Assembly (NCBI RefSeq): GCF_000510645.1
Contig: NZ_KI783301.1
Location: forward strand, 2,301,151-2,365,150
From: Thermicanus aegyptius DSM 12793
Lineage (GTDB): Bacteria; Bacillota; Bacilli; Thermicanales; Thermicanaceae
Direction of reading: 5' to 3'
DNA: 64,000 nt
Shown piece after piece: positions 1-64,000 of this stretch; the first letter of the stretch is position 1; each line of letters begins with the position of its first letter. The notes under the pieces are model-generated. The model had not been told where the DNA came from, searched no databases, and saw nothing but the letters and a program-made list of their open reading frames with translations. Both the position numbers and the translations under genes were made by a program.

Positions 1-1193
1 TGAAAAGCATGGGCATCACGAAGGGCCCGGGGTTTTTTTAGCAAGGCTTCTAAGTAGTGATCCAATTTGGTAATGAGCCCGTTCCGTTCATAGGATCGTG
101 GGTGCTCTGCGATCACTTGGTTTTGAGCCACGACGATCACTCGGTCTACATAAAGCTTCACCCATACCGATTGGCCTACAAAGCTACAAGGCACAGAGTA
201 TTGGTTGGTTTCAACAGTGATGAGTGAGGTTTTATTCACCTCACATGAGATGAGTTTACAGGCTTCGAACCGCCGCACCGGAAGGGGATGAAGATACTCT
301 TTTTCTTTTTCCCATAGGTCCAACACAGTTTCTTTGGAGCGGGGGACGGTTCTTTGTTTTGATTCTCTTAAGCACCACTCTCTAAGCATTACATTGAGCT
401 CATCCAAGGAGGTGACTTCCGGGATGGGTACGAGGGCATTTCTCCGGACATAGCCCACGGTTCCTTCGATTCTCCCTTTTTCATTTCCGGATCGTACGTT
501 GCAAAATTCAGCTTTAAATAGATAGTGGGCTTGCAAAGAGAGAAAGGAGTCCTGTTCAAGACGATCTCTTCCTTGCAGAATCTTTTGTACGGCCGTTTTG
601 AGATTGTCAAAGAGGCCCTCGGTAGGAACGCCTCCGAAAAATTCAAAGGCGTGAACGAAACCGTCCAGGAATGCTTCTTGTCTCTCGTGAAGGTAGGCTC
701 GTACAAAGCGGGCTCGACTCGCAGAAAGCTCAATACAAAAGAGATAGATTCGCGTCCTCTTTCCTTGAAGGAAAATATCGGCTTCCCCCCAGTCAAATTG
801 AAATTGTTGCCCTAACCTAAATTCTAAAGGGATATAAACTTCCTCAATCTTCTTTTTTTGCTTGGCTACGAGCTTTCGAATGTTCGATTCGGAACCTTTA
901 AAATCATATTCTTCAACCAGCCGCCGGTAGATTCTCGCTGCGGTGTGGCGCTGTTTTCCCCATCTCCCTTGGTCTTCTTCGAGCCACTTGTCGATGATCG
1001 GGAGTACTCGTTTTGTTTCAGCGGAATATTCCTTGGTCCGATATACATTCTGTCGTTGAATGACCGTTGGAGCTGTCTGATTCGATAGGTACTTGCGGAC
1101 GGTATTTCGTGAAATCCCAAGTTGTTTCGCAATTTGTCTTTGCGATAATCCTTCAACCTCCTTTAAAAATTTGATATGATGGTATTGAGCCAT
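1..1193 (-). CDS. istA: IS21-family transposase IstA, partial at window edge
   Basis: A continuous reading frame runs from an ATG at 1193 to the window edge (397 codons, no stop). An N-terminal helix-turn-helix reads LSQRQIAKQLGISRNTVRKY. A DDE integrase core follows, with QFDWGEAD, GLFDNL and NEKGRIEGTVGY marking the two aspartates and the glutamate. IstA carries out DNA strand transfer and works with the ATPase IstB, whose gene would lie beyond the left edge. The start is preceded by AAAGGATG. The reading frame appears intact, so the element may be active if IstB is present. Confidence 0.9.
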   Translation of the reverse strand, partial: MAQYHHIKFLKEVEGLSQRQIAKQLGISRNTVRKYLSNQTAPTVIQRQNVYRTKEYSAETKRVLPIIDKWLEEDQGRWGKQRHTAARIYRRLVEEYDFKGSESNIRKLVAKQKKKIEEVYIPLEFRLGQQFQFDWGEADIFLQGKRTRIYLFCIELSASRARFVRAYLHERQEAFLDGFVHAFEFFGGVPTEGLFDNLKTAVQKILQGRDRLEQDSFLSLQAHYLFKAEFCNVRSGNEKGRIEGTVGYVRRNALVPIPEVTSLDELNVMLREWCLRESKQRTVPRSKETVLDLWEKEKEYLHPLPVRRFEACKLISCEVNKTSLITVETNQYSVPCSFVGQSVWVKLYVDRVIVVAQNQVIAEHPRSYERNGLITKLDHYLEALLKKPRALRDAHAF

Positions 1194-1335
1194 GGTGATC
1201 ATCCTTTTCTTCTTCCCCTCTTATGTAGTTTGACTTCCGCTTTCTATCATAAGAGAGAGGATTTGATTTGGAAATGCCGTGGCTCATTTTTATTGTGATC
1301 GAACCTCGCTTTAGTGGCTCAATTTTAGATTATCA
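1194..1335 (-). repeat. terminal region of the IS21-family element with internal repeats
   Basis: Two copies of a GTGGCTCA(A/T)TTTTA motif lie 35 bp apart (1279-1293 and 1314-1328) between the istA start and the neighbouring transposase remnant. Multiple short direct repeats at each end are typical of IS21-family elements. The outer tip is probably near 1335, where the minus strand reads TGATAATC, but the exact boundary cannot be set without the other end. Confidence 0.6.
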
Positions 1336-1690
1336 AATACAAGAGGTTCTTTTCCCAGGATTCGATTTCTCTTGGATATTTCTTTTTCCCATTTCTCTTT
1401 AAACTTCTCAAATTCATTTTCCGCCGTTTCTTTTGTTTCGGCTTGATAGATTTTCTTCATATCTTGGGCGATTTCTCCCTGATCCTTTTTCCTTGCTTTA
1501 TGTAAAGTGTTTCGTACTTGATGCACTACACAGCGCTGGAGACTATTTTGGGGAAGGACTTCTTAAAGACCTCTTCTAAGCCGGCAAGCCCATCAAAGAC
1601 ACCAACCCATACTTCTTCTACCCCGCGTGCTCTTATATCTTGAAGCATTTCTTCCCAGCCTGTGCTGCTTTTTTTTCCACCGAATTAAAG
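1311..1690 (-). pseudogene. IS256 (Mutator)-type transposase remnant
   Basis: The minus strand encodes GWEEMLQDIRARGVEEVWVG, then FDGLAGLEEVF, and after a one-base frameshift near 1553 QRCVVHQVRNTLHKA. These match the central block of IS256 transposases: the second catalytic Asp in FDGL and the QRCxxHxxRN motif. The N-terminal part is missing, and the C-terminus is cut off where the IS21 end begins, the stop codon falling inside the IS21 repeat. It is a dead fragment that later served as an IS21 target. Confidence 0.8.
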
Positions 1691-1704
1691 GCCTAGGATT
1701 TCCC

Positions 1705-1805
1705 GGTAGCCGGAGGGTATCACGGTATAGCTGGATTGTTGATTTGGAAAAATTTTGTTATTCACGATCTTCAAGAAAATCTTTTATGGCAAATTTCAAC
1801 AACAA
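1705..1805 (-). pseudogene. tyrosine recombinase N-terminal remnant
   Basis: After a strong AAAGGAGG site the minus strand reads, from TTG codons near 1805, LKFAIKDFLEDRE-stop, then in the same frame QNFSKSTIQLYRDTL. This resembles the N-terminal SAM-like core-binding domain of XerC/phage-type integrases, with a stop where a Tyr codon would fit (TAA for TAT or TAC). No catalytic domain follows, because the IS256 remnant begins immediately. Its position about 100 bp from the 3' end of a tRNA gene is where such integrases usually sit. The match was made by eye over about 33 residues. Confidence 0.5.
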
Positions 1806-1908
1806 TAAAACCACCTCCTTTCCAATGATGATTAAGAAAGAAAGTGGTTAGTTAAATGAAATCATGGTTTTGTGTTGACTACTTATCATGATTTCTAATT
1901 TTCCTTTA

Positions 1909-1983
1909 TGGTGGAGCTAAGGGGATTTGAACCCCTGACCCCCTGCGTGCGATGCAGGTGCTCTCCCGCTGAGCTATAGCCCC
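1909..1983 (-). tRNA. tRNA-Ala, anticodon CGC
   Basis: The 75 nt fold as a full cloverleaf: 7-bp acceptor stem GGGGCTA/TAGCTCC, D arm GCTC...GAGC, anticodon stem CCTGC/GCAGG with loop ATCGCAC, T arm AGGGG-TTCAAAT-CCCCT, and an encoded CCA. The G3:U70 wobble pair, the alanine identity element, is present. The anticodon CGC reads GCG codons. No other tRNA lies in the window. Confidence 0.95.
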
Positions 1984-2050
1984 ATGTATCCATCGCCCGG
2001 CTCTCCCCGGGCGACAGAAAAAAATATACCACGAAAGAGAAATCTAGTCA

Positions 2051-2065
2051 ATACCATGACTTGGG
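2051..2065. repeat. left copy of 15-bp direct repeat flanking the defence island
   Basis: ATACCATGACTTGGG occurs here and again at 15357-15371, in the same orientation, 13.3 kb apart. The match extends imperfectly outward (CTAGTCA versus CTTGACA). The copy lies 68 bp beyond the tRNA-Ala gene. It may be an attachment site or an old target duplication; chance is not excluded. Confidence 0.4.
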
Positions 2066-2194
2066 GAGCTATTTGCTTTGTACTTTTTTCTTCTCCTTTA
2101 GCATACGAAATTAAAATTCATTTACGCTACATAACCCCATTTTGATCCGGTCTTACAAGTAAATCAAGACGAACTGGTATGATTTGGAATACCT

Positions 2195-2248
2195 TGTGGA
2201 TAAAAAGAGCAGACGATCCCTTTATCCACAAAAACGGTTTGTGGATCG
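2195..2248. promoter_or_regulatory. cluster of three DnaA-box-like sites
   Basis: TGTGGATAA at 2195-2203 and TTATCCACA at 2222-2230 are perfect DnaA boxes in opposite orientations. TGTGGATCG at 2240-2248 is a near match. The pairs also form inverted repeats. The rest of the 1984-2302 gap shows no gene. The cluster could be a DnaA-binding or titration site, a plasmid-origin relic, or simple palindromes of a mobile element. There is no dnaA or rep gene nearby. Confidence 0.4.
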
Positions 2249-2302
2249 TTAAAGTATGAAATCACATGTGAATTAGCTCTTAGCTAGGCGCTTCTCACCA
2301 AG

Positions 2303-2960
2303 CTACGCATGTTCTGGGCTTCTCTCTCCTTGATTCTTCCCAGGACCATCGCCAGCATCACGCATAGCGCAAGCTCGGTTCGCATCTTCATTTTGACCAT
2401 GCTTCGATGCGAAAGCTCGAATCCAAAAAACACCAAGCCAGCCGTTGACGTGCTCTACCGCCGTTCGTTTGGCATATTCTTTTTCCCATTTGCAACTGGT
2501 CCGGACTATGAGGGTAAAAATCCTGCGATCTTCCGCAAGTGAAATCCAAATTCCTTGCGCCACCGCACACTGAGCCTGCACTTTAAATTCAATGTCCATT
2601 TGCTTAGCGGGACAAAGCTTCTTGATCGAATTACGGTCTTTTTTAAAACCACCATGAACCATTTCCCGCTGTTTTCCTGTATCCGGACAGATGAAGAACA
2701 CGGTCACTTTATAGTCGTAAACCACATTTTCTTTCCCTTCCAGTACAATCGTTTTGTCGTATCCTTCCACATGTTACCGGATGTCGATCACAGGCCTTAC
2801 CCAATACTCATCCCATAGCTTCACGATCAGCCTCGTGTCATAAGCCCGCGGTCAAGATCCAGCGTTTCGACGTTTTTTAAGATTTACGGTTGACTTTCCT
2901 GCATCTGGTTTAGTAGTGCATGCCCTTCGGGAATAACCGATGCAGATGCTATGAGCGGGG
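2303..2960 (-). pseudogene. IS1182-like DDE transposase remnant
   Basis: The minus strand contains blocks typical of the C-terminal half of IS1182-type transposases: CPDTGKQREM, KKLCPAKQMDIEFKVQ, DRRIFTLIVRTSCKWEKEYA and KRTAVEHVNGWL. Upstream, out-of-frame pieces (2770-2960) recall the DRGYDDTKLI and KPVIDIRNMWKDG blocks, now broken by stops and shifts. The N-terminal half is absent. It is a decayed element lying between the tRNA end and the Thoeris genes. Confidence 0.7.
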
Positions 2961-3015
2961 TGCTTTAGTTTTGTTTGGGCTGCTGTGATTTTTTGAAAAA
3001 AACAAGATACTTGAG

Positions 3016-3594
3016 TTAACTATTTTTTTCAATCCATTTATCAAAATTCTTATACCTATCATCTGCAACCCAATCATAAACCTTGAAATATTTTGATAAT
3101 TTATAAGCTTTCCCCCAATCAGACCGATTAATACCACTTATGCTCCATCCATCTAGGTCACTATATTTGACCCATTTCCCATTTTTATATTCAAGCAAAT
3201 TGAGTTTTTGACCATCATTGCTAAACTCAATTGCTAGATAATCAAATGGATTAGGCCCCAGTTTTTTTGTTTTTTGATCTTTACCAGCAATAGAATTAAT
3301 ATGAATTCCAAGTAACAAATTCCCTTTTTCCAGACTTTTCATAATTTCATATCTCACCCAGCGTCTTGAGTATGTTTCTGAACCTATTAAGACAGCTGTA
3401 ACTGATGTATTCTTTAGTTCGCTATTTATTAAGCGTTTTAATGCCAAATTACTCTCTTTCTTCGCCTCTTCCCATATAGAAGCGTCAAAATACCCTGCTC
3501 CTTCATGTTTTGTAGTTTTATGGTTTCGAACTACATTTGCGCGAAAATCAATTACATCTTGATAATGGAAGCTGAAAAACACCCGCTTTGCCAT
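3016..3594 (-). CDS. thsB: Thoeris TIR-domain sensor ThsB
   Basis: A 192-aa cytosolic TIR-like (DUF1863) protein. The N-terminus KRVFFSFHYQD is the first TIR strand, and SRRWVRYEIMKS carries the likely catalytic glutamate (E83). In known Thoeris systems ThsB senses phage infection and makes a cyclic-ADPR-type signal from NAD+ that activates ThsA. Its length agrees with characterised ThsB proteins (about 190 aa). The ATG follows the thsA stop directly (TAG-ATG), and its Shine-Dalgarno site lies in the Arg codons ending thsA, so the two are translationally coupled. The DNA is distinctly AT-rich. A small CAAG/CTTG stem followed by seven Ts just after the stop may end the transcript. Confidence 0.9.
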   Translation of the reverse strand: MAKRVFFSFHYQDVIDFRANVVRNHKTTKHEGAGYFDASIWEEAKKESNLALKRLINSELKNTSVTAVLIGSETYSRRWVRYEIMKSLEKGNLLLGIHINSIAGKDQKTKKLGPNPFDYLAIEFSNDGQKLNLLEYKNGKWVKYSDLDGWSISGINRSDWGKAYKLSKYFKVYDWVADDRYKNFDKWIEKNS

Positions 3595-5028
3595 CTAGAT
3601 TCTCCTCCTTATCTCATCAATTATTTTCATTATTGTATTAATAATTTCATCCGGTATTGAAGTACTGCCAAGTATTTCAAACCATGGCTTAAACACCTGT
3701 ACCTCAGGATAATACTTAGGAAAGTCATTCATTACTTCTTCCCATAAAATCCTAGTTTGAAAACCAGTGACACCTACTGGAATTACATTCACTCCCATTG
3801 AATACGCTATTTCAAATTCATTTCTGACCCCTTCAGCATTAACAATTTTTCCGTCCACCCTTTTATTGCCAAAGAGAAAGATAGCTATGCCTGCTTCGGC
3901 AATCATATTCCGCCTATAAAAATCCCACAGTTCAGGCAGCGACTTACCGCCGCTTGCTTTTTGAGGAAAGGGTCTTAAAACTAAGTTGTTTTCAATTCTG
4001 CTTTTCCTTTCTGACTGTAAACAGTCAAGTGCACCATTAATCACATAGCTTCCTACTCCTAGACCAAATCCAGAAATTACTCTATAATCTCTTTTAACCA
4101 GTTCATTACTCAAGCCATGCAAAAGTTCTTTTGCAGTATCCTCAGACATTGCGCCGTAATCTTCAGCACTTCCAGATATAAAGACACTATTCTTTCTAAA
4201 GGATTTCTCAATCATTTTTAGAATGCTGGTTATTTCTTGGTATTCATCTACTAAAATGGTATTAATTGAGAACCTTTTTAAATCGTTGATCTGTAATTCC
4301 TGTTTTATCTTTGCATAATCATAATCCTCTTTATTGCCAAATTCTGATTCTACAATTCTTCTCAGGAAACAATAGTGCGGACGTTGATTCCCTTCGAGCC
4401 TTATTCTTATACGACTAAGGATATAGTTCAAGTTTGGATCATTGAAACTGAAACCTATAAACAAGAATGTTTTTGATACCAAGTCGCCTTGCAAGGCAGT
4501 AGTAAACAACGAGTGCGTCAGCTCATACTTTTCATAATCATCCCGTGTTATAACTGCCTTATGAACTTGACTTACATCCCCATGCATTTTATAAACAACT
4601 GCATCTCTGTCACTTAATGTTAGCGCAAGATTTTCCGGTTCAATTTTCACATCAGGTTTTTTACCAATATCCCTGAGCGCAGTTTCAATTAAAGTGTCGT
4701 AATTAGATGTCCAATATGTCGTAATAGGTAATCTGGCTAAAATCCTATGATTCTCAGTAATGGATGCACGCCTTTGAAATTCGTCGGTGATAATTTGGTT
4801 AAGCTTACCTCTTCCACCATTTTCATTACTGTAGTACTGAGCAAGAGATACCAGGTCATGTTGTTCTCTTTCTACTTTTAAACGAAGCTCTTCAGCAACG
4901 CTCCTAAGCAGTTCTGTCCAATTCACATATCCCGCTCCGCTGGAAAGCCCAGCCCCTGCAAAAATGGCCGCATTATTTTCCTTTAATGCCTTAGAAAAAT
5001 CGTCAATAAAACCTTTCAGATTCTGCAA
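3595..5028 (-). CDS. thsA: Thoeris effector ThsA (SIR2-SLOG NADase)
   Basis: A 477-aa protein. Residues 1 to about 275 form a SIR2-like NADase: FAGAGLSSGAG binds NAD, and TSNYDTLIE (N109) with YKMHGD (H149) supply the catalytic Asn and His. Residues about 283-477 form a SLOG/STALD domain starting VFISGSAEDYG with a GFGLGVGS nucleotide-binding loop. In characterised systems the SLOG domain binds the ThsB product and switches on NAD+ depletion, killing the infected cell. Domain order and length match the B. cereus-type ThsA. The start is a TTG with GGAAGGGGTG seven bases upstream. The gene is AT-rich, lies 85 bp after hsdR and is probably co-transcribed with it. Confidence 0.92.
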   Translation of the reverse strand: MQNLKGFIDDFSKALKENNAAIFAGAGLSSGAGYVNWTELLRSVAEELRLKVEREQHDLVSLAQYYSNENGGRGKLNQIITDEFQRRASITENHRILARLPITTYWTSNYDTLIETALRDIGKKPDVKIEPENLALTLSDRDAVVYKMHGDVSQVHKAVITRDDYEKYELTHSLFTTALQGDLVSKTFLFIGFSFNDPNLNYILSRIRIRLEGNQRPHYCFLRRIVESEFGNKEDYDYAKIKQELQINDLKRFSINTILVDEYQEITSILKMIEKSFRKNSVFISGSAEDYGAMSEDTAKELLHGLSNELVKRDYRVISGFGLGVGSYVINGALDCLQSERKSRIENNLVLRPFPQKASGGKSLPELWDFYRRNMIAEAGIAIFLFGNKRVDGKIVNAEGVRNEFEIAYSMGVNVIPVGVTGFQTRILWEEVMNDFPKYYPEVQVFKPWFEILGSTSIPDEIINTIMKIIDEIRRRI

Positions 5029-5113
5029 ATCTATTCACCCCTTCCTTTATACCTTTAATCCTGCGGAAAGAACATTAAGGGCTCTTTAGATATCGTATTT
5101 AATACCCTCACAA

Positions 5114-8100
5114 TCATATATTCTCCCTTTCCTCCGCTACTTTTGGCAATTCTTCTTTAACAAGCTGGTACTGATACCTAACCCTTGAACTCTCGTTTTG
5201 GCACATGAGCTTAGCCTGCTCCATTACTATTTCTACAGCTTTAGGTGTTTTGTCCGGCGGATAACCATAGTGCTTAAGCAGTCTCTTTATAATCATCTTC
5301 ATTTTGGCTTGCACGCTGGCACGAATAGACCAGTCAATGCTGAGATTTTTACGTATTGCCTCAGTCAAATCCCTTGCTATCTGCTTGAGGATATCGTCGC
5401 CCATTACCTCTTTGGCTGACTCGTTTTCGGCCAGGGCATCGTAAAACGCCAGCTCATCTTCAGTAAGACCGGTATTTTCTCCACGTTTATGCGCTTCATT
5501 GATTTCTTTGGCAAGCTGGATAAGTTCCAAAATAATCTGCGTGGTTTCAATGGTGCGGTTCTGGTACTTCCTGATCGCATTCTCCAAAAGCTCCGAGAAC
5601 TTCCTGGACTGAACGAGATTTCGCCTGGAAAAAGTCTTAATCTTGCCTTTAAGCAATCTGTTAAGGAGCTCAACGGCAAGGTTGCGCTGTTTCATGTTGC
5701 GCACTTCCTCCAGGAACTCGTCGGACAGTATTGCGATATTAGGTTTATTAAGCCCAACGGCATCCAAAACATCGATAACCTCATTGCTGGCAATAGATTT
5801 GGATATAAGCTGGTTAAGCTGGGCTTCAATCTCCGCAGCAGTTTTCTTTTTGGAATTTTCGGGTATGAGCTTGATGATCCCCGATTTAACTGCTTTATGG
5901 AAACCTACCTCAAGGTTTAATTTCTCAGCGGTATCGGTAGTAGCACAAAGCGAGTAAGCCTTAGAAAGTTCGCCGACCAGCTTAAGATATTCATTTTTAC
6001 CTTCCTCACGCAGCCCGATGATGTAGTCAATGGTTTCAACAATGGCGGCCATTCTGTCGGAAGCTGAACCGGTAAAGAATTTCTGATAATCATGGCCATG
6101 GAGCAATTCCTTAATTAATTCATACTTCTCAAGAAGTACTGCTGCTGCCAGTTCAGTATCAACACCGGTCTTTTCCCTGTCGCTCTCGGTATAATCATTA
6201 AGAGCATTCTTCAGGTTTTCGGCAATGCCGATATAATCTACGATCAAGCCGCCCTGCTTCTCCCTAAATACCCGGTTAACGCGGGCGATGGCCTGCATTA
6301 GGTTATGTCCTTGCATGGGTTTGTCAATATACATGGTGTGCATACTGGGAACATCAAAACCGGTCAGCCACATGTCACGTACAATGACTAACTTCAGCTC
6401 GTCCTTGTTATCCTTCATGCGCTTGGCGATCCGGTCCCGGGTAGCCTTTGTGCCGATGAAAGGCTGCCATTCCTTAGGATCAGAAGAACTTCCGGTAATA
6501 ACCACCTTAATAACGCCTTTTTCCACATCGTCAGAGTGCCATTCCGGGCGCAGTTCTACGATCGCTTTATAAAGGTCAATGGCAATCCTTCGGGACATGG
6601 TTACGATCATACCTTTGCCCACTTCTGTTTCCTGAGCTGCGAGACGCTTTTCAAAATGCTCCACAATATCTTTGGCAATCGCTTTAACACGCTGCTCGGC
6701 ACCAACAATAGCCTCAAGCCTTGACCATTTTGACTTGAGCTTTTCTTTTTGGGTATACTCCTGGTACTCAGTGATCTCTTCGTATTCGCTGTCAATAATG
6801 GGCTTGAGTTCATCCGGCAGCTCCAGCTTCGCAATCCGGCTTTCGTAGAAAATGCGTACTGTCGTTCCATCCTCAACTGCCCTGGTCATATCATAGATAT
6901 CGATATAGTCGCCAAAGACCGCCCTGGTGTCCTTGTCCGCAAGTGATATCGGCGTTCCGGTAAAGCCGATATAAGATGCTTTAGGAAGGGCATCACGCAT
7001 ATATTTGGCATAACCATATTTGACCTCAGCTTCAGTATCACCCTTAACAATTTCCGCTCCGAATCCGTACTGGCTTCGATGAGCTTCATCAGCAATAACA
7101 ATTACGTTTTCCCGGTCTGTAAGGACAGGTAGGCTGTCCCCTTTTTCTTCAGGAGCAAATTTTTGTATGGTCGTGAAGATTATGCCTCCCGATTCCCTCG
7201 CAAGGAGTCTGCGGAGATCTGCTCTATCCTGAGCCTGTACGGGTTCCTGGCGTAATAAGTCTTTTGATTTGGCAAATGTGGAAAATAACTGATCGTCAAG
7301 GTCGTTACGGTCGGTAATCACTACGATTGTCGGGTTATTAAGTTCTTTCGCAAGAACAAGTTTGCCCACATAGAAAACCATAGAAAGACTTTTGCCGCTG
7401 CCCTGGGTATGCCAAACCACGCCGGCTTTGCGATCCCCCTCAGTGATTGCGGCTCTTATCGTGCTTTCAACTGCCTTATTGACAGCATGATATTGATGGT
7501 AGCCTGCCAGAATTTTGTAAGTATCTTTTCCATCAGTCTGGAACAATATAAAACTCTTAATAATATCAAGCAGGCGTTCCTTTTCAAACATTCCTTTGAT
7601 TAAGACCTCAAGCTGTGGGCGTCCTACAGGTGCAACCTCGTCCCCATCAATCGTACGCCACATCATGAACCTGTCTTCATTGGCCGTTATTGTGCCTGCC
7701 CTGGCATTTACCCCATCAGATATAACCACAAAGGAATTATAGGTAAAGAGAGACGGGATCGTGCTTATATAGTTTTGGATCTGATTAAAGGCATCGGTTA
7801 TTTCAACGTCTTCATTGGCCAGGTTTTTAAGCTCGATGACAACAAGGGGTATGCCGTTGACAAATACCACCACATCAGGACGCTTTTCAATCCTGTTCTC
7901 AATCACAGTAAATTGGTTAACAGCCAAAAAATCATTATTCTCTATTTTCTCGAAGTCAAAAACCTTGACCTGCTTGCTGACTATTCTGCCATTACTGGCC
8001 CTGAATGTAGCATTCACCCCATCGGTGACCATCTTCTGAAAAAGACGGTTGTTGTCTATTAATGCAGGATTAAGCGGCACAAGAATTTGATGCAGGGCGT

Positions 8101-8311
8101 CGTCCAGAGCCTCCTGGGGCAAATCCGGGTTTATACGCTTTAAGGCGTCCCTCAAACGTTCCTCCAGGATTACCTCGGAATAATCGGAGCGTTCAGGATA
8201 ATCTCCACCGGGCGAAAAGTCAGGAGCAAAGGCAATTTCGTAGCCCAGTTCCTCGAACCATTCCAAGGCCGCCTGCTCCAGTTCATCCTCATATATATTA
8301 TGGTTTGGCAT
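5114..8311 (-). CDS. hsdR: type I restriction enzyme R subunit
   Basis: A 1065-aa motor and nuclease subunit of a type I restriction system. The N-terminal PD-(D/E)xK nuclease is visible as RPDVVVF...VIELKN (D146, E160, K162). The SF2 translocase follows: HTQGSGKS Walker A near 301-308, [27 protein letters not shown], and a helicase C domain with TGFDVP and QAIARVNR. A helical C-terminus probably docks to the methylase. No frameshift is seen. It starts 29 bp after the hsdS stop. Without a working HsdS it should not reach DNA, unless the 3' half of hsdS or another recognition protein substitutes. Confidence 0.95.
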
Positions 8312-8340
8312 AAGGCATCCTCCTCTCTATCGCATACATC

Positions 8341-9222
8341 TTATACAACCTCCTCCACCGGTACTCTTATCTCACCGCTCATTAGCTTAGGTAGCAGGGT
8401 GTCGCGAAGTGATTTTAGAACCCTTGTGGATTGAAAATTATTAAATAATTCTTCATCTATTGGTTCAATAAAATCATTAAAAATGTCAATTATATCCACA
8501 TCACTTGGAACAACAACTTTTACTCTTTCAATTCCTGATTTATTAATTGCATCAAAGATTGATCCATTACTTGCATCGTGAAATTGTTTAGTAATTGTCT
8601 TTAGCCAATAATACAGAATATTGTTTTTATGATGCTTAAGTCTTAATGCTGAAACACCTCTACCTATACAACATTCCTTATATGCAACGTTAATTTGCCC
8701 GACAGGTGCTCTAACACTTAATAAAACATCTCCAGGTTTAGCAATCTTATTTGGTTTGCTACAATACATAGACTCCTCTGGATATTTTAACCCAAAATCT
8801 TTAACACCTTGGTAAAAGACCATACCAACACCCACAGAATTATACGTATCAGAAGATGGAGATTGACCCATATTTATATGACATATATCTCCTAAAGTTT
8901 TAACTCTCCACCCTTTTGGTATTAGCCCTAGTTCGCCTTCCTCAAACTCCCCGTCCTTAAACGGCTCAAAATCCACAAACCAAGACTTAAAGAGTGCATG
9001 CGCCATTTCTTCAAGGGTTTTGTTGATTTTGTTATTAAGCTCGATCATGTCGTCAAGGGCAGACAGTGTAGCGGCGATTGCCTTTTGTTCGGGGAGTGGA
9101 GGAAGACGTACTGGATATTTCATAATTGCACCTTTATCCCCTCGTGGCATTTTCGTCCCTTTTGACCCTGCCATTACGTAATCAAAAAATACATCATTAC
9201 TTAAACAACTCAACTTTCGCAC
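8341..9222 (-). pseudogene. hsdS: hsdS 3' fragment (specificity subunit, after IS insertion)
   Basis: From about residue 9 this frame continues the HsdS begun at 11050: LSNDVFFDYVMAGSKG, the central conserved helix region LPPLPEQKAIAATLSALDDM, a complete second target-recognition domain from about residue 105 (IPKGWRVKTLGDICHINMGQ) and the distal repeat LLPKLMSGEIRV. A GTG at 9222, inside the IS terminal repeat, could start a 293-aa half-S protein carrying one recognition domain. Half-S proteins of other type I systems can dimerise and work, so this piece may not be dead. hsdR begins 29 bp downstream. Confidence 0.9.
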
Positions 9223-10719
9223 CCCGGAATTACGAATAAACGCTTGATATAACCGGGCAATTCGCTAATCCACTTCTGTAATTGACATAGCAGAGCGGTG
9301 CTTTCCTTCGGTTGATTCTTGAGCAACTCTTGAACAAAAGCCATTAACTGACGTAATGCCGTTTTTAAGTCTATATTCGTTACTTCATCAGCAAAAAGAT
9401 AAAACATCCCTCCGAAGGATCGCTCATCTGTATTTTGCCTTCGTTCCCACTCAAGAACGAGATAACGGGAAAAAACAATGGTTGTATGGCTTATCATCAG
9501 GTCAAAAGAGCGGCCTTGGAATTCAGAACCTAATTTCAAATACGATTTTGCCATTTTAAAGAAAGTCTCAATGCTCCAGCGCATGCCATAAATCCTTACG
9601 ATTTCAGCATTCTCTAGGGAGAGGTCTGTTGTCAAAATCGCGAGCCATTCTCTCCGGTTGTTCCGATTCTGGACGAAGACGATCTTAAGCGATAAGCCTT
9701 GAGGCGTCTTAACCATAACAGAGCCTTGAATCTCTGCTTTTGGATTTTTAGGAATCATCTCAAAAAGTTCATGCAAACCTACTTTCTTCCCTTTGAATAT
9801 ATACCGCTGTTTAAGCGCTTTAACCATTCCAATGACGTGAAGACCTTTGCTCATGATCTCCTGAAGAAGAGGTTCGTGGGTAAACCAACTGTCCATGAGT
9901 ACGTAGTCCGCTGTAAATCCGGCTTTGAGTGCTCGGTCAAGCATTTGTATAGCCGCATCCGGTTTGTGCATCACGGCTTCTTTCCGCCGCTTATAGCCAC
10001 TGGAGCGCTTGTCTAAGTCCTCACGCATTTCCATAAGGCGGTTTGAAGCTTTTGCAGAACTCATCAAGGTAAAATCGATCGGCGCAAAACTATACCCATC
10101 AGACCAGCCCAGCGTTAATAGGTTATATCCCCGAACGAAATGTCCCGAAACATGATCAAAGACTTTTGCCAACAGTTCTACCTTTTTGCTCCGTTCCCGG
10201 CGCAAGACAGAGTCATCGATGATAAAAACGCGGATGCGATGGGAGGAGATGAGTTTCTCAAAGCCAGATACAATCCTAAGACTTAAGGATTGCAAAAAGC
10301 GTCTCCAGTTAAAACGGGTTTCATTAAGGAATCGATAAACCACATCTTTTCCGGGGAGAGATTCCGTTCTCCCGCTTCCTAGTAACCGAAATAGATTGCG
10401 TCCTTGGAAGACCAGCAGAAAGATGATTTGAAAAACAGCAAAACTGGAAATGCCAGAGGCCTTGCGGATACCGGCCTTTCGCAAAAGTTCGCCCACTTTA
10501 AGATGTGAAAAAACAGAGGAAAGTTGCTGCTTATACTGTTCAGACGGAGAGTTGTGTAGTAACATATTGCTATGCACCTTTCTGTTTGGAATGATGGTCA
10601 GTTCGTTACTTCCATTTTACCAAATTGGAAAGGTGCTTTTCTGTCAAGAGATAAATTTTTTAGCTTAAAATGAAGTCGTTGTCTGGGTTTTACCTAATTT
10701 ACGCACTGCGAAAGTTGAG
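9209..10719 (-). mobile_element. IS4-family insertion sequence within hsdS
   Basis: This 1511-bp element has 13-bp perfect terminal inverted repeats, CTCAACTTTCGCA at 9209-9221 and its complement at 10707-10719. It is flanked by 8-bp direct target duplications TTAAACAA at 9201-9208 and 10720-10727. It holds one intact transposase gene. Removing it with one duplication rejoins hsdS exactly in frame (1191 nt). The intact repeats and frame suggest a recent insertion. Confidence 0.95.
9210..10577 (-). CDS. IS4-family DDE transposase
   Basis: A 455-aa transposase. The catalytic motifs are IIDDSVLRRE (first Asp), YVLMDSWFTH (second Asp) and the Y-R-E block YGMRWSIETFFKMAKSYLKL (Glu), the layout of IS4-family enzymes. 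The N-terminal helical region precedes the RNase-H-like fold, and a beta-rich insertion lies between the second Asp and the Glu. The stop codon lies in the left inverted repeat. The gene runs in the same direction as hsdS. It appears complete, with no frameshift. Confidence 0.93.
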   Translation of the reverse strand: MHSNMLLHNSPSEQYKQQLSSVFSHLKVGELLRKAGIRKASGISSFAVFQIIFLLVFQGRNLFRLLGSGRTESLPGKDVVYRFLNETRFNWRRFLQSLSLRIVSGFEKLISSHRIRVFIIDDSVLRRERSKKVELLAKVFDHVSGHFVRGYNLLTLGWSDGYSFAPIDFTLMSSAKASNRLMEMREDLDKRSSGYKRRKEAVMHKPDAAIQMLDRALKAGFTADYVLMDSWFTHEPLLQEIMSKGLHVIGMVKALKQRYIFKGKKVGLHELFEMIPKNPKAEIQGSVMVKTPQGLSLKIVFVQNRNNRREWLAILTTDLSLENAEIVRIYGMRWSIETFFKMAKSYLKLGSEFQGRSFDLMISHTTIVFSRYLVLEWERRQNTDERSFGGMFYLFADEVTNIDLKTALRQLMAFVQELLKNQPKESTALLCQLQKWISELPGYIKRLFVIPGCES

Positions 10720-11050
10720 TTAAACAATAAAATAAAAATTTACTGTCTAATGCTTTTGAATCTTTTATGTCAAAAACCAAAACATCATTAGAACATCCCC
10801 CATCTCTATCTGCATACCATATTTTTCTAAAATATGGTCGGATATTAGAAACTAATACATTACCAGCAGAGTATTTAGTAACCGAACCAACTGTTGGCAA
10901 TCCACTTGATTTTGTTACACCGCTCTTATTTGGAAGCATATTTTCGGTTGAAATATAATTATCTTCGCTAACTTCGCTTACACTAACTTTGGCTGAAGCA
11001 TATTTACACACATCCCCAAGCCTTACCTCTTTCCACTCACTAAAACTCAT
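10720..11050 (-). pseudogene. hsdS: hsdS 5' fragment
   Basis: HsdS begins with the ATG at 11050, which overlaps the hsdM stop by 11 nt. It encodes the first target-recognition domain ([19 protein letters not shown] ... YFRKIWYADRDGGC) and is cut by the IS after FLFYCL. With the IS removed the frame continues into LSNDVFFDY at 9200, giving a 396-aa subunit, a normal HsdS length. As it stands the frame runs into the IS end and stops at 10694, leaving one incomplete recognition domain. Confidence 0.92.
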
Positions 11051-12542
11051 AACCAATCGCCCCCAGTCTTTTGCGGATTTCTTCCTCCAGAGACTTGCGC
11101 TTTGCAAACATCTCGGCAAGTTCACCGGTAAGCCTTGTCATTTTTTCATCAAAAGGCTCCCCGTCATCAACCCGCTCTTCAATGCCCACATACCTGCCGG
11201 GAGTGAGGATATACTCATGGGAGCGCACTTCTTCTAAGGTGGCAGACTTGCAGAAGCCTTTAATGTCTTCGTAACCTTCACCCTTTTTCCATTTGTGGTA
11301 GGTATCGGCGATATATTTTATCTCTGTCTCATAATCAAGTTCCCTGTGCTTACGGTCAACCATCGTGCCCATCTTGCGGGCATCAATAAAGAGGATTTCA
11401 TTGCTGCGATCCCGACCTGCGGATTTCTTATTCCTGGTTAAAAACCACAGGCTGGCAGGAATGGTTACGTTATAGAAGAGGTTGGGTGGAAGAGTAATAA
11501 TGCAGTCCACCAGCTTGTCTTCGATAATATTCTTCCTTATCTCGGCTTCACTGGTTGTATTGGTAGACAAAGCGCCGTTTGCCATAACAAAGCCCGCCAC
11601 GCCGTTTGGCGAAAGCTTGGAAATAATATGCTGTATCCAGGCATAGTTGGCGTTTCCCGCAGGGGGTGTACCATACTTCCAGCGGACATCATCGGCAAGC
11701 CTGTTAGCTCCCCAATCCTTGATATTAAAGGGTGGATTGGCAAGGATATAATCCGCCTTTAGTTTCTTATGGAGATCATTGGAAAAGGTATCCGCATCCC
11801 GCTCGCCAAGGTTTCCGTCGATACCCCTGATCGCAAGGTTCATTTTGCAAAGCCGCCAGGTGGTCGCTGTGTATTCCTGTCCAAAGATATGGATGTCGTC
11901 CTTTCTGCCGCTGTGTTCTTCAACGAACCTCTGGCTCTGCACAAACATGCCGCCGGACCCGCAGCATGGGTCATAAATCCTTCCTTTATATGGTTCAATC
12001 ATTTCAACAAGCAGTTTTACAATAGATGGCGGGGTGTAAAATTCTCCTTCCGACGAACCGAACTTCCCAAGGAAGTATTCGTAAACCCTGCCGAGCACAT
12101 CTTTTGCTCTTGCCTCTTTATCACCAACCTTAAAGGAAAACAGGTCGATTAGCTCACCAAGCTTTGTTTTATCTATTTCCGGGCGTGCATAATTTTTCGG
12201 CAGCACCCCTTTAAGGGAGGCGTTTAACTTTTCAATAGCTATCATTGCTTCATCGATAATCTGTCCGATAGTAGGTTGCTTGGCATTGGCTTTTATATAC
12301 TCCCAACGGGCTTCCTTCGGTACGAAAAAAACATTTTCTTCGGTATAAGCATCTATATCTTCCTCAAATCCTTCGCCCTCTGCAACCAGCTCGTTATATC
12401 TCTCCTCAAAAGCATCGGAGATGTATTTAAGGAAAATAAGTCCCAGTACTACATGCTTGTATTCCGAAGCCTCAATGTTACCGCGCAGTTTATCCGCCAT
12501 TTCCCATAGATTATTTTCAAACCCTAAATTTACTGTTGCCAT
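11040..12542 (-). CDS. hsdM: type I DNA N6-adenine methyltransferase HsdM
   Basis: A 500-aa methylase subunit. An N-terminal helical domain (1 to about 140) is followed by the SAM-binding motif [10 protein letters not shown] (191-200) and the catalytic motif NPPFNIKDW (269-277), both intact. HsdM forms M2S with HsdS to protect host sites and M2S-R2 for cleavage. The stop overlaps the hsdS start by 11 nt, the usual coupling in hsdMS pairs. No lesion is visible, so HsdM should fold, but its partner HsdS is disrupted. Confidence 0.95.
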
Positions 12543-12557
12543 TTTTTATCCTCCATC

Positions 12558-13049
12558 TTAAATCGCAATTGTGTTGATCTTATTTCTTGGTATGATTATT
12601 GGCTCGCCTATTGTCATAGTACCATAAACCCTGAAACCTTTACGGTCCGAAAGCTTAACCGTTATTGTTTGACTAGATTTAGAATGGATATCAATACTGC
12701 TTGTAACCTGTTGTTTATCTAATAAGCATACTTCACTATTGTTTAGCTGTTTTTCTTTGCCACATATGAGCGCAACCATAAAATTATCATCTTTATACGA
12801 GCACAACTCTTTTAGATTGTTTTGTGTAAAATTAAAGATCCATGTATTCCCTTCTGTTTTCCTTGGCTCTGGTTTAGATCGATATTTTATATATAAGATC
12901 AGCTCACTATTTTTTTCCTTTAAAAGCTTATAAACTGCTTTGCTATCATTCGAATTTGTTTCTACTAGAGTTGACTGCATCGGTACATCTTTTCTTAATA
13001 ATCTAGTTATAACTCCACCATGCATAAACTCAAATTCTTTAATCGCCAT
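12558..13049 (-). CDS. unknown 163-aa protein in the restriction operon
   Basis: I do not recognise this family. The ATG at 13049 has AAGGGGATAC upstream; longer upstream frames overlap the preceding gene and lack a good site. The protein starts AIKEFEFMHGGVITRLLRKD, has a charged middle, then TWIFNFTQNNLKELCSYKDD and FMVALICGKE, and ends in an alternating beta-type stretch with an Ile-rich tail. It has no signal peptide or membrane segment. It lies 16 bp after the methylase/recognition fusion and 15 bp before hsdM, so it is probably translated with both. The AT-rich DNA suggests transfer. A modulatory or anti-restriction role is possible but is a guess. Confidence 0.75.
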   Translation of the reverse strand: MAIKEFEFMHGGVITRLLRKDVPMQSTLVETNSNDSKAVYKLLKEKNSELILYIKYRSKPEPRKTEGNTWIFNFTQNNLKELCSYKDDNFMVALICGKEKQLNNSEVCLLDKQQVTSSIDIHSKSSQTITVKLSDRKGFRVYGTMTIGEPIIIPRNKINTIAI

Positions 13050-13065
13050 ATTTGTATCCCCTTTC

Positions 13066-14652
13066 TTATAATAGTCTCTCATAGATTTTTTCTTTTTCAG
13101 CAGCAAAGCGTTCCTCAGCCTTACGGATAGTTTCTCGATACAAGGTGCTTTCAGCTTCATAATGAGTTACCAGCTCTTTCTGCTCTTCAATATCTAGCAA
13201 AGGTATTTCCATTTCCATAATGTCAGTATGATTTATATTTACAATAGTGGTCCCTCGTTGAAAGCTTTTTATAAGTGCTATTCCGACAGGACTCTCAAGG
13301 AATATCTTAAGGTAGTTGCTTAAGACCCTATTATTGGGTCTAATAACGATAACATTGGCCGAGGCGATAACGATATTTTTTTGTTTACGGTATACACCCG
13401 TTTTAATTGCCGACCCCCTGCAAGATAAGACTATGTCGCCGTCTATCAGCTCATATCTTTTAATTTTTCGTTCTTCTTCATCAATACTGTCCATATTGGA
13501 ATAATCAATGCCGGTATCGGTAATGTTTGATATATTCAGCACCAGGATTTTCCCAGGCTTAATATCTTTTTTGAGGATTGATTTTCCCCTAAAAACCTCT
13601 GCAACTTCGTGAAGTTTAACTCTTTCTATAGTTGATGTCTTATACTTTCTGATATGCTCGTCATCATCCTCGAGGATAAGTTCAATTCTCCAATCCTCTT
13701 GAGCGGCAAAATCTTTGCTTCCTACTACCTTCACTTTGTCGACATAAAGACCATTATCATAACCTAAATATCCTACGCTCACATTTTCCTTTTTTACAGC
13801 ACCTATCTTAAGCAGATAAGTTTTGATAGAAGTGTGCGGCTTAAAAGTACCTTCGGGAAGACTGTAAATACCCTCCAATTGATAGTGGGTCATGATATGC
13901 TCACGCAGCTTTGCTTCAGAACCACTTGCAAATGCAATCTTAACAGGAAGCACAGTCACCAGCGTCCCTCTGTCGGACAAGTACCTAAGTAAATTTTGCG
14001 TCGCTACAACATCCGGTCTTGAGGAGATAAATTTATGGTTAACGGCTTCAATCTTGCCACCAAAATCAGGCAGCGCATAGATAAAGTCAAAACGGGCGTC
14101 AACAAGCAGCTCCTGATATATCGACTGATTAAGAATAGTGACGTTGTCATAGTCTTCAAAACCAAGCTTAAGCAGCATAAACATAAGTACATTGGATGTG
14201 GTAAAGGTTATATTACTTGACTGATGCTTCTCCACCAAACCTTTAAGACCTGACAGGCTTTTTTCTGCTTCGGCAATAAGTATTGACTGTGATCTTGCTT
14301 CATCTATCAGGCTACTGATGTATTCCGTCAAATAAGCCGGAGAGAATATCTGTCCGAAGCGGTCGTTTTGGTATAGTTTAAGCGTATACTCTATAAGGTC
14401 AATTCCTTCTGCAACCTTATAAATTGTAGAAAAGAAATCCCTGTCGCCTGGAAAATATCCCAGGATTGTGCTTTCAGTAGATTGCTTCATTAATTCGAAA
14501 AGCTGCTCTCCATCCTGCAGAGGTTTTTCCTGTGATTTCACCGCTCGCGCTGTAAGTTTGACGCGTAACATCTCGTTCAATAATTGCTCTCGGGAGGTAA
14601 TACCACGTACAGCAAATGAATTAATAAAAAGATTTATTGATGGGTTCACCAT
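13066..14652 (-). CDS. degenerate N6-methylase fused to a HsdS-type recognition domain
   Basis: A 528-aa protein and the first gene of the restriction operon. Residues about 60-290 align with the N6-methylase core (FGQIFSPAYLTEYISSLI; LSDRGTLVTVLPVKIA; EGIYSLPEGTF). The SAM motif is gone (SILIAEAEKSLSGL near 123) and the catalytic NPPF is replaced by ALPDFGG (193-199). Residues about 342-500 form one target-recognition domain (VKLHEVAEVFRGKSI ... GTTIVNINHTDIMEMEIPLL), followed by a charged coiled coil. It should bind DNA but not methylate. The start ATG has AAAGGAGG upstream. It may be a second specificity or regulatory subunit; the role is not established. Confidence 0.8.
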   Translation of the reverse strand: MVNPSINLFINSFAVRGITSREQLLNEMLRVKLTARAVKSQEKPLQDGEQLFELMKQSTESTILGYFPGDRDFFSTIYKVAEGIDLIEYTLKLYQNDRFGQIFSPAYLTEYISSLIDEARSQSILIAEAEKSLSGLKGLVEKHQSSNITFTTSNVLMFMLLKLGFEDYDNVTILNQSIYQELLVDARFDFIYALPDFGGKIEAVNHKFISSRPDVVATQNLLRYLSDRGTLVTVLPVKIAFASGSEAKLREHIMTHYQLEGIYSLPEGTFKPHTSIKTYLLKIGAVKKENVSVGYLGYDNGLYVDKVKVVGSKDFAAQEDWRIELILEDDDEHIRKYKTSTIERVKLHEVAEVFRGKSILKKDIKPGKILVLNISNITDTGIDYSNMDSIDEEERKIKRYELIDGDIVLSCRGSAIKTGVYRKQKNIVIASANVIVIRPNNRVLSNYLKIFLESPVGIALIKSFQRGTTIVNINHTDIMEMEIPLLDIEEQKELVTHYEAESTLYRETIRKAEERFAAEKEKIYERLL

Positions 14653-14696
14653 TTTCCTCCTTTCTATCCATATGTGTAAATTCTTTCATCGATGGT

Positions 14697-14732
14697 ATTG
14701 TAACATAAATACTTTAGTATGTCTATACTAAA
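14697..14732 (-). promoter_or_regulatory. promoter and overlapping operator of the restriction-Thoeris operon
   Basis: On the minus strand a -35 TAGACA (14720-14725) and a -10 TACAAT (14697-14702) are exactly 17 bp apart, about 45 bp before the first gene. A perfect inverted repeat with 8-bp arms, TTTAGTAT-AGAC-ATACTAAA (14713-14732), covers the -35 box. A repressor bound there would block transcription. No regulator gene is encoded next to it, so the protein is unknown. Confidence 0.7.
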
Positions 14733-14795
14733 ATTTTTTCTTTGTTGTACGTTTATGATATTGTCATTATGTAACCTGTCTGTGAAAATGTCACT

Positions 14796-15144
14796 ATGGG
14801 ACAGGAGAGAATTGTTTTGACAAAAGAAGAGTTGATCGGAACGGGAGAAACGATTTCTTACAAAGGAAAAACCTACAAGATTAACACCACGAAACAGAGG
14901 CAAACGATCCCTCCCAAAACACGGGTCGAAATCCGCCAGACATTGGACGGCAAGCTATTTGTCTGGTACAAGGAGTTATCCCTTGCAGGAAACATCCAAA
15001 CCACAACGTCAGACGGCTCCCCAAAAAGAAAAGGCGAGCCATGCGAGGAGCCCTCACAAGCCCGCTGCCAATCATCCTTGGCGAGAATACAACAAACCTA
15101 AAAAAAGGGTGCCACAACGGACTTCATTTGGCTATAGCGGTTAA
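14796..15144 (+). pseudogene. ISNCY-type transposase C-terminal remnant
   Basis: The plus strand encodes YKGKTYKINTTKQRQTIPPK, then TRVEIRQTLDGKLFVWYKE, and after a one-base shift near 14975 SPHKPAANHPWREYNKPKKR. This is the recognisable tail of ISNCY-family transposases (IPPKTKVEVR...; HPWR). The catalytic domain is missing. The remnant marks the right-hand end of the island next to ftsY. Confidence 0.65.
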
Positions 15145-15356
15145 GGAATACCGCTAAAATTCCTTTCACCCCTTATTCGCCTTCTATCCCTGGACCGCGA
15201 ATGAATCAAGGGTGAGCGAAGCGAAGGCTTTGGGCCTTTACCCTTGATGAAATGAGCGGACCAGGCCACAATAAAAACAGAGGGTGAAAGGATAAACCAT
15301 AATCGATGTGACAAATTCACTGACGCGTTACTATGACATTTTCACTGACGCTTGAC
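15145..15356. repeat. noncoding 3' end of the ISNCY-like remnant with a long hairpin
   Basis: This stretch holds no gene. An imperfect inverted repeat spans 15189-15265: outer arms CCTGGACCGC/GCGGACCAGG and inner arms TCAAGGGT/ACCCTTGA. The end, near 15330-15356, reads CTATGACATTTTCACTGACG then CTTGACA, which looks like an ISNCY terminal repeat. It lies directly beside the ftsY 3' end. Confidence 0.5.
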
Positions 15357-15371
15357 ATACCATGACTTGGG
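15357..15371. repeat. right copy of the 15-bp direct repeat flanking the island
   Basis: ATACCATGACTTGGG is identical to 2051-2065. It begins next to the ISNCY-like end and 38 bp from the ftsY stop codon, so the two copies enclose exactly the accessory block with the restriction and Thoeris genes. Confidence 0.4.
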
Positions 15372-15394
15372 CTACCGCATCCACTATGCACCAT

Positions 15395-16384
15395 CTATTC
15401 ATCTCCATCCTCACGGAGAAGATCCGCAAACAGGGCGGCTACGAATTGCTCTGCGTCGAAGGGGCGAAGATCCTCCATCTTTTCTCCCAAGCCCACCAGC
15501 TTCACGGGGATCCCCAGTTCATTGCGGATGGCGATGACAATCCCTCCTTTAGCCGTCCCATCCAACTTGGTGAGCACAATCCCTGTGACTTTGGCCACCT
15601 CTTCGAAAGTCCTGGCCTGAGAGAGGGCATTTTGCCCGGTGGTCGCATCTAGAACGAGGAGAACTTCATGGGGGCCTTCAGGGATCTCCCGTTGGATCAC
15701 CCGGTAAATTTTGTTCAATTCATTCATCAGGTTGGTTTTATTTTGCAGCCTTCCCGCAGTATCGCAAAGAAGAATATCGAAGCCCTCCTGCTTCGCCCTT
15801 TCGATAGCGTCAAAGATGACAGCGGCCGGGTCGCTCCCTGCTTCCTTCTTCACGACGGGAACCCCTGCCCTCACGCTCCAGGCCTCTAATTGTTCAATGG
15901 CTCCTGCCCGGAAGGTATCCCCCGCGGCCAGCATCACTCTCTTTCCTTCAGAGCGGAAACGATGAGCCATTTTCCCAATGGTGGTCGTCTTCCCTACTCC
16001 ATTTACACCGACGAAGAGATAAACCGTAAGCCCATCCGGGTTTACCTTCAACTCCTCTTCTCCTTCTTCCATCCGAAGAAGGCCTACCAACAATTCGGCC
16101 AAAAGAGGTCTTAAATCCCCTCCATCTTCGATCTTCCGCGCCTTTACCTCTTGCCGCAAGCGGTTGGTTAACTCCATCACCGTCTTTACCCCTACGTCGG
16201 CCGCAATCAGGATCTCCTCGAGTTCTTCATAAAACTCTTCATCAATCTTCCGGGTTCGACGGACCAGCTGTTCAATCCGCCCCACCATCGCCGAACGGGT
16301 TTTGCTCAATCCTTCCGTGAAACTCTTGGTAATGGTATCAGTCGTTTTGGTAAAGGTTTCTTTTAACTTTTTAAAGAAGCTCAC
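15395..16384 (-). CDS. ftsY: signal recognition particle receptor FtsY
   Basis: The SRP receptor GTPase, about 329 aa, docks ribosome-SRP complexes at the membrane. An N-terminal helical domain precedes the NG domain with GVNGVGKTTTIGKMA (P-loop), AGDTFRAGAIEQL, DTAGRLQNK and TKLDGTAKGG. The GTG at 16384 gives the family-typical start (M)SFFKKLKE; an in-frame ATG at 16393 is an alternative. It is the last gene of the fab-rnc-smc run. In most Bacillales ylxM-ffh follow; here the island follows. Confidence 0.95.
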   Translation of the reverse strand: MSFFKKLKETFTKTTDTITKSFTEGLSKTRSAMVGRIEQLVRRTRKIDEEFYEELEEILIAADVGVKTVMELTNRLRQEVKARKIEDGGDLRPLLAELLVGLLRMEEGEEELKVNPDGLTVYLFVGVNGVGKTTTIGKMAHRFRSEGKRVMLAAGDTFRAGAIEQLEAWSVRAGVPVVKKEAGSDPAAVIFDAIERAKQEGFDILLCDTAGRLQNKTNLMNELNKIYRVIQREIPEGPHEVLLVLDATTGQNALSQARTFEEVAKVTGIVLTKLDGTAKGGIVIAIRNELGIPVKLVGLGEKMEDLRPFDAEQFVAALFADLLREDGDE

Positions 16385-16429
16385 GCAGGTCATTCCCTTC
16401 CTCTAAATTCTCTCCTTTAACCCTACGTT

Positions 16430-19400
16430 CTACGACGCCTTCCCTTCTCCTTCCTTTACAACCTCCTCTAATTTAACGGAGACCATCTTGCTGACCCCTG
16501 AACCCTCCATCGTTACCCCGTAGAGGACATCCGCCTCTTCCATCGTTCCCTTCCGGTGGGTAATGACGATAAACTGAGTCTGGTCGCTAAAATCCTTGAG
16601 ATACTTCGCGAAACGGGAGACGTTCGCCTCATCCAAGGCTGCCTCCACTTCATCCAGAACGCAAAAGGGGACGGGACGGACCCGTAAGATGGCAAAGAGA
16701 AGGGCGATGGCCGTTAAGGCCCGCTCCCCACCGGATAGGAGAGAGAGATTTTGCAATTTCTTCCCAGGGGGTTGCGCCATAATCTCAACTCCGGTTTCCA
16801 AAGGGTGATCAGGTGACGTGAGAAGTAGGTCCGCCCTTCCCCCGCCAAAAAGCTCGCTAAAGGCTCGCCGAAATTCCCCTTGAATTAACGTAAACGCATC
16901 TTCAAACCTCTTCGTCATCTCCTCTTCCATTTCCCGGATCACCTGATAGAGCGTCTCCTTTGCCTTCTTCAGATCTTCGCTCTGGTTCGTCAGGAAGGAA
17001 TACCGTTCCGAGATCCGCTCATATTCTTCGATGGCTCCAAGGTTTACATCCCCTAGTTGGGCAATCTCCCGTTTAAGGTGAAGGATATCTTGGCGAATGA
17101 GATACGTCTCTTCTTCCGGGGGCAGGGTGAAGAATTCTTTGGCCGCTTCGTAGGTAAGGTTATATTCATCCCTCAATTTTTCCAGGAGATTATCCAGTTC
17201 GATTTCAAAACGATTTTCCTTCACCTCTTCCTGGTGTAAACTCTCCTGAATGCCCTTCACCTTGCGGCGAAGTTCCTTCCCTTCACTCTCCAACTTTTCG
17301 AGGGAAAGGGTAATTTCTTGACGAATTTTGCGCTTCTCCTCCAAAAGGGACTGAAGCTCTTCCCTTTTCAAACGGAGTTCTTCCAAATGTTTTAATAAAA
17401 TTCCTTCATTGAAACGATGCTCCTCTTCTTTTTCTTCCAGGAGTTTCCTTTCTTCCTCCTTCCTGGTTTTTTCCTCTTCGGTGCGCCGGATCTCGTCGGT
17501 TACGCTCGTTTCATTTTCCTTCCAGGATAAAAGTTCCTGCCTTTTCTCCGCTAAGGCTACCTTCAAACGGGTCATTTCCTGGGAAAGTTCCTCTTTAGAA
17601 TTTTCCTGATCCCGTTTCGCCTGTTCCGCTTCTTCGATCCTCTTCTTCTTTTCGTTCTCCTCTGCCTTAAGACCGGAAAGTTTAAGGAAAAGCTCTTCTC
17701 CCTTTGCCTGAAGTTCCTCTTCCTCCTTCAGCAGCAATTCCCATTCCCCTTGCCAATAGAGGAGGCTCGATTCCATATTGCGATATTCCGCCATAAGACG
17801 GGCAAGTTCTGTTTTGTGTTTTTGCAAAGAAGCCGTGTGCTGTTCCAACAGGGAGCCCTTCTTGTCGATTTCCAACTGGAGCTGCCTTATCGTCTCTTGC
17901 AGATTCGTACGTTCCTCCCGTATTTTCCGCCCTTTTGCGGTCAAGAGCTCCAGTTCTTTCTCCGCTTCCTCGATCGCCCGCTCTCTTCCCAAGAGGGAAT
18001 TCCCTTTTTGCTTCAGGCTGCCGCCCGTCATCGATCCTCCAGGATTTACCACATCTCCTTCCAAGGTGACGATTCGGTAGCGGTAACCAAAGAGGCGGGC
18101 CACTTCATTGGCCTTCTCCAGGTCTTTCACAAGAATCACATTTCCTAATAAGTTTTCTATCACCGAACGATAACGGGCTTCGAAGCGGATGAGGTTGGAG
18201 GCAATACCGACCACCCCTCGGTCATTCAGGAGTTTCCTTTCTTCTTCCGGGGAAAGCTTCCTTCCCTTGATCACGTCGAGGGGGAGAAAGGTAGCTCGCC
18301 CTAATTGGCGCTTTTTTAAATACGAGATCGCCTTTCTGCCGGACTCTTCATCCTCCACCACCACATACTGAAGGGCATTTCCTAAAGCAATTTCGATGGC
18401 CGTTTCCAATTCTTTCGGTACCTCAATCAGTTCCAGCACCGCGCCATGAATGCCGGACAAGCTTTTTCCCCGGGCCAGGAGGATCTCTTTTACCCCGTGA
18501 TGAAAACCGCTATAGTCGGCCTGCAACTCCTTTAACACTTCCAGGCGGGAGGAGAGCTGGTCTTGGCTTTGTTCTATCCGGCGAAGAAGAGGGAGAAACT
18601 CTTCCTCCTTCCTCTTCCATTCGATGAAGGAGGCGTTCAACTCATGAATCTCCCCTTGAAGACGTCGGATTGTCGTTTCATGTTCCTCTTCCTCTTGTTT
18701 GAGAGTGGCGATTCTTTCCTCGATCTCCTTTTTCCCTTTTTCCCCCTTCTCGATTTCCTGACCGATTCGCTCTTTCTTGTGATGGAGCTGCTCCTGTTGA
18801 TGGGAGAGATTCTTTTCCTCATTGCGGGCCGCTGCCATTTGACTTAAGATCTCGATGTATTCATTTTTCATCTGTTCCAGGGATTTCATCCCTGCCAGGG
18901 TGAGGTTTCTTAATCTTGCTTCCGCCTGGGAAAGGGAATTTTCCAGCTCCTCATTCTCCCTCTGTAGACGGGCCACTTCGGCGGAGATTTTCTCTTTTTT
19001 CTCCAGCAGTTCTTCTCTTTTCCTCAGCAGCCGTTCCTCTTCTTTCAAAAGAGCGGCTTTGCTCCCTGCTGTGTTTTCTCTCCGTTCCCCGGTGAGACGA
19101 AGCTCTCCATCCAGTTTTTCCACCTGTTCCACCGTTTGGATCAAATCCTCATGGCTCTTCTCCAGCTCTTGATCCAATTGGGCGACTTGCCAGCGTTTCG
19201 CCTCGATCTCCGCATCCCATTTGCTTAATTGGGCGGAAAGCTGTTGCTCCTTTTCCCTTAGTTCCTCTATTGCCGCTTTACTTTCTTCCCAGCGGGCATA
19301 GGTCTCCTCAATGGTATAGAGATAGATGCCCACCTCTTTCTCTCTAAGCTTCTCTCTTAAGTCTTTATATTTTTTTGCCCGATCGGACTGTTCCTTTAGA

Positions 19401-20011
19401 GGAGCCACCTGCCCCTCGATTTCTTGCAAGATGTCGGAAACCCTGAGGAGAACCGCTTCCGTCTCCTCCAGCTTCCGTTCAGCCTCTTTTTTCCTCACCT
19501 TATATTTTACGATGCCTGCCGCCTCTTCAAAGATTCCCCGCCGGTCTTCTGCCTTCGTGGAGAGGATCTCCTCGATCTTTCCCTGGCCGATGATGGAATA
19601 AGCTTCCCTGCCAAGCCCCGTATCCATAAACAATTCTACGATATCTTTAAGACGGCAAGGCGCTTTGTTAATAAAAAATTCACTCTCCCCTGTTCGGTAT
19701 AAGCGGCGGGTCACAGTCACTTCCGAATAATCCACCGGAAGCTTGTGGCTGGTATTATCTAACGTGAGGGAAACCTCGCTAAAATTAACGCCTTTCCGGG
19801 TATCGCTGCCTGCGAAGATGATATCCTCCATCTTGATTCCCCGAAGAGATTTGGCGCTCTGTTCTCCTAAAACCCAGCGGATTGCGTCGGCTATGTTGCT
19901 CTTCCCGCTCCCATTGGGCCCTACCACCGCCGTAATTCCCGGAACGAACTCCAACTCGGTCCGGTCGGCAAAGGATTTAAAGCCATATAAGTCGAGACGC
20001 TTTAAATACAC
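16430..20011 (-). CDS. smc: chromosome condensation ATPase SMC
   Basis: A 1193-aa SMC subunit that works with ScpA and ScpB to organise the chromosome. The N-terminal head has GPNGSGKSNIADAIRW (Walker A). It is followed by a long coiled coil, a hinge at about 510-660 with the GGSMTGGSLKQ loop, the returning coiled coil, and the C-terminal head with LSGGERALTAIALLFA (signature) and VLDEVEAALDEANV (Walker B). The start is a GTG with GGGAGG nine bases upstream. The stop lies 45 bp before ftsY. Confidence 0.97.
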   Translation of the reverse strand: MYLKRLDLYGFKSFADRTELEFVPGITAVVGPNGSGKSNIADAIRWVLGEQSAKSLRGIKMEDIIFAGSDTRKGVNFSEVSLTLDNTSHKLPVDYSEVTVTRRLYRTGESEFFINKAPCRLKDIVELFMDTGLGREAYSIIGQGKIEEILSTKAEDRRGIFEEAAGIVKYKVRKKEAERKLEETEAVLLRVSDILQEIEGQVAPLKEQSDRAKKYKDLREKLREKEVGIYLYTIEETYARWEESKAAIEELREKEQQLSAQLSKWDAEIEAKRWQVAQLDQELEKSHEDLIQTVEQVEKLDGELRLTGERRENTAGSKAALLKEEERLLRKREELLEKKEKISAEVARLQRENEELENSLSQAEARLRNLTLAGMKSLEQMKNEYIEILSQMAAARNEEKNLSHQQEQLHHKKERIGQEIEKGEKGKKEIEERIATLKQEEEEHETTIRRLQGEIHELNASFIEWKRKEEEFLPLLRRIEQSQDQLSSRLEVLKELQADYSGFHHGVKEILLARGKSLSGIHGAVLELIEVPKELETAIEIALGNALQYVVVEDEESGRKAISYLKKRQLGRATFLPLDVIKGRKLSPEEERKLLNDRGVVGIASNLIRFEARYRSVIENLLGNVILVKDLEKANEVARLFGYRYRIVTLEGDVVNPGGSMTGGSLKQKGNSLLGRERAIEEAEKELELLTAKGRKIREERTNLQETIRQLQLEIDKKGSLLEQHTASLQKHKTELARLMAEYRNMESSLLYWQGEWELLLKEEEELQAKGEELFLKLSGLKAEENEKKKRIEEAEQAKRDQENSKEELSQEMTRLKVALAEKRQELLSWKENETSVTDEIRRTEEEKTRKEEERKLLEEKEEEHRFNEGILLKHLEELRLKREELQSLLEEKRKIRQEITLSLEKLESEGKELRRKVKGIQESLHQEEVKENRFEIELDNLLEKLRDEYNLTYEAAKEFFTLPPEEETYLIRQDILHLKREIAQLGDVNLGAIEEYERISERYSFLTNQSEDLKKAKETLYQVIREMEEEMTKRFEDAFTLIQGEFRRAFSELFGGGRADLLLTSPDHPLETGVEIMAQPPGKKLQNLSLLSGGERALTAIALLFAILRVRPVPFCVLDEVEAALDEANVSRFAKYLKDFSDQTQFIVITHRKGTMEEADVLYGVTMEGSGVSKMVSVKLEEVVKEGEGKAS

Positions 20012-20050
20012 CGGCTTGTCCTCCCATTGTAAACTCTCCTTTTATCATAA

Positions 20051-20077
20051 TAGGGTTGTGGGAATCCCACAACCCTA
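20051..20077. repeat. perfect 12-bp-arm hairpin between rnc and smc
   Basis: TAGGGTTGTGGG / CCCACAACCCTA with a 3-nt loop lies between the rnc stop and the smc start. The plus strand shows no T-run; on the minus (transcribed) strand the stem is followed by TTATGAT, so it is a poor terminator. A stem this strong beside the RNase III gene may be an mRNA-processing or stabilising site. Confidence 0.6.
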
Positions 20078-20083
20078 CTTTTC

Positions 20084-20782
20084 CTATAGAACTCCGAGGA
20101 GATGCAAGGCTTCCTCTGCCGCATGCTGCTCCGCCTCTTTTTTGGAGCGCCCCTTCCCCGTACCGAGCAAGCGGTTGTTCAGATAGACTTCCGAAACGAA
20201 CTCACGGTTATGGGCAGGACCCTTTACCTGGGTGATTTCATAATGAAGTTCCCAGGAACTCTTCTGTTGAATCCACTCCTGCAACATGCTCTTATAATCC
20301 ACCATGACCGTGAATTCACCCCGTTCAATTTTCGGGATGATATAGTTCTCCAAAAACCGTTCCACCGCATGAAGACCCTGATCCAAATAAAGGGCACCGA
20401 TGAAGGCTTCAAACACATCGGCAAGGAGAGCAGGCCGGCTCCTGCCTCCTGCCAACTCTTCGCCTTTCCCCAGGAGGATATAATCTCCAAATCCGAGGGA
20501 ATCGGCGTAGGAGACAAGGGACGGTTCACATACGATAGAAGCCCTGAGCTTGGTCATCTCTCCCTCCGACATGGGTGGAGTTCTTCTGTAAAGATAATGG
20601 GATATGGTAAGTTCTAAAACGGCATCTCCCAAAAACTCTAAACGCTCGTTATCCTCATCAACACGCCGATGATGTTCGTTACTATAGGATGCGTGAGTAA
20701 AGGCTAGACGAAGTAATCCTTCATCCCGAAAGGCGATTCCAAGCCGCTCCTGCAGTCTCTTAAAATCCAACCGATACTTCAC
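20084..20782 (-). CDS. rnc: ribonuclease III
   Basis: A 232-aa endonuclease specific for double-stranded RNA; it matures rRNA and scRNA. The catalytic signature [14 protein letters not shown] is present, with the second acidic site in [18 protein letters not shown]-terminal dsRNA-binding domain runs from [11 protein letters not shown] to [13 protein letters not shown]. The start is an ATG 21 bp after fabF. rnc-smc-ftsY is the standard Bacillales order. Confidence 0.97.
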
Positions 20783-20803
20783 CCCCAGATCGCCCTTCTC
20801 TTT

Positions 20804-22045
20804 TTATTCATGAAATTTTCTAAGGAGAATCGAGGCATTATGTCCGCCAAACCCAAGAGAATTGGAAAGGGCAATCTCCACCTTCGCCTTTCTTGCTTTG
20901 TTAGGAACATAATCTAAATCACAATCCGGGTCCGGATTCTCGTAATTGATGGTGGGGGGGATGATTCCGTTCTGGATGGCAAGCGCTGTGGCGATCGCCT
21001 CCACCCCGCCCGCGGCGCCCAGCATATGGCCGGTCATCGATTTGGTAGAACTTACGGCAAGGCGATAGGCATGATCCCCAAAGACCCGCTTAATGGCCAT
21101 CGTCTCAAATTTATCGTTGTAATCGGTAGAGGTGCCATGGGCATTAATGTAATCGATCTCTTCCGGCTTTACGCCTGCGTCAAGGATCGCTTCCCTCATA
21201 GCCCGGGCTGCCCCTTCTCCTTCCGGATCCGGCGCGGTTAAGTGGTAAGCGTCTCCGCTCATGCCATACCCGGCTACTTCGGCAATAATAGGAGCACCGC
21301 GTCTCTTCGCATGCTCCAATTCCTCCAAGATGACGATCCCTGCCCCTTCCGCCATGACAAAGCCATCCCGATCCCGGTCAAAAGGGCGGCTCGCCTTCGT
21401 CGGCTCATCGTTTCGGGTAGAAAGAGCCTTCATATTGCCAAATCCGGCAAAAGCAAGGGGGCGAATCGTCGCCTCACTCCCTCCTGCAATCATCACTTCG
21501 GCCTTCCCCCTGCGGATGATCTCCGTCGCATCCCCGATCGCATGGGTGCCGGTAGCGCAGGCTGAGATGGGAGAGCTGTTTGGACCCTTTGCGCCGAAGA
21601 GAATGGAAACCATCCCCGAAGCCATGTTGGCGATCATCATGGGAATCAGGAAAGGGCTAACTCTTTTTGGCCCTTTTTCCAATAGAATCCTGTAATTCTC
21701 TTCAAAGGTGGAAAGCCCCCCGATTCCGGAGCCGATATAGACACCCACCCGTTCGGGATGATGAGATGGTATGTCCAATTTCGCCTGTTCCAGGGCCATT
21801 TTGGTGGCGGCGACCGCAAATTGGGCGAAGCGATCCATCCGCTTTGCCTCTTTCTTATCCATATACTCCTCCGGGCGGAAATCCTTTACCTCTCCGGCGA
21901 TATGGGTGGTATATTCACTGGTGTCAAAGGCGGTAATCTCACCAATCCCCGACACGCCGTTGATCAAATTTTGCCAAAACGTTTCAACTGTATTGCCAAT
22001 GGGAGAGATGACGCCCATCCCGGTGATAACCACTCTTCTTCTCAT
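20804..22045 (-). CDS. fabF: beta-ketoacyl-ACP synthase II
   Basis: A 413-aa condensing enzyme that elongates acyl-ACP with malonyl-ACP. The catalytic Cys is in [12 protein letters not shown] and the two His are in [11 protein letters not shown] and [21 protein letters not shown] closes the fold. It starts at ATG ([12 protein letters not shown]). A hairpin lies in the 155-bp gap behind acpP. It is part of the FapR-controlled run. Confidence 0.97.
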
Positions 22046-22160
22046 CGAACCACTCCTTTACAGATCAGCCTGTAAAATACACCTTATAAATAAAAACAAC
22101 ACGTCCAGGCTTCGTGCTTACGGTAAGGGAGGAGAAGAGAAGTTCGCCCACATGGTAAAA

Positions 22161-22189
22161 GAAGGGGGAGCCCATCAGGGCTTCCCTTC
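22161..22189 (-). terminator. attenuator-like hairpin between acpP and fabF
   Basis: On the minus strand GAAGGGAAGCCC-TGAT-GGGCTCCCCCTTC forms a long stem with one bulge, followed by only TTTT. It sits right after acpP and well before fabF. A partial terminator or RNA-stabilising structure would allow more ACP mRNA than downstream mRNA. Confidence 0.5.
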
Positions 22190-22200
22190 TATTCATGAAA

Positions 22201-22437
22201 TTACTGGTGGGATCGTATGTATTCCAATACATCCCCTACCGTTGCAATCTTCTCTGCATCCTCATCGGAAATCTCCATATCAAACTCATCTTCTAATTCC
22301 ATGACCAGTTCCACCAAATCCAAGGAGTCGGCTCCCAAATCATCTTTAAAAGAAGCTTCAGGTGTGACTTTCTCCTTCTCTACTCCCAATCGGTCAGCAA
22401 TGATATCTTGGATTTTCCCAAACAATTCATCAGACAT
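22201..22437 (-). CDS. acpP: acyl carrier protein
   Basis: A 78-aa acidic carrier protein. The phosphopantetheine serine is S38 in [11 protein letters not shown]. The ATG at 22437 lies eight bases after AGGAGG; an in-frame GTG three codons earlier lacks spacing. ACP carries the growing acyl chain for FabD, FabF, FabG, FabH and PlsX, all encoded here. Confidence 0.97.
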
Positions 22438-22464
22438 CCCCTTCACCTCCTCTCAAGCATTATA

Positions 22465-23205
22465 TTACATCACCATGCCGCCATCAACATGAATCACTTG
22501 TCCAGTGATATATTCGGCATCCGAGGTTGCGAGAAAGCGGATAACCCGCGCCACATCTTCAGGTTTCCCAAATCGGGCGAGGGGAATCATCTTAAGCAAT
22601 TCTTCTTTCAGTTTTTCATCCAATACGCCGGTCATATCCGTTTCGATGAACCCGGGAGCAACCGCATTTACGGTAATTCCCCTGGAGGCAAGCTCCTTTG
22701 CCGCCGTCTTGGTGAGACCGATCACTCCCGCCTTGGCCGCTACATAATTGGCCTGTCCGGGATTGCCGGAGATGCCCACCACCGACGAGAGATTGATGAT
22801 CCGCCCATAGCGCTGCTTCATCATGGGACGAGTTACCGCCTTGATGCAGTGAAATACCCCTTTTAAATTGGTATTGATCACCGCATCCCAATCCTCTTCC
22901 TTCATGCGCATGATGAGGGTATCCCGGGTAATACCGGCATTATTCACGAGAATATCTAACTTGCCGAAACGGGAAAGAACGGCATCGACCATGCTTTCCA
23001 CTTGGTCATACCGGGAGACATCTGCCTTTACCAAAAGCGCCTCCCCGCCCAAGCTTTCCACCTGGTGAACCACTTCCCTGGCCCTCTCTTCATTTCCTTG
23101 GAAATTAACGGCGATTTTGGCTCCGGCTTCTGCCAGGGCAAGGGCGGTCGCTCGGCCAATCCCCCGGGATGCACCGGTAATCAAAGCAACTCTCCCTTTA
23201 AGCAT
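22465..23205 (-). CDS. fabG: 3-oxoacyl-ACP reductase
   Basis: A 246-aa short-chain dehydrogenase that reduces beta-ketoacyl-ACP with [19 protein letters not shown] binds the cofactor. NNAG is present, and the catalytic Ser and Tyr-x3-Lys are in NLSSVVG and YVAAKAG. The C-terminus [15 protein letters not shown] is typical. Its start overlaps the fabD stop by 8 nt. Confidence 0.97.
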
Positions 23206-24157
23206 TCTTCATCTCCCCTTCCCATTCTTTAACCCATGCACGTAATTGTTCCAGATTGGAAACGTTACGGGTCTCCGCTCCTTTATCAATCTTCTTCACG
23301 AGGCCGGTAAGTACGCTTCCGGCACCCACCTCTACAAAGGTGGTCACTCCCAATTGGATCAGGCGGCGGATGGAATCTTCCCAGAGAACGGGAGAGGTGA
23401 CCTGTTGGATGAGGGCTTGGATCATCTCTTCTCTGGAAGTAACCTCTTTGGCCGAGACATTCGAAATAACGGGAATGACCGGATCCTTTAAGCCCTCGGT
23501 CTCTTTCAGCTTCTGCTCCATCTTCTCCCGGGCCGGACTCATCAGAGAGGAATGGAAAGGACCGCTAACCTGCAAGGGAATAACCCGCTTAGCGCCCCGC
23601 TCCCTGGCCCGTTTTCCAGCTTCTTCCACCCCTTCCCGAGTACCCGAGAGCACAATCTGACCAGGGGAATTGAGATTCGCCAATTCTACCCGCATTCCTT
23701 CCCGGGTCACCTCTTCACAGAGTAAGCGGAGGGGCTCCCTTTCCATGCCGAGGATCGCCGCCATCGCTCCCCGTCCCGCCGGATACGCTTCCTCCATCCA
23801 TTCTCCCCGTTTCCGCACCAGTTCAACCCCGATTCCGAAAGGGATCGCCCCCGCCGCATGATAAGCGGTATATTCTCCCAGGCTGTGCCCCGCAACATAA
23901 TCCGGAATGAATGGAGTCCGGTTCTCGATCACCGCTAAAAAAGCGCTGCTTACCGTATAAAGGGCAGGCTGCGTATTGTAGGTGAGGCGAAGCTCCTCCT
24001 CCGGCCCTTCGAAGATAAGGCGGGAAAGGGAAAAGCCCAGGCGCTCATCCGCCTCATCAAAAATCCTCCTCGCAACCGGCTCTTCCCCGTAAAGATCTTT
24101 CCCCATGCCGACTACCTGGGAACCCTGTCCGGGAAATATAAAGGCCACTTTTTTCAT
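23198..24157 (-). CDS. fabD: malonyl-CoA:ACP transacylase
   Basis: About 319 aa. It transfers malonate from CoA to [15 protein letters not shown] opens the fold, [14 protein letters not shown] carries the nucleophilic Ser, and the active-site His is in GPFHSSLM. The ATG at 24157 is six bases after AGGAGG; the GTG two codons upstream is too close to it. Confidence 0.96.
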
Positions 24158-24231
24158 CGGCACCCTCCTCTGATCATCTCTTCCATCCTCTTGTTCTCCC
24201 TTTCTTGGCTCGATCGGTCGATCTTCGTCCT

Positions 24232-25248
24232 TTATTTTTTAGCTTGAGAGGGAGCAATACTCTCCGACCACTTCAGCACCGTGGCTCCCCAGGTAAGTCC
24301 CGCCCCAAAGGCAACAAAGAGGAGATGATCTCCGCCATGAATCCGACCTTCCTCCCACGCTTCGTCCAACGCAACCGGGATCGAAGCGGAGGACATATTC
24401 CCATAGCGATCCAGATTTACCACCACTTTTTCCGAAGATAATCCCAGCTTTTCTACGGCTGCATCGATGATGCGGAGATTAGCCTGATGAGGTACGAGAA
24501 GATCAATATCTTCCCGGGTAATTCCCGCCTTCTCGATCGCCTCATCGGTGGCCGAATTCATCACCCGTACGGCGAACTTAAAGACTTCCCGGCCGTTCAT
24601 GCGGAGCGTATGCTCATTGGCCTCTACGGTCTCGCAGGTGGCCGGCTTTCGGGAACCGCCTGCGGGGATATAAAGATGATCCTTTCCTGAACCGTCAGCC
24701 CCCAGGACAAAGGAGAGAAATCCTGCACCATCCTCTACGGGACCTAACACGGCAGCCCCCGCCCCATCTCCAAAGAGGACACAGGTGTTCCGATCCTTCC
24801 AGTCCGTAATCTTTGACAAGGTTTCCACTCCGATGACCAACACATACCGGTATAAACCGGAAGCGATAAATTGGGCGCCGGTTGCCAAGCCATAGATAAA
24901 ACCCGGACAAGCGGCGGATAGATCAAAAGCGGCGGCCTTCTTTGCCCCCAGACGATCCTGAAGGAGACAGGCGGTGCTGGGAAAGAACATATCCGGCGTC
25001 ACCGTTGCGACTAAGATGAGATCCAGTTCTTCGGCAGAAATCCCCGATTTCTTGAGAGCCCGTACCGCCGCCTCATAAGCCAAATCGGAAGAAGCGGTAT
25101 GTTCATCGGCGATGCGCCGCTCCCGGATTCCCGTTCGCGTAACGATCCATTCGTCGCTGGTATCTACCATCTTCTCCAAATCGTGATTCGTTAAGACCCG
25201 CTCCGGCACATATGAACCGGTTCCCAAAATTCCTACTGATCGCGTCAT
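24232..25248 (-). CDS. fabH: beta-ketoacyl-ACP synthase III
   Basis: A 338-aa initiating condensing enzyme that joins acyl-CoA primers to malonyl-ACP and sets branched or straight chain type. The catalytic Cys is in [12 protein letters not shown], His in PHQANLRI and Asn in YGNMSSASI. The ATG overlaps the plsX stop (ATGA). In B. subtilis fabH genes lie elsewhere; here it sits in the fapR operon, as in the E. coli fab cluster. Confidence 0.96.
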
Positions 25249-26246
25249 GCATCTCTTCCTTCTTCCTTTAATGATTTTTCCAAAAGGGAGATCACTTCTA
25301 ACTCCAAAAAACGCCTGGCCTGGCCGATGGCATTGACGAAAGCTCGCTCATCGGAACTGCCGTGGGCCTTTACCACCGCACCCTTTAACCCCAAGAGCAG
25401 AGTTCCCCCATACTCCTTATAATCCAATCGTTTCTTTAAGTTCATCAAGGAGGATTTCAACAGGGCTGCCGCCAATTTGTTCTTCAAACCGGACGTAAAG
25501 ACCTCCTTCAAATTGTTAAAGAGGGCAGAGGCGGTCCCCTCCATGGTTTTCAGCAATACATTCCCGGCAAACCCTTCGCAAACCACCACATCGGCCGCCC
25601 CAAAGGGGACATCCCGGGGTTCCACGTTGCCGATAAAATGAAAGCTCTCTTTTTGGAGTAAAGGAAAGGTTTCCTTCGTCAGTTCATTTCCCTTCTTCTC
25701 CTCCGCGCCGATGTTCAGAAGCCCGATGCGCGGGCGCTTAATCCCCATCACCTTCTCGGCATAGAGATTTCCCATGCGGGCATACTGGAGGAGGTGATGA
25801 GGTTTCGCATCCACATTTGCCCCCACGTCGAGGACCAGCACTCCTCCGCCGGAAGTGGTGGGCAGGATGGGGGAAAGGGCAGGCCGGTCAATCCCTTCGA
25901 TTCTCCCAACGATTAAAAGACCCGCCGTCATCAGGGCACCCGTATTTCCCGCCGAAATGACCGCCTCTGCCTCTCCTTCCTTCACCAGGCGGGCTGCAAC
26001 CACCAGGGAAGAATCCTTCTTGGTACGAATCGCTTTCACAGGCTCTTCATCGGTGCCGATCACTTCCCTTGCCGGAATGATGTTCACCCTCGGCTTTCCT
26101 CTGCCGAGAATGGCTTGAAGCCTCTTTTCCTCCCCTACCAACAAAATCTCCAGATCGGTCCATTTCTCAACCGCTTCCACAGCAGCCTTCACGGGGGCCT
26201 CCGGAGCATAGTCCCCTCCCATCGCATCGAGAGCAATCCGTCTCAT
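25245..26246 (-). CDS. plsX: phosphate acyltransferase PlsX
   Basis: 333 aa. It makes acyl-phosphate from acyl-ACP for phospholipid synthesis by PlsY. Typical blocks are [15 protein letters not shown], the [10 protein letters not shown] segment, [11 protein letters not shown] and [18 protein letters not shown]. Both ends overlap neighbours by 4 nt (fapR and fabH), so the genes are translationally coupled. Confidence 0.96.
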
Positions 26247-26839
26247 TCTTTCTCCTCCCTTTCCTGCGCCTTCTCCTGTCTCCTGTAAACGAGGAATTCT
26301 CCTGTCATCACCATCTCTTCATTCACATAGCCATCTACTCTTACCGATAAGTATTCTCTCTTTCCTTCCTTCACGACTTTGGCCTTGGCAATCACCCTCT
26401 CCCCGAGATGTACAGGGCGGAGAAAGCGAATGTTGGCCTGGGCGGTCAAGGCGACCTCCGCATTGGTTAAAGCGACGGCCAAGGAATTGGCTTGGGCAAA
26501 GAGGATATGCCCCCGGGCGATCCCAGTTCGGGAGAAGACATGCTCCTCGGTAATCGTCAAGATGGAAATGGCTGACTGATCCAATGTCAGGTCTACGATC
26601 TCACCAATCACTTCCTCCTCCAATAAGGAACGAAGGGGATCAAAGCGGCGTTCCGCCACCTGCTTTAGCCTCTCCCTGAGTTCCGGAATCCCAAGCTCCA
26701 TGCGATCCAAGCGGATCGTCTGGATGCTTACCGAAAAACGGCGGGCCAACTCATCATCGGTATAGAAAGGGTTCTCTAAAAGAACCCGGCGGAGTTCCTC
26801 TTGCCTTTCTTGTTTTAATAAACGTGCGATTTCCCTCAC
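26243..26839 (-). CDS. fapR: FapR, malonyl-CoA-responsive repressor
   Basis: A 198-aa regulator. An N-terminal helix-turn-helix (RFSVSIQTIRLDRMELGIPE, about 35-54) is followed by a hot-dog fold (about 75-190) that binds malonyl-CoA in known FapR proteins and releases the DNA. It is the first gene of the operon, with its own operator just upstream, so it controls itself and the downstream fab genes. Confidence 0.95.
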   Translation of the reverse strand: MREIARLLKQERQEELRRVLLENPFYTDDELARRFSVSIQTIRLDRMELGIPELRERLKQVAERRFDPLRSLLEEEVIGEIVDLTLDQSAISILTITEEHVFSRTGIARGHILFAQANSLAVALTNAEVALTAQANIRFLRPVHLGERVIAKAKVVKEGKREYLSVRVDGYVNEEMVMTGEFLVYRRQEKAQEREEKE

Positions 26840-26848
26840 CCCAGCAAT

Positions 26849-26899
26849 TTAGTACCTGGTACTAATACCAAATATAAGCTAACACCAAGGAAATTGCAA
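26849..26899 (-). promoter_or_regulatory. fapR promoter with FapR operator
   Basis: The minus strand has -35 TTGCAA (26894-26899), a 17-bp spacer and -10 TATATT (26871-26876). Just downstream the 17-bp palindrome TTAGTACCTGGTACTAA (26849-26865) matches the known FapR box. Repressor bound there would cover the transcription start. The motif and its place directly before fapR support autoregulation. Confidence 0.9.
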
Positions 26900-26906
26900 T
26901 CCTGAA

Positions 26907-26939
26907 AATAAAAAAACAAGAACCGTCCCCGGCTCTTGT
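26907..26939 (-). terminator. rho-independent terminator after rpmF
   Basis: The minus strand forms ACAAGAGCCG-GGGA-CGGTTCTTGT followed by TTTTTTTATTTT. It lies 10 bp after the rpmF stop and before the fapR promoter, and separates the ylbN-rpmF unit from the fapR operon. Confidence 0.88.
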
Positions 26940-26948
26940 CTGTCTCCA

Positions 26949-27125
26949 TCATTCCTTCTCGACCACGACTTCCCCCTTATAATGGCCGCAATGCGGGCAA
27001 ACGCGATGGGAAAGTTTATATTCTCCGCAATGGTCGCATTTTACCATTCCCGGAATGCTCAATTTAAAATGAGTCCTGCGCATTCTCTTACGGGTTTTAG
27101 AAGTTTTTCTAAAAGGCACTGCCAT
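26949..27125 (-). CDS. rpmF: ribosomal protein L32
   Basis: 58 aa starting [20 protein letters not shown], with zinc-binding pairs CDHC and CPHC, so it is the Zn-containing form. The ATG at 27125 follows GGGGGTGG. It is paired with ylbN (yceD) as in most bacteria, and a terminator follows. Confidence 0.97.
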
Positions 27126-27151
27126 TGATTCCACCCCCTTTATTCGATTCC

Positions 27152-27661
27152 TTATTTTTCGAAGAACTTGGCGAGATCAGCCAGACGGGGATCGATCTGA
27201 TCGGTTTCACAACCGCACTCCTTCTCGTTCCGGTTCGCCCCGCATATGGGACATAACCCCTTGCAATCGGGACTGCAGAGGGGGTAGGGGGGAAGGGAGA
27301 GGAGAACCCATTCTTTCAGCGGAGGGAGGAGATCGATCTCATCCCCCGAATATCGGTTAATCTCATCTTCCTCCAGTGTGGTGGTCAGGTGATCCCCCTT
27401 TTGTGCGAAGTATTCCTGAATCGGAATGGTGAAACTCTCCCTGAGCGGCTTAAGGCAACGAGAGCAAGCCAACGTCGCATCAAACCGGAGCTCACCCTTC
27501 ATTGTCACCAACCGTTGGGTATATAACGCCTCTCCGGAGAAATGGATCTCCAATAAGGAGAGAACTCCCCGATCGTTTACCTTTTCTTGAAAGGGGAAAG
27601 AAAAAGAAAGGGGAATCGAAACTCCCGCCGCCCTCTCAAGTTCTGATCGTCTTAGCCGCAA
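27152..27661 (-). CDS. ylbN: YceD/DUF177 family protein YlbN
   Basis: 169 aa with the family's CSRC pair (ACSRCLKPL, about residue 63) and a second zinc-type set near the C-terminus ([13 protein letters not shown] and CGC). The family is linked to 23S rRNA or ribosome maturation and is nearly always encoded beside rpmF, as here. The start is a TTG with GGGGTGA upstream; no ATG fits. Confidence 0.92.
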
Positions 27662-27688
27662 AATGATTCACCCCAGACAACAATGAGT

Positions 27689-27718
27689 ATTATAACGAAG
27701 TTCCGGAACATTTGTCAA
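27689..27718 (-). promoter_or_regulatory. strong sigma-A promoter of ylbN-rpmF
   Basis: TTGACA (27713-27718), an 18-bp spacer and TATAAT (27689-27694), both hexamers perfect. The -35 overlaps the ylbL stop codon. The spacer contains the 10-bp palindrome GTTCCGGAAC (27700-27709), a possible operator. Confidence 0.85.
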
Positions 27719-28788
27719 CGTTCGCCGTTCGGCGGTAAAGAGGAAAGGTAATTCAGGGCGTCATCCAGCTTCTTCACCGGAATGATTTTAAGACCTAAGT
27801 TTAGCCTTTTGTTTGCCTCAACCGCATCTTCATAATTGGAGCGTTCACCGGGGAGAGGAGGATTGTCCGGCGCGAAGAAGATGGCCGCTCCCTTCCTCTT
27901 GGCCCCCACCACTTTATGCTGGATTCCTCCGATGGGTCCCACGGTTCCATCCATGGAGATGGTGCCCGTTCCGGCAATGGCGTATCCTTTCGTCAAGTCG
28001 CCGGGGGTAAGCTGGTTGATCAGTTCCAAGGTAAACATAAGTCCGGCGGAAGGACCACCGATGTGTTCCGTCTTAAAGTTTACTTTTTTCGAGGGAATCA
28101 CCTCCCGTTCTGTCGCAGGGGAGTAGATTCCGATCCCCACCTTTTGCCCTTCCCCTTTGATTTGCCATTCTGTTGGAAAAGGAGCCAACGGGATGGTGAT
28201 GGTCATGGGACTTCCTTCACGAAGCAGGGATAGTTCTACTTTTTCTCCTTTGCTCCTGCCCCGAAGGGCGCTGATCAACTCCTCTGCGTTCTCCACCTTC
28301 TCGCCATCGACGGCAGTAATAACATCTCCTGCTTTTAAGAGTTTCTCCGCCGGCATCCCTGGAATGATCTCCGTAACCACGGCTCCCTTATTGATCACCT
28401 GAATGGGAACGTTCGCCTTCTGAAAAGCAACGATGATGGCCGTCTGTTGGGAGTCCTTCATGACCGCTTCCTGCCGCTTGAAATATTGATTCACATCTTC
28501 ATTGGGGCTCAAGATCTGTTGCAAAGGAACCAGATCGGTGGTTGGACTAAGTTGGGCATAGAGATAAGAAAAGAGCGTTGCCCGGTCCGTCCGCACCGTC
28601 GTCATCATCAATTTCCCTTTCTCATCCCGATACCCCCCCTGCACCTGCACGATCGGAGACAACTCCAGGGCAGCTCCCGGGCTCATGGTGAAATAGGGAA
28701 GTTGAATCAAAAAAAGGGAGGCGATCACAACCACAAGAATCGGGATGGTGGTAAGCCATCTTTTTCTCATGATCATTCTAGTGCGCAT
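27715..28788 (-). CDS. ylbL: membrane-anchored PDZ/Lon-type serine protease YlbL (SepM-like)
   Basis: 357 aa. One N-terminal membrane anchor (about 10-30) is followed by an extracellular PDZ domain (about 130-205, VVTEIIPGMPAEKLLKAGD) and an S16 Lon-like protease domain with catalytic Ser in HIGGPSAGLMF and Lys in IQHKVVGAKRKG. The family trims secreted peptides and regulates division-related proteins. It overlaps ylbK by 11 nt. ylbM, usual between ylbL and ylbN, is absent. Confidence 0.93.
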   Translation of the reverse strand: MRTRMIMRKRWLTTIPILVVVIASLFLIQLPYFTMSPGAALELSPIVQVQGGYRDEKGKLMMTTVRTDRATLFSYLYAQLSPTTDLVPLQQILSPNEDVNQYFKRQEAVMKDSQQTAIIVAFQKANVPIQVINKGAVVTEIIPGMPAEKLLKAGDVITAVDGEKVENAEELISALRGRSKGEKVELSLLREGSPMTITIPLAPFPTEWQIKGEGQKVGIGIYSPATEREVIPSKKVNFKTEHIGGPSAGLMFTLELINQLTPGDLTKGYAIAGTGTISMDGTVGPIGGIQHKVVGAKRKGAAIFFAPDNPPLPGERSNYEDAVEANKRLNLGLKIIPVKKLDDALNYLSSLPPNGER

Positions 28789-29566
28789 GTTTTATCCCCC
28801 AACCTTGTATCAATGCTTCAATTTCTTTTATTTTTTCCCGGGCTGCCCGTTCTCCCTCTTGGATAATCTCTTCCACCCGTTCAAAGGAAGTGGTATCAAA
28901 ATGTCCTACATTGGGCCGGATGAGGAGATCTGCTCCGCTGGCTCGGTTCATAAAGATTTCGCGGTCCATGATATCAATGGTCTGCATAATCACTTCGAAA
29001 ATCGAACGAGCCCTTCGATTGACGGATCGATGGGAAACATCCACACCGATGACCAAATCAGCCCCCATCTCCCGGGCTGTAGGAACCGGAACCCGTTCAA
29101 TAACCCCACCGTCCACCAGAAGGCGATCTCCCATCTGCACCGGTTCAAAAATGCCGGGGATCGCAATGCTGGCTCTTACCGCTTCGTCGATCGGTCCTTC
29201 TCGGAAAACGAACCGCTCTCCTCGGGTTAAATCGGTAGCGACGACGGCGGTTGGAATGTAAAGATCTTCCAATTTCTTTCGCTGGGTGAGAAGGCGGACC
29301 ATCTCCTTGATCTTCTCCCCCTTAATGAAACCGAGACGGGGAACGGAATAGTCAAAGAGGTGTTTCTTCTTTAAGTAGATCGCCAAGCGGGATAGATGAT
29401 CCAGGTTGATTCGGTTCGCATACAGGACGCTCACAATGCTTCCCATGCTGCTTCCTACCACATAATCGATCGGAATGCCGTTTTCTTCAAAAACCTTTAA
29501 CACCCCGATATGGGCGTACCCACGCACTCCGCCGCTACCTAATGCCAAACCGATTTTAGGTCGCAT
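28778..29566 (-). CDS. ylbK: patatin-like phospholipase family protein YlbK (RssA-like)
   Basis: About 262 aa. GLALGSGGVRGYAHIGVL forms the oxyanion loop, GSSMGS holds the nucleophile Ser, and DGGV supplies the catalytic Asp. The ATG at 29566 follows GGAAGGAAGAGGG and gives the family start MRPKIGLAL; the ATG at 29605 lacks a site. The real substrate of YlbK is not known. It is divergent from ylbJ. Confidence 0.92.
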   Translation of the reverse strand: MRPKIGLALGSGGVRGYAHIGVLKVFEENGIPIDYVVGSSMGSIVSVLYANRINLDHLSRLAIYLKKKHLFDYSVPRLGFIKGEKIKEMVRLLTQRKKLEDLYIPTAVVATDLTRGERFVFREGPIDEAVRASIAIPGIFEPVQMGDRLLVDGGVIERVPVPTAREMGADLVIGVDVSHRSVNRRARSIFEVIMQTIDIMDREIFMNRASGADLLIRPNVGHFDTTSFERVEEIIQEGERAAREKIKEIEALIQGWGIKHAH

Positions 29567-29707
29567 ACCCTCTTCCTTCCCCTCTTGATAACTTCCTTGT
29601 ACCATAATTATTCTAACACACTTTATCGAAGGAACGAAGAAAAAGGGGCTTGGTCTTTTTTCTCCTTCTCTTTTGTATAAATGAAAGAAGAAAGGGGAGT
29701 GTGCGGA

Positions 29708-30925
29708 TTGAACCGGAGAGAGATCTTTTATGGAACCTTTTTAAGCATAAGTTCCCTCATCATCGTGATCAGTTTTGTTCTCTATCCCGGAGAGGTCTTT
29801 CATTCCTCATTACGGGGGCTAACAATCTGGTGGGAAGTGGTCTTCCCTGCCACCCTTCCCTTCTTCGTGGTGGCGGAACTTTTGATGGGCTTAGGTCTGG
29901 CCCACTTCTTTGGTGTCCTTTTGGAGCCGGTCATGCGTCCTCTTTTTAATGTTCCAGGCGCAGGTTCCTTCGTGCTGGCCATGGGATTTTCTTCAGGATA
30001 TCCCATGGCGGCAAAACTTACCACTCTTCTAAGGGCAAAGGGACTTATCACGAAGGGCGAGGGGGAGCGGCTCGTCGCCTTTACCACCACTTCCGATCCA
30101 CTCTTTATCTTCGGAGCGGTAGCCGTCGGATTTTTCCAACGCCCTCTCCTTGGAATCTTCCTAGCCGGGATCCATTACGTGACGGCGGTAATTGTAGGTC
30201 TCCTGATGCGCTTCCATGACCGGAGGGGAAAAGTTACTCCCGTGAAGGAACAGGAAGATTTTCTCCTGCTCCGCGCATTTCGGGCCATGAATCAGGCGAG
30301 GAGGGAAGATGGCCGCACCTTGGGGAAGCTCCTCTCCGAATCGGTCTCACGCTCTATTCAAACTCTTCTTCTCATCGGCGGTCTTATCATGATCTTTTCC
30401 GTCTTTATGAAACTGCTCGAAGTGCTTCATGTAAGCCTACTTTTAAAGTGGGCTTTCCAAGGGCTTCTCATTTTTTTTCACATTCCCCAACCTTTATCCA
30501 TCTCCCTCGTAAACGGTCTCTTTGAGGTTACTTTGGGGGTAAAAAGCGCCGCTTCCGAGGGGATCGGCATTCCCCTCATTCACCAAGTCGCCATGGCCTC
30601 TGCCATTCTCGCGTGGGGCGGGCTTTCCGTTCATGCCCAAATCGCCAGCATCTTAAGCCAGACCGACCTTTCGTATAAACCCCTTCTCGTCGCACGCCTT
30701 CTCCATGTGGGTTTGGCTACCTCCGGAACCTACCTTCTTTGGGACCGGACTCCATCGCTTTCCAACACTCCCACCGTTCCCGTTTTCTCCCGAACCTTCT
30801 CCTTGGAAGATTATTGGTGGCAGAGCGTTCTTTACTTCACCCGCTTTTTTTATCTCCTATTCGCCTTAATGATCTGCCTTGGAATCCTTCTCACCCTACA
30901 TCAGCGGCTGTTTAAAAAGGGCTGA
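29708..30925 (+). CDS. ylbJ: sporulation integral membrane protein YlbJ
   Basis: About 405 aa with eight or so hydrophobic segments and paired nucleoside-transporter-gate-like blocks (WEVVFPATLPFFVVAELLMG and GFSSGYPMAAKL). YlbJ is needed for sporulation in B. subtilis. A TTG at 29708 has AAAGGGGAG eight bases upstream; the ATG at 29681 has none. The 3' end overlaps the convergent DUF523 gene by 25 nt. Confidence 0.9.
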   Translation: MNRREIFYGTFLSISSLIIVISFVLYPGEVFHSSLRGLTIWWEVVFPATLPFFVVAELLMGLGLAHFFGVLLEPVMRPLFNVPGAGSFVLAMGFSSGYPMAAKLTTLLRAKGLITKGEGERLVAFTTTSDPLFIFGAVAVGFFQRPLLGIFLAGIHYVTAVIVGLLMRFHDRRGKVTPVKEQEDFLLLRAFRAMNQARREDGRTLGKLLSESVSRSIQTLLLIGGLIMIFSVFMKLLEVLHVSLLLKWAFQGLLIFFHIPQPLSISLVNGLFEVTLGVKSAASEGIGIPLIHQVAMASAILAWGGLSVHAQIASILSQTDLSYKPLLVARLLHVGLATSGTYLLWDRTPSLSNTPTVPVFSRTFSLEDYWWQSVLYFTRFFYLLFALMICLGILLTLHQRLFKKG

Positions 30926-31383
30926 AGCTTATTCTCCTCCGATAAATCCTTTTCCGAGAAAACCTCGACCCCGTTTCTTCTGAGGAGAGCGGCTGTAACC
31001 CCTTGACCCGGTATTTTATGGCGGGAAAAGGTGCCGTCATATGTGAGGGTTGAGCCGCAGGATGGACTCGATTCCTTGAGAACCGCCCCTTTACACCCAT
31101 ACATCCGGGCGATGCGGAGCGTTTCTTCCGCCCCTTTCAGGAAGGCATCGGTTACATCGTTCCCCTCCATATCCATCACCCTTGCCTTCCCATCGAGGAC
31201 ATCCTCCCCGCTCCCTCCAACAATCTCCGCCGGTAAACGGGGAGTAGAAAGCCCTCCCAGCTGCTCCGGGCAGGCGAGAACCGCCTTCCCCTCGCGAACC
31301 CACTGGAGGACCTTCTCCTGCAGGTTGTCCCCCCCGTCATATCTCGTCCTAAGCCCTGCAAGACAAGCGCTTACCAAGATCAT
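30901..31383 (-). CDS. DUF523 family protein
   Basis: 160 aa. Conserved family blocks are ILVSACLAG, RYDGGDN, CPEQLGGL and LKESSPSCGS. Three cysteines (in SACL, CPEQ and PSCG) are conserved in the family and could bind metal. The molecular function is not established. The start codon overlaps the stop of a small upstream reading frame (ATGA). Confidence 0.85.
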   Translation of the reverse strand: MILVSACLAGLRTRYDGGDNLQEKVLQWVREGKAVLACPEQLGGLSTPRLPAEIVGGSGEDVLDGKARVMDMEGNDVTDAFLKGAEETLRIARMYGCKGAVLKESSPSCGSTLTYDGTFSRHKIPGQGVTAALLRRNGVEVFSEKDLSEENKLQPFLNSR

Positions 31384-31523
31384 CCCGTCATCTCCTTTTC
31401 TTCGTCCATCTCCATGATCGTTTCATGCGTCAAGCCCTTTACCAACTTCATCCTCCGGCTCACGCAGGATACCCCTCCGTCATAAGGCTTTGTTCCCGTA
31501 AATGTAGATCGGGGGTGATCCAT
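31380..31523 (-). CDS. possible 47-aa small protein
   Basis: An ATG at 31523 sits four bases after AAAGGGGGG. The frame reads MDHPRSTFTGTKPYDGGVSC then a basic-to-acidic tail ending MEMDEEKEMTG, and its TGA overlaps the next gene's ATG. A perfect TATAAT -10 lies 36 bp upstream (31559-31564), without a clear -35. The coupling and strong site favour a real gene or a leader peptide. I do not recognise the sequence. Confidence 0.5.
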   Translation of the reverse strand: MDHPRSTFTGTKPYDGGVSCVSRRMKLVKGLTHETIMEMDEEKEMTG

Positions 31524-31819
31524 GATCCCCCCTTTGGATGGATGGGTGCTCTCCTTCCATTATAGAGGAAGGTTCCGGCACTGCATTGTCGTGGCGCATT
31601 TGTTCAAAACGTTTTTTAGTCCAGTGTTATGCTTATGTTCTATCAAAATGGGAGAAAAAAAGGAAGTCCCCTTAAGGAAGACTTCCGGACATTGCGCCCC
31701 TCTCCCGATCCCCCCACTCATAAGAAACAGAACCGGATCACGCCATAAGATGAACGGTTCTGTCTACATGAACGGGTTTCACGCGAAGGAGATGTCCATG
31801 ACGCCACCCCATTCATCAT
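31524..31819. other. intergenic region with two inverted repeats
   Basis: No gene is seen in these 296 bp. A terminator for the HPr-like gene lies at 31654-31686. A second inverted repeat, ACAGAACCG/CGGTTCTGT with a 19-nt loop (31727-31763), lacks a T-run and has no obvious role. Confidence 0.6.
31654..31686 (-). terminator. terminator after the HPr-like gene
   Basis: The minus strand reads GGAAGTC - 11-nt loop - GACTTCC followed by TTTTTTT. It lies about 130 bp after the HPr-like stop. Confidence 0.7.
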
Positions 31820-32104
31820 CTATGATCGCTGCTTCCGGGAATAAGAGAGGGGTTTTTCATCCATAAAGTAACGAACCACGGTGTTCAAAGCCGCCTCACT
31901 GTCGGGGCCGTGACAGATGATGGTCACTTCATCATTCTTCGCCAAACGCAGGGAATAAACGCCTAAGGGGCTCTTTAAGTTTACTTGCTTATTCTCTTTT
32001 CTAATGTGGATCTCCGATTGAAATTCATTGGAAACGGATACAATCGTGGCGATATCATTGCTCCGGAGGGGCCGATCCACCGTAATCTCCTTTTGATGTA
32101 ACAT
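31820..32104 (-). CDS. HPr/Crh-like protein lacking the active-site histidine
   Basis: 94 aa with the HPr fold: VNLKSPLGVYSLRLAKND matches the regulatory Ser46 region of HPr (here S45). The phosphocarrier site, HARPA in HPr, is replaced by RSNDI, so PEP-dependent phosphotransfer is not possible. Crh of Bacillus likewise lacks this His but keeps the Ser and acts with CcpA in carbon repression. This protein may play a similar part, or only keep the fold. A TATAAT -10 lies upstream at 32154-32159. Confidence 0.8.
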   Translation of the reverse strand: MLHQKEITVDRPLRSNDIATIVSVSNEFQSEIHIRKENKQVNLKSPLGVYSLRLAKNDEVTIICHGPDSEAALNTVVRYFMDEKPLSYSRKQRS

Positions 32105-32321
32105 CGATTTTTCCCCTTCCCTTCTCTATAGGAGTGAGTTCATGATTTCACTTATTATACACCGCTTTCAAGAAAAAATAAATAGAATATTCTTACTTAG
32201 GGATGAATTTTTTGTGAAACGAATCACATCTCCCACCCTCCGATCGCCTAGTCCTCCTTCTTTCCTGGCGCATAAGATGTAACGGCAGACGATCGAATAC
32301 CATGCGAAGAAGGGAAAAGAG

Positions 32322-33425
32322 ATGAGCAACCGCCTCGTCGGCATCCTGATCGACCCCTTGATCTATCAAGGCATTCTTCATCAGGAAAATACCCGAGAAA
32401 ACCCCCACTTTTATGAAGAAGGGGCGAAAGCGTATGGTCTTTCTCCCATCTATTTCCGACTAAAGGATCTAAGGATCCGGGAAGGAACGGTGCTTGCCCT
32501 CACCAAAGAGGGAACCCGAGTACAAAGAAGGTCCTGCCCGATCCCGGATATCATTCATAACCGGATTATTCCAAAAAATTGGAGGGAGAGGGAAGTCCTG
32601 AGACGGCTTACCCGTTCGGGAAAAAAAATCTTCAATCGAGTAAACCGCCTCTCCAAATGGTCGGTCTATCGCCTTCTTCGAAAAGAGCCTAGCCTTCATC
32701 CTCATCTTCCCCAAACCTATCTGGCCAATCGGGCCACGCTTACCCTCATGATGAACCGCTATTCCAACCTCATTTTGAAACCGGATAACGGCAGCATCGG
32801 CGAGGGGATCATGCGTTTAGAACGGAAAGGAAAAAGGTGGAATCTCAATTACCCGACTCGGTTAAGAAATGGAAGGACACGATGGAAACACATTTCTTTT
32901 ACCACCAAGATCCCCCAATTTCTCCTGAAACGTCTGCAGCAGCGGAAATATCTGGTTCAGGAAGGGATCTCCTTCGTCAAAAAAGAGGGGCGCCCTTTTG
33001 ATCTACGGGTTGCCGTCCAAAAAGAATATGGAGGAAAGTGGAAAGTAACCGGAATCGTCGCTAAAGTGGCAGCCAAGGGACATTTCCTGACCAATGTGGC
33101 GCGGGGTGGAAAATGCCACTCCTTAGAAGAGGTTTTGGCGAATCACCCTTCTCTTACTCCTGCACTGGTCGAATCCCGCCTCATCCCGCTCGCCCTTCAG
33201 GCGGCGCATCTGCTGGAAAAACAAGTCCCCTTTCTCGCCGATATGGGATTGGATATGGGATGTAACGAAGAGGGGCATCTCTATCTCATCGAAATAAACT
33301 TGAGGGACTTACGCATCACCTTCCGGAACGCCGGACTGCTGGAGGCGTGGAAGAGAGTTCACGCCACCCCCATGGCCTATGCGGCCTATCTGCTCGATCA
33401 ACAAGAAAGGAAAGCAACACCATGA
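32322..33425 (+). CDS. YheC/YheD-type spore coat-associated ATP-grasp protein
   Basis: 367 aa. Family blocks are VGILIDPL, FNRVNRLSKWSVYRLL, the ATP-grasp loop LILKPDNGSIGEGIM, RPFDLRVAVQK and the metal-binding end ADMGLDMGC...LIEINLRDLR. The family is associated with the endospore coat. Its stop overlaps the start of the glycosyltransferase gene (ATGA), so the two probably act together on the spore surface. It is rich in Arg and Lys. Confidence 0.88.
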   Translation: MSNRLVGILIDPLIYQGILHQENTRENPHFYEEGAKAYGLSPIYFRLKDLRIREGTVLALTKEGTRVQRRSCPIPDIIHNRIIPKNWREREVLRRLTRSGKKIFNRVNRLSKWSVYRLLRKEPSLHPHLPQTYLANRATLTLMMNRYSNLILKPDNGSIGEGIMRLERKGKRWNLNYPTRLRNGRTRWKHISFTTKIPQFLLKRLQQRKYLVQEGISFVKKEGRPFDLRVAVQKEYGGKWKVTGIVAKVAAKGHFLTNVARGGKCHSLEEVLANHPSLTPALVESRLIPLALQAAHLLEKQVPFLADMGLDMGCNEEGHLYLIEINLRDLRITFRNAGLLEAWKRVHATPMAYAAYLLDQQERKATP

Positions 33426-34567
33426 ATCCCCTCCTCATCCTAACCCCCGGCTCCTATCCCATTCCTTCCCCCCGAGCCAGCTCTGTGGAACTCGCCCTTT
33501 TCTCCTGGGCCTCTCTCCTTCACCCCACCATTCCCCTCACCATCGTGGGAAAAGAACCTGCCGATGAGGGAATCATGAACGGGAAAGGGGTAGGGCCATC
33601 CTTCCATTACATTCGTTGCGGGGACAAAAGGGAATATCTCATGAAGAGCATTGAAGTGATACGGAGAGAGAAGCCGAAGATCATTCAGGTGGAGAATCGC
33701 CCCCACTTCCTTCCTGCCCTGAAAAAAAACTTTCCGGAGATCCCCCTCCTGCTCTCCCTTCACTCCTTCACCTTTCTTCGGTCCGATTCCATTTCCCCTT
33801 CCCTGCGATCCCAGTCTCTAAAGTTGGCCGACGCCATACTCGTAAACAGCCACGCACTAAAAAGGCTCCTCGTCCGCCAACATGCGGAGATCGGGGAGAA
33901 AATCGAAGTGATTCCCCTGGGGGTTGATGCGGATCGCTTTCATCCCCTCCCAGAGGATGAACGGCAAAGGAGAAGAAGGAAGTTTCTTCATGGAAGTGAA
34001 TGGAATCGACCCATCCTCCTCTATGTAGGTCGGCTCATCCCCCAGAAGGGCGTTCACCTCCTGCTTCAAGCGGTAAAAAGGCTTCAAATGGAGAAACTGG
34101 CGGTTCTCCTCCTCATCGCAGGGGGAAATAAATATGGAATTAATCAGGAAACCCCCTATGTTTCCCATTTAAAACGGGAAGCCGTTTCTCTAAAAGACTC
34201 CGTTCGTTTTCTTCCTTATATCCCCCACGATGAAATTCATCAGCTTTACCCGGCAGCCGATCTCTTTCTCATGCCTTCCATCGGGTTTGAAGCCTTCGGT
34301 CTCGTCAACCTGGAGGCTATGTCGTCGTGCCTCCCGGTGGTGGCCAGTCGGAACGGCGGGATCCGGGAAATCATCCGGCATGAAAAAGAAGGCCTTCTGG
34401 TTCCCATCGGAGAGCCGGAGCCCATCGTTCAAGCGGTAAAAACCCTTCTTCTCAATCCCCCGTTGGCAAAAGAGATGGGAAACCGGGGGAGAAAGAGGGT
34501 GAAAGCCCATTTTACATGGCATCATGTCGCCCATCGGATGCGTCGGGTCTATGGGCGCTTCCTATAA
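33422..34567 (+). CDS. GT4-family glycosyltransferase (CotSA-like)
   Basis: 381 aa with a GT-B fold. LLYVGRLIPQKGVHLLL starts the C-terminal domain, and the donor-binding block is MPSIGFEAFGLVNLEAMSSC followed by VPIGEPE. The ATG at 33422 overlaps the YheC/D stop. Coupling to a coat gene suggests a spore-coat polysaccharide role, as for CotSA; the sugar is unknown. A longer frame from 33347 overlaps the previous gene and has no better start. Confidence 0.88.
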   Translation: MNPLLILTPGSYPIPSPRASSVELALFSWASLLHPTIPLTIVGKEPADEGIMNGKGVGPSFHYIRCGDKREYLMKSIEVIRREKPKIIQVENRPHFLPALKKNFPEIPLLLSLHSFTFLRSDSISPSLRSQSLKLADAILVNSHALKRLLVRQHAEIGEKIEVIPLGVDADRFHPLPEDERQRRRRKFLHGSEWNRPILLYVGRLIPQKGVHLLLQAVKRLQMEKLAVLLLIAGGNKYGINQETPYVSHLKREAVSLKDSVRFLPYIPHDEIHQLYPAADLFLMPSIGFEAFGLVNLEAMSSCLPVVASRNGGIREIIRHEKEGLLVPIGEPEPIVQAVKTLLLNPPLAKEMGNRGRKRVKAHFTWHHVAHRMRRVYGRFL

Positions 34568-34589
34568 GCTTTTTTCTGTTCAGCCCTCC

Positions 34590-35807
34590 CTAACTTTCCG
34601 TTTTAAGGCGAGCTTTCTCCATCTTGTCCCGAACTTGCAACCGTACCCAGAAGAGATTTAGGAGGAGAACAACGGTAGCCATGATAAAGACGCTCGCCGC
34701 TCCAAATTGGTCCGCCACCCATCCCCCCAGGATCGGGCCGGCCATATTCCCGATAAACGTCGCACTGTTGGCATAGCCGAAGGTCCGGCTTTCCATCCCC
34801 TCGGGTGAAAAATGGCGAATTAACGCATTGACGGAGGGCATTAGCCCTCCCACGGATAAGCCGAATAAGAAGCGGAAAAGGATCAATTGCCAGATGGATG
34901 TGACGAAAGCATGGGGCAGGGTGAAAAGGACGGCGGCTACCAGAGAATAAAAGAGAACATGCTGACTTCCCACCTTATCCCCTAAACGGCCTAAAAAAGG
35001 TGAGGCAAACATGTTGGCCACCCCGGTGGCGGCGATCACCAAGCCGGCAAAGAAAGCAACATATTGGGGATGTCCCAAGAGGTTCTCCGCATAAATGGCC
35101 ATGATCGGCATGGTGCTAATGATGGAAAATTGGATCAGCATGCCGGTTCCGAATAAAGCAGGAAGAGGCTTCGTCTCCATGATCTTCTTGAAATCTTTGA
35201 CGAAGCCTTCTCCCTGATGTTTCCCCCGTACCGGCTTGTTCACCTCTTTCACAAAAAATAGAACAAGAAGAGTTCCGATAAAGAGGGATGTTCCGGTGAC
35301 ATAAAAAATGTTTCGAAATCCGATAAAATCGGCCAATAAGCCCCCCAGCGCAGGTCCCAGAATCGTTCCGGCCACACCGCCCGATTGAAGAACCCCCAGG
35401 GCAAAGCCTACCCTTTCACGGGGCGTATTGGTGGAAACGAGGGCAATGGATGCGGGGATAAAACCGGAGATCATCCCATTTAGCAAACGTAAGATGAGAA
35501 GCTGTTCCGGTGAAGTTACAAATCCCATCGCCCCCGTAATGAGGGCCATGCCGAGGCCGGACCTGAGAATCATGACCCGACGCCCAATTTTATCCGCCAA
35601 ATTCCCCCAGATGGGGGAGAATAAAAAAGCCGTTAAGAAATTGGCCCCAAAGATAATTCCGGTCCATAAATGAAGATTCCCCTCAGCGCTGACCCCTAGG
35701 TCTTTCTGCAAAAAGAGGGGAAGAAACGGCATGATCTGTTGCATCGCTCCTAATACAAAAAAATTGGCGACCCATAAGACGATCAGGTTTCTCTTCCATA
35801 TCTCCAT
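34590..35807 (-). CDS. MFS multidrug-type exporter
   Basis: 405 aa, 12 hydrophobic segments. Motif A reads WGNLADKIGRRVMIL after TM2, and motif C, typical of antiporters, reads GVLQSGGVAGTILGPALGGLL in TM5. A repeat of motif A (FLGRLGDKVGSQ) follows TM8. It resembles MdtG/YttB-type drug exporters. The substrate cannot be inferred. It is convergent with the glycosyltransferase. Confidence 0.88.
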   Translation of the reverse strand: MEIWKRNLIVLWVANFFVLGAMQQIMPFLPLFLQKDLGVSAEGNLHLWTGIIFGANFLTAFLFSPIWGNLADKIGRRVMILRSGLGMALITGAMGFVTSPEQLLILRLLNGMISGFIPASIALVSTNTPRERVGFALGVLQSGGVAGTILGPALGGLLADFIGFRNIFYVTGTSLFIGTLLVLFFVKEVNKPVRGKHQGEGFVKDFKKIMETKPLPALFGTGMLIQFSIISTMPIMAIYAENLLGHPQYVAFFAGLVIAATGVANMFASPFLGRLGDKVGSQHVLFYSLVAAVLFTLPHAFVTSIWQLILFRFLFGLSVGGLMPSVNALIRHFSPEGMESRTFGYANSATFIGNMAGPILGGWVADQFGAASVFIMATVVLLLNLFWVRLQVRDKMEKARLKTES

Positions 35808-36047
35808 TCCCTTTCACTCCTTCTCCCTCTATTATATTTCGTTCTACGAACTATTCAAGTAGGCGAATATCATTTTCTACTTTTTCCGGTCTCTTTTCCG
35901 TTCCTTTATCAGGAGTTCTTCCTCCTCTGGGGACTTCTAAAGATTATATTCCTCTTTATTCTTTCGTGCAACGAAAAAAAGTTCCTTTTGGGGTACAAAA
36001 GTTCTATAATAAAGGAAACAGGCACCGCAAAGAAAGGAGTGATCCAA

Positions 36048-37301
36048 ATGCCGGATCTTTTTATTTCCCTCTCCCTTCTCTTAAACCTTATCCTGCTCAT
36101 CCTGCTGTTCCTTTCCTATCAACGCCTCTCTGCCCTGCAAATCGGACAAGAACAACTCACAAAGGGCTTCCGGGAGGAGATCACCCGCCTTCGGGAAGAC
36201 ATGCTGCGGACCCAAAAAGAAGGAAGGGAGGAATTGTCGGCGCACCTTGCTTCCCAGCTCCAGACAGAAATTCGTCTGTTGGAGAGCTTTTCCAACCAAT
36301 TGTCCGAACATACCCGTTTGAATGATGAAAAACTGGAGCGCATTCGTGGAACGGTGGAAGGACAACTCGCCTCCCTCCGGGAAGAGAACGGCAAGAAACT
36401 GGAAGAGATGCGGCAGACGGTGGATGATAAGCTTCAGAGTACGTTGGAGAAACGGTTGGGGGAATCCTTTCGCCTCGTGAGTGAGCGGTTAGAGCTTGTA
36501 CATAAAGGCTTGGGAGAGATGCAAAACCTGGCCTTAGGTGTAGGAGACCTGAAAAAAGTCCTAACCAATGTGAAAACACGGGGAACCCTCGGAGAAATTC
36601 AACTGGAAGCCCTGCTGGAACAAATCTTAAGCCCGGAACAGTATGAAAAGAATGTAGCCCCTCGGAAAGGAAGCGGGGAGCGGGTGGAATTCGTCGTGAA
36701 ATTGCCGGGCAAGAAGGGGGAAAAAGAGGGAACCGTCTTCCTCCCCATCGATGCCAAGTTCCCCCTGGAGGATTACCAGCGCCTTCAGGAGGCGGAAGAA
36801 CGGGGAGACGCCACGAAAACCCAGGAAGCATTGAAGCAATTGGAGGGCCGCATCCGCCAAGAGGCAAAGAGAATTCAAGAAAAATATATCTCGCCTCCGG
36901 ATACCACCGACTTCGCCCTCCTCTTTCTCCCGGTCGAGGGACTCTACGCCGAAGTGCTTCGCCGCCCCGGATTATGGGAGGAGCTGCAACGGGTCTACCG
37001 GGTGGTGATTACCGGACCGACCACCCTTACGGCTCTCCTCAACAGTTTGCAAATGGGGTTTCGCACGCTGGCGATTCAGAAACGCTCCAGCGAGGTTTGG
37101 CAACTTCTTGGAGCGGTTAAGACCGAGTTTAATCGATTTGGCGCCATTTTGGAAAAAACGCAAAAGAAATTACAGGAAGCTTCCAACACCATCGAGGATG
37201 CCGCAAAAAAGAGCCGCACCATAGAACGAAAACTAAGATCCGTGGAAGCGTTGCCTGACGAGGAGGCCCCCACCCTCTTGGAGGAAGCGGAAGTTTCATA
37301 A
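36048..37301 (+). CDS. rmuC: RmuC-type DNA recombination protein
   Basis: About 417 aa. One N-terminal membrane helix (3-22) is followed by a coiled coil (about 25-150) and the nuclease-like RmuC core (TRGTLGEIQLEALLEQIL; FLPIDAKFPLEDYQRL; VITGPTTLTALLNSLQMGFRTLAIQ). RmuC limits DNA inversion and rearrangement. The ATG at 36048 has AAAGGAG upstream. A terminator follows at once. Confidence 0.93.
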   Translation: MPDLFISLSLLLNLILLILLFLSYQRLSALQIGQEQLTKGFREEITRLREDMLRTQKEGREELSAHLASQLQTEIRLLESFSNQLSEHTRLNDEKLERIRGTVEGQLASLREENGKKLEEMRQTVDDKLQSTLEKRLGESFRLVSERLELVHKGLGEMQNLALGVGDLKKVLTNVKTRGTLGEIQLEALLEQILSPEQYEKNVAPRKGSGERVEFVVKLPGKKGEKEGTVFLPIDAKFPLEDYQRLQEAEERGDATKTQEALKQLEGRIRQEAKRIQEKYISPPDTTDFALLFLPVEGLYAEVLRRPGLWEELQRVYRVVITGPTTLTALLNSLQMGFRTLAIQKRSSEVWQLLGAVKTEFNRFGAILEKTQKKLQEASNTIEDAAKKSRTIERKLRSVEALPDEEAPTLLEEAEVS

Positions 37302-37308
37302 TGAAAAC

Positions 37309-37339
37309 AAAAGCCCCGGAAGAAATTCCAGGGCTTTTT
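37309..37339 (+). terminator. terminator after rmuC
   Basis: AGCCCCGGAA-GAAA-TTCCAGGGCT followed by TTTTT, 10 bp after the rmuC stop. The A-run on the other side makes it possibly bidirectional, but ylbG ends 45 bp away. Confidence 0.85.
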
Positions 37340-37383
37340 CCACATCCGCTTCCATCTGTGAGGAGTTTATGGGCCAACCTTTC

Positions 37384-37656
37384 CTATAAATTGACGGAGA
37401 GGTTTCCTTCGTCGGCAAGTTTCTCTTTCTTCTTCAACAGGTTCTCCACAATCTCATGGTAGTGGGATGGTTCCACCTTCCTCACAAAATTTAGAGAAGA
37501 AATGGCTCGGACCATGTGATCCACCTGCTCCTCATCCACATAGAGAACCGCATATTTGCAACGATTGGAAACATAGTGAATCGTACCATAACGTTTCAAA
37601 TGCCGAATGGGGCGGAGATGATCCACCCATACCGCCAGTCCCACTCTCTTTTTCAT
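37384..37656 (-). CDS. ylbG: YlbG (DUF2129) family protein
   Basis: 90 aa: RVGLAVWVDHLRPIRHLKRY, YVSNRCKYAVLYVD and FVRKVEPSHY match the small cytosolic DUF2129 family. Function is unknown; it is commonly next to ylbF, as here. Confidence 0.9.
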   Translation of the reverse strand: MKKRVGLAVWVDHLRPIRHLKRYGTIHYVSNRCKYAVLYVDEEQVDHMVRAISSLNFVRKVEPSHYHEIVENLLKKKEKLADEGNLSVNL

Positions 37657-37742
37657 GGTTGATCTCCTTTAAGCTTCGATATTCTAGGATTCGATGATTT
37701 TCACCCATCGTCTGAAAGTTAGATCACTTATTTCTTATTATA

Positions 37743-38180
37743 CTACAATGTCGTGTGGATATTGCAACCGGAACTTGAACATCCCCCCCCGGCACAATGG
37801 GAATGCGTAGCAAAAGGGGAATCGCCGGGCACCAGGATGGTGGGGGATACTTGTTCCGCCAGCAGTCGACTGATCTCATAAAAAAGATGCTCCAGTTTTC
37901 GTTCGGCCTCCTTAAAAGCGGAAATCTCCGGATCGAGTTCCAACTCCCTCTGAGCTATCAATGCTTCCAATCGAATCCTTTTATAGTCGGGATGGTATTT
38001 TCCGAAACGCGCCACCTCTTCAAATTTTTCCTTTAGTTCTATAAATTTTCGGATTTTCTCCTGGGCCTGTATGTTCTGGTTCAGGCGGCTTCTTGTCTCC
38101 TTGTATTCCGCTATAAGTTCCGAATCTAGAATCCTCTCGATCAGTTCATCGGTCTTCTCTAATATGGCTGTAAGTTCCAT
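37743..38180 (-). CDS. ylbF: YlbF/RicF, RNA-maturation complex subunit
   Basis: 145 aa helical protein of the YlbF/YmcA family. In B. subtilis RicA-RicF-RicT binds Fe-S clusters and stimulates RNase Y-dependent RNA processing, affecting sporulation, competence and biofilm. The C-terminal tail HCAGGGCSSSGC has three cysteines five residues apart, matching the cluster ligands known in RicF. ylbG follows 86 bp downstream. Confidence 0.92.
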   Translation of the reverse strand: MELTAILEKTDELIERILDSELIAEYKETRSRLNQNIQAQEKIRKFIELKEKFEEVARFGKYHPDYKRIRLEALIAQRELELDPEISAFKEAERKLEHLFYEISRLLAEQVSPTILVPGDSPFATHSHCAGGGCSSSGCNIHTTL

Positions 38181-38333
38181 CCTCGGTGGGTCAACCTGCC
38201 TTTCTGCATCCCTTCTCCTTTGTATTCTAGCACAAGAAAAGGTAAGTTACCTGTCTCAAGGTTCCCAGCGCTATTCCCCTCTTTCGACTCCTTACCCCAC
38301 CGGTTTAGGATGCGTGGGAAAGTCCATTTCTCC

Positions 38334-40241
38334 TTACCGATGATGAACGAAATTGAGAATATCCTTGGGGAATAATCCTTGGATCTCACCAATCTCCTCC
38401 AACGCAACGCTTTTTTCCTCCTCTTGAGGATCGAATACAAAGCCGACGATGAGGAGACGATTTTCCCTTTTCTCCATCTTAAGCGGAATAAAAAAAGGAA
38501 ACTCTTCTCCCCCTTTTACCCTGAAGCCCACCGGAATTTCATACTGTATCGATTTGGAAAGGAGGTCCGTCAATGTCGTCAGATGATACGAACGATATTG
38601 GGTAAACCAAGACCGGGGGAAGTGGGAAAGAAAAGGAAGGGAATCATTCCATTCCGGAAAGATATTTTCCACCCTCAACTCCCAATCATGATGTACTTGG
38701 AAAAGAAGAGGGAGGGGATAGCCCATCTCCTCTTCAGCCTCTCCGGGTTTTAGCACCTCTTCCAGCGGAGAATAACCCGCCTGAGACAACTTGCGACGAA
38801 AAACTTTCATCTCCTTACGCCTCACGGCAAAAACCGTAGGTGCCAATTGGCCGGCAAGATAGGGCTGAAAGGCAGGATTTTTCCCGATTTCTTCGGCCAA
38901 GCTCTCCGACTCGCAAACTAAGATGAGTACATCATAAAAGCGGAGTTTCCCATGAAGATCCGCCCACTGCTCTACCGTTCGCCTCACATTTTCCGGAACC
39001 GAATACGATAAATTCCGAAGCTCTTCCAGGATCTCCTCCACACTTAATCCCTGCTCCACCGCGAACGCAATCGAGTCCTTCGTCAATTCATAGAGGATCA
39101 TTTGATCCTCCGTCTTCATCTTCGCCAATCGGGCCAATCGATGGCGGAGGTGAAAAGGGGCCTCCAAGGAAACCATATATTGGAAGTTCGGCTGCAGATA
39201 GAAGCGCTCCTCCTCCACCGACTCAAACCGAGGGAGAGCAACTTCCAGCTCTTCCCCCCTTTTTCTGATCAAAAGCCCCATCCACTCTTGCAAAGGAAAA
39301 AGGACCTCGTCTTCAAATTCTTTCTCATTCAAACCTTTCAGTTCATACCCGTTTTGATTCAAAAAACGAAAAAAAAAGGAGATCGGGATCCAAACCCCTT
39401 TGGGAAAAAGGAGAAGCCAATCAAAAACATTCCGATGGAGAGGGGGAAAGAGAGGATAGACCCGTTCCTCCAGATAGGTTAAGAATCGTTCAACGCTCTC
39501 CTCCACTTTCTCCTCAAGAAAAAGCCGATATTTTTCCATGTTGATTACAATTCGGTCTCCCTTTTGAATCAAAAGCTCCCGGTATGCGGCGAAATCAAGG
39601 ATCGAAGCAAGCAGTGGGGAATAAAGCTCCTCTCCTTCGTAAGCGAAATCGCATGGAAAAGAGGGGTGTTTCAAGTCCAACTCATCCTCAATCTGTTGTA
39701 CCTGACGTTTATGAATCAGTCCTTTTTGCGTTAAGGAAAGGGGATTTTTCCATACATATTCGGTGAGAGCATATTCGGTGAGAGCATACATTTTCCTCAG
39801 TAGAAGGGGCAAAGGAGCTCTGCCTTCCACGGGTTGTAATTTTTCGGTGGAAGGTTGGGCCAGAACCTCCAACAAGGCACGCCGTAAATCATCGGGAAGA
39901 AAAAATTTGGGATCTCCCACATAAGCGCGATGGGTATAGAGGAAACCTTTTTGTCTAAGCAGTGTTAAGGCAATCAAAAGGAAGGGATATGGTATCGAAA
40001 TCGTTTCCATCATCACCTTGGGGAAAACGGCTGTGGAGGGGGGCAGTAAAAGGAAGTAAAAGAGAACTTGCTGTTCATCCTTTGACATATCCTCCCATAT
40101 TTTTTTTAAGACCTCCCGATTTAGTAGGAAGGATAAGGTACGGTCTTCTTCTTTGCTGAAATCCCGATCGGCATAATGTGTCGTTAAGATTTTTTTTAGG
40201 GTCTTTGTTGAGAGCATTTCCACACACTGAATCAGTTTCAT
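38334..40241 (-). CDS. helicase-associated (XPB-like) domain protein without helicase core
   Basis: 635 aa. The C-terminal half has the Helicase_C_3/XPB-associated pattern: FYLQPNFQYMVSLEAPFHL, LTKDSIAFAVEQGLSVEEIL and FYDVLILVCESESLAEEI. There are no Walker or DEAH motifs. The N-terminal 350 residues are helical with winged-helix-like segments. Such proteins occur in Bacillales with unknown function. A 15-bp tandem repeat at 39756-39785 doubles YALTE. Confidence 0.7.
   Translation of the reverse strand: MKLIQCVEMLSTKTLKKILTTHYADRDFSKEEDRTLSFLLNREVLKKIWEDMSKDEQQVLFYFLLLPPSTAVFPKVMMETISIPYPFLLIALTLLRQKGFLYTHRAYVGDPKFFLPDDLRRALLEVLAQPSTEKLQPVEGRAPLPLLLRKMYALTEYALTEYVWKNPLSLTQKGLIHKRQVQQIEDELDLKHPSFPCDFAYEGEELYSPLLASILDFAAYRELLIQKGDRIVINMEKYRLFLEEKVEESVERFLTYLEERVYPLFPPLHRNVFDWLLLFPKGVWIPISFFFRFLNQNGYELKGLNEKEFEDEVLFPLQEWMGLLIRKRGEELEVALPRFESVEEERFYLQPNFQYMVSLEAPFHLRHRLARLAKMKTEDQMILYELTKDSIAFAVEQGLSVEEILEELRNLSYSVPENVRRTVEQWADLHGKLRFYDVLILVCESESLAEEIGKNPAFQPYLAGQLAPTVFAVRRKEMKVFRRKLSQAGYSPLEEVLKPGEAEEEMGYPLPLLFQVHHDWELRVENIFPEWNDSLPFLSHFPRSWFTQYRSYHLTTLTDLLSKSIQYEIPVGFRVKGGEEFPFFIPLKMEKRENRLLIVGFVFDPQEEEKSVALEEIGEIQGLFPKDILNFVHHR
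39756..39785. repeat. 15-bp tandem duplication in a coding region
   Basis: ATATTCGGTGAGAGC occurs twice head to tail and adds five residues (YALTEYALTEY) in frame. It is a small replication-slippage duplication. Confidence 0.9.
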
Positions 40242-40427
40242 GGTTTTTTACAACCTCTCCTCTGCAATCCATTGGTCGTTCTGCATTTTTACTTTACCAT
40301 GGATTGGAGAAAAATGAAAAGATGTTACGGGCGAAAGCCTAACTTTTCCCGGATGGGTGCCCGGAAGGGGGCAAATGCATAGGATGAAGCGATAAATCGT
40401 TATAAAGGTGAAAAAAGGAGGGAAAAC

Positions 40428-40655
40428 ATGGACTTTACCCTGAGAAAGTCGTATGTTCCTTATGCGAGTCCCCACGATCCCTGCCCACCTATTTACGTAA
40501 AAACATATGTAACCCATCCGGCCCTCTATGTGGGATACCAACCTCCCGGGCTCCCTCAATTCCCCCCCTATGAGGCGCTCAGAACAGGAACTTTATGGCC
40601 CATTTTCTACGACCCCTATGGAAGAAATCATGAGCGTCAGGAGGGTGAAACATGA
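40428..40655 (+). CDS. cotJA: spore coat protein CotJA
   Basis: 75 aa, Pro- and Tyr-rich: SPHDPCPPIYVKTYVTHPAL, YQPPGLPQFPPYEALRTGTLWP and FYDPY match CotJA. The ATG follows AAGGAGGG. Its TGA overlaps the cotJB ATG. In B. subtilis cotJABC is a sigma-E operon whose products enter the coat; I could not place the promoter in the 186-bp upstream gap. Confidence 0.93.
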   Translation: MDFTLRKSYVPYASPHDPCPPIYVKTYVTHPALYVGYQPPGLPQFPPYEALRTGTLWPIFYDPYGRNHERQEGET

Positions 40656-41362
40656 GCGAGGAACAGAAGAAAAAGAAAGAGCAACATCGTTATGGCGATC
40701 CCCTCTCCGCAGGGGAAGAAAAGAGTCACTTCGGTTCCGACGAAAAACAGGCAAAAAATTCTCCGTATGAAGACTTCGCCGTGAGCGAGAGGGAAGAACT
40801 GCATGAAACCGACCACGGTCTCCTGAATCATCCCTATGGTGCATATCCACCCAACGCGGAGAATCTCGGTGGAGGGGATGCCGGTCTGCCCCACACGGAC
40901 CATGTTTATTGGGCTCATCCCTACCTGCATCCCATGGATCATCTTTATTGGGCTCATCCCTACCTGCCCCACACGGATCATCTTTATTGGGCTCATCCCT
41001 ACCTGCCCCACACGGATCATCTTTATTGGGCTCATCCCTACCTGCCCCACACGGATCACCCACCCTATGGAAAGAAAAAACCCCCCGTCTCGGATATAGG
41101 AAAAGGGGAGCCAAAGGGAGATGATGATCATCTCCTCCATGAATTGCAAGCCATCGACTTTGTCCTCATGGATCTTACCCTTTACCTTGATACCCATCCT
41201 GCGGATGGGACCGCCATCTCCCAATACAACGCTTTAACCCTGCAGAGAAAAAAGCTAAAAGAGGACGTTGAAGCCCGTTTCGGTCCTCTTTCCGGAGCAG
41301 GGCATAGCTTTTCCGGCTATCCTTGGAGCTATAGCCAGACACCATGGCCTTGGCAGGTGTGA
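40652..41362 (+). CDS. cotJB: CotJB with an N-terminal tandem-repeat extension
   Basis: 236 aa, against under 100 for usual CotJB. Residues about 155-236 (LLHELQAIDFVLMDLTLYLD, DTHPADGTAIS and the end PWSYSQTPWPWQV) are a normal CotJB. The first 150 residues are extra: a charged stretch (1-55), a His/Tyr/Asn-rich linker, four 13-residue repeats of H-(V/L)-YWAHPYL-PHTD type (residues 84-135) and a Lys/Gly-rich spacer. The single frame is open and coupled to cotJA and cotJC, so the extension should be translated. It could give coat cross-linking (Tyr) or metal binding (His). Confidence 0.9.
   Translation: MSEEQKKKKEQHRYGDPLSAGEEKSHFGSDEKQAKNSPYEDFAVSEREELHETDHGLLNHPYGAYPPNAENLGGGDAGLPHTDHVYWAHPYLHPMDHLYWAHPYLPHTDHLYWAHPYLPHTDHLYWAHPYLPHTDHPPYGKKKPPVSDIGKGEPKGDDDHLLHELQAIDFVLMDLTLYLDTHPADGTAISQYNALTLQRKKLKEDVEARFGPLSGAGHSFSGYPWSYSQTPWPWQV
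40901..41056 (+). repeat. four 39-bp tandem repeats within cotJB
   Basis: Units at 40901-40939, 40940-40978, 40979-41017 and 41018-41056, each coding 13 residues. The last three are identical; the first differs (HVYWAHPYLHPMD). A partial unit (CTGCCCCACACGGAC) precedes them at 40886-40900. The near identity implies recent expansion and likely length variation between strains. Confidence 0.97.
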
Positions 41363-41383
41363 GGAAAGGAAGCGTGAGAAACC

Positions 41384-41953
41384 ATGTGGATTTATGAGAA
41401 AAAACTGCAATATCCGGTACGTGTCAGCACCTGTGATCCCGGCCTGGCAAAGCTTTTGATCGAACAGTACGGCGGGGCTGACGGGGAACTGGCGGCGGCA
41501 CTTCGCTATCTTAATCAGCGCTACACCATCCCCGATAAAGTGATCGGCCTTCTGAATGACATCGGAACGGAAGAATTTGCCCACCTGGAGATGATCGCCA
41601 CCATGGTTTACAAATTGACGAAGGACGCGACGCCGGAGCAATTGAAAGCCCATGGCCTCGCACCCCATTTCGTCAATCACGGCATGGACCTTCACTTCCA
41701 CAATGCGGCCGGTCATCCATTCACCGCCACCTATTTCCAGGCCAAAGGGGATCCCATCGCTAACCTTTACGAAGATATTGCCGCTGAAGAGAAAGCCCGG
41801 GCTACCTATCAATGGCTGATCGATCTAACCGATGACGAAGACTTAAAGGATAGCTTACGGTTCTTGCGGGAGAGGGAAATTATTCACTCCCAGCGCTTTC
41901 GGGAGGCGGTGGAGATCCTGAAGGAGGAAAAGGAAAAGAAGAAATATTATTAA
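41384..41953 (+). CDS. cotJC: CotJC, manganese-catalase-like coat protein
   Basis: 189 aa ferritin-like four-helix protein. Metal ligands are visible in GADGELAAALRYLNQRY, GTEEFAHLEMIATMVYKL, EEKARATYQWLIDLTD and REREIIHSQRFREAVE (Glu-x2-His pattern). It matches the CotJC branch of manganese catalases, which decompose peroxide or serve as coat components. It is the third gene of the cotJ operon, 21 bp after cotJB. Confidence 0.95.
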   Translation: MWIYEKKLQYPVRVSTCDPGLAKLLIEQYGGADGELAAALRYLNQRYTIPDKVIGLLNDIGTEEFAHLEMIATMVYKLTKDATPEQLKAHGLAPHFVNHGMDLHFHNAAGHPFTATYFQAKGDPIANLYEDIAAEEKARATYQWLIDLTDDEDLKDSLRFLREREIIHSQRFREAVEILKEEKEKKKYY

Positions 41954-42032
41954 CCCTTCGACTCTCTTCGTTTTTGGCTCTCTCTTTATCCTAGGAATCT
42001 ACAATCCACAAATGCCGGGAGCAAATGGGGAT

Positions 42033-42440
42033 TTATTTCACCTCGATGGGGAACACCCGCTCAATCCCGTAAGGCTCATGGTTATTGTGGGTCAACTCCA
42101 CCTTGACCGTATGTTTCCCTGGGGGAAGATGAGACTCCACATGAACGCTCTTAAAAATCTTAGCCACCTTTTTCCCATCGATAAAGAGGTGAATATGGCC
42201 CTCTCCGTAGACCTTTTTCTTCCCCATCTGTTCTTTCGTCAACCGAAAATGACGAAGGTGAAATTCCAGGAAGAGCTTATTTCCTTTCACATGGTAGATC
42301 ACATCCATTTCAGGAGCTGGGGCAAAAGAGGATACTCCTTCCGCCCCTTTTTCCATGGCCATCACGGGGAAGGAATGAAGAAGAAGGAGGGAGATGGGAA
42401 GGAGGATCTGAAAAGATTTTTTTAATAGGTTATGGAACAT
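42033..42440 (-). CDS. secreted protein of unknown function
   Basis: 135 aa. The N-terminus has Lys residues, a hydrophobic core (about 12-27) and a cleavage-like VMA-ME, so it is a secreted protein. The mature part is beta-rich and has GEGHIHLFIDGKKVAKIFKS and LPPGKHTVKVELTHNNHEP, like the immunoglobulin-type YtkA/FixH-related domains seen in copper- and cell-envelope proteins. Several His could bind metal. No certain function. Confidence 0.75.
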   Translation of the reverse strand: MFHNLLKKSFQILLPISLLLLHSFPVMAMEKGAEGVSSFAPAPEMDVIYHVKGNKLFLEFHLRHFRLTKEQMGKKKVYGEGHIHLFIDGKKVAKIFKSVHVESHLPPGKHTVKVELTHNNHEPYGIERVFPIEVK

Positions 42441-42485
42441 GGTGTCACCTCCTGCTCCCTCCTATTTTTTTCTAAAATTATGGTT

Positions 42486-43622
42486 TTATTCATCTTCGTT
42501 CCATTTTTCTTGCGTAAGATTGACTCCTTTTCCCTGAACCAAGATACGAAAGGTATCCCCCATCCCACCGGGCAGGATCAGTTGAGTGATGGCCCGGTTA
42601 CGGCGGGCATGGGGGGAGAAAGGATCGCGATCCTGATGGGCGACCAGTCTTTCCAGGATTCCATTTTGCAATAGCCACTCCCTCTGGGTGAGAAAGGAGA
42701 AAGTTTTTAGCCCCGATGTTTCCCCCCATCGGATCAATGCTTCAAACTGAACATGAGAGGTGATGTCCATCTCCCCCGGTGCGTCATAGAAGTGATCCAT
42801 GTGACGATGTTGCCGATAACCCATAAGGGTTCCTTTCCGGTGTAAGGGATGCAGCACCTCCTCAAAGAGGTACCCGTAATCGACGGTGTAGAGGATTCCC
42901 CTTTGAAAGGAGCGGAGAATCGCCCAATAAACCTCCCTCATCACCAATGGAATCTCCATCTCATGTCCTCGGGGGAGAATAATGTTCATTTCCGTCAAAT
43001 AATTGGCGATGCTTTGATTCTCTAAAGGGATCCAAATCTCCTGCAACCGCCCCTCTTCAGACCAGGTGATCCAGCATTCCAGTAATTCGTTCCCCATCCG
43101 CTTTACCCGTTCCACGGGCAGGGCATCGAAAAGTTCATTGGAATAGACCAAGGCCGGATTTTCTGCAAGCCATTCGGGGAGTTCATCCACTCCCTTTACC
43201 AAAAGAAGATGCCGTTCATGCTCCCGAAGGCGCTCCGCCGCCATTTCACGATGATAGGAACTCCCCTCTACGAATAAAAGGAGCAGCCGGTCATACACAT
43301 GGGGAGAAGAGGATTTTATGCGATTGAGGACTTGTTCTGCAAATCGCCCATCCCCCCCGCCGATCTCCACCAAGATATGCGGATCTTCAGGACGCAAGAA
43401 AAGAAGGTTCCAATCGTTTATCCACCTGTCCGCCCAGATCTCGCCATAAACGGACCCCACCGAAGAATTGGTGAAGAAATCGCCTTCTTTGCCGATCTTT
43501 CGATCCCTTCTTTCATAATATCCCCACGTCGGATGATAGAGACAAAGGGACATAAACTCGGAAAAGGGAATTCTCCCGTGGGGGGATTTCTTTATTTTCT
43601 CATGTAAAAGAGATCGAAGCAC
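42486..43622 (-). CDS. SAM-dependent methyltransferase, MidA/NDUFAF7-like (DUF185)
   Basis: About 378 aa. IPFSEFMSLCLYHPTWGYY is the family N-terminus, LVEIGGGDGRFAEQVL the SAM motif, VYSNELFDALPVERV the substrate loop, and LYTVDYGYLFEE follows. Mitochondrial members methylate an arginine of complex I; bacterial targets are unclear. The GTG at 43622 has GGTGGAG upstream and fits family lengths; an ATG at 43679 is possible. Confidence 0.82.
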   Translation of the reverse strand: MLRSLLHEKIKKSPHGRIPFSEFMSLCLYHPTWGYYERRDRKIGKEGDFFTNSSVGSVYGEIWADRWINDWNLLFLRPEDPHILVEIGGGDGRFAEQVLNRIKSSSPHVYDRLLLLFVEGSSYHREMAAERLREHERHLLLVKGVDELPEWLAENPALVYSNELFDALPVERVKRMGNELLECWITWSEEGRLQEIWIPLENQSIANYLTEMNIILPRGHEMEIPLVMREVYWAILRSFQRGILYTVDYGYLFEEVLHPLHRKGTLMGYRQHRHMDHFYDAPGEMDITSHVQFEALIRWGETSGLKTFSFLTQREWLLQNGILERLVAHQDRDPFSPHARRNRAITQLILPGGMGDTFRILVQGKGVNLTQEKWNEDE

Positions 43623-43764
43623 CGGTTCTCCACCTTCCATTTTTCCATTCGAATTACCACTACTTCCCGATTTTAACATACTTGCACCATGACCTACATA
43701 GTTCCTTTCGGTTCATAAAACATGCTTAAAAATAAAAATATGCCAACCATACGCAGGCTAAATA

Positions 43765-43803
43765 TGATACAATTATTTCAGTGCGCAAACTTCACGGTTT
43801 GCG
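43765..43803 (+). promoter_or_regulatory. extended -10 promoter and 5' hairpin before the lipoprotein gene
   Basis: TG-A-TACAAT at 43765-43773 is an extended -10 with a weak -35. CGCAAAC-TTCACG-GTTTGCG (43784-43803) can form a hairpin at or just after the transcription start, which may protect the 5' end. Confidence 0.55.
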
Positions 43804-43856
43804 ATGAGATAGCCCATCCCCTGACCTCATCCCAAAATTGAGAGAGGAGAAATCAA

Positions 43857-44945
43857 ATGATTCGGAAATCATTGTTGGTGTCCATCATCTTGCTGCTTGC
43901 CTTATCCCTCCTGACCGCGTGCGGCGATAACAGGACGGCAAGCCAAATCCTTGAAGACGCCCTGAAGAAAAACGCGACCGTGAAAAGTCAATCCTTTAAC
44001 GGTTTTATCGAGCTGGGGCTTACCTTCTCCGATTCCCTCATTCAAAACGCCCCTCCCGAAGGGCAACTCTTCCTGCAATCGCTTAAAAATTTCCGTTTAA
44101 CGTATGAGGGGGCCATGAATACGGAACCCCTTGAAGGAGAAATCACCCTCTCCACGGAGATTCCTTTCGGAGATTTAAAGACCAAGATCGATCTGCCCAT
44201 CCTCATTAAAGAAGAGAAAGTATGGATTAAAGTTCCCCAATTGCCAATTCCGGATTTGCAAAACTACGCCGGCAAGTTTATAGAACTGGACTTGAAAGAA
44301 TTAGAAAAACTCTCCGGAGTGGACACCTTACCCACCGATCCGGCCAACATCGCCGAAAATGCAAAAGTGATGAACAAGATGTACTACGAAGAGATCTTTC
44401 CCCTCTTCTTCAAATCGTACGGGGAAACCTATTTTAAGAAGGGTGATTTAAACGAAGTGGAAGTTCCCAAAGAAATAGCGGCGAAACAAAGCGTTGAATT
44501 TACGTTGACCCAGGAGCAACTGGAACCCTTTATCACCTCCATGCTTTCCGACTTTATTCCGAAGGTATTGGACATCATGGCTAAACCGGAATACCGGGAT
44601 GTGACCAAGGTAACTGCCGATCAGCTGAACGAAGCCAAAAAAAGCATTGAAGAAGCAAAATCCCAATGGGAGAAAAATAAAGGGAACCTGAATCAATATA
44701 TTCAGAACCTATCCATCAAAGGGGTTAGCGTGATCGATAAAGAGGGTTATCTGGCGCACACCGTATTCGATATGGGCGCCGACCTTTCAGATCCTGAAAA
44801 CCCGGGCACGGTAAGCATAAAACTAAAGGCGCAATCATCCTCCTTGAACATCAACCAAAAGCCTTCATTTAAAAACACGATTCCGCCTTCTTCGGGAGAA
44901 ATCATTCCCTTCCAAGAACTGATCAACGGATTAGGCGGATTATGA
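43857..44945 (+). CDS. lipoprotein of unknown function
   Basis: 362 aa with a lipobox LLTAC (Cys at about 21), so it should be anchored outside the cell membrane. The rest is an alternating, beta-rich fold with GEITLSTEIPFGDLKTKID and a C-terminal beta segment (SSSLNINQKPSF), resembling outer-surface lipid-binding-type or DUF6612-like folds, but I cannot assign it. It lies 20 bp before the next secreted coiled-coil gene, probably one operon. Confidence 0.8.
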   Translation: MIRKSLLVSIILLLALSLLTACGDNRTASQILEDALKKNATVKSQSFNGFIELGLTFSDSLIQNAPPEGQLFLQSLKNFRLTYEGAMNTEPLEGEITLSTEIPFGDLKTKIDLPILIKEEKVWIKVPQLPIPDLQNYAGKFIELDLKELEKLSGVDTLPTDPANIAENAKVMNKMYYEEIFPLFFKSYGETYFKKGDLNEVEVPKEIAAKQSVEFTLTQEQLEPFITSMLSDFIPKVLDIMAKPEYRDVTKVTADQLNEAKKSIEEAKSQWEKNKGNLNQYIQNLSIKGVSVIDKEGYLAHTVFDMGADLSDPENPGTVSIKLKAQSSSLNINQKPSFKNTIPPSSGEIIPFQELINGLGGL

Positions 44946-44965
44946 AATGAATGGGGAGGTGCCCC

Positions 44966-46039
44966 GTGCTGAAACGAAAAGCCCCTCTACTCCTTTTTGG
45001 ATTCTTTTTCCTCTTCTTATCCTTTTCCCTCCTGATCCCATCCTTGCAGGCTGAAAAGGATGGGGAGGAGAAGGGAGGGAAAGAACTCTTTCAAAAAGTG
45101 CTCACCCTTCATGAAATCGGGAAGGAAGTGGAGCGGATCACGAAGGAAGAGAACCGTTTAAGAGAGGAACTGGCCGGCCTCAATACGAAGGTGGCTTCAC
45201 AAGAAAAAATAACCTCCCTTCTTCGCAGCGAGGTTGGCCGCATCGCCAGGGCGTATTACATGGGAGATCAATGGGATCTCCTTTTTCTTCTCCTGCAAAG
45301 CAGGGATATGGGGGAAGCGATCATGAGGTACGAATATCTCACCTCCATCCTTTCCCATCACCAACAAAAGCTCCTTTCCTACCGGGAGGAAGAACAACTT
45401 CTACTCACCCTTCAAACAGAAAAGAACAGAGCGCTCGACCAATTGGAGGAAACCCGCCTTCATCTCCAAGCGGAAGAGAGGCTCCTTCGATCCTTGCAAG
45501 AAGAGTACGGCACCCTCCTTTTACAACTTCCCGAAGGGGAACAGGTGAAACTTCTCCTGTCTCGCTTCATACAAGACTGGGAGGAGAAAGGGTTGCCTGC
45601 CTTTGAACGATTTTTGAACGAGATGTCGATCCAAACGAGGAATATGGCCGGCACTTTCAAAAATAAGGTCACCTTCTCCTTGAGCGGTGCTTCCCTCTCC
45701 ATCAGCGACCAGGACTTTACCCGGTTTCTGAGGGATTCCTCCTCCCTCTTTCGCAATTTCTCGGTTCGCTTTGACCAAAACGGCCTCTCCTTTTTTGGTG
45801 AATATGAGGAAAGGACCCTCACTTTGAAAGGCCATTATGAAATGGGGGAGAATATCCTTTATTTTCATATTGACCGGCTAATTTATAACGGTTACCGGCT
45901 TCCGGAAGAGACCGTTCGCTTCCTGGATGAAAAATATGATCTCGGCCTCTATATGGATCAGATCAGAAAAGGGGTTAAGCTGAAAGAAGCTACGTTGACC
46001 GACGGAAAATTAACGCTTACCTTTACCCTTTCCCTCTGA
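44966..46039 (+). CDS. secreted coiled-coil protein (EnvC/PcsB-like N-terminus)
   Basis: About 357 aa. A signal peptide (about 5-28) is followed by a coiled coil (about 30-170, EVERITKEENRLREELAGLN; YREEEQLLLTLQTEKNRALD) like the hydrolase-activator coiled coils of EnvC/PcsB, and a beta-type C-terminus without a peptidase domain. The GTG at 44966 is seven bases after GGGGAGG, better than the ATG at 44951. It may be a partner of the preceding lipoprotein. It overlaps the convergent CapA-like gene by 30 nt. Confidence 0.75.
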   Translation: MLKRKAPLLLFGFFFLFLSFSLLIPSLQAEKDGEEKGGKELFQKVLTLHEIGKEVERITKEENRLREELAGLNTKVASQEKITSLLRSEVGRIARAYYMGDQWDLLFLLLQSRDMGEAIMRYEYLTSILSHHQQKLLSYREEEQLLLTLQTEKNRALDQLEETRLHLQAEERLLRSLQEEYGTLLLQLPEGEQVKLLLSRFIQDWEEKGLPAFERFLNEMSIQTRNMAGTFKNKVTFSLSGASLSISDQDFTRFLRDSSSLFRNFSVRFDQNGLSFFGEYEERTLTLKGHYEMGENILYFHIDRLIYNGYRLPEETVRFLDEKYDLGLYMDQIRKGVKLKEATLTDGKLTLTFTLSL

Positions 46040-47296
46040 TTCCCCCGGAGTGGTCTCCTCCATTAATGTGGAGGAGGGATTCCATTGGAGTGCGGGGAGG
46101 GAAGAGAGGTGTCCCATCATCTCCCGGTAATCCGCTTCAAGAACATGCAGCCGTTCCATGGACAGATCGGGATCTTCCTTCGCCTTTTCCTCGGAGACGG
46201 GAAGGGGAAGGACTCGGTACGCCCTTTTTCCCCCTTTCCGGTATTGCTGGATCCAAGTCGGGACCGTTTCTACCCGGGTGATCTTCAACTCCCCGGAAGG
46301 AAACGTTTTTTGGAACGTGGCGGAAAAAACAACCCCTAGATTCGTGTATTTACCTTTCTGAGCCGCGATAAAATTCCCCAGGGAATAAATGACAACCCCT
46401 TTTCGCTTGCCCCCCTTTCCGTCAGGAACCTCCATCTCTTGAACCGGTTGCACCACATGGGGATGGCTTCCCAAAATTAAGTCCGCCCCGTTTCGGATTA
46501 AGGTTTCCGCCATTTTTTTCTGCTCCTCATCAGGAAAGCGTTGGTACTCCTGTCCGAAATGAATGGAGAGAACCACCCCTTCGGCCCCTTCTTCTTTCGC
46601 TCTCCGTATATCTTCTTTCATCTTCTCCAGGTTGATCTGAGAGACCAGGTATTCCTTTCCCTCCGGAAAGGGAATGCCGTTTGTCCCATAGGTATAGGCA
46701 AGGAAAGCCAAGGTGATTCCGTTTTCGGAAAGGAGAAGGAGGCTTCTCCCTTCCTCTTCGCTCCCTGCCGTCCCCGTCGTCTCCATCCCTTCGGCTTGGA
46801 TCGCCTCCCGTGTCCGTATCACCCCGATCTCCCCCCGATCCAAGGCATGGTTGTTAGCCGTGGTCAGTATGGTAAATCCCGCTTTCTTAAGGGCGCTCGC
46901 CAATTCGGGCGGAGCATTAAACAGGGGGTATCCTGTATATTTCAAATCTTTTCCTGCCAAGGGGGTTTCTAAATTGCCGATCACCCAGTCTCCCTTCTTG
47001 AGCAAGGGGCTAATCTCTGTAAAAAAGGAGTCAAAGTTATAGCGATCCGTCCTCGCATCATACCCGGCCTCCGTTTGCGTATTGTGCATCATAATATCCC
47101 CCACCGCAATCAGCCGAGCCTCCCGTATAGAGGAGGAAGGAAGAGGAGAAGAAGACACCGTTTCCTCCACCGCGTCCGGCGTTTTGGGAGAAGAATCCCG
47201 GGAAGGTTCGCTTTTCAATAATCCCCCCCATTGGGTCAACAGAATGATGATGCTAAGGAACCCTGCGGTTAAAAGCCAAGCCGGAAATTTGCCCAT
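46010..47296 (-). CDS. CapA-family poly-gamma-glutamate-type metallophosphatase
   Basis: 428 aa. One N-terminal membrane segment (6-23) precedes the extracellular CapA domain: AVGDIMMHNTQ, GNLETPLAG, TTANNHALDRGE, SIHFGQEYQ and GSHPHVVQPVQ hold the metal-binding residues. The family acts in poly-gamma-glutamate release or capsule formation. No capBC genes are near, so the substrate is unclear. MBL-fold and ylaK genes follow upstream on the same strand. Confidence 0.87.
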   Translation of the reverse strand: MGKFPAWLLTAGFLSIIILLTQWGGLLKSEPSRDSSPKTPDAVEETVSSSPLPSSSIREARLIAVGDIMMHNTQTEAGYDARTDRYNFDSFFTEISPLLKKGDWVIGNLETPLAGKDLKYTGYPLFNAPPELASALKKAGFTILTTANNHALDRGEIGVIRTREAIQAEGMETTGTAGSEEEGRSLLLLSENGITLAFLAYTYGTNGIPFPEGKEYLVSQINLEKMKEDIRRAKEEGAEGVVLSIHFGQEYQRFPDEEQKKMAETLIRNGADLILGSHPHVVQPVQEMEVPDGKGGKRKGVVIYSLGNFIAAQKGKYTNLGVVFSATFQKTFPSGELKITRVETVPTWIQQYRKGGKRAYRVLPLPVSEEKAKEDPDLSMERLHVLEADYREMMGHLSSLPALQWNPSSTLMEETTPGESEGKGKGKR

Positions 47297-47318
47297 CCCT
47301 CTTGCCTTCCCCCTTTTC

Positions 47319-47969
47319 TCAGACTCCCATAAAGCCGGTGAGATAGGGATTTTCCTCCTGTTCCCGTTCTACGCGGGTAGATTCCCCATGGCCGGGGTAG
47401 AGAAGGGTGTTCCCCGGCAACGCCATCAACTTATCCTGAATCGAATGCATGAGGGTGGCATAGTCTCCCCCGGGAAAATCGGTTCGGCCAATCCCTAGGC
47501 GGAAAAGAACGTCGCCGCAAAACGCTTTATCTTCGGCCAAAAAAGTGAGACTGCCGGGCGAGTGCCCCGGGGTGTGAAGAACGCGAAGGGCGAAATCGCC
47601 GATGATCCAATCTCCTTCCCGATCGATGAGAACATCTGCCGGATGTAAGCGGATGGGCGGTACCCAATCGGAAAACATGGGATACCCGGATCCATTTAAC
47701 TCCGGGCGGGAAAGCCACTCGGCTTCCAACACATGTTGATATACGGGCGCTTTGCTCCATTCCCTCATCCAGTCCAATCCGCCGATATGATCAAAGTGGG
47801 CATGGGTAAGAAGAATTCCCTGTAAGTAAATCCCCATTCCCTCGATCCATTCCTTTATTTTCGGGGAGGGAGCGCCGGGATCGATATATAGGCCTTTCTT
47901 CCCTTCGTTATACAAGAGATACCCGTTTGTCCCCAATGGACCTCCTTGAAATCTCTTCACCTGAATCAC
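47319..47969 (-). CDS. metallo-beta-lactamase-fold hydrolase (glyoxalase II-like)
   Basis: 216 aa. THAHFDHIGG is the metal motif, further ligands lie in HTPGHSPGS, FCGDVLF and PGHGEST. It resembles YqgX-type hydroxyacylglutathione-hydrolase-like proteins of Gram-positive bacteria, whose substrate is unresolved. It is 22 bp upstream of the CapA-like gene. Confidence 0.9.
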   Translation of the reverse strand: MIQVKRFQGGPLGTNGYLLYNEGKKGLYIDPGAPSPKIKEWIEGMGIYLQGILLTHAHFDHIGGLDWMREWSKAPVYQHVLEAEWLSRPELNGSGYPMFSDWVPPIRLHPADVLIDREGDWIIGDFALRVLHTPGHSPGSLTFLAEDKAFCGDVLFRLGIGRTDFPGGDYATLMHSIQDKLMALPGNTLLYPGHGESTRVEREQEENPYLTGFMGV

Positions 47970-48011
47970 AGAACGTCCCCCACTCTTTCGTCATCATCAT
48001 GGCAAAATCGT

Positions 48012-49343
48012 TTATAGAATATCGGCGGCCAGCTGGGCCAAGGAGGAGCGTTCCCCTTTTTCCAGGCGAATATGACCGCTTATGTCATATTCCTTAAACT
48101 TCTCCGCCACATAGACTAACCCATTCGTAAAAGAATCCAAGTAAGGATGGTCGATCTGCTGGGGATCTCCCATCAGGACAATCTTGCTCCCTTCTCCCAC
48201 ACGGGTGAGGATGGTCTTCACCTCATGCTTTGTTAAATTTTGAGCTTCATCAATGAGGATGAACTGTTCGGGAATGCTTCTCCCCCGAATATACGTAAGG
48301 GCTTCGATCTGAATGCTGCTTATCCCAGCCAGGATTTTATCTAAATCTCCTTTGTTTTTCGTATTGAAGAGGAATTCCAGATTGTCATAGATGGGTTGAA
48401 TCCAGGGGCGCAACTTCTCTTCTTTTTCCCCGGGAAGATACCCGATATCTTTTCCCAAAGGGACGATGGGCCTTGCGACAAGAAGCTTTTTATAGCGATG
48501 CTCATCCTCCACCTGGGACAATCCTGCCGCCAGGCTGAGGAGAGTTTTTCCCGTACCCGCTTTGCCGATGATGGTAACAAGGGGAATCTCGGGATTGAGG
48601 AGAAGATCCAGGGCCATCCATTGCTGGGCATTGCGTGGCCGGATTCCCCATACATTCTCATCACTGGAGAGACGAAGCTTATGAATGCGTTTCTTGTCTG
48701 CGCTTACCTTACCGATGGCCGATTTGGAACTGCCGAATTGATCTTTTAAGAAGACGAACTGATGTGGATAGAATTCGGCCGCCTCGATTTCGCCCGTCGC
48801 GAGGAATCCTTGTTGGTAAAAAAGGTTGATTTTGCTAGGATCCACCTCCAGTGTAACAGTTCCCGAATATCCTTTTTCATCAAGTATAACCCGGTCTGAA
48901 AGAAAATCCTCTGCCGCCAGGTTGAGGGCATCCGCTTTTATCCGCATGAGGGCATCTTTGCTTACGATCACCACCTGCTTCGGCTCTTTTTTATCCCGTT
49001 CCTCTTCCTGGAGATTAAGAGCGACCGCCAGGATGCGATGGTCATTGGTCGGTTCCACGAAATAGTCCTTAAGACTCTGTAACGAGCGGTGATTAAGCTC
49101 GACCCGCAAGGTGCCCCCCCTTTCCATGGGGATCCCGTCATGGAGTTTCCCCCGTGAGCGAAGGCCATCCAAGATGCGCGCCACCTTCCTCGCATTATGC
49201 CCTACCTCATCCATATTCCGCTTTTTCATGTCGATTTCTTCCAGAACTACGGAGGGGATGACCACATCGTTCTCAAAAAACATAAAGACGGCATTCGGCT
49301 CCTGCAACAAGACACTGGTATCCAAGACATAGATCTTGTTCAC
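48012..49343 (-). CDS. ylaK: PIN-PhoH fusion ATPase YlaK (PhoH2)
   Basis: 443 aa. The N-terminal PIN domain (YVLDTSVLLQEPNAV, with VLEEIDMKK and KDALMRIKAD) gives an RNase-like active site. The C-terminal PhoH ATPase has GKAGTGKTLLSLAAGL, QFILIDEAQNLTKHE and RVGEGSKIVLMGDPQQID. PhoH2 proteins act as RNA helicase/RNase. The start is the GTG at 49343 (AAGGGAGG upstream). It is divergent from ylaJ, matching the yla gene region of B. subtilis. Confidence 0.92.
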   Translation of the reverse strand: MNKIYVLDTSVLLQEPNAVFMFFENDVVIPSVVLEEIDMKKRNMDEVGHNARKVARILDGLRSRGKLHDGIPMERGGTLRVELNHRSLQSLKDYFVEPTNDHRILAVALNLQEEERDKKEPKQVVIVSKDALMRIKADALNLAAEDFLSDRVILDEKGYSGTVTLEVDPSKINLFYQQGFLATGEIEAAEFYPHQFVFLKDQFGSSKSAIGKVSADKKRIHKLRLSSDENVWGIRPRNAQQWMALDLLLNPEIPLVTIIGKAGTGKTLLSLAAGLSQVEDEHRYKKLLVARPIVPLGKDIGYLPGEKEEKLRPWIQPIYDNLEFLFNTKNKGDLDKILAGISSIQIEALTYIRGRSIPEQFILIDEAQNLTKHEVKTILTRVGEGSKIVLMGDPQQIDHPYLDSFTNGLVYVAEKFKEYDISGHIRLEKGERSSLAQLAADIL

Positions 49344-49444
49344 TGGGGTTCCTCCCTTGCTTTTACATGGAATAACATACATGAACGAGGATGAATAGGG
49401 CAACATAGAAATAACGATACTCCGGAAAGCAGGTGAACCTATTC

Positions 49445-50017
49445 ATGCTCGGAAAACTTTTTCTTTTCACCTTTATGTTCTTTATCCTTCTCCTCGGCTG
49501 TGTTCCTGAAAACCGCCCCCCGGCAAACCCATCTTCGCCGCCTAACGCAGCCAGAGAACAGCGAGTGGACCAAATCTCTTATCCCAATCAGTCCGCAGGA
49601 AAACCGGAGAACCAAAGCGCCCAGAAAGTGGCCGATCGCTTGGTTCAATTGGCGCTCCAGGATCCAAACGTTCAGGATGCCACCGCAGTGGTGATCGGGA
49701 AGTTTGCCGTGGTGGGGATCGATGTGGCGGATAACCTGGAAGCGGCCCGGGTAAGCACAATCAAATATTCGGTGGCGCAAAGCCTAAAGGAAGATCCGCT
49801 GGGTGCAAACGCCCTCGTCACCTCCGATCCCGATCTGATGGCACGCTTACGGGAGATGGCGAGACGGATTCGGGAAGGCCATCCGATCGCCGGTGTAGCC
49901 GATGAATTGGCTGATATCGTGGCACGCATCATGCCTCAGTTCCCTCGGCAAGTGGAACAAAGGGAAGAACCGCAGACGCCGGAAAACCGAAGGAGTTTAA
50001 ATCAACCCACCCGTTAA
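49445..50017 (+). CDS. ylaJ: YhcN/YlaJ-type sporulation lipoprotein
   Basis: About 190 aa. A lipobox LLLGC marks a lipoprotein. The conserved domain has AQKVADRLVQLALQDPNVQD, ATAVVIGKFAVVGIDVAD and RVSTIKYSVAQSLKEDPLGA, typical of YhcN/YlaJ proteins of spores. The ATG at 49445 has AGGTG upstream; a GTG at 49433 is an alternative. A terminator follows. Confidence 0.9.
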   Translation: MLGKLFLFTFMFFILLLGCVPENRPPANPSSPPNAAREQRVDQISYPNQSAGKPENQSAQKVADRLVQLALQDPNVQDATAVVIGKFAVVGIDVADNLEAARVSTIKYSVAQSLKEDPLGANALVTSDPDLMARLREMARRIREGHPIAGVADELADIVARIMPQFPRQVEQREEPQTPENRRSLNQPTR

Positions 50018-50035
50018 ATACAAGGTATAAGAATC

Positions 50036-50065
50036 GGCATAAGTCTTACGACCTATGCCTTTTTT
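50036..50065 (+). terminator. terminator after ylaJ
   Basis: GGCATA / TATGCC with a 12-nt loop followed by TTTTTT. It overlaps the end of the convergent ylaL-like gene. Confidence 0.65.
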
Positions 50066-50508
50066 AGAGCGGAGAAGACCTGGCTGTCCAGTTTATGGGC
50101 CGCTTCCGGATTGTAGGTTTTTTCATAAGTTGGCTCCTGTGTAATTTTCGCCCCGTAGAAGAGAACATCGCGAACCGCATCAATCTCCACCTCAAAAATC
50201 GCCAAACGAATCGGCACCCCTTCGGCCTCTTGGGCCAACAGGGCAGCTTTCCCGCTTAACGTGTAGATCCGCTCATGGGCAAAAAAAGTGAGGGTAACCT
50301 GGGGTTCGCTCACAATATTTTGGAGTAGACGGGAGCGCCCATCCAAAGCAAAGCGGATTTTTTTCGCCGAGACGGCATGAACCCAGGAGATGGAGTTCAC
50401 GCTAGGACCTTTCGTCTCATTGTCTATCGTACCCAATAAAACCAATCGCTCTTTTTCCAATAATGAAATCATGTCCGGTGATAAGTCGGGTCTGACGGAT
50501 TCAGCCAC
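50053..50508 (-). CDS. ylaL: pyridoxamine-5'-phosphate oxidase-fold protein YlaL-like
   Basis: 151 aa, split-barrel flavin-binding fold: ERLVLLGTIDNETKGPSVNS, IRFALDGRSRLLQNI and VTLTFFAHERIYTLSGKA. YlaL of B. subtilis belongs to the same fold, and neighbours ylaJ and ylaK fit. Cofactor and substrate are unknown. Confidence 0.75.
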   Translation of the reverse strand: MAESVRPDLSPDMISLLEKERLVLLGTIDNETKGPSVNSISWVHAVSAKKIRFALDGRSRLLQNIVSEPQVTLTFFAHERIYTLSGKAALLAQEAEGVPIRLAIFEVEIDAVRDVLFYGAKITQEPTYEKTYNPEAAHKLDSQVFSALKKA

Positions 50509-50615
50509 TCCTATTCTCTCCTTTCCTCTCTTACATATCTATTCTTTACTCCGAAAACTCTATTCATCAAGATCAAAAAAAGCACTTATTTAAGGTGGCA
50601 TAGGAGGAAGAACTC

Positions 50616-50963
50616 TTGTATAGTAAAGGGATAGAAGAGGAAGATATCGAACGTAAGTTGCAACAGTTAAGCGATCGAATCGCCGAAATGTTGGAGTCTC
50701 ACCGTCGGATGGACCGTTGGATGGTCCTACTTGAAAAAGTTCAGCTCGACGATTTCCTCTATAATTATACCCAACCCATGCGCATTATTATCTTAAATCT
50801 CGTTGCAGGCATTACCCGGGGACTCGGTTTCACGCTGGGCACCACATTGGTCGTCGCCGTCCTCGTGGTGATTCTGAGAAACTTTGTCACCCTTCCCATC
50901 ATCGGAGAATATATCGCCGATCTCATCGATATCATCGATTTTCATCGCCAAAACAATCATTAG
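50616..50963 (+). CDS. small membrane protein, DUF5665-like
   Basis: 115 aa. A soluble coiled N-terminus (IEEEDIERKLQQLSDRIAEM) is followed by one hydrophobic stretch (about 65-100, LGTTLVVAVLVVILRNFV) and IGEYIADLIDIIDF. Start is a TTG nine bases after AGGAGG. The family has no known role; ylaI follows 12 bp later. Confidence 0.8.
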   Translation: MYSKGIEEEDIERKLQQLSDRIAEMLESHRRMDRWMVLLEKVQLDDFLYNYTQPMRIIILNLVAGITRGLGFTLGTTLVVAVLVVILRNFVTLPIIGEYIADLIDIIDFHRQNNH

Positions 50964-50975
50964 GAGGAAAAGAAA

Positions 50976-51197
50976 TTGAAAGCGATTTGTTTCCTATGTG
51001 AAAAGACGGTCCGGCTTGACGATAACTCCCTGCTGGCTAAGAAATTGCGGAACAATCCCTTAAAAACATACCTGTGCAATGAATGCAGAGAGAGGATCAC
51101 CCTCCACACCTTGGAGCGTTTGGCGAAACGGAAAGAGAAAGAAGCACCTTCTCCATCAAGCGCTCCTCCTACTGATTGTACTTCGGCTCATTCATAA
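50976..51197 (+). CDS. ylaI: YlaI (DUF2197) zinc-ribbon-like protein
   Basis: 73 aa. CFLCEKTVRLD and YLCNECRERIT give a four-Cys zinc ribbon. The start is TTG with AGGAGG upstream. The tail is low-complexity Pro/Ser. The 3' end overlaps the convergent gene by 29 nt. Confidence 0.88.
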   Translation: MKAICFLCEKTVRLDDNSLLAKKLRNNPLKTYLCNECRERITLHTLERLAKRKEKEAPSPSSAPPTDCTSAHS

Positions 51198-51480
51198 TAT
51201 TCACCAACAATTCATCAACCCGGTAGGCGTCAAATCTCTCCTTTTCTCTTTTCCCCTCCCTTACATACTCGATCTCATATGCTTCATCCCCTTCCTTCGT
51301 TACGGAGAGGTGGGTGACCTGGTGATCTTCACGAAGGATCTCGGAAAAAAATTGAAGGGTTTCACTCGCCGCATGGTCCTCGGGGCGCGCCTCCGCCACC
51401 ACCTTGATTTGCAACCAATTAAACAGGGCATCATGCAACTTCAAAGGAACGCACACCTTTCCACGTTGGATTAAAATCAC
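51169..51480 (-). CDS. conserved hypothetical protein, 103 aa
   Basis: A soluble acidic protein with KVVAEARPEDHAASETLQFF, HLSVTKEGDEAYEIEYVREG and a helical end RVDELLVNIMN. It lies six bases after the ylaH-like gene on the same strand, so it is probably co-translated. I do not recognise the family. Confidence 0.65.
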   Translation of the reverse strand: MILIQRGKVCVPLKLHDALFNWLQIKVVAEARPEDHAASETLQFFSEILREDHQVTHLSVTKEGDEAYEIEYVREGKREKERFDAYRVDELLVNIMNEPKYNQ

Positions 51481-51485
51481 TGAAG

Positions 51486-51746
51486 CTACACTTCATCCCG
51501 CCTGCGGAAACGAGCCAGAATCAGGACGAGGATGATGACCATTAGACCTGGAACGATGGGCAAAACATAGGCAAGGAGCACTAAGGGAAAGGAGCCGATC
51601 ACCAGGACTCCATAGACGATCAACCGTTTCCCCAAAGGGAGGGGCCTGGAAAACCCAAGAATATAGGCGATCAAGAGGAGGAGCACCACCACAGCATATT
51701 TTACATAAAAATAATCATACCAGATCCGGATCTCCGTGCCGTCCAT
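51486..51746 (-). CDS. ylaH: YlaH-like membrane protein
   Basis: 86 aa with two hydrophobic segments (about 14-32 and 44-77, VYGVLVIGSFPLVLLAYVLP) separated by SRPLPLGKR, and an Arg-rich C-tail. It matches the YlaH-like family (PF14036) of Bacillales. Function unknown. Confidence 0.8.
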   Translation of the reverse strand: MDGTEIRIWYDYFYVKYAVVVLLLLIAYILGFSRPLPLGKRLIVYGVLVIGSFPLVLLAYVLPIVPGLMVIILVLILARFRRRDEV

Positions 51747-51758
51747 TTTCGTCTCCCC

Positions 51759-52586
51759 TCACCATGTGCGGATGTATTCCATTTCATCCCGATACTCCCA
51801 CTCATCCTCTACCGGAGTCTCCAGGATGATGGGGAGGGACTGAAAGTGAGGATCATGGATGAACCGGGACAGAGCCTCCGATCCGATCTCCCCCTTGCCG
51901 ATCTTTTCATGGCGGTCTTTGCGGCTATGAAAAGGAGCCTTGCTATCATTGAAATGAATGGCCATCAAATGCTCCAGGTAGCCCGTCTTCTCCATCTCTT
52001 CCACCAATTCTCCGTAGGTTTCTCCATTCCATATTCCTGCGGCAAACCCGTGGCAGGTGTCGAAACAAAAACCGATCTTATCCGCCACATCGGTTGCCTC
52101 CCGTATTCGCATCAATTCTTTCAAGGTAAGTCCCATCTCCGAACCCTGCCCTGCCGTATTCTCTAAAAGGAGCTTTACCGGACCATTGTAATCACCCAAA
52201 ATGGCGTTTAACGTCTCCACCATGCGGCGAAAGCCAAATTCCTCCCCTTCCCCCACATGCTTCCCCACATGCACCACGGCTCCCGGTGAACCGAATACTT
52301 CGGCAATATGGAGGTCCTCCTTTAAAGAAGAGATGGTTATTTCCGTTAGATCCTCCTTGGGAGAGGAGAGGTTGGTAATATAAGGAGTATGGAGAATCAA
52401 CTTCAGATCCCTCTCCTTCATGAATCGGACAGCCTTCTCCGCATCTTCATAATCTATTTTCTTAGGCTTTAGGGAACGGGGATTTTTGCTAAACACCTGA
52501 AAGGACCGGGCGCCCAATTCCACCGCCCGCTCCGCCGCCGCGTAGATCCCTTTCCCAACGCTAATATGACAGCCGATATACATCAC
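51759..52586 (-). CDS. nfo: endonuclease IV
   Basis: 275 aa AP endonuclease for base-excision repair. Metal-binding residues are seen in GCHISVGKG, FSKNPRS, LHTPYITNL, VVHVGKH, LLLENTAGQGSEM, FCFDTCHGFAAG, HFNDSK and ILETP. These cover all three zinc sites. It lies behind the ylaH-like gene on the same strand. Confidence 0.95.
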   Translation of the reverse strand: MMYIGCHISVGKGIYAAAERAVELGARSFQVFSKNPRSLKPKKIDYEDAEKAVRFMKERDLKLILHTPYITNLSSPKEDLTEITISSLKEDLHIAEVFGSPGAVVHVGKHVGEGEEFGFRRMVETLNAILGDYNGPVKLLLENTAGQGSEMGLTLKELMRIREATDVADKIGFCFDTCHGFAAGIWNGETYGELVEEMEKTGYLEHLMAIHFNDSKAPFHSRKDRHEKIGKGEIGSEALSRFIHDPHFQSLPIILETPVEDEWEYRDEMEYIRTW

Positions 52587-52769
52587 GCCACCTCATTCAT
52601 TTATTTTCATCTTTACTTTACCTTTTTCCGCAGGAGAGGGCAACCGGGAAGGAAATTTTCCCGAAAAAAATCGGCAACGTTTCATCCTGACCATCGAATT
52701 GCCTCTCTTAAGGCTTCCATGCCGTGATTCCTTTCATCCAACAAATAACACTTTACACAATAACTTTTC

Positions 52770-52778
52770 TGGTATAAA
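52770..52778 (+). promoter_or_regulatory. extended -10 promoter of the metallophosphoesterase gene
   Basis: TGG-TATAAA forms an extended -10; an ATTTAC/TTTACA-like -35 lies about 15 bp upstream. The rest of the 52587-52842 gap shows no gene. Confidence 0.5.
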
Positions 52779-52842
52779 ATTTAAAAGTCTTGTGAAACCG
52801 GACTGACATTAAACGGACTCATAGAGAAAGGAGACTCGGAGG

Positions 52843-53688
52843 ATGTGGGTGATTGGGATATCTCTCGTGCTGTTCCTCCTTTTCTTTAGGAAAGCATACC
52901 GGAATACCTTCGATGTCTCTATACAGAGGATTGAGGTACCGGTGAAGCTTCCCCGCGGAGAGGAACTAAGGATTCTCCAATTATCCGATATGCACTTGGA
53001 GCGCCTCTCCATCACTCCGGAACATCTTTATTCGCTCATCCAAGGAGAAAAGGTGGACCTCATCGCCCTTACCGGTGACCAAATCGAACAGAAGCGAAAC
53101 ATCGAACCTTTTATGGAATATATCCGGATCTTAAAGAAGATAAACCCCCGCCTGGGAATTTACGTGATTTTCGGGAACCACGATTATCTGATGCGCAAGG
53201 AAAATCTTCTTTTATTCAGGAGACGCCTTGAAGAGGAGGGGTGTGTCGTGATGCAGAACGAAAATCTTACTCTTCCCTTTGGAGGGACGAACCTAAATAT
53301 CATCGGAATCGACGATCATAGTACAGGCCGGAGCGATATCCGAAAATCGTATCAGGGAACTCACCCCGACGGGATCAACCTGATCCTAACCCATGACCCA
53401 AACTTGGTTTTGCAAATGAAAGAGGCTCCCTTTGATTATCTCATCTCCGGACATTTCCATGGAGGACAGATTCATTGGCCAAAGCCTTATCATTTGGCGA
53501 AGATGGGAAAATTGGCCCGCATGAACATCGTCAAGGGGCTTCATTATATGAACGATGCTCCCTTTTACATCAGCGAAGGGCTGGGGCAAACGGGAATCAA
53601 CATCCGTACCGGTTCCCGTCCGGAAATTACCATTCATATCCTAAGAGGAACCGGCATTGCGGAAGAAAAGATGGCCGAAGCCATATAA
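52843..53688 (+). CDS. membrane-anchored metallophosphoesterase (YkuE-like)
   Basis: 281 aa. An N-terminal hydrophobic helix (2-15) anchors a calcineurin-type phosphoesterase: LSDMHLER, LTGDQIEQ, FGNHDYLM, LTHDPNLVLQ and SGHFHGGQIHW hold the two-metal site. The family includes YkuE, with lipid- or nucleotide-phosphate substrates. The tail has INIRTGSRPEIT. Confidence 0.9.
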   Translation: MWVIGISLVLFLLFFRKAYRNTFDVSIQRIEVPVKLPRGEELRILQLSDMHLERLSITPEHLYSLIQGEKVDLIALTGDQIEQKRNIEPFMEYIRILKKINPRLGIYVIFGNHDYLMRKENLLLFRRRLEEEGCVVMQNENLTLPFGGTNLNIIGIDDHSTGRSDIRKSYQGTHPDGINLILTHDPNLVLQMKEAPFDYLISGHFHGGQIHWPKPYHLAKMGKLARMNIVKGLHYMNDAPFYISEGLGQTGINIRTGSRPEITIHILRGTGIAEEKMAEAI

Positions 53689-53727
53689 AAAAAGACCTTC
53701 CTTCAGGTACCGGAAGGTTCTTTTTTT
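53687..53727. terminator. bidirectional terminator
   Basis: GACCTTCC / GGAAGGTTC with an A-run before and seven Ts after. It lies between the convergent metallophosphoesterase and DUF1992 genes and can serve both. Confidence 0.85.
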
Positions 53728-54092
53728 GAATTCAACCATTTCTCAACGCGCATTTCATACTCCTCGAAGGCGGCACTCCTCCCCCGCCTCTCCATGAGGA
53801 GATGAAAACGAAGCCTTTTCTCCGTCCACTCTCTTTGCAATTCTTTCCTCTCTTGTTCATCGCGGCATTGGTTTAATAATCCTTGCAACGTGGTTAACTC
53901 TTTCCTCAACTGCATCTCTTCCGGCAATACCCCTGCATTCTTTAAAATCTTATAACTGATGCGCAATTCCTCGGGGATGCGGGATAAATCCTCCAATTGC
54001 AAAGGTTTCCCTTTTCCCGGGAGATCGTCAAACTCTCCATTTTCAATCGCCTCTTTAATCTTCTCCTCCGCGATGCTTCGTAAAATATCCAA
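53703..54092 (-). CDS. DUF1992 (DnaJ-homologue-type) protein
   Basis: 129 aa. AEEKIKEAIENGEFDDLPGK and GKPLQLEDLSRIPEELR mark the DUF1992 family; the rest is charged and helical. The start is a TTG after ACGGAGGAGACG. Function unknown. Confidence 0.87.
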   Translation of the reverse strand: MDILRSIAEEKIKEAIENGEFDDLPGKGKPLQLEDLSRIPEELRISYKILKNAGVLPEEMQLRKELTTLQGLLNQCRDEQERKELQREWTEKRLRFHLLMERRGRSAAFEEYEMRVEKWLNSKKEPSGT

Positions 54093-54176
54093 TTTCGTCT
54101 CCTCCGTTCCAAAGAATAGATTCTAATCTCCGTCACACACTAGGACTAACCGGTTTCAACAGAAAGGGGATTTACT

Positions 54177-54995
54177 ATGGAAATTAAACCCATTAACAAG
54201 AAATTAAAATTATACGGCTTTAACAATTTAACGAAGACCTTAAGCTTCAACTTTTACGACATCGCCTACGCCGTAGAGCATGAAAAAAACCAAGAATATA
54301 TCTCCTATATCGATGAGGAATATAACGCGGACCGTCTCGTGAACATCCTCTCCCAGGTGGCAAAAATCATCGGCGCCCACGTGTTAAACATCGCCAATAC
54401 CGATTATGATCCCCAGGGAGCCAGTGTGACCATGCTGGTGGCGGAGAACCAGGTTACAAGCAAAGATAACGTCTTGCCTGTGGACGGAGAGGAAGCTCCC
54501 GGCCCTTCCATTGTTGCCGGGCACTTGGATAAAAGCCACATCACCGTACATACCTATCCGGAAACCCATCCCGATGACGGGATCAGTACCTTCCGGGCCG
54601 ACATTGATGTCTCCACATGCGGAGAAATCTCTCCCCTGAAGGCCCTGAACTACCTCATCACCAGCTTCGAACCGGATATCGCCATGATCGATTACCGAGT
54701 ACGGGGATTTACCCGAGATGTGAAGGGGAAGAAATACTTCATCGACCATAAGATCAATTCCATTCAGAACTACTTGAGTGCTAAAATCAAAGAAGATTAC
54801 CAAATGATAGATGTAAATATATACCAAGAGAAAATTTTTCACACCAAAATGATCCTGAAAGAATTTGATTTGGACCGCTACCTTTTTGGGACAGAGAAGA
54901 AGAATCTCTTTCCCAGGGAGAAAGGGAAGATGAAGAAGCGAATTAAAAAAGAGATGTATGAGATCTTTTATGGAAAAAATATGGTCGACATCTGA
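54177..54995 (+). CDS. speD: S-adenosylmethionine decarboxylase, long bacterial form
   Basis: 272 aa, the E. coli-type length (about 264), not the about 120-130-aa form of B. subtilis. The self-cleavage site is [19 protein letters not shown], where the Ser after Lys becomes the pyruvoyl group; [19 protein letters not shown] supplies the catalytic Cys. It makes decarboxylated SAM for spermidine. No speE lies in the window. Confidence 0.93.
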
Positions 54996-55131
54996 TCCCT
55001 CCGATCCTTTCTTTTTCCATTATACCATGAATCACACGTATCTCTCTTTTATTATTTTAGACTCATAGAGTAAAATACTAACAGTGGCCTATGACAGCAT
55101 AAAAAAGAGGATGCAACAAGGGGGAGTTTAT

Positions 55132-58100
55132 GTGGAACGGCTCATCCGCTTTAGTATGAAAAATGGGATCGTCATTGTGATTCTCATGATGATGGTCGTA
55201 GGGTTTGGCGTTCAATCGGTGCGAAATATGGAGATGGAACAATACCCCAACGTCGATATTCCTTATCTTACGGTGGTTATTCCGTATCCCGGAGCATCGC
55301 CTGAACAGGCGATGAAAGAGATCGGGGAACCGCTGGAAAAGGGGTTAAGTCAAATCGCCGGCGTAGAGAAACTTTATGCTTCAGGATGGGCGAACGGCTT
55401 TTCCGCCACCCTCCAATTCGCCATGGATACCAACATGACGGAGGCAAAACGACAGGTTCAAGACGCCGTTACAAAGGCAAATCTCCCCGAAGGAATCCTG
55501 GAACCCCGTTATGCCATGGCGCAGCCGGATAATCCTGAAATCTACTCCCTCGGGGTCTTCTCCGATCATGAAGAGGTGGCCCAGTCCTTTGTCCAGGATC
55601 GCCTTCTCCCGGAACTGCAGGAAATCAAGGGCATCGAAGAAGTCCGAGTCACCGGAAATGAAACGAAAAAAATTTATGTAAAGGTGAAAACGGAAGCGTT
55701 AAAAGCGTATCATCTAACCATTGATCAGGTGAAACAAGCCTTAATCGCCAATAATCTGTCCGTCCCCACAGGGGAGATCACTTTATCGGAACAAGTTCTT
55801 CCCATTAGAGTGAATCAGAAAATCGGCTCCCTGGAACAACTGAAGAAGATGAATCTTCTCGTTGTGGAACAAGACTTCTCCTCCATGACGGAAGCCTTTA
55901 CCCAAATCAACGACGGAATGAGGGCTTTAGGGAGCGGCATCCAATCTGTGGGAAGAGGTCTCTCCTCCCTCGGCGAACTTCAAAACAAGCAGGCGGCCCA
56001 GGTTCAAATTCTGGCCGCTCTCCAGGGACTGAGCGGAAACCTGATTCAGGATCAGATGAAATTATCCTCCCTTTTGGCGAACAAAGCGCAGCAGGGAGGA
56101 GCGACGGACCAAGAAATTGCCTCTTTACAGGAAAAGATCAAAGGGGAAGAGATACAAATTCGCCAACTGCAGGCGGAGTTTTCCTCTCTCACCGAGGAAA
56201 TGAAAAAGATGGCCGGTGCCTCCCCTGCGGCATCCCAAACGGGACAAAACCGGCTTGCCGAAGGAGCGGTGAACAATCAAGGGGTGCAACTCAATGTAAA
56301 AGCAATCCCGTTGGAAAAGATCGCAACGGTATCCTACGAAAGCGATCCTGCCTCCACCATCGCCCGTGTCAATGGAAAGCCGGCCGTTACGATCGGCATC
56401 CTTCCCGAAACCGGGCAAAATGTGGTTACGATCGTGAAGGAAATCAACGCCCGTCTTCAGTCCCTCACCCTCCCTCAAGGGGTACGGATTGAAGTATTGA
56501 GAGATCAATCGAAACAAATTGAAGGATCGGTTATGGCCATGCTGAGAGAGGCGCTCCTCGGCGCGCTGATGGCGGTAGTGGTTACCCTCCTTTTCCTGCG
56601 CAACCTCCGCTCTACCCTGATCGCCATTCTCTCCATTCCCCTTTCCGTGTTTGCCTCCTTTATCCTTCTGGAAAAACTGGGGTATTCCTTAAACATCATC
56701 ACATTGTCCGGCATTGCCGTAGCGGTTGGGCGGGTGATCGATGACTCCATCGTTGTGATCGAGAACATCTTCCGGCGTTTGCGGAGAACGACGGTACGCA
56801 GCGGGGAATTGGTCGAAGAATCCACCCTGGAGGTGGCGAAAGCGATCGCCTCCTCTACGGTAACAACGGTGGCCGTCTTTTTGCCCTTAGCCTTCATTCC
56901 CGGAATCGTGGGCAAGTTCTTCACGCCGTTGGCGTGGACCATCGTCATCTCCCTCATCTTCTCCCTCCTCGTCGCGGTGACCATCGTCCCCCTTCTCTCC
57001 AGGCTCTTCTTGATGAAAATGAAGGCGGAAGAGCCGAAGGAAAACCGTTTGCAGAGAGGATACAAACGGCTGCTCCGCTGGGCATTGAAACACCGTTTCG
57101 CCACCCTAGGCGCCGCTCTCATCCTCCTTCTGCTCAGCACCTCTCTCAGCATTCCGAACCTGGGATTTAACTTTCTGCCCCAGGAAGAAGTCCATTACTA
57201 TGATGTTACCGTCAAAATGGCGGTAGGCACCGCCCGGGAGAAGACGGACCGGGTTTCCCGACAGGTGGAAAGCATCCTTCTCTCCGAACCCGGCATAGAA
57301 AAAGTGACCACCTTTATCGATAATGAAAAAGCAACCCTCTCCTTTGCCGTAAAAGAAGAGGGTAGAAAGGGAAAGTTCGACACCGAATCCTTACGGGATA
57401 AATTTTCCCGGGTCACAGGGGCTGAAGAGATTCTCCTCTCGGGAATCGGCGCGGTCGGAGGAGGGCAAACCAACGACTTTATCCTCGTCATTAACGGACC
57501 CTCCATGGAGGCGATGAAAAAGGCGGCGGAACTAATGGTTGGGGAGCTGAAAAACATTCCGGGGCTGGCGGACATTCACGCCACAAATGAAGGGCTAAAA
57601 CCCGAGATCCTACTCCAATTGAATGAAAAGGCCATGGCGGACAAAGGACTTTATCCCGGAATGGTAGGCCTCTCCCTCCGCAACATGCTAAGCGGTGATA
57701 CGGTGACCAACATCACGCTCAACGGAAAGCCGACCGATGTGGTTCTGAAGCAGGAACTTCCTGATCTGCATTCCCTCGAGGATCTTTCCAATCAGAAAGT
57801 GAGCAACATGATCGGAGATGAAATCCCCTTAAAGGAAATCGGGCAGCTTACCGTTACGAAGCAGCCGGTGCAGATCACCCGACTCAATCAGAAGGAATAC
57901 ATCATGCTCAGGGGGACCATTACGGATCCCAATGCCAGCAAAGTGATCGGGGAAGCGGAAAATGCCTTAAAAAACCTATCTCTTCCGGAAGGCGTCTCTT
58001 GGTATAAGGAAGGGGCGTCGGAGGCGATGACGGAAGGGTTCCGGAACATGGGCTATGCCCTCATCCTGAGCGTTCTCTTCATCTACATCGCGATGGTGAT

Positions 58101-58557
58101 CGCCTTTGGCGAAGCGAAGGCTCCCTTTGTCATCCTCTTTGCCATTCCCTTCTCCGCCATCGGAGCCCTCATCGGTCTTCTTCTGGTGCGAGAACCGATC
58201 GGAATGCCGGCCCTGATCGGACTCCTCATGTTAAACGGGATCGTGGTGACCAATGCCATCGTTCTCATCGACCGGGTAAAGCAAAACGAGCGTAAAGGGT
58301 TTTCCACCGAGGAGGCTCTCTTAGAGGCAGGAACAACTCGCCTTCGCCCCATCCTCATGACCGCCATCGCCACCATCGGGGCTCTCTTCCCCATGGCCCT
58401 CTCCACCGATGCAGGGATCATTTCCCGCTCCCTCGCCGCCGTGGTTATCGGAGGGCTTACCACCTCCACTTTGCTCACTTTACTCATTGTCCCTGTTCTC
58501 TACAGCCTCCTTCATTCCTCCATGACCCTTCAGACATCAATGAAACAGGGGATGTAG
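55132..58557 (+). CDS. RND-family exporter (SwrC/AcrB-type)
   Basis: About 1141 aa with 12 hydrophobic segments and two large extracellular loops. TM4 keeps the proton-relay aspartates in VGRVIDDSIVVIENIF; MAFGEAKAP and GLLMLNGIVVTNAIVLIDRV lie in the C-half. The first loop carries a coiled-coil insertion (about 245-380, AALQGLSGNLIQDQ and ASLQEKIKGEEIQIRQLQAE). In B. subtilis SwrC exports surfactin-like compounds. The start is the GTG at 55132 with AAGGGGGAG upstream; the GTG at 55084 lacks a site. Confidence 0.93.
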   Translation: MERLIRFSMKNGIVIVILMMMVVGFGVQSVRNMEMEQYPNVDIPYLTVVIPYPGASPEQAMKEIGEPLEKGLSQIAGVEKLYASGWANGFSATLQFAMDTNMTEAKRQVQDAVTKANLPEGILEPRYAMAQPDNPEIYSLGVFSDHEEVAQSFVQDRLLPELQEIKGIEEVRVTGNETKKIYVKVKTEALKAYHLTIDQVKQALIANNLSVPTGEITLSEQVLPIRVNQKIGSLEQLKKMNLLVVEQDFSSMTEAFTQINDGMRALGSGIQSVGRGLSSLGELQNKQAAQVQILAALQGLSGNLIQDQMKLSSLLANKAQQGGATDQEIASLQEKIKGEEIQIRQLQAEFSSLTEEMKKMAGASPAASQTGQNRLAEGAVNNQGVQLNVKAIPLEKIATVSYESDPASTIARVNGKPAVTIGILPETGQNVVTIVKEINARLQSLTLPQGVRIEVLRDQSKQIEGSVMAMLREALLGALMAVVVTLLFLRNLRSTLIAILSIPLSVFASFILLEKLGYSLNIITLSGIAVAVGRVIDDSIVVIENIFRRLRRTTVRSGELVEESTLEVAKAIASSTVTTVAVFLPLAFIPGIVGKFFTPLAWTIVISLIFSLLVAVTIVPLLSRLFLMKMKAEEPKENRLQRGYKRLLRWALKHRFATLGAALILLLLSTSLSIPNLGFNFLPQEEVHYYDVTVKMAVGTAREKTDRVSRQVESILLSEPGIEKVTTFIDNEKATLSFAVKEEGRKGKFDTESLRDKFSRVTGAEEILLSGIGAVGGGQTNDFILVINGPSMEAMKKAAELMVGELKNIPGLADIHATNEGLKPEILLQLNEKAMADKGLYPGMVGLSLRNMLSGDTVTNITLNGKPTDVVLKQELPDLHSLEDLSNQKVSNMIGDEIPLKEIGQLTVTKQPVQITRLNQKEYIMLRGTITDPNASKVIGEAENALKNLSLPEGVSWYKEGASEAMTEGFRNMGYALILSVLFIYIAMVIAFGEAKAPFVILFAIPFSAIGALIGLLLVREPIGMPALIGLLMLNGIVVTNAIVLIDRVKQNERKGFSTEEALLEAGTTRLRPILMTAIATIGALFPMALSTDAGIISRSLAAVVIGGLTTSTLLTLLIVPVLYSLLHSSMTLQTSMKQGM

Positions 58558-58580
58558 TAATCCCTGGCTCAAAGCGTGCA

Positions 58581-58618
58581 ACCCTTCCTTTTATTCCACG
58601 GAGGAAGGGTCTTTCTTT
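58581..58618 (+). terminator. terminator after the RND exporter
   Basis: ACCCTTCCT / AGGAAGGGT followed by CTTTCTTTT, overlapping the 3' end of the convergent dehydrogenase gene. Confidence 0.75.
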
Positions 58619-59505
58619 TCCCGCCTTCTCACCTCGATGCCGGCCTCCTCTTCCAAGGGACGGATGAGAGCAGCCATATCCAGGGGCCCGTATCCCGCCT
58701 CTTCGGCCTTTCCGATATATTCCCCGGACACCTTTCCGACTCGGAGAGGGATGCCCAACTCCTCGGCTAGGCGAAGGGCGATTTTTATATCCTTATGTAA
58801 AAGGCGGATGCTAAAGCGCTGCGTAAAATCCCGATCCTGGATCAGATCAAGGGTCCTGTCGATCATGTAACTGTGACCCGTGCTCGCCTTGATGATTCGA
58901 CGCATCACCTCCGGATCGATTCCCGCCTTCGCCCCCATGACAAAGGCCTCGCTTAGGGCAACCGTATGAATCCCCACCAAGAGATTGTTGATCAGCTTAA
59001 CCACGCTGCCGCTGCCGATTTCCCCCACCCGGACGATCAGTTTCCCCATCGCTTCCAGGAGGGGCTTCACCTTCCGAAAAGCTTCCTCCTCTCCTCCACA
59101 CATGATCGTAAGGGTGCCGGCTTCCGCCCCCATGGGACCGCCGCTCACCGGCGCATCCAAGTAAGAAATCCCTTTCTCTTTCCCTTTCTCGTAGATTTTA
59201 CGGTTTAATGCGGGACTCACCGTGCTGTGATCGGCGATGATGAGTCCTTCCTTACCGCCTGCAATCACCCCATTCTCCCCAAGAAAAACCTCCTCCACCG
59301 TATCCGGCATCGGCAAAGCCGAGAAGAGGAACTCCACGTTTCCGGCTAGATCATAGGGGCTCTCCGCCTCCTTCGCCCCCCAGGAAATGGCCTTCTCGAT
59401 GGGGCCACGGCTCCGGCTCACCACCCATACCTCATGGCCTGCCTCGATAAGACGCCTCGCCATGGGAAGCCCCATTGTCCCTAATCCGATATAACCCACT
59501 TTCAC
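58591..59505 (-). CDS. beta-hydroxyacid dehydrogenase (HIBADH/GarR-type)
   Basis: 304 aa. GYIGLGTMGLPMARRL binds NAD(P); DAPVSGGPMGAEAGTL is the substrate motif, and the catalytic Lys is in GSVVKLINNLLVG. The fold covers 3-hydroxyisobutyrate dehydrogenase and tartronate-semialdehyde reductase; the substrate cannot be fixed from sequence. Start GTG with AAGGAG upstream. Confidence 0.9.
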   Translation of the reverse strand: MKVGYIGLGTMGLPMARRLIEAGHEVWVVSRSRGPIEKAISWGAKEAESPYDLAGNVEFLFSALPMPDTVEEVFLGENGVIAGGKEGLIIADHSTVSPALNRKIYEKGKEKGISYLDAPVSGGPMGAEAGTLTIMCGGEEEAFRKVKPLLEAMGKLIVRVGEIGSGSVVKLINNLLVGIHTVALSEAFVMGAKAGIDPEVMRRIIKASTGHSYMIDRTLDLIQDRDFTQRFSIRLLHKDIKIALRLAEELGIPLRVGKVSGEYIGKAEEAGYGPLDMAALIRPLEEEAGIEVRRREKKDPSSVE

Positions 59506-59570
59506 GCAACATCACTCCTTCACCAAATCTCATTTCCTAATTCATGATACCTTTCCCAAAATGAGATGAA

Positions 59571-59597
59571 AAGAAAAAACCATCCCTCGGATGGTTT
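59571..59597 (-). terminator. terminator of the 59612-60205 gene
   Basis: The minus strand reads ACCATCC-GAG-GGATGGT followed by TTTTTCTTTTC, 14 bp after the gene's stop. Confidence 0.8.
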
Positions 59598-59611
59598 CGA
59601 TTCGAATTTGG

Positions 59612-60205
59612 TTACATCTCCGTGAGGAGCATCTCCCTCCGCAGGAGAGTAAGCTTTTCCTTCTCTTTCTCGATCTCCCTGAGGTTTCCGTCCGCCAAAG
59701 CTTTTGCCAACCGGTCCAAAGAAGAATCAATCTCTTCCCGGAGAAGGGGGATCTTCTCCTCAATATCCCTTCGTTTGAAAGACTCCATCACCTGCTCCAT
59801 GGTGATGGTGGTCTCTTTATTCATGAGCACCTTCTTATTGGGACCATTTACCTCGGTGATGCGAACCACCTCCCCATATTGGATCTGATGGATATAAAGC
59901 ACATCGGAGCGAATAATTTTTATGGTCGCATGGCCTTTACACCGCATGATTAACTCTTGAAAGAGATCGGCTACGACAGGGTCGGCAAATTGGATCACTT
60001 TATCCATCAGCTTATATCTTCCGGCCTTATAGCGGAAATGAAGAGCGCCTTCTACCAATCCGGCGATCGTAAGCGTTACCTCGGAATCCACCTCCTCCAC
60101 AGAAAACGAGATGGCGTGCGACTCAAGGGTTTGCAACATTTCAAGCCAATGTTCTCTCGAAAACTGCAGTTCCACACCACTTGCTTCCAAGACATAGGTT
60201 AGCAT
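59612..60205 (-). CDS. hypothetical protein, 197 aa
   Basis: I do not recognise this protein. It has no signal peptide or membrane segment. The middle is mixed alpha/beta (ATIKIIRSDVLYIHQIQYGE), and the C-terminus is a strongly charged helix (NLREIEKEKEKLTLLRREM). The ATG follows AAAAGGAGGAG. It stands alone with its own terminator; a cre-like palindrome lies 166 bp upstream at 60371. Confidence 0.7.
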   Translation of the reverse strand: MLTYVLEASGVELQFSREHWLEMLQTLESHAISFSVEEVDSEVTLTIAGLVEGALHFRYKAGRYKLMDKVIQFADPVVADLFQELIMRCKGHATIKIIRSDVLYIHQIQYGEVVRITEVNGPNKKVLMNKETTITMEQVMESFKRRDIEEKIPLLREEIDSSLDRLAKALADGNLREIEKEKEKLTLLRREMLLTEM

Positions 60206-60370
60206 CCCGTTCTCCTCCTTTTAAATAATCTTCCCCCATCCCTCCGATTTATGGTAGAAACCCGGCACGAGTTATTCAGTAAATTCCATTAATTTTAGTA
60301 ATACCAGTTTACTCTCCTTTCTGAAGAAATGCAACTAGAAAAGAGTGGTTAAAGGGGGAGGACGAGAAAA

Positions 60371-60384
60371 TGTAAGCCCTTACA
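60371..60384. promoter_or_regulatory. cre-like palindrome
   Basis: TGTAAGCCCTTACA is a perfect 6-bp-arm inverted repeat and differs at one central base from the CcpA cre consensus. It lies in the 230-bp gap behind the CBS gene and upstream of the unknown gene. No promoter is clear beside it. Confidence 0.35.
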
Positions 60385-60435
60385 TCTGCGTAGCTTTACC
60401 CCCCTTCTTTTCTTGCCCCCCCTTCCTTTCGTCTA

Positions 60436-60855
60436 TTAAGCCCTTAATTCCTCCCGGCGAATCACTGCGGCACAATATTCAATAATCTCTTTTCTTCGGA
60501 CAATACCGATAAAGACCTCTTTATCATCAATGACGGGAACGAAGTTCTGTTCCATGGCTAAGTTAATCAAATCCTCCATATCGGCGTGGATGTGAACCGG
60601 CTGGTTCTTCACATGCTGTTCAATCTGGTCCAAGCGAACCGTATGGGCATTGGCAAACGTAAGTCCAGGCGTGTTCTTCATCTTCCATAAGAGATCTCCC
60701 TCGGTGATGGTCCCCGCATACTTGCCGTTCTGATCTACCAAAGGGATGGCGGAGTAACGATGCCTTTCCATTCGCTCCAGCGCCTGCCGCATGGTAGATC
60801 GGGGGGAGAGGTAAATCACTTCGTCCTTCGGGAGAAGAAAAAAAGCAATATTCAC
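60436..60855 (-). CDS. CBS-domain pair protein
   Basis: 139 aa, two CBS motifs: TMRQALERMERHRYSAIPLVDQNGKYAGTI (about 22-51, quoted in parts) and DLINLAMEQNFVPVIDD (about 95-112). Such small stand-alone CBS proteins sense adenine nucleotides, including c-di-AMP in the related DarB/YkuL. The start is GTG with GAGGAGGAG upstream. Ligand unknown. Confidence 0.85.
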   Translation of the reverse strand: MNIAFFLLPKDEVIYLSPRSTMRQALERMERHRYSAIPLVDQNGKYAGTITEGDLLWKMKNTPGLTFANAHTVRLDQIEQHVKNQPVHIHADMEDLINLAMEQNFVPVIDDKEVFIGIVRRKEIIEYCAAVIRREELRA

Positions 60856-60948
60856 TGGTCTCCTCCTCTCATCCTGCTGCTACCATTATACTATACGAAT
60901 CAGTCCATAATAAAGTTTCTATAAACGACTAAAGGGTTCTTTCTCCAA

Positions 60949-60970
60949 CAAAAAAACCCCATAGGGGGGG
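60949..60970 (-). terminator. terminator of the korAB operon
   Basis: The minus strand reads CCCC-TAT-GGGG followed by TTTTTTT, 37 bp after the korB stop. Confidence 0.75.
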
Positions 60971-61006
60971 AAGGAACGATGTTAAACTGCCATATTTCCA
61001 TATTTC

Positions 61007-61885
61007 TCAGTAATAATACGAGAGAATTTTTTCCCTCTCTTCATTCGACATTTTCACGGGGGAGTCGAAAGGCATGATCTCTTCTCCGCCCAAATTTTCT
61101 TCATGGTAAGCACGCCTTCCTTCTTGTTGAAAGATGATCCCTGTGACCAATCCGCCAAATTGATCGATATAGGAGAGGGCTTCAAGATGGCTCTCAGGAC
61201 GATAATCGGGCCGTTCGGATAGTTTTACCAAATGGTCTTTGAACCAGTCATAGGTGTTGACCTTATTAAAGGTGACGCAGGGCGAAAAGCTGTTGACGAG
61301 GGAAAACCCTTTATGCCGAATGGCCGCCTCAAAGATCTCCGTCATCTCCTTTACGTCACCGGAAAAAGCCTGGGCTACGAAACTTGCCCCTTGGGACAAG
61401 GCGAGATAGAGGGGGCGAATGGGATTCTCCGCGGCGCCGTGGGGACTCGTCTTTGACTTAAACCCTTTGGCGCTGGTCGGGGAGGTCTGCCCTGTCGTAA
61501 GGCCGTAAATGTTATTATCCATGACGATATAGGTGATGTTCACATTTCGGCGCAGGGCATGAAGGAAATGTCCCAAACCGATGCCGTAACCATCCCCGTC
61601 GCCTCCCGCGGCGATGACGGTTAAGCGGGGGTTAGCCAGTTGGACTCCTTGGGCGATCGGAAGGGACCGGCCGTGAAGCCCATGGAATCCATAAGAGCCA
61701 AAATGCTGGGAGAGCTTCCCCGAACAACCGATTCCTGTAGAAAGGACGACCTCCTCCGGTTGGAGTCCCAGATTGGCCACCGCTTTTTGAAGAGAAGCGA
61801 GGACGGTGTAATCCCCACAGCCGGGGCACCAGGTGGGACGGGCATCGACCCGAAACATCTGCATCGAAGCGTTACGGTCAGCCAT
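61007..61885 (-). CDS. korB: 2-oxoacid:ferredoxin oxidoreductase beta subunit
   Basis: 292 aa. It binds thiamine pyrophosphate: WCPGCGDYTVLASL, GIGCSGKLSQHF, GGDGDGYGIGLGHFL and MDNNIYGLTTGQTSPTS. With KorA it decarboxylates a 2-oxoacid (2-oxoglutarate is likeliest) and reduces ferredoxin. The ATG at 61885 overlaps the korA stop by 8 nt and has AAGGAGG upstream; the longer frame from 61981 lies inside korA. Confidence 0.93.
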   Translation of the reverse strand: MADRNASMQMFRVDARPTWCPGCGDYTVLASLQKAVANLGLQPEEVVLSTGIGCSGKLSQHFGSYGFHGLHGRSLPIAQGVQLANPRLTVIAAGGDGDGYGIGLGHFLHALRRNVNITYIVMDNNIYGLTTGQTSPTSAKGFKSKTSPHGAAENPIRPLYLALSQGASFVAQAFSGDVKEMTEIFEAAIRHKGFSLVNSFSPCVTFNKVNTYDWFKDHLVKLSERPDYRPESHLEALSYIDQFGGLVTGIIFQQEGRRAYHEENLGGEEIMPFDSPVKMSNEEREKILSYYY

Positions 61886-63623
61886 GGTAAAGCGCCTCCT
61901 TCTCCCCCTGAACGGCGTCCACAATCTGTTGGACGGTAAAGGGAACCCCGTCATAACGGAGAAGGCTCTTGATCTTATCATGGTGTCCCACTTCCTGCCG
62001 CAGCAATTGGGCCAACTGCCCTGTCCCGTTGTTTTCGACGACGAGAACCTCCTTTGCTCTTTCCAGATAGGGTTTTACCCGTACAGCCGGAAAGGGCTTC
62101 ACGACTTTGAGGATCAAAAGTCCCGCTTTTCTCCCTTCCCGTAGGAGCCGATCAAGGGCCTCTTCCAGTTGAACCCTGGGAGAGCCGAAACAAACCAGGA
62201 GAAGATCTCCTTCCCTCTCTCCGATCCATTCGATGGATTCAGGCCCGAAATCAAATCCCGCAAGCTTCCTCAACCTCTTGTCAAACATCCTCCTGCGGAG
62301 ATCGGGGTCTTCAATTTCCACGTCTCCCTCATCATGCTCGTTGCTTAAGGCGACGTAACGACCGTTTCTCTGTCCTGGGATCGACCGGGGGGAAATTCCG
62401 TTTTCCACGCCCAGGTTATATCTTTTATACTCCCCTTTTTCCAATCGGTCCAATTCCTCCTGTGTTACCATGGAATGCCGTTTCACCTGATAGTTGGATA
62501 GGTCCAGGGAATCGGAGGATTTCTTGGACATCCCCAGATAGAGATCAGTCCCCACGATGACCGGGCACTGGTACTTCTCCGCCAGTTCAAAGGCGTGAAA
62601 GGTAAAATGGAGGCTCTCCTCAATCGTCGACGGGATGAGGACAATCCGGGGAATCTCCCCGTGGGAGCCATAAAGCATCTCATTTAAGTCCGATTGCTCC
62701 GTCTTCGTCGGCAGCCCCGTACCCGGCCCTCCCCGCTGTACATCGATAATCACCAAGGGGGTTTCTGTCATCCCCGCCAGACCGATCGCTTCCTGCATGA
62801 GGGAAAAGCCGGGACCGGAGGTGGAGGTGGCCGCCCGCACCCCGGCATAATTGGCGCCGATGGCCATGATGCAGGCGGCAATCTCATCCTCCGCCTGTAC
62901 CACCCTTCCGCCGTAATTGGGCAGGAATCGAAGCATCCAATACATGATCTCCGTCGCAGGGGTGATGGGGTACGCCGCCAGGAACCTGCAACCGCCGAGA
63001 AGGGCACCAAGTCCCGTCATTTCATTCCCGGAGACGAGGGCTAATTTCTTATTCCCTCGAGGAGGAAGAGGAAAGCGTTCCCTAAAATTTTCCCGATAAT
63101 ACTCAAATCCCTTTCTCAACGCTTGCCGGTTTAATTCCACCACCTTCTCCCCCTTTTTGGCGAACAATTCTTCAATCACCGGTTCAAAGGTGGTGAGGGA
63201 AAGATCCATGGCCGCCGCGGAGGCACCGCAAGCAACCATATTTTTTACAATTTCATTCCCCAGTTCTTTCGCCATATGGGTGAGAGGGATGGGAGCCAAG
63301 GCGAGCCTCTTATCCTCTTTCGGGGTAATTCCCTTTTTGCTGTCGTCGTAAATGATCAGGCTTCCATCATGAAGCTCGGACCAATTCATTTCAATCGTAA
63401 GTTGATCAAAGGCAAGCAGGATATCTAATTGATCCCCGTGGTAATGAACGGGGCGGTCACGGATCCGAATCTTGTAGTAGGTATGACCTCCCTTGATGAG
63501 GGACATAAAACTTCGGTACGCAAAAATGTAATGGCCGGTTCGGTTTAATACTTTTGCCAAAATTTCCCCTGTGGAATCGATCCCTTCTCCTTGTTCACCG
63601 CCTACTTTCCAAGTTCTCTCCAC
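61878..63623 (-). CDS. korA: 2-oxoacid:ferredoxin oxidoreductase gamma-alpha fusion subunit
   Basis: About 581 aa. The gamma domain (1 to about 190) begins WKVGGEQGEGIDSTGEILAK. The alpha domain follows with GCRFLAAYPITPATEIMYW, QAEDEIAACIMAIGANYAGV and ATSTSGPGFSLMQEAIG, plus VQRGGPGTGLPTKTEQSDL. The start chosen is GTG at 63623, six bases after GAGGTG. It is coupled to korB. It is the usual KorA form in Bacillales. Confidence 0.93.
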   Translation of the reverse strand: MERTWKVGGEQGEGIDSTGEILAKVLNRTGHYIFAYRSFMSLIKGGHTYYKIRIRDRPVHYHGDQLDILLAFDQLTIEMNWSELHDGSLIIYDDSKKGITPKEDKRLALAPIPLTHMAKELGNEIVKNMVACGASAAAMDLSLTTFEPVIEELFAKKGEKVVELNRQALRKGFEYYRENFRERFPLPPRGNKKLALVSGNEMTGLGALLGGCRFLAAYPITPATEIMYWMLRFLPNYGGRVVQAEDEIAACIMAIGANYAGVRAATSTSGPGFSLMQEAIGLAGMTETPLVIIDVQRGGPGTGLPTKTEQSDLNEMLYGSHGEIPRIVLIPSTIEESLHFTFHAFELAEKYQCPVIVGTDLYLGMSKKSSDSLDLSNYQVKRHSMVTQEELDRLEKGEYKRYNLGVENGISPRSIPGQRNGRYVALSNEHDEGDVEIEDPDLRRRMFDKRLRKLAGFDFGPESIEWIGEREGDLLLVCFGSPRVQLEEALDRLLREGRKAGLLILKVVKPFPAVRVKPYLERAKEVLVVENNGTGQLAQLLRQEVGHHDKIKSLLRYDGVPFTVQQIVDAVQGEKEALYHG

Positions 63624-63685
63624 ATGATCCACCTCGCTATGCTAATCTCCCTATATAGCATAACCAAGGCGGGAATATTCATGAG

Positions 63686-64000
63686 CTATCTTACCATTTG
63701 TTTAAGGCGGGCAAATACCTCCTCCGCCTCTTTCTCCATGCGTTCAAAGAGCTCTGCCACGGTGGGAATGTCTTCGATTAAACCGGCCACCTGGCCGGCC
63801 CAGCCGAATCCCTCCTCCCATTTTCCTTGATGAATCAATTTTCGATTCGTCTCTCCGCTAATCCAATCTTTTAATCCCTCATACCCTACACCTTTTCCTT
63901 CCAATTCAAGAATTTTCTCCGTTACGGGATTCTTGAGCGCCCTGGCCGGCGTCCCCAGACTTCTTTTAATCACCACCGTATCGGTCTCCTTCGCCTTTAA
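63686..64000 (-). CDS. nitronate monooxygenase-like protein, 3' part
   Basis: The open frame enters from the right edge and encodes the last about 104 residues: ETDTVVIKRSLGTPARALKN, then WISGETNRKLIHQGKWEEGF, GWAGQVAGLIEDIPTVAELF and a charged helix. This is the C-terminus of the FMN-dependent nitronate monooxygenase/FabK-like barrel family (GQ-x-AG-I/L). The FMN-binding core lies outside the window. Confidence 0.82.
   Translation of the reverse strand, partial: LKAKETDTVVIKRSLGTPARALKNPVTEKILELEGKGVGYEGLKDWISGETNRKLIHQGKWEEGFGWAGQVAGLIEDIPTVAELFERMEKEAEEVFARLKQMVR

Follow-up and report, generated by a model that had tools for sequence, protein, structure and literature searches.

CotJB of Thermicanus aegyptius DSM 12793 was found to carry, ahead of a conserved helical domain, an N-terminal tail of 159 residues that is predicted to be disordered and is built, at least in part, from tandem copies of a 39-bp unit encoding a His/Tyr/Trp-rich 13-mer. 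We propose that this multivalent tail, which repeat expansion would have added to a conserved coat domain, serves as a spacer or cohesive element, a reading to which we give about an even chance. The stretch of DNA analysed, 64,000 nucleotides in all and hereafter called the window, contains the following features.

40428-41953, + strand: cotJA-cotJB-cotJC operon
40428-40655, + strand: cotJA, first gene of the operon, 75 aa (Pfam CotJA PF11007, E=5.4e-8)
40639-40644, + strand: Shine-Dalgarno sequence AGGAGG, 7 nt ahead of the cotJB ATG (read from the sequence)
40652-41362, + strand: cotJB including its N-terminal tail, 236 aa (open reading frame; Pfam CotJB)
40652-41128, + strand: CotJB N-terminal tail, 159 aa, predicted disordered (AlphaFold2 pLDDT)
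40886-41058, + strand: 39-bp tandem array, 4.4 copies, units of LPHTDHLYWAHPY type (TRF score 304; unit listing)
41129-41359, + strand: CotJB conserved domain, a helical hairpin and then a C-terminal PWPWQV (Pfam; AlphaFold2; 66-sequence alignment)
41384-41953, + strand: cotJC, Mn-catalase family, 189 aa (Pfam Mn_catalase, E=3e-73; PDB alignments)

The Pfam CotJB profile (PF12652) matched residues 160-235 only of the 236-residue protein (E=1.4e-23; 83.3 bits against a curated cut-off of 29), covering profile positions 2-76 of 76. This bears out an earlier sequence-only reading, which had described a normal CotJB preceded by extra residues and a Mn-catalase-like CotJC as its operon neighbour: cotJB lies between cotJA and the Mn-catalase family gene cotJC, with Pfam matches on both sides. 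At 236 residues, the protein falls outside the size of ~80-100 residues that is usual, though not strictly defining, for CotJB. The cotJA stop and the cotJB ATG overlap as ATGA, and the start context reads cag-AGGAGG-gtgaaac-ATG. In-frame ATG, GTG or TTG codons are found at residues 1, 44, 95, 165, 173 and 236, of which residue 1 alone has a Shine-Dalgarno sequence, while residues 165 and 173 fall within the conserved domain. Judged by these signals the start at residue 1 is secure, and the possibility raised earlier, that an internal start near 41120 is the only one used, receives no support. An annotation or assembly artefact (a true start inside the gene, or a misassembled array) seems to us scarcely credible. 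Because the repeat unit lacks stops in more than one frame on either strand, its openness is no proof of coding; the cotJB frame is nevertheless supported because it is continuous with the CotJB domain and coupled to cotJA. Misassembly is countered by the shortness of the array (173 bp) in a genome assembled as one contig of 3.66 Mb. When a sigma-E-like promoter was sought upstream of cotJA, the best scores equalled the shuffled median and none rose above background.

The tail measured 159 residues against the usual ~10, close to the ~150 extra residues first proposed. TRF reported an array of period 39 with 92% matches over 173 bp, by far the strongest in the window, and the unit listing agreed with the four 39-bp repeats, three of them identical, that the sequence-only reading had described: read from His, four 13-residue units follow one another, HVYWAHPYLHPMD and then three of HLYWAHPYLPHTD, the latter being identical at the DNA level over 39 bp each. 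The array is single-copy, with no second copy in its own genome. These results uphold, at least for part of the tail, the proposal that it arose by repeat expansion. Its 159 residues include 19 His, 14 Asp, 13 Tyr, 4 Trp and 3 Gln, and K+R minus D+E amounts to -13. The repeat region (residues 79-138, 60 residues) is 43% H+Y+W, with 14 His and 8 Tyr, and is devoid of K and R. In a comparison of the window's 155 open frames of 100 aa or more, the richest 60-residue stretch of CotJB held 27 H/Y/W and the next best 15. Pfam and NCBIfam gave zero matches over the tail, where known metal-binding motifs were likewise absent. Elsewhere in the window, a 15-bp tandem repeat at 39755-39788 (2.3 copies, 100%) duplicates the peptide ALTEY in a Helicase_C_3 protein gene (38334-40241, - strand).

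AlphaFold2 was run on an alignment of 66 CotJB sequences taken as unmodified translations (A2); another alignment (A1), with hand-trimmed rows and some approximate N-termini, served as a search query only. The model showed a helical hairpin at residues 156-210, with pLDDT block means of 91-98 over the helix core, and an unstructured tail, with block means of 37-63 over residues 11-150 and values below 50 over residues 83-127. The low tail pLDDT also reflects in part the missing aligned homologues over that region, and the model indicates that the tail is probably intrinsically disordered. A sequence search of the PDB returned zero CotJB relatives, and Foldseek against the PDB found nothing significant (best E=0.45, generic helical hairpins).

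We surveyed CotJB in 399 genomes of the class and 398 of the phylum, and it was present in 230 and 207, respectively. Of the five other genomes that represent the order, one has a CotJB match; this sole other CotJB of the order is normal, with a 94-residue open frame and a match limited to residues 160-236. Most of the surveyed genes start ~10 codons ahead of the domain, and in the first survey (147 distinct frames) most starts supported by a Shine-Dalgarno sequence lay at most 26 residues before it. Here 157 codons separate the cotJA stop from the CotJB domain; the median is 11 for the 132 genes in which cotJA could be recognised, a set in which long tails are over-represented. Several long stop-to-stop frames (G021, 204 aa; G311, 182; G025 and G044, 167; G597, 306; G509, 199) were rejected as tails, their extra length being read as upstream sequence that runs over cotJA in a different frame and their starts lying near the domain, and the apparent C-terminal extension of G621 proved to be a run of N. 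Peptide patterns drawn from the whole protein found no relatives of the tail in GTDB contigs. With the repeat as protein query, the 397 other phylum genomes gave chance-level matches only; four weak ones (E 0.0015-0.005) were discarded, at 24-36% identity and with stops in three of the four. Across GTDB contigs and the surveyed phylum genomes, no second genome with a His/Tyr/Trp tail was found.

Long CotJB tails of other kinds do exist. The sequence-only reading had pointed to other cotJB genes as the place to look for N-terminal extensions, and these were indeed found in Paenibacillaceae, at the same position, but with unrelated composition. Cohnella terricola (L144) and C. lupini (L145) have tails of 48-49 residues made of DRN/ERN-type repeats, and a search of the family revealed a graded series of D/R/N/E tails from ~26 up to 76 (L171) and 89 residues (L168). 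In the Cohnella genomes with DRN/ERN repeats (L144, L145, L168, L171, L175), repeat number and length vary between species. Gln/Asn/Tyr-rich, prion-like tails of 67-82 residues occur in the genus that includes Paenibacillus pabuli (L208, L214, L243), poly-Gln tails of 39-49 aa in one further genus (L206, L207) and a Gly/Ala/Ser tail of 57 aa in another (L186). Pfam confirmed a normal CotJB domain in L168, L208, L207 and L186, and those long-tailed genes whose start can be assigned begin between 8 nt before and 14 nt after the cotJA stop. Of the tails surveyed, the window's is the longest and the only one rich in His/Tyr/Trp; the others have almost no His and most have few Tyr. Since confirmed tails of more than ~40 residues are limited to Paenibacillaceae and the window's genome, tails have likely arisen independently at least twice. 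With different repeat tails at the same place in unrelated bacteria, the N-terminus of this coat protein looks as if it had been rebuilt repeatedly by repeat expansion. In two phylum genomes, a single reading frame encodes a fusion of CotJA and CotJB (L212:492-929, - strand; L213:788-1237, + strand) with both Pfam domains above cut-off, which suggests that the two proteins act together.

CotJC is the only Mn-catalase family protein of the genome. Aligned to the Mn catalase structures 1jku and 1o9i, it has E/E/H/E/H at the five Mn-ligand positions known from the L. plantarum enzyme, which we take to be E, E, H, E and H in 1jku. The gene at 42033-42440 (- strand), convergent with cotJC, encodes 135 aa; its product has an N-terminus like a signal peptide and matches DUF4399 weakly. 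The genome also encodes a Tgl transglutaminase. A multicopper oxidase (L222; G000:C1, about 929 kb) was considered as CotA and set aside in view of its N-terminal membrane-anchor-like segment; it was not used as support.

The main rival to a spacer or cohesive tail, and a serious one, is neutral expansion, in which a permissive CotJB N-terminus gains repeat-coded residues through slippage or unequal recombination with little functional effect. Tail compositions unrelated between lineages, repeat numbers that differ among Cohnella species, three DNA-identical units indicating recent duplication and poly-Gln tails resembling codon-run expansions are all consistent with this. However, the D/R/N/E make-up is kept across Cohnella species while length shifts, and three Paenibacillus genomes have the Q/N/Y make-up in common, a persistence that suggests selection on composition in those lineages; the richness of the 13-residue units in costly Trp, Tyr and His also argues against neutrality. 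We hold neutral expansion to be possible, with a real but minor chance of being the explanation.

Two specific chemistries have also been weighed, metal binding or Tyr cross-linking by the tail, either of which is plausible in that the composition of the tail would permit it, though neither is implied by the presence of CotJC. In the oxidative version, tail tyrosines would be joined as dityrosine during coat maturation beside the peroxide-handling CotJC. The 13 Tyr of the tail (8 within residues 79-138) and the retained Mn-ligand residues of CotJC are in keeping with this, as is a precedent proposed for the coat of C. difficile, oxidative cross-linking of coat proteins by superoxide dismutase with H2O2 (PMC8745062). 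A catalase, however, removes the peroxide that such a reaction needs, most other CotJB tails have few Tyr, and cross-linking through Tgl would find just 3 Gln in the tail; we consider a cross-linking domain improbable. Metal binding, whereby His/Asp-rich units would hold Mn, Zn or Cu as a source or buffer of metal serving CotJC or the coat, would suit the 19 His and 14 Asp of the tail, the 14 His of its repeat region and a sole Mn-catalase family protein with its ligand residues retained. Against it stand the lack of a known motif or a Pfam or NCBIfam match over the tail and the near absence of His from other CotJB tails, and we rate it as even less probable.

Under the spacer or cohesive reading, the CotJB N-terminus would have grown in-frame, with tandem duplication of the 39-bp unit accounting for at least part of the added length. 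The start, coupled to the cotJA stop, and the helical domain would have stayed unchanged on either side. The C-terminal domain would most likely locate CotJB in the coat, in line with other members of the family, a placement that we infer by carrying over what is known of CotJB in other species. There, the tail may act as an intrinsically disordered chain of multivalent stickers that both spaces and glues coat subunits, with the His/Tyr/Trp units adding aromatic stacking and His-mediated contacts dependent on pH or metal.

The closest known systems place this proposal in context. With the CotJB (PF12652) of Bacillus and Clostridium cotJABC operons, the window's protein shares the helical C-terminal domain, the PWPWQV end, the cotJA-cotJB-cotJC order and a start beside the cotJA stop, whereas known CotJBs start ~10 residues ahead of the domain instead of 159. 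The tailed CotJBs of Paenibacillaceae also have a low-complexity, repeat-like N-terminal tail on a normal domain and usually start at the cotJA stop, but their tails (D/R/N/E, Q/N/Y, poly-Q or G/A/S, 89 aa at most) lack His/Tyr/Trp 13-mers and have no sequence relation to the window's. CotG and CotG-like proteins of Bacillus have in common with the window's tail (TRF array, low pLDDT) a disordered tandem-repeat region. In B. subtilis, cotG adjoins cotH; the locus is thus a different one, the neighbours of the window's CotJB being cotJA and cotJC. CotG repeats are strongly positive in most members, contain Ser, are phosphorylated by CotH and come without a CotJB domain, in contrast to the net -13 of the tail described here. 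Among tested precedents, B. subtilis CotG comes nearest: its repeats arose by gene elongation, are lineage-specific, lack homology from one species to another, and determine coat permeability by acting as spacers (PMC9765600). The HLYWAHPY-unit chemistry is also like that of squid beak proteins, whose His/Tyr-rich disordered modular repeats undergo phase separation by way of His deprotonation and Tyr clustering (PMC6884462). This is an analogy only: those proteins are eukaryotic, their repeats differ and they have no homology to the CotJB tail.

The expanded tail had been called undescribed, which is too strong, as repeat-built disordered coat regions are known in CotG (PMC9765600) and low-complexity CotJB tails are widespread in Paenibacillaceae; what stands out as unusual is the His/Tyr/Trp chemistry, the tail's length and the repeated recruitment of the CotJB N-terminus. 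A keyword search of the CotJB literature, confined to open-access articles, found no description of such CotJB tails. A repeat-built disordered region in a coat protein is thus known, and a recurrently tailed CotJB with His/Tyr/Trp 13-mers would be a new variation on it. In a bolder version, which we think unlikely, CotJB would be a modular platform for lineage-specific disordered "material" tails, here a squid-beak-like His/Tyr/Trp sticker polymer condensing in the mother cell and setting coat mechanics, metal content or cross-linking beside a Mn-catalase. CotJB is widespread in spore-formers, and its recurrent, fast-changing tail offers a testable handle. The principle known from CotG, different repeats in the same architecture, would extend to an operon found well beyond Bacillus.
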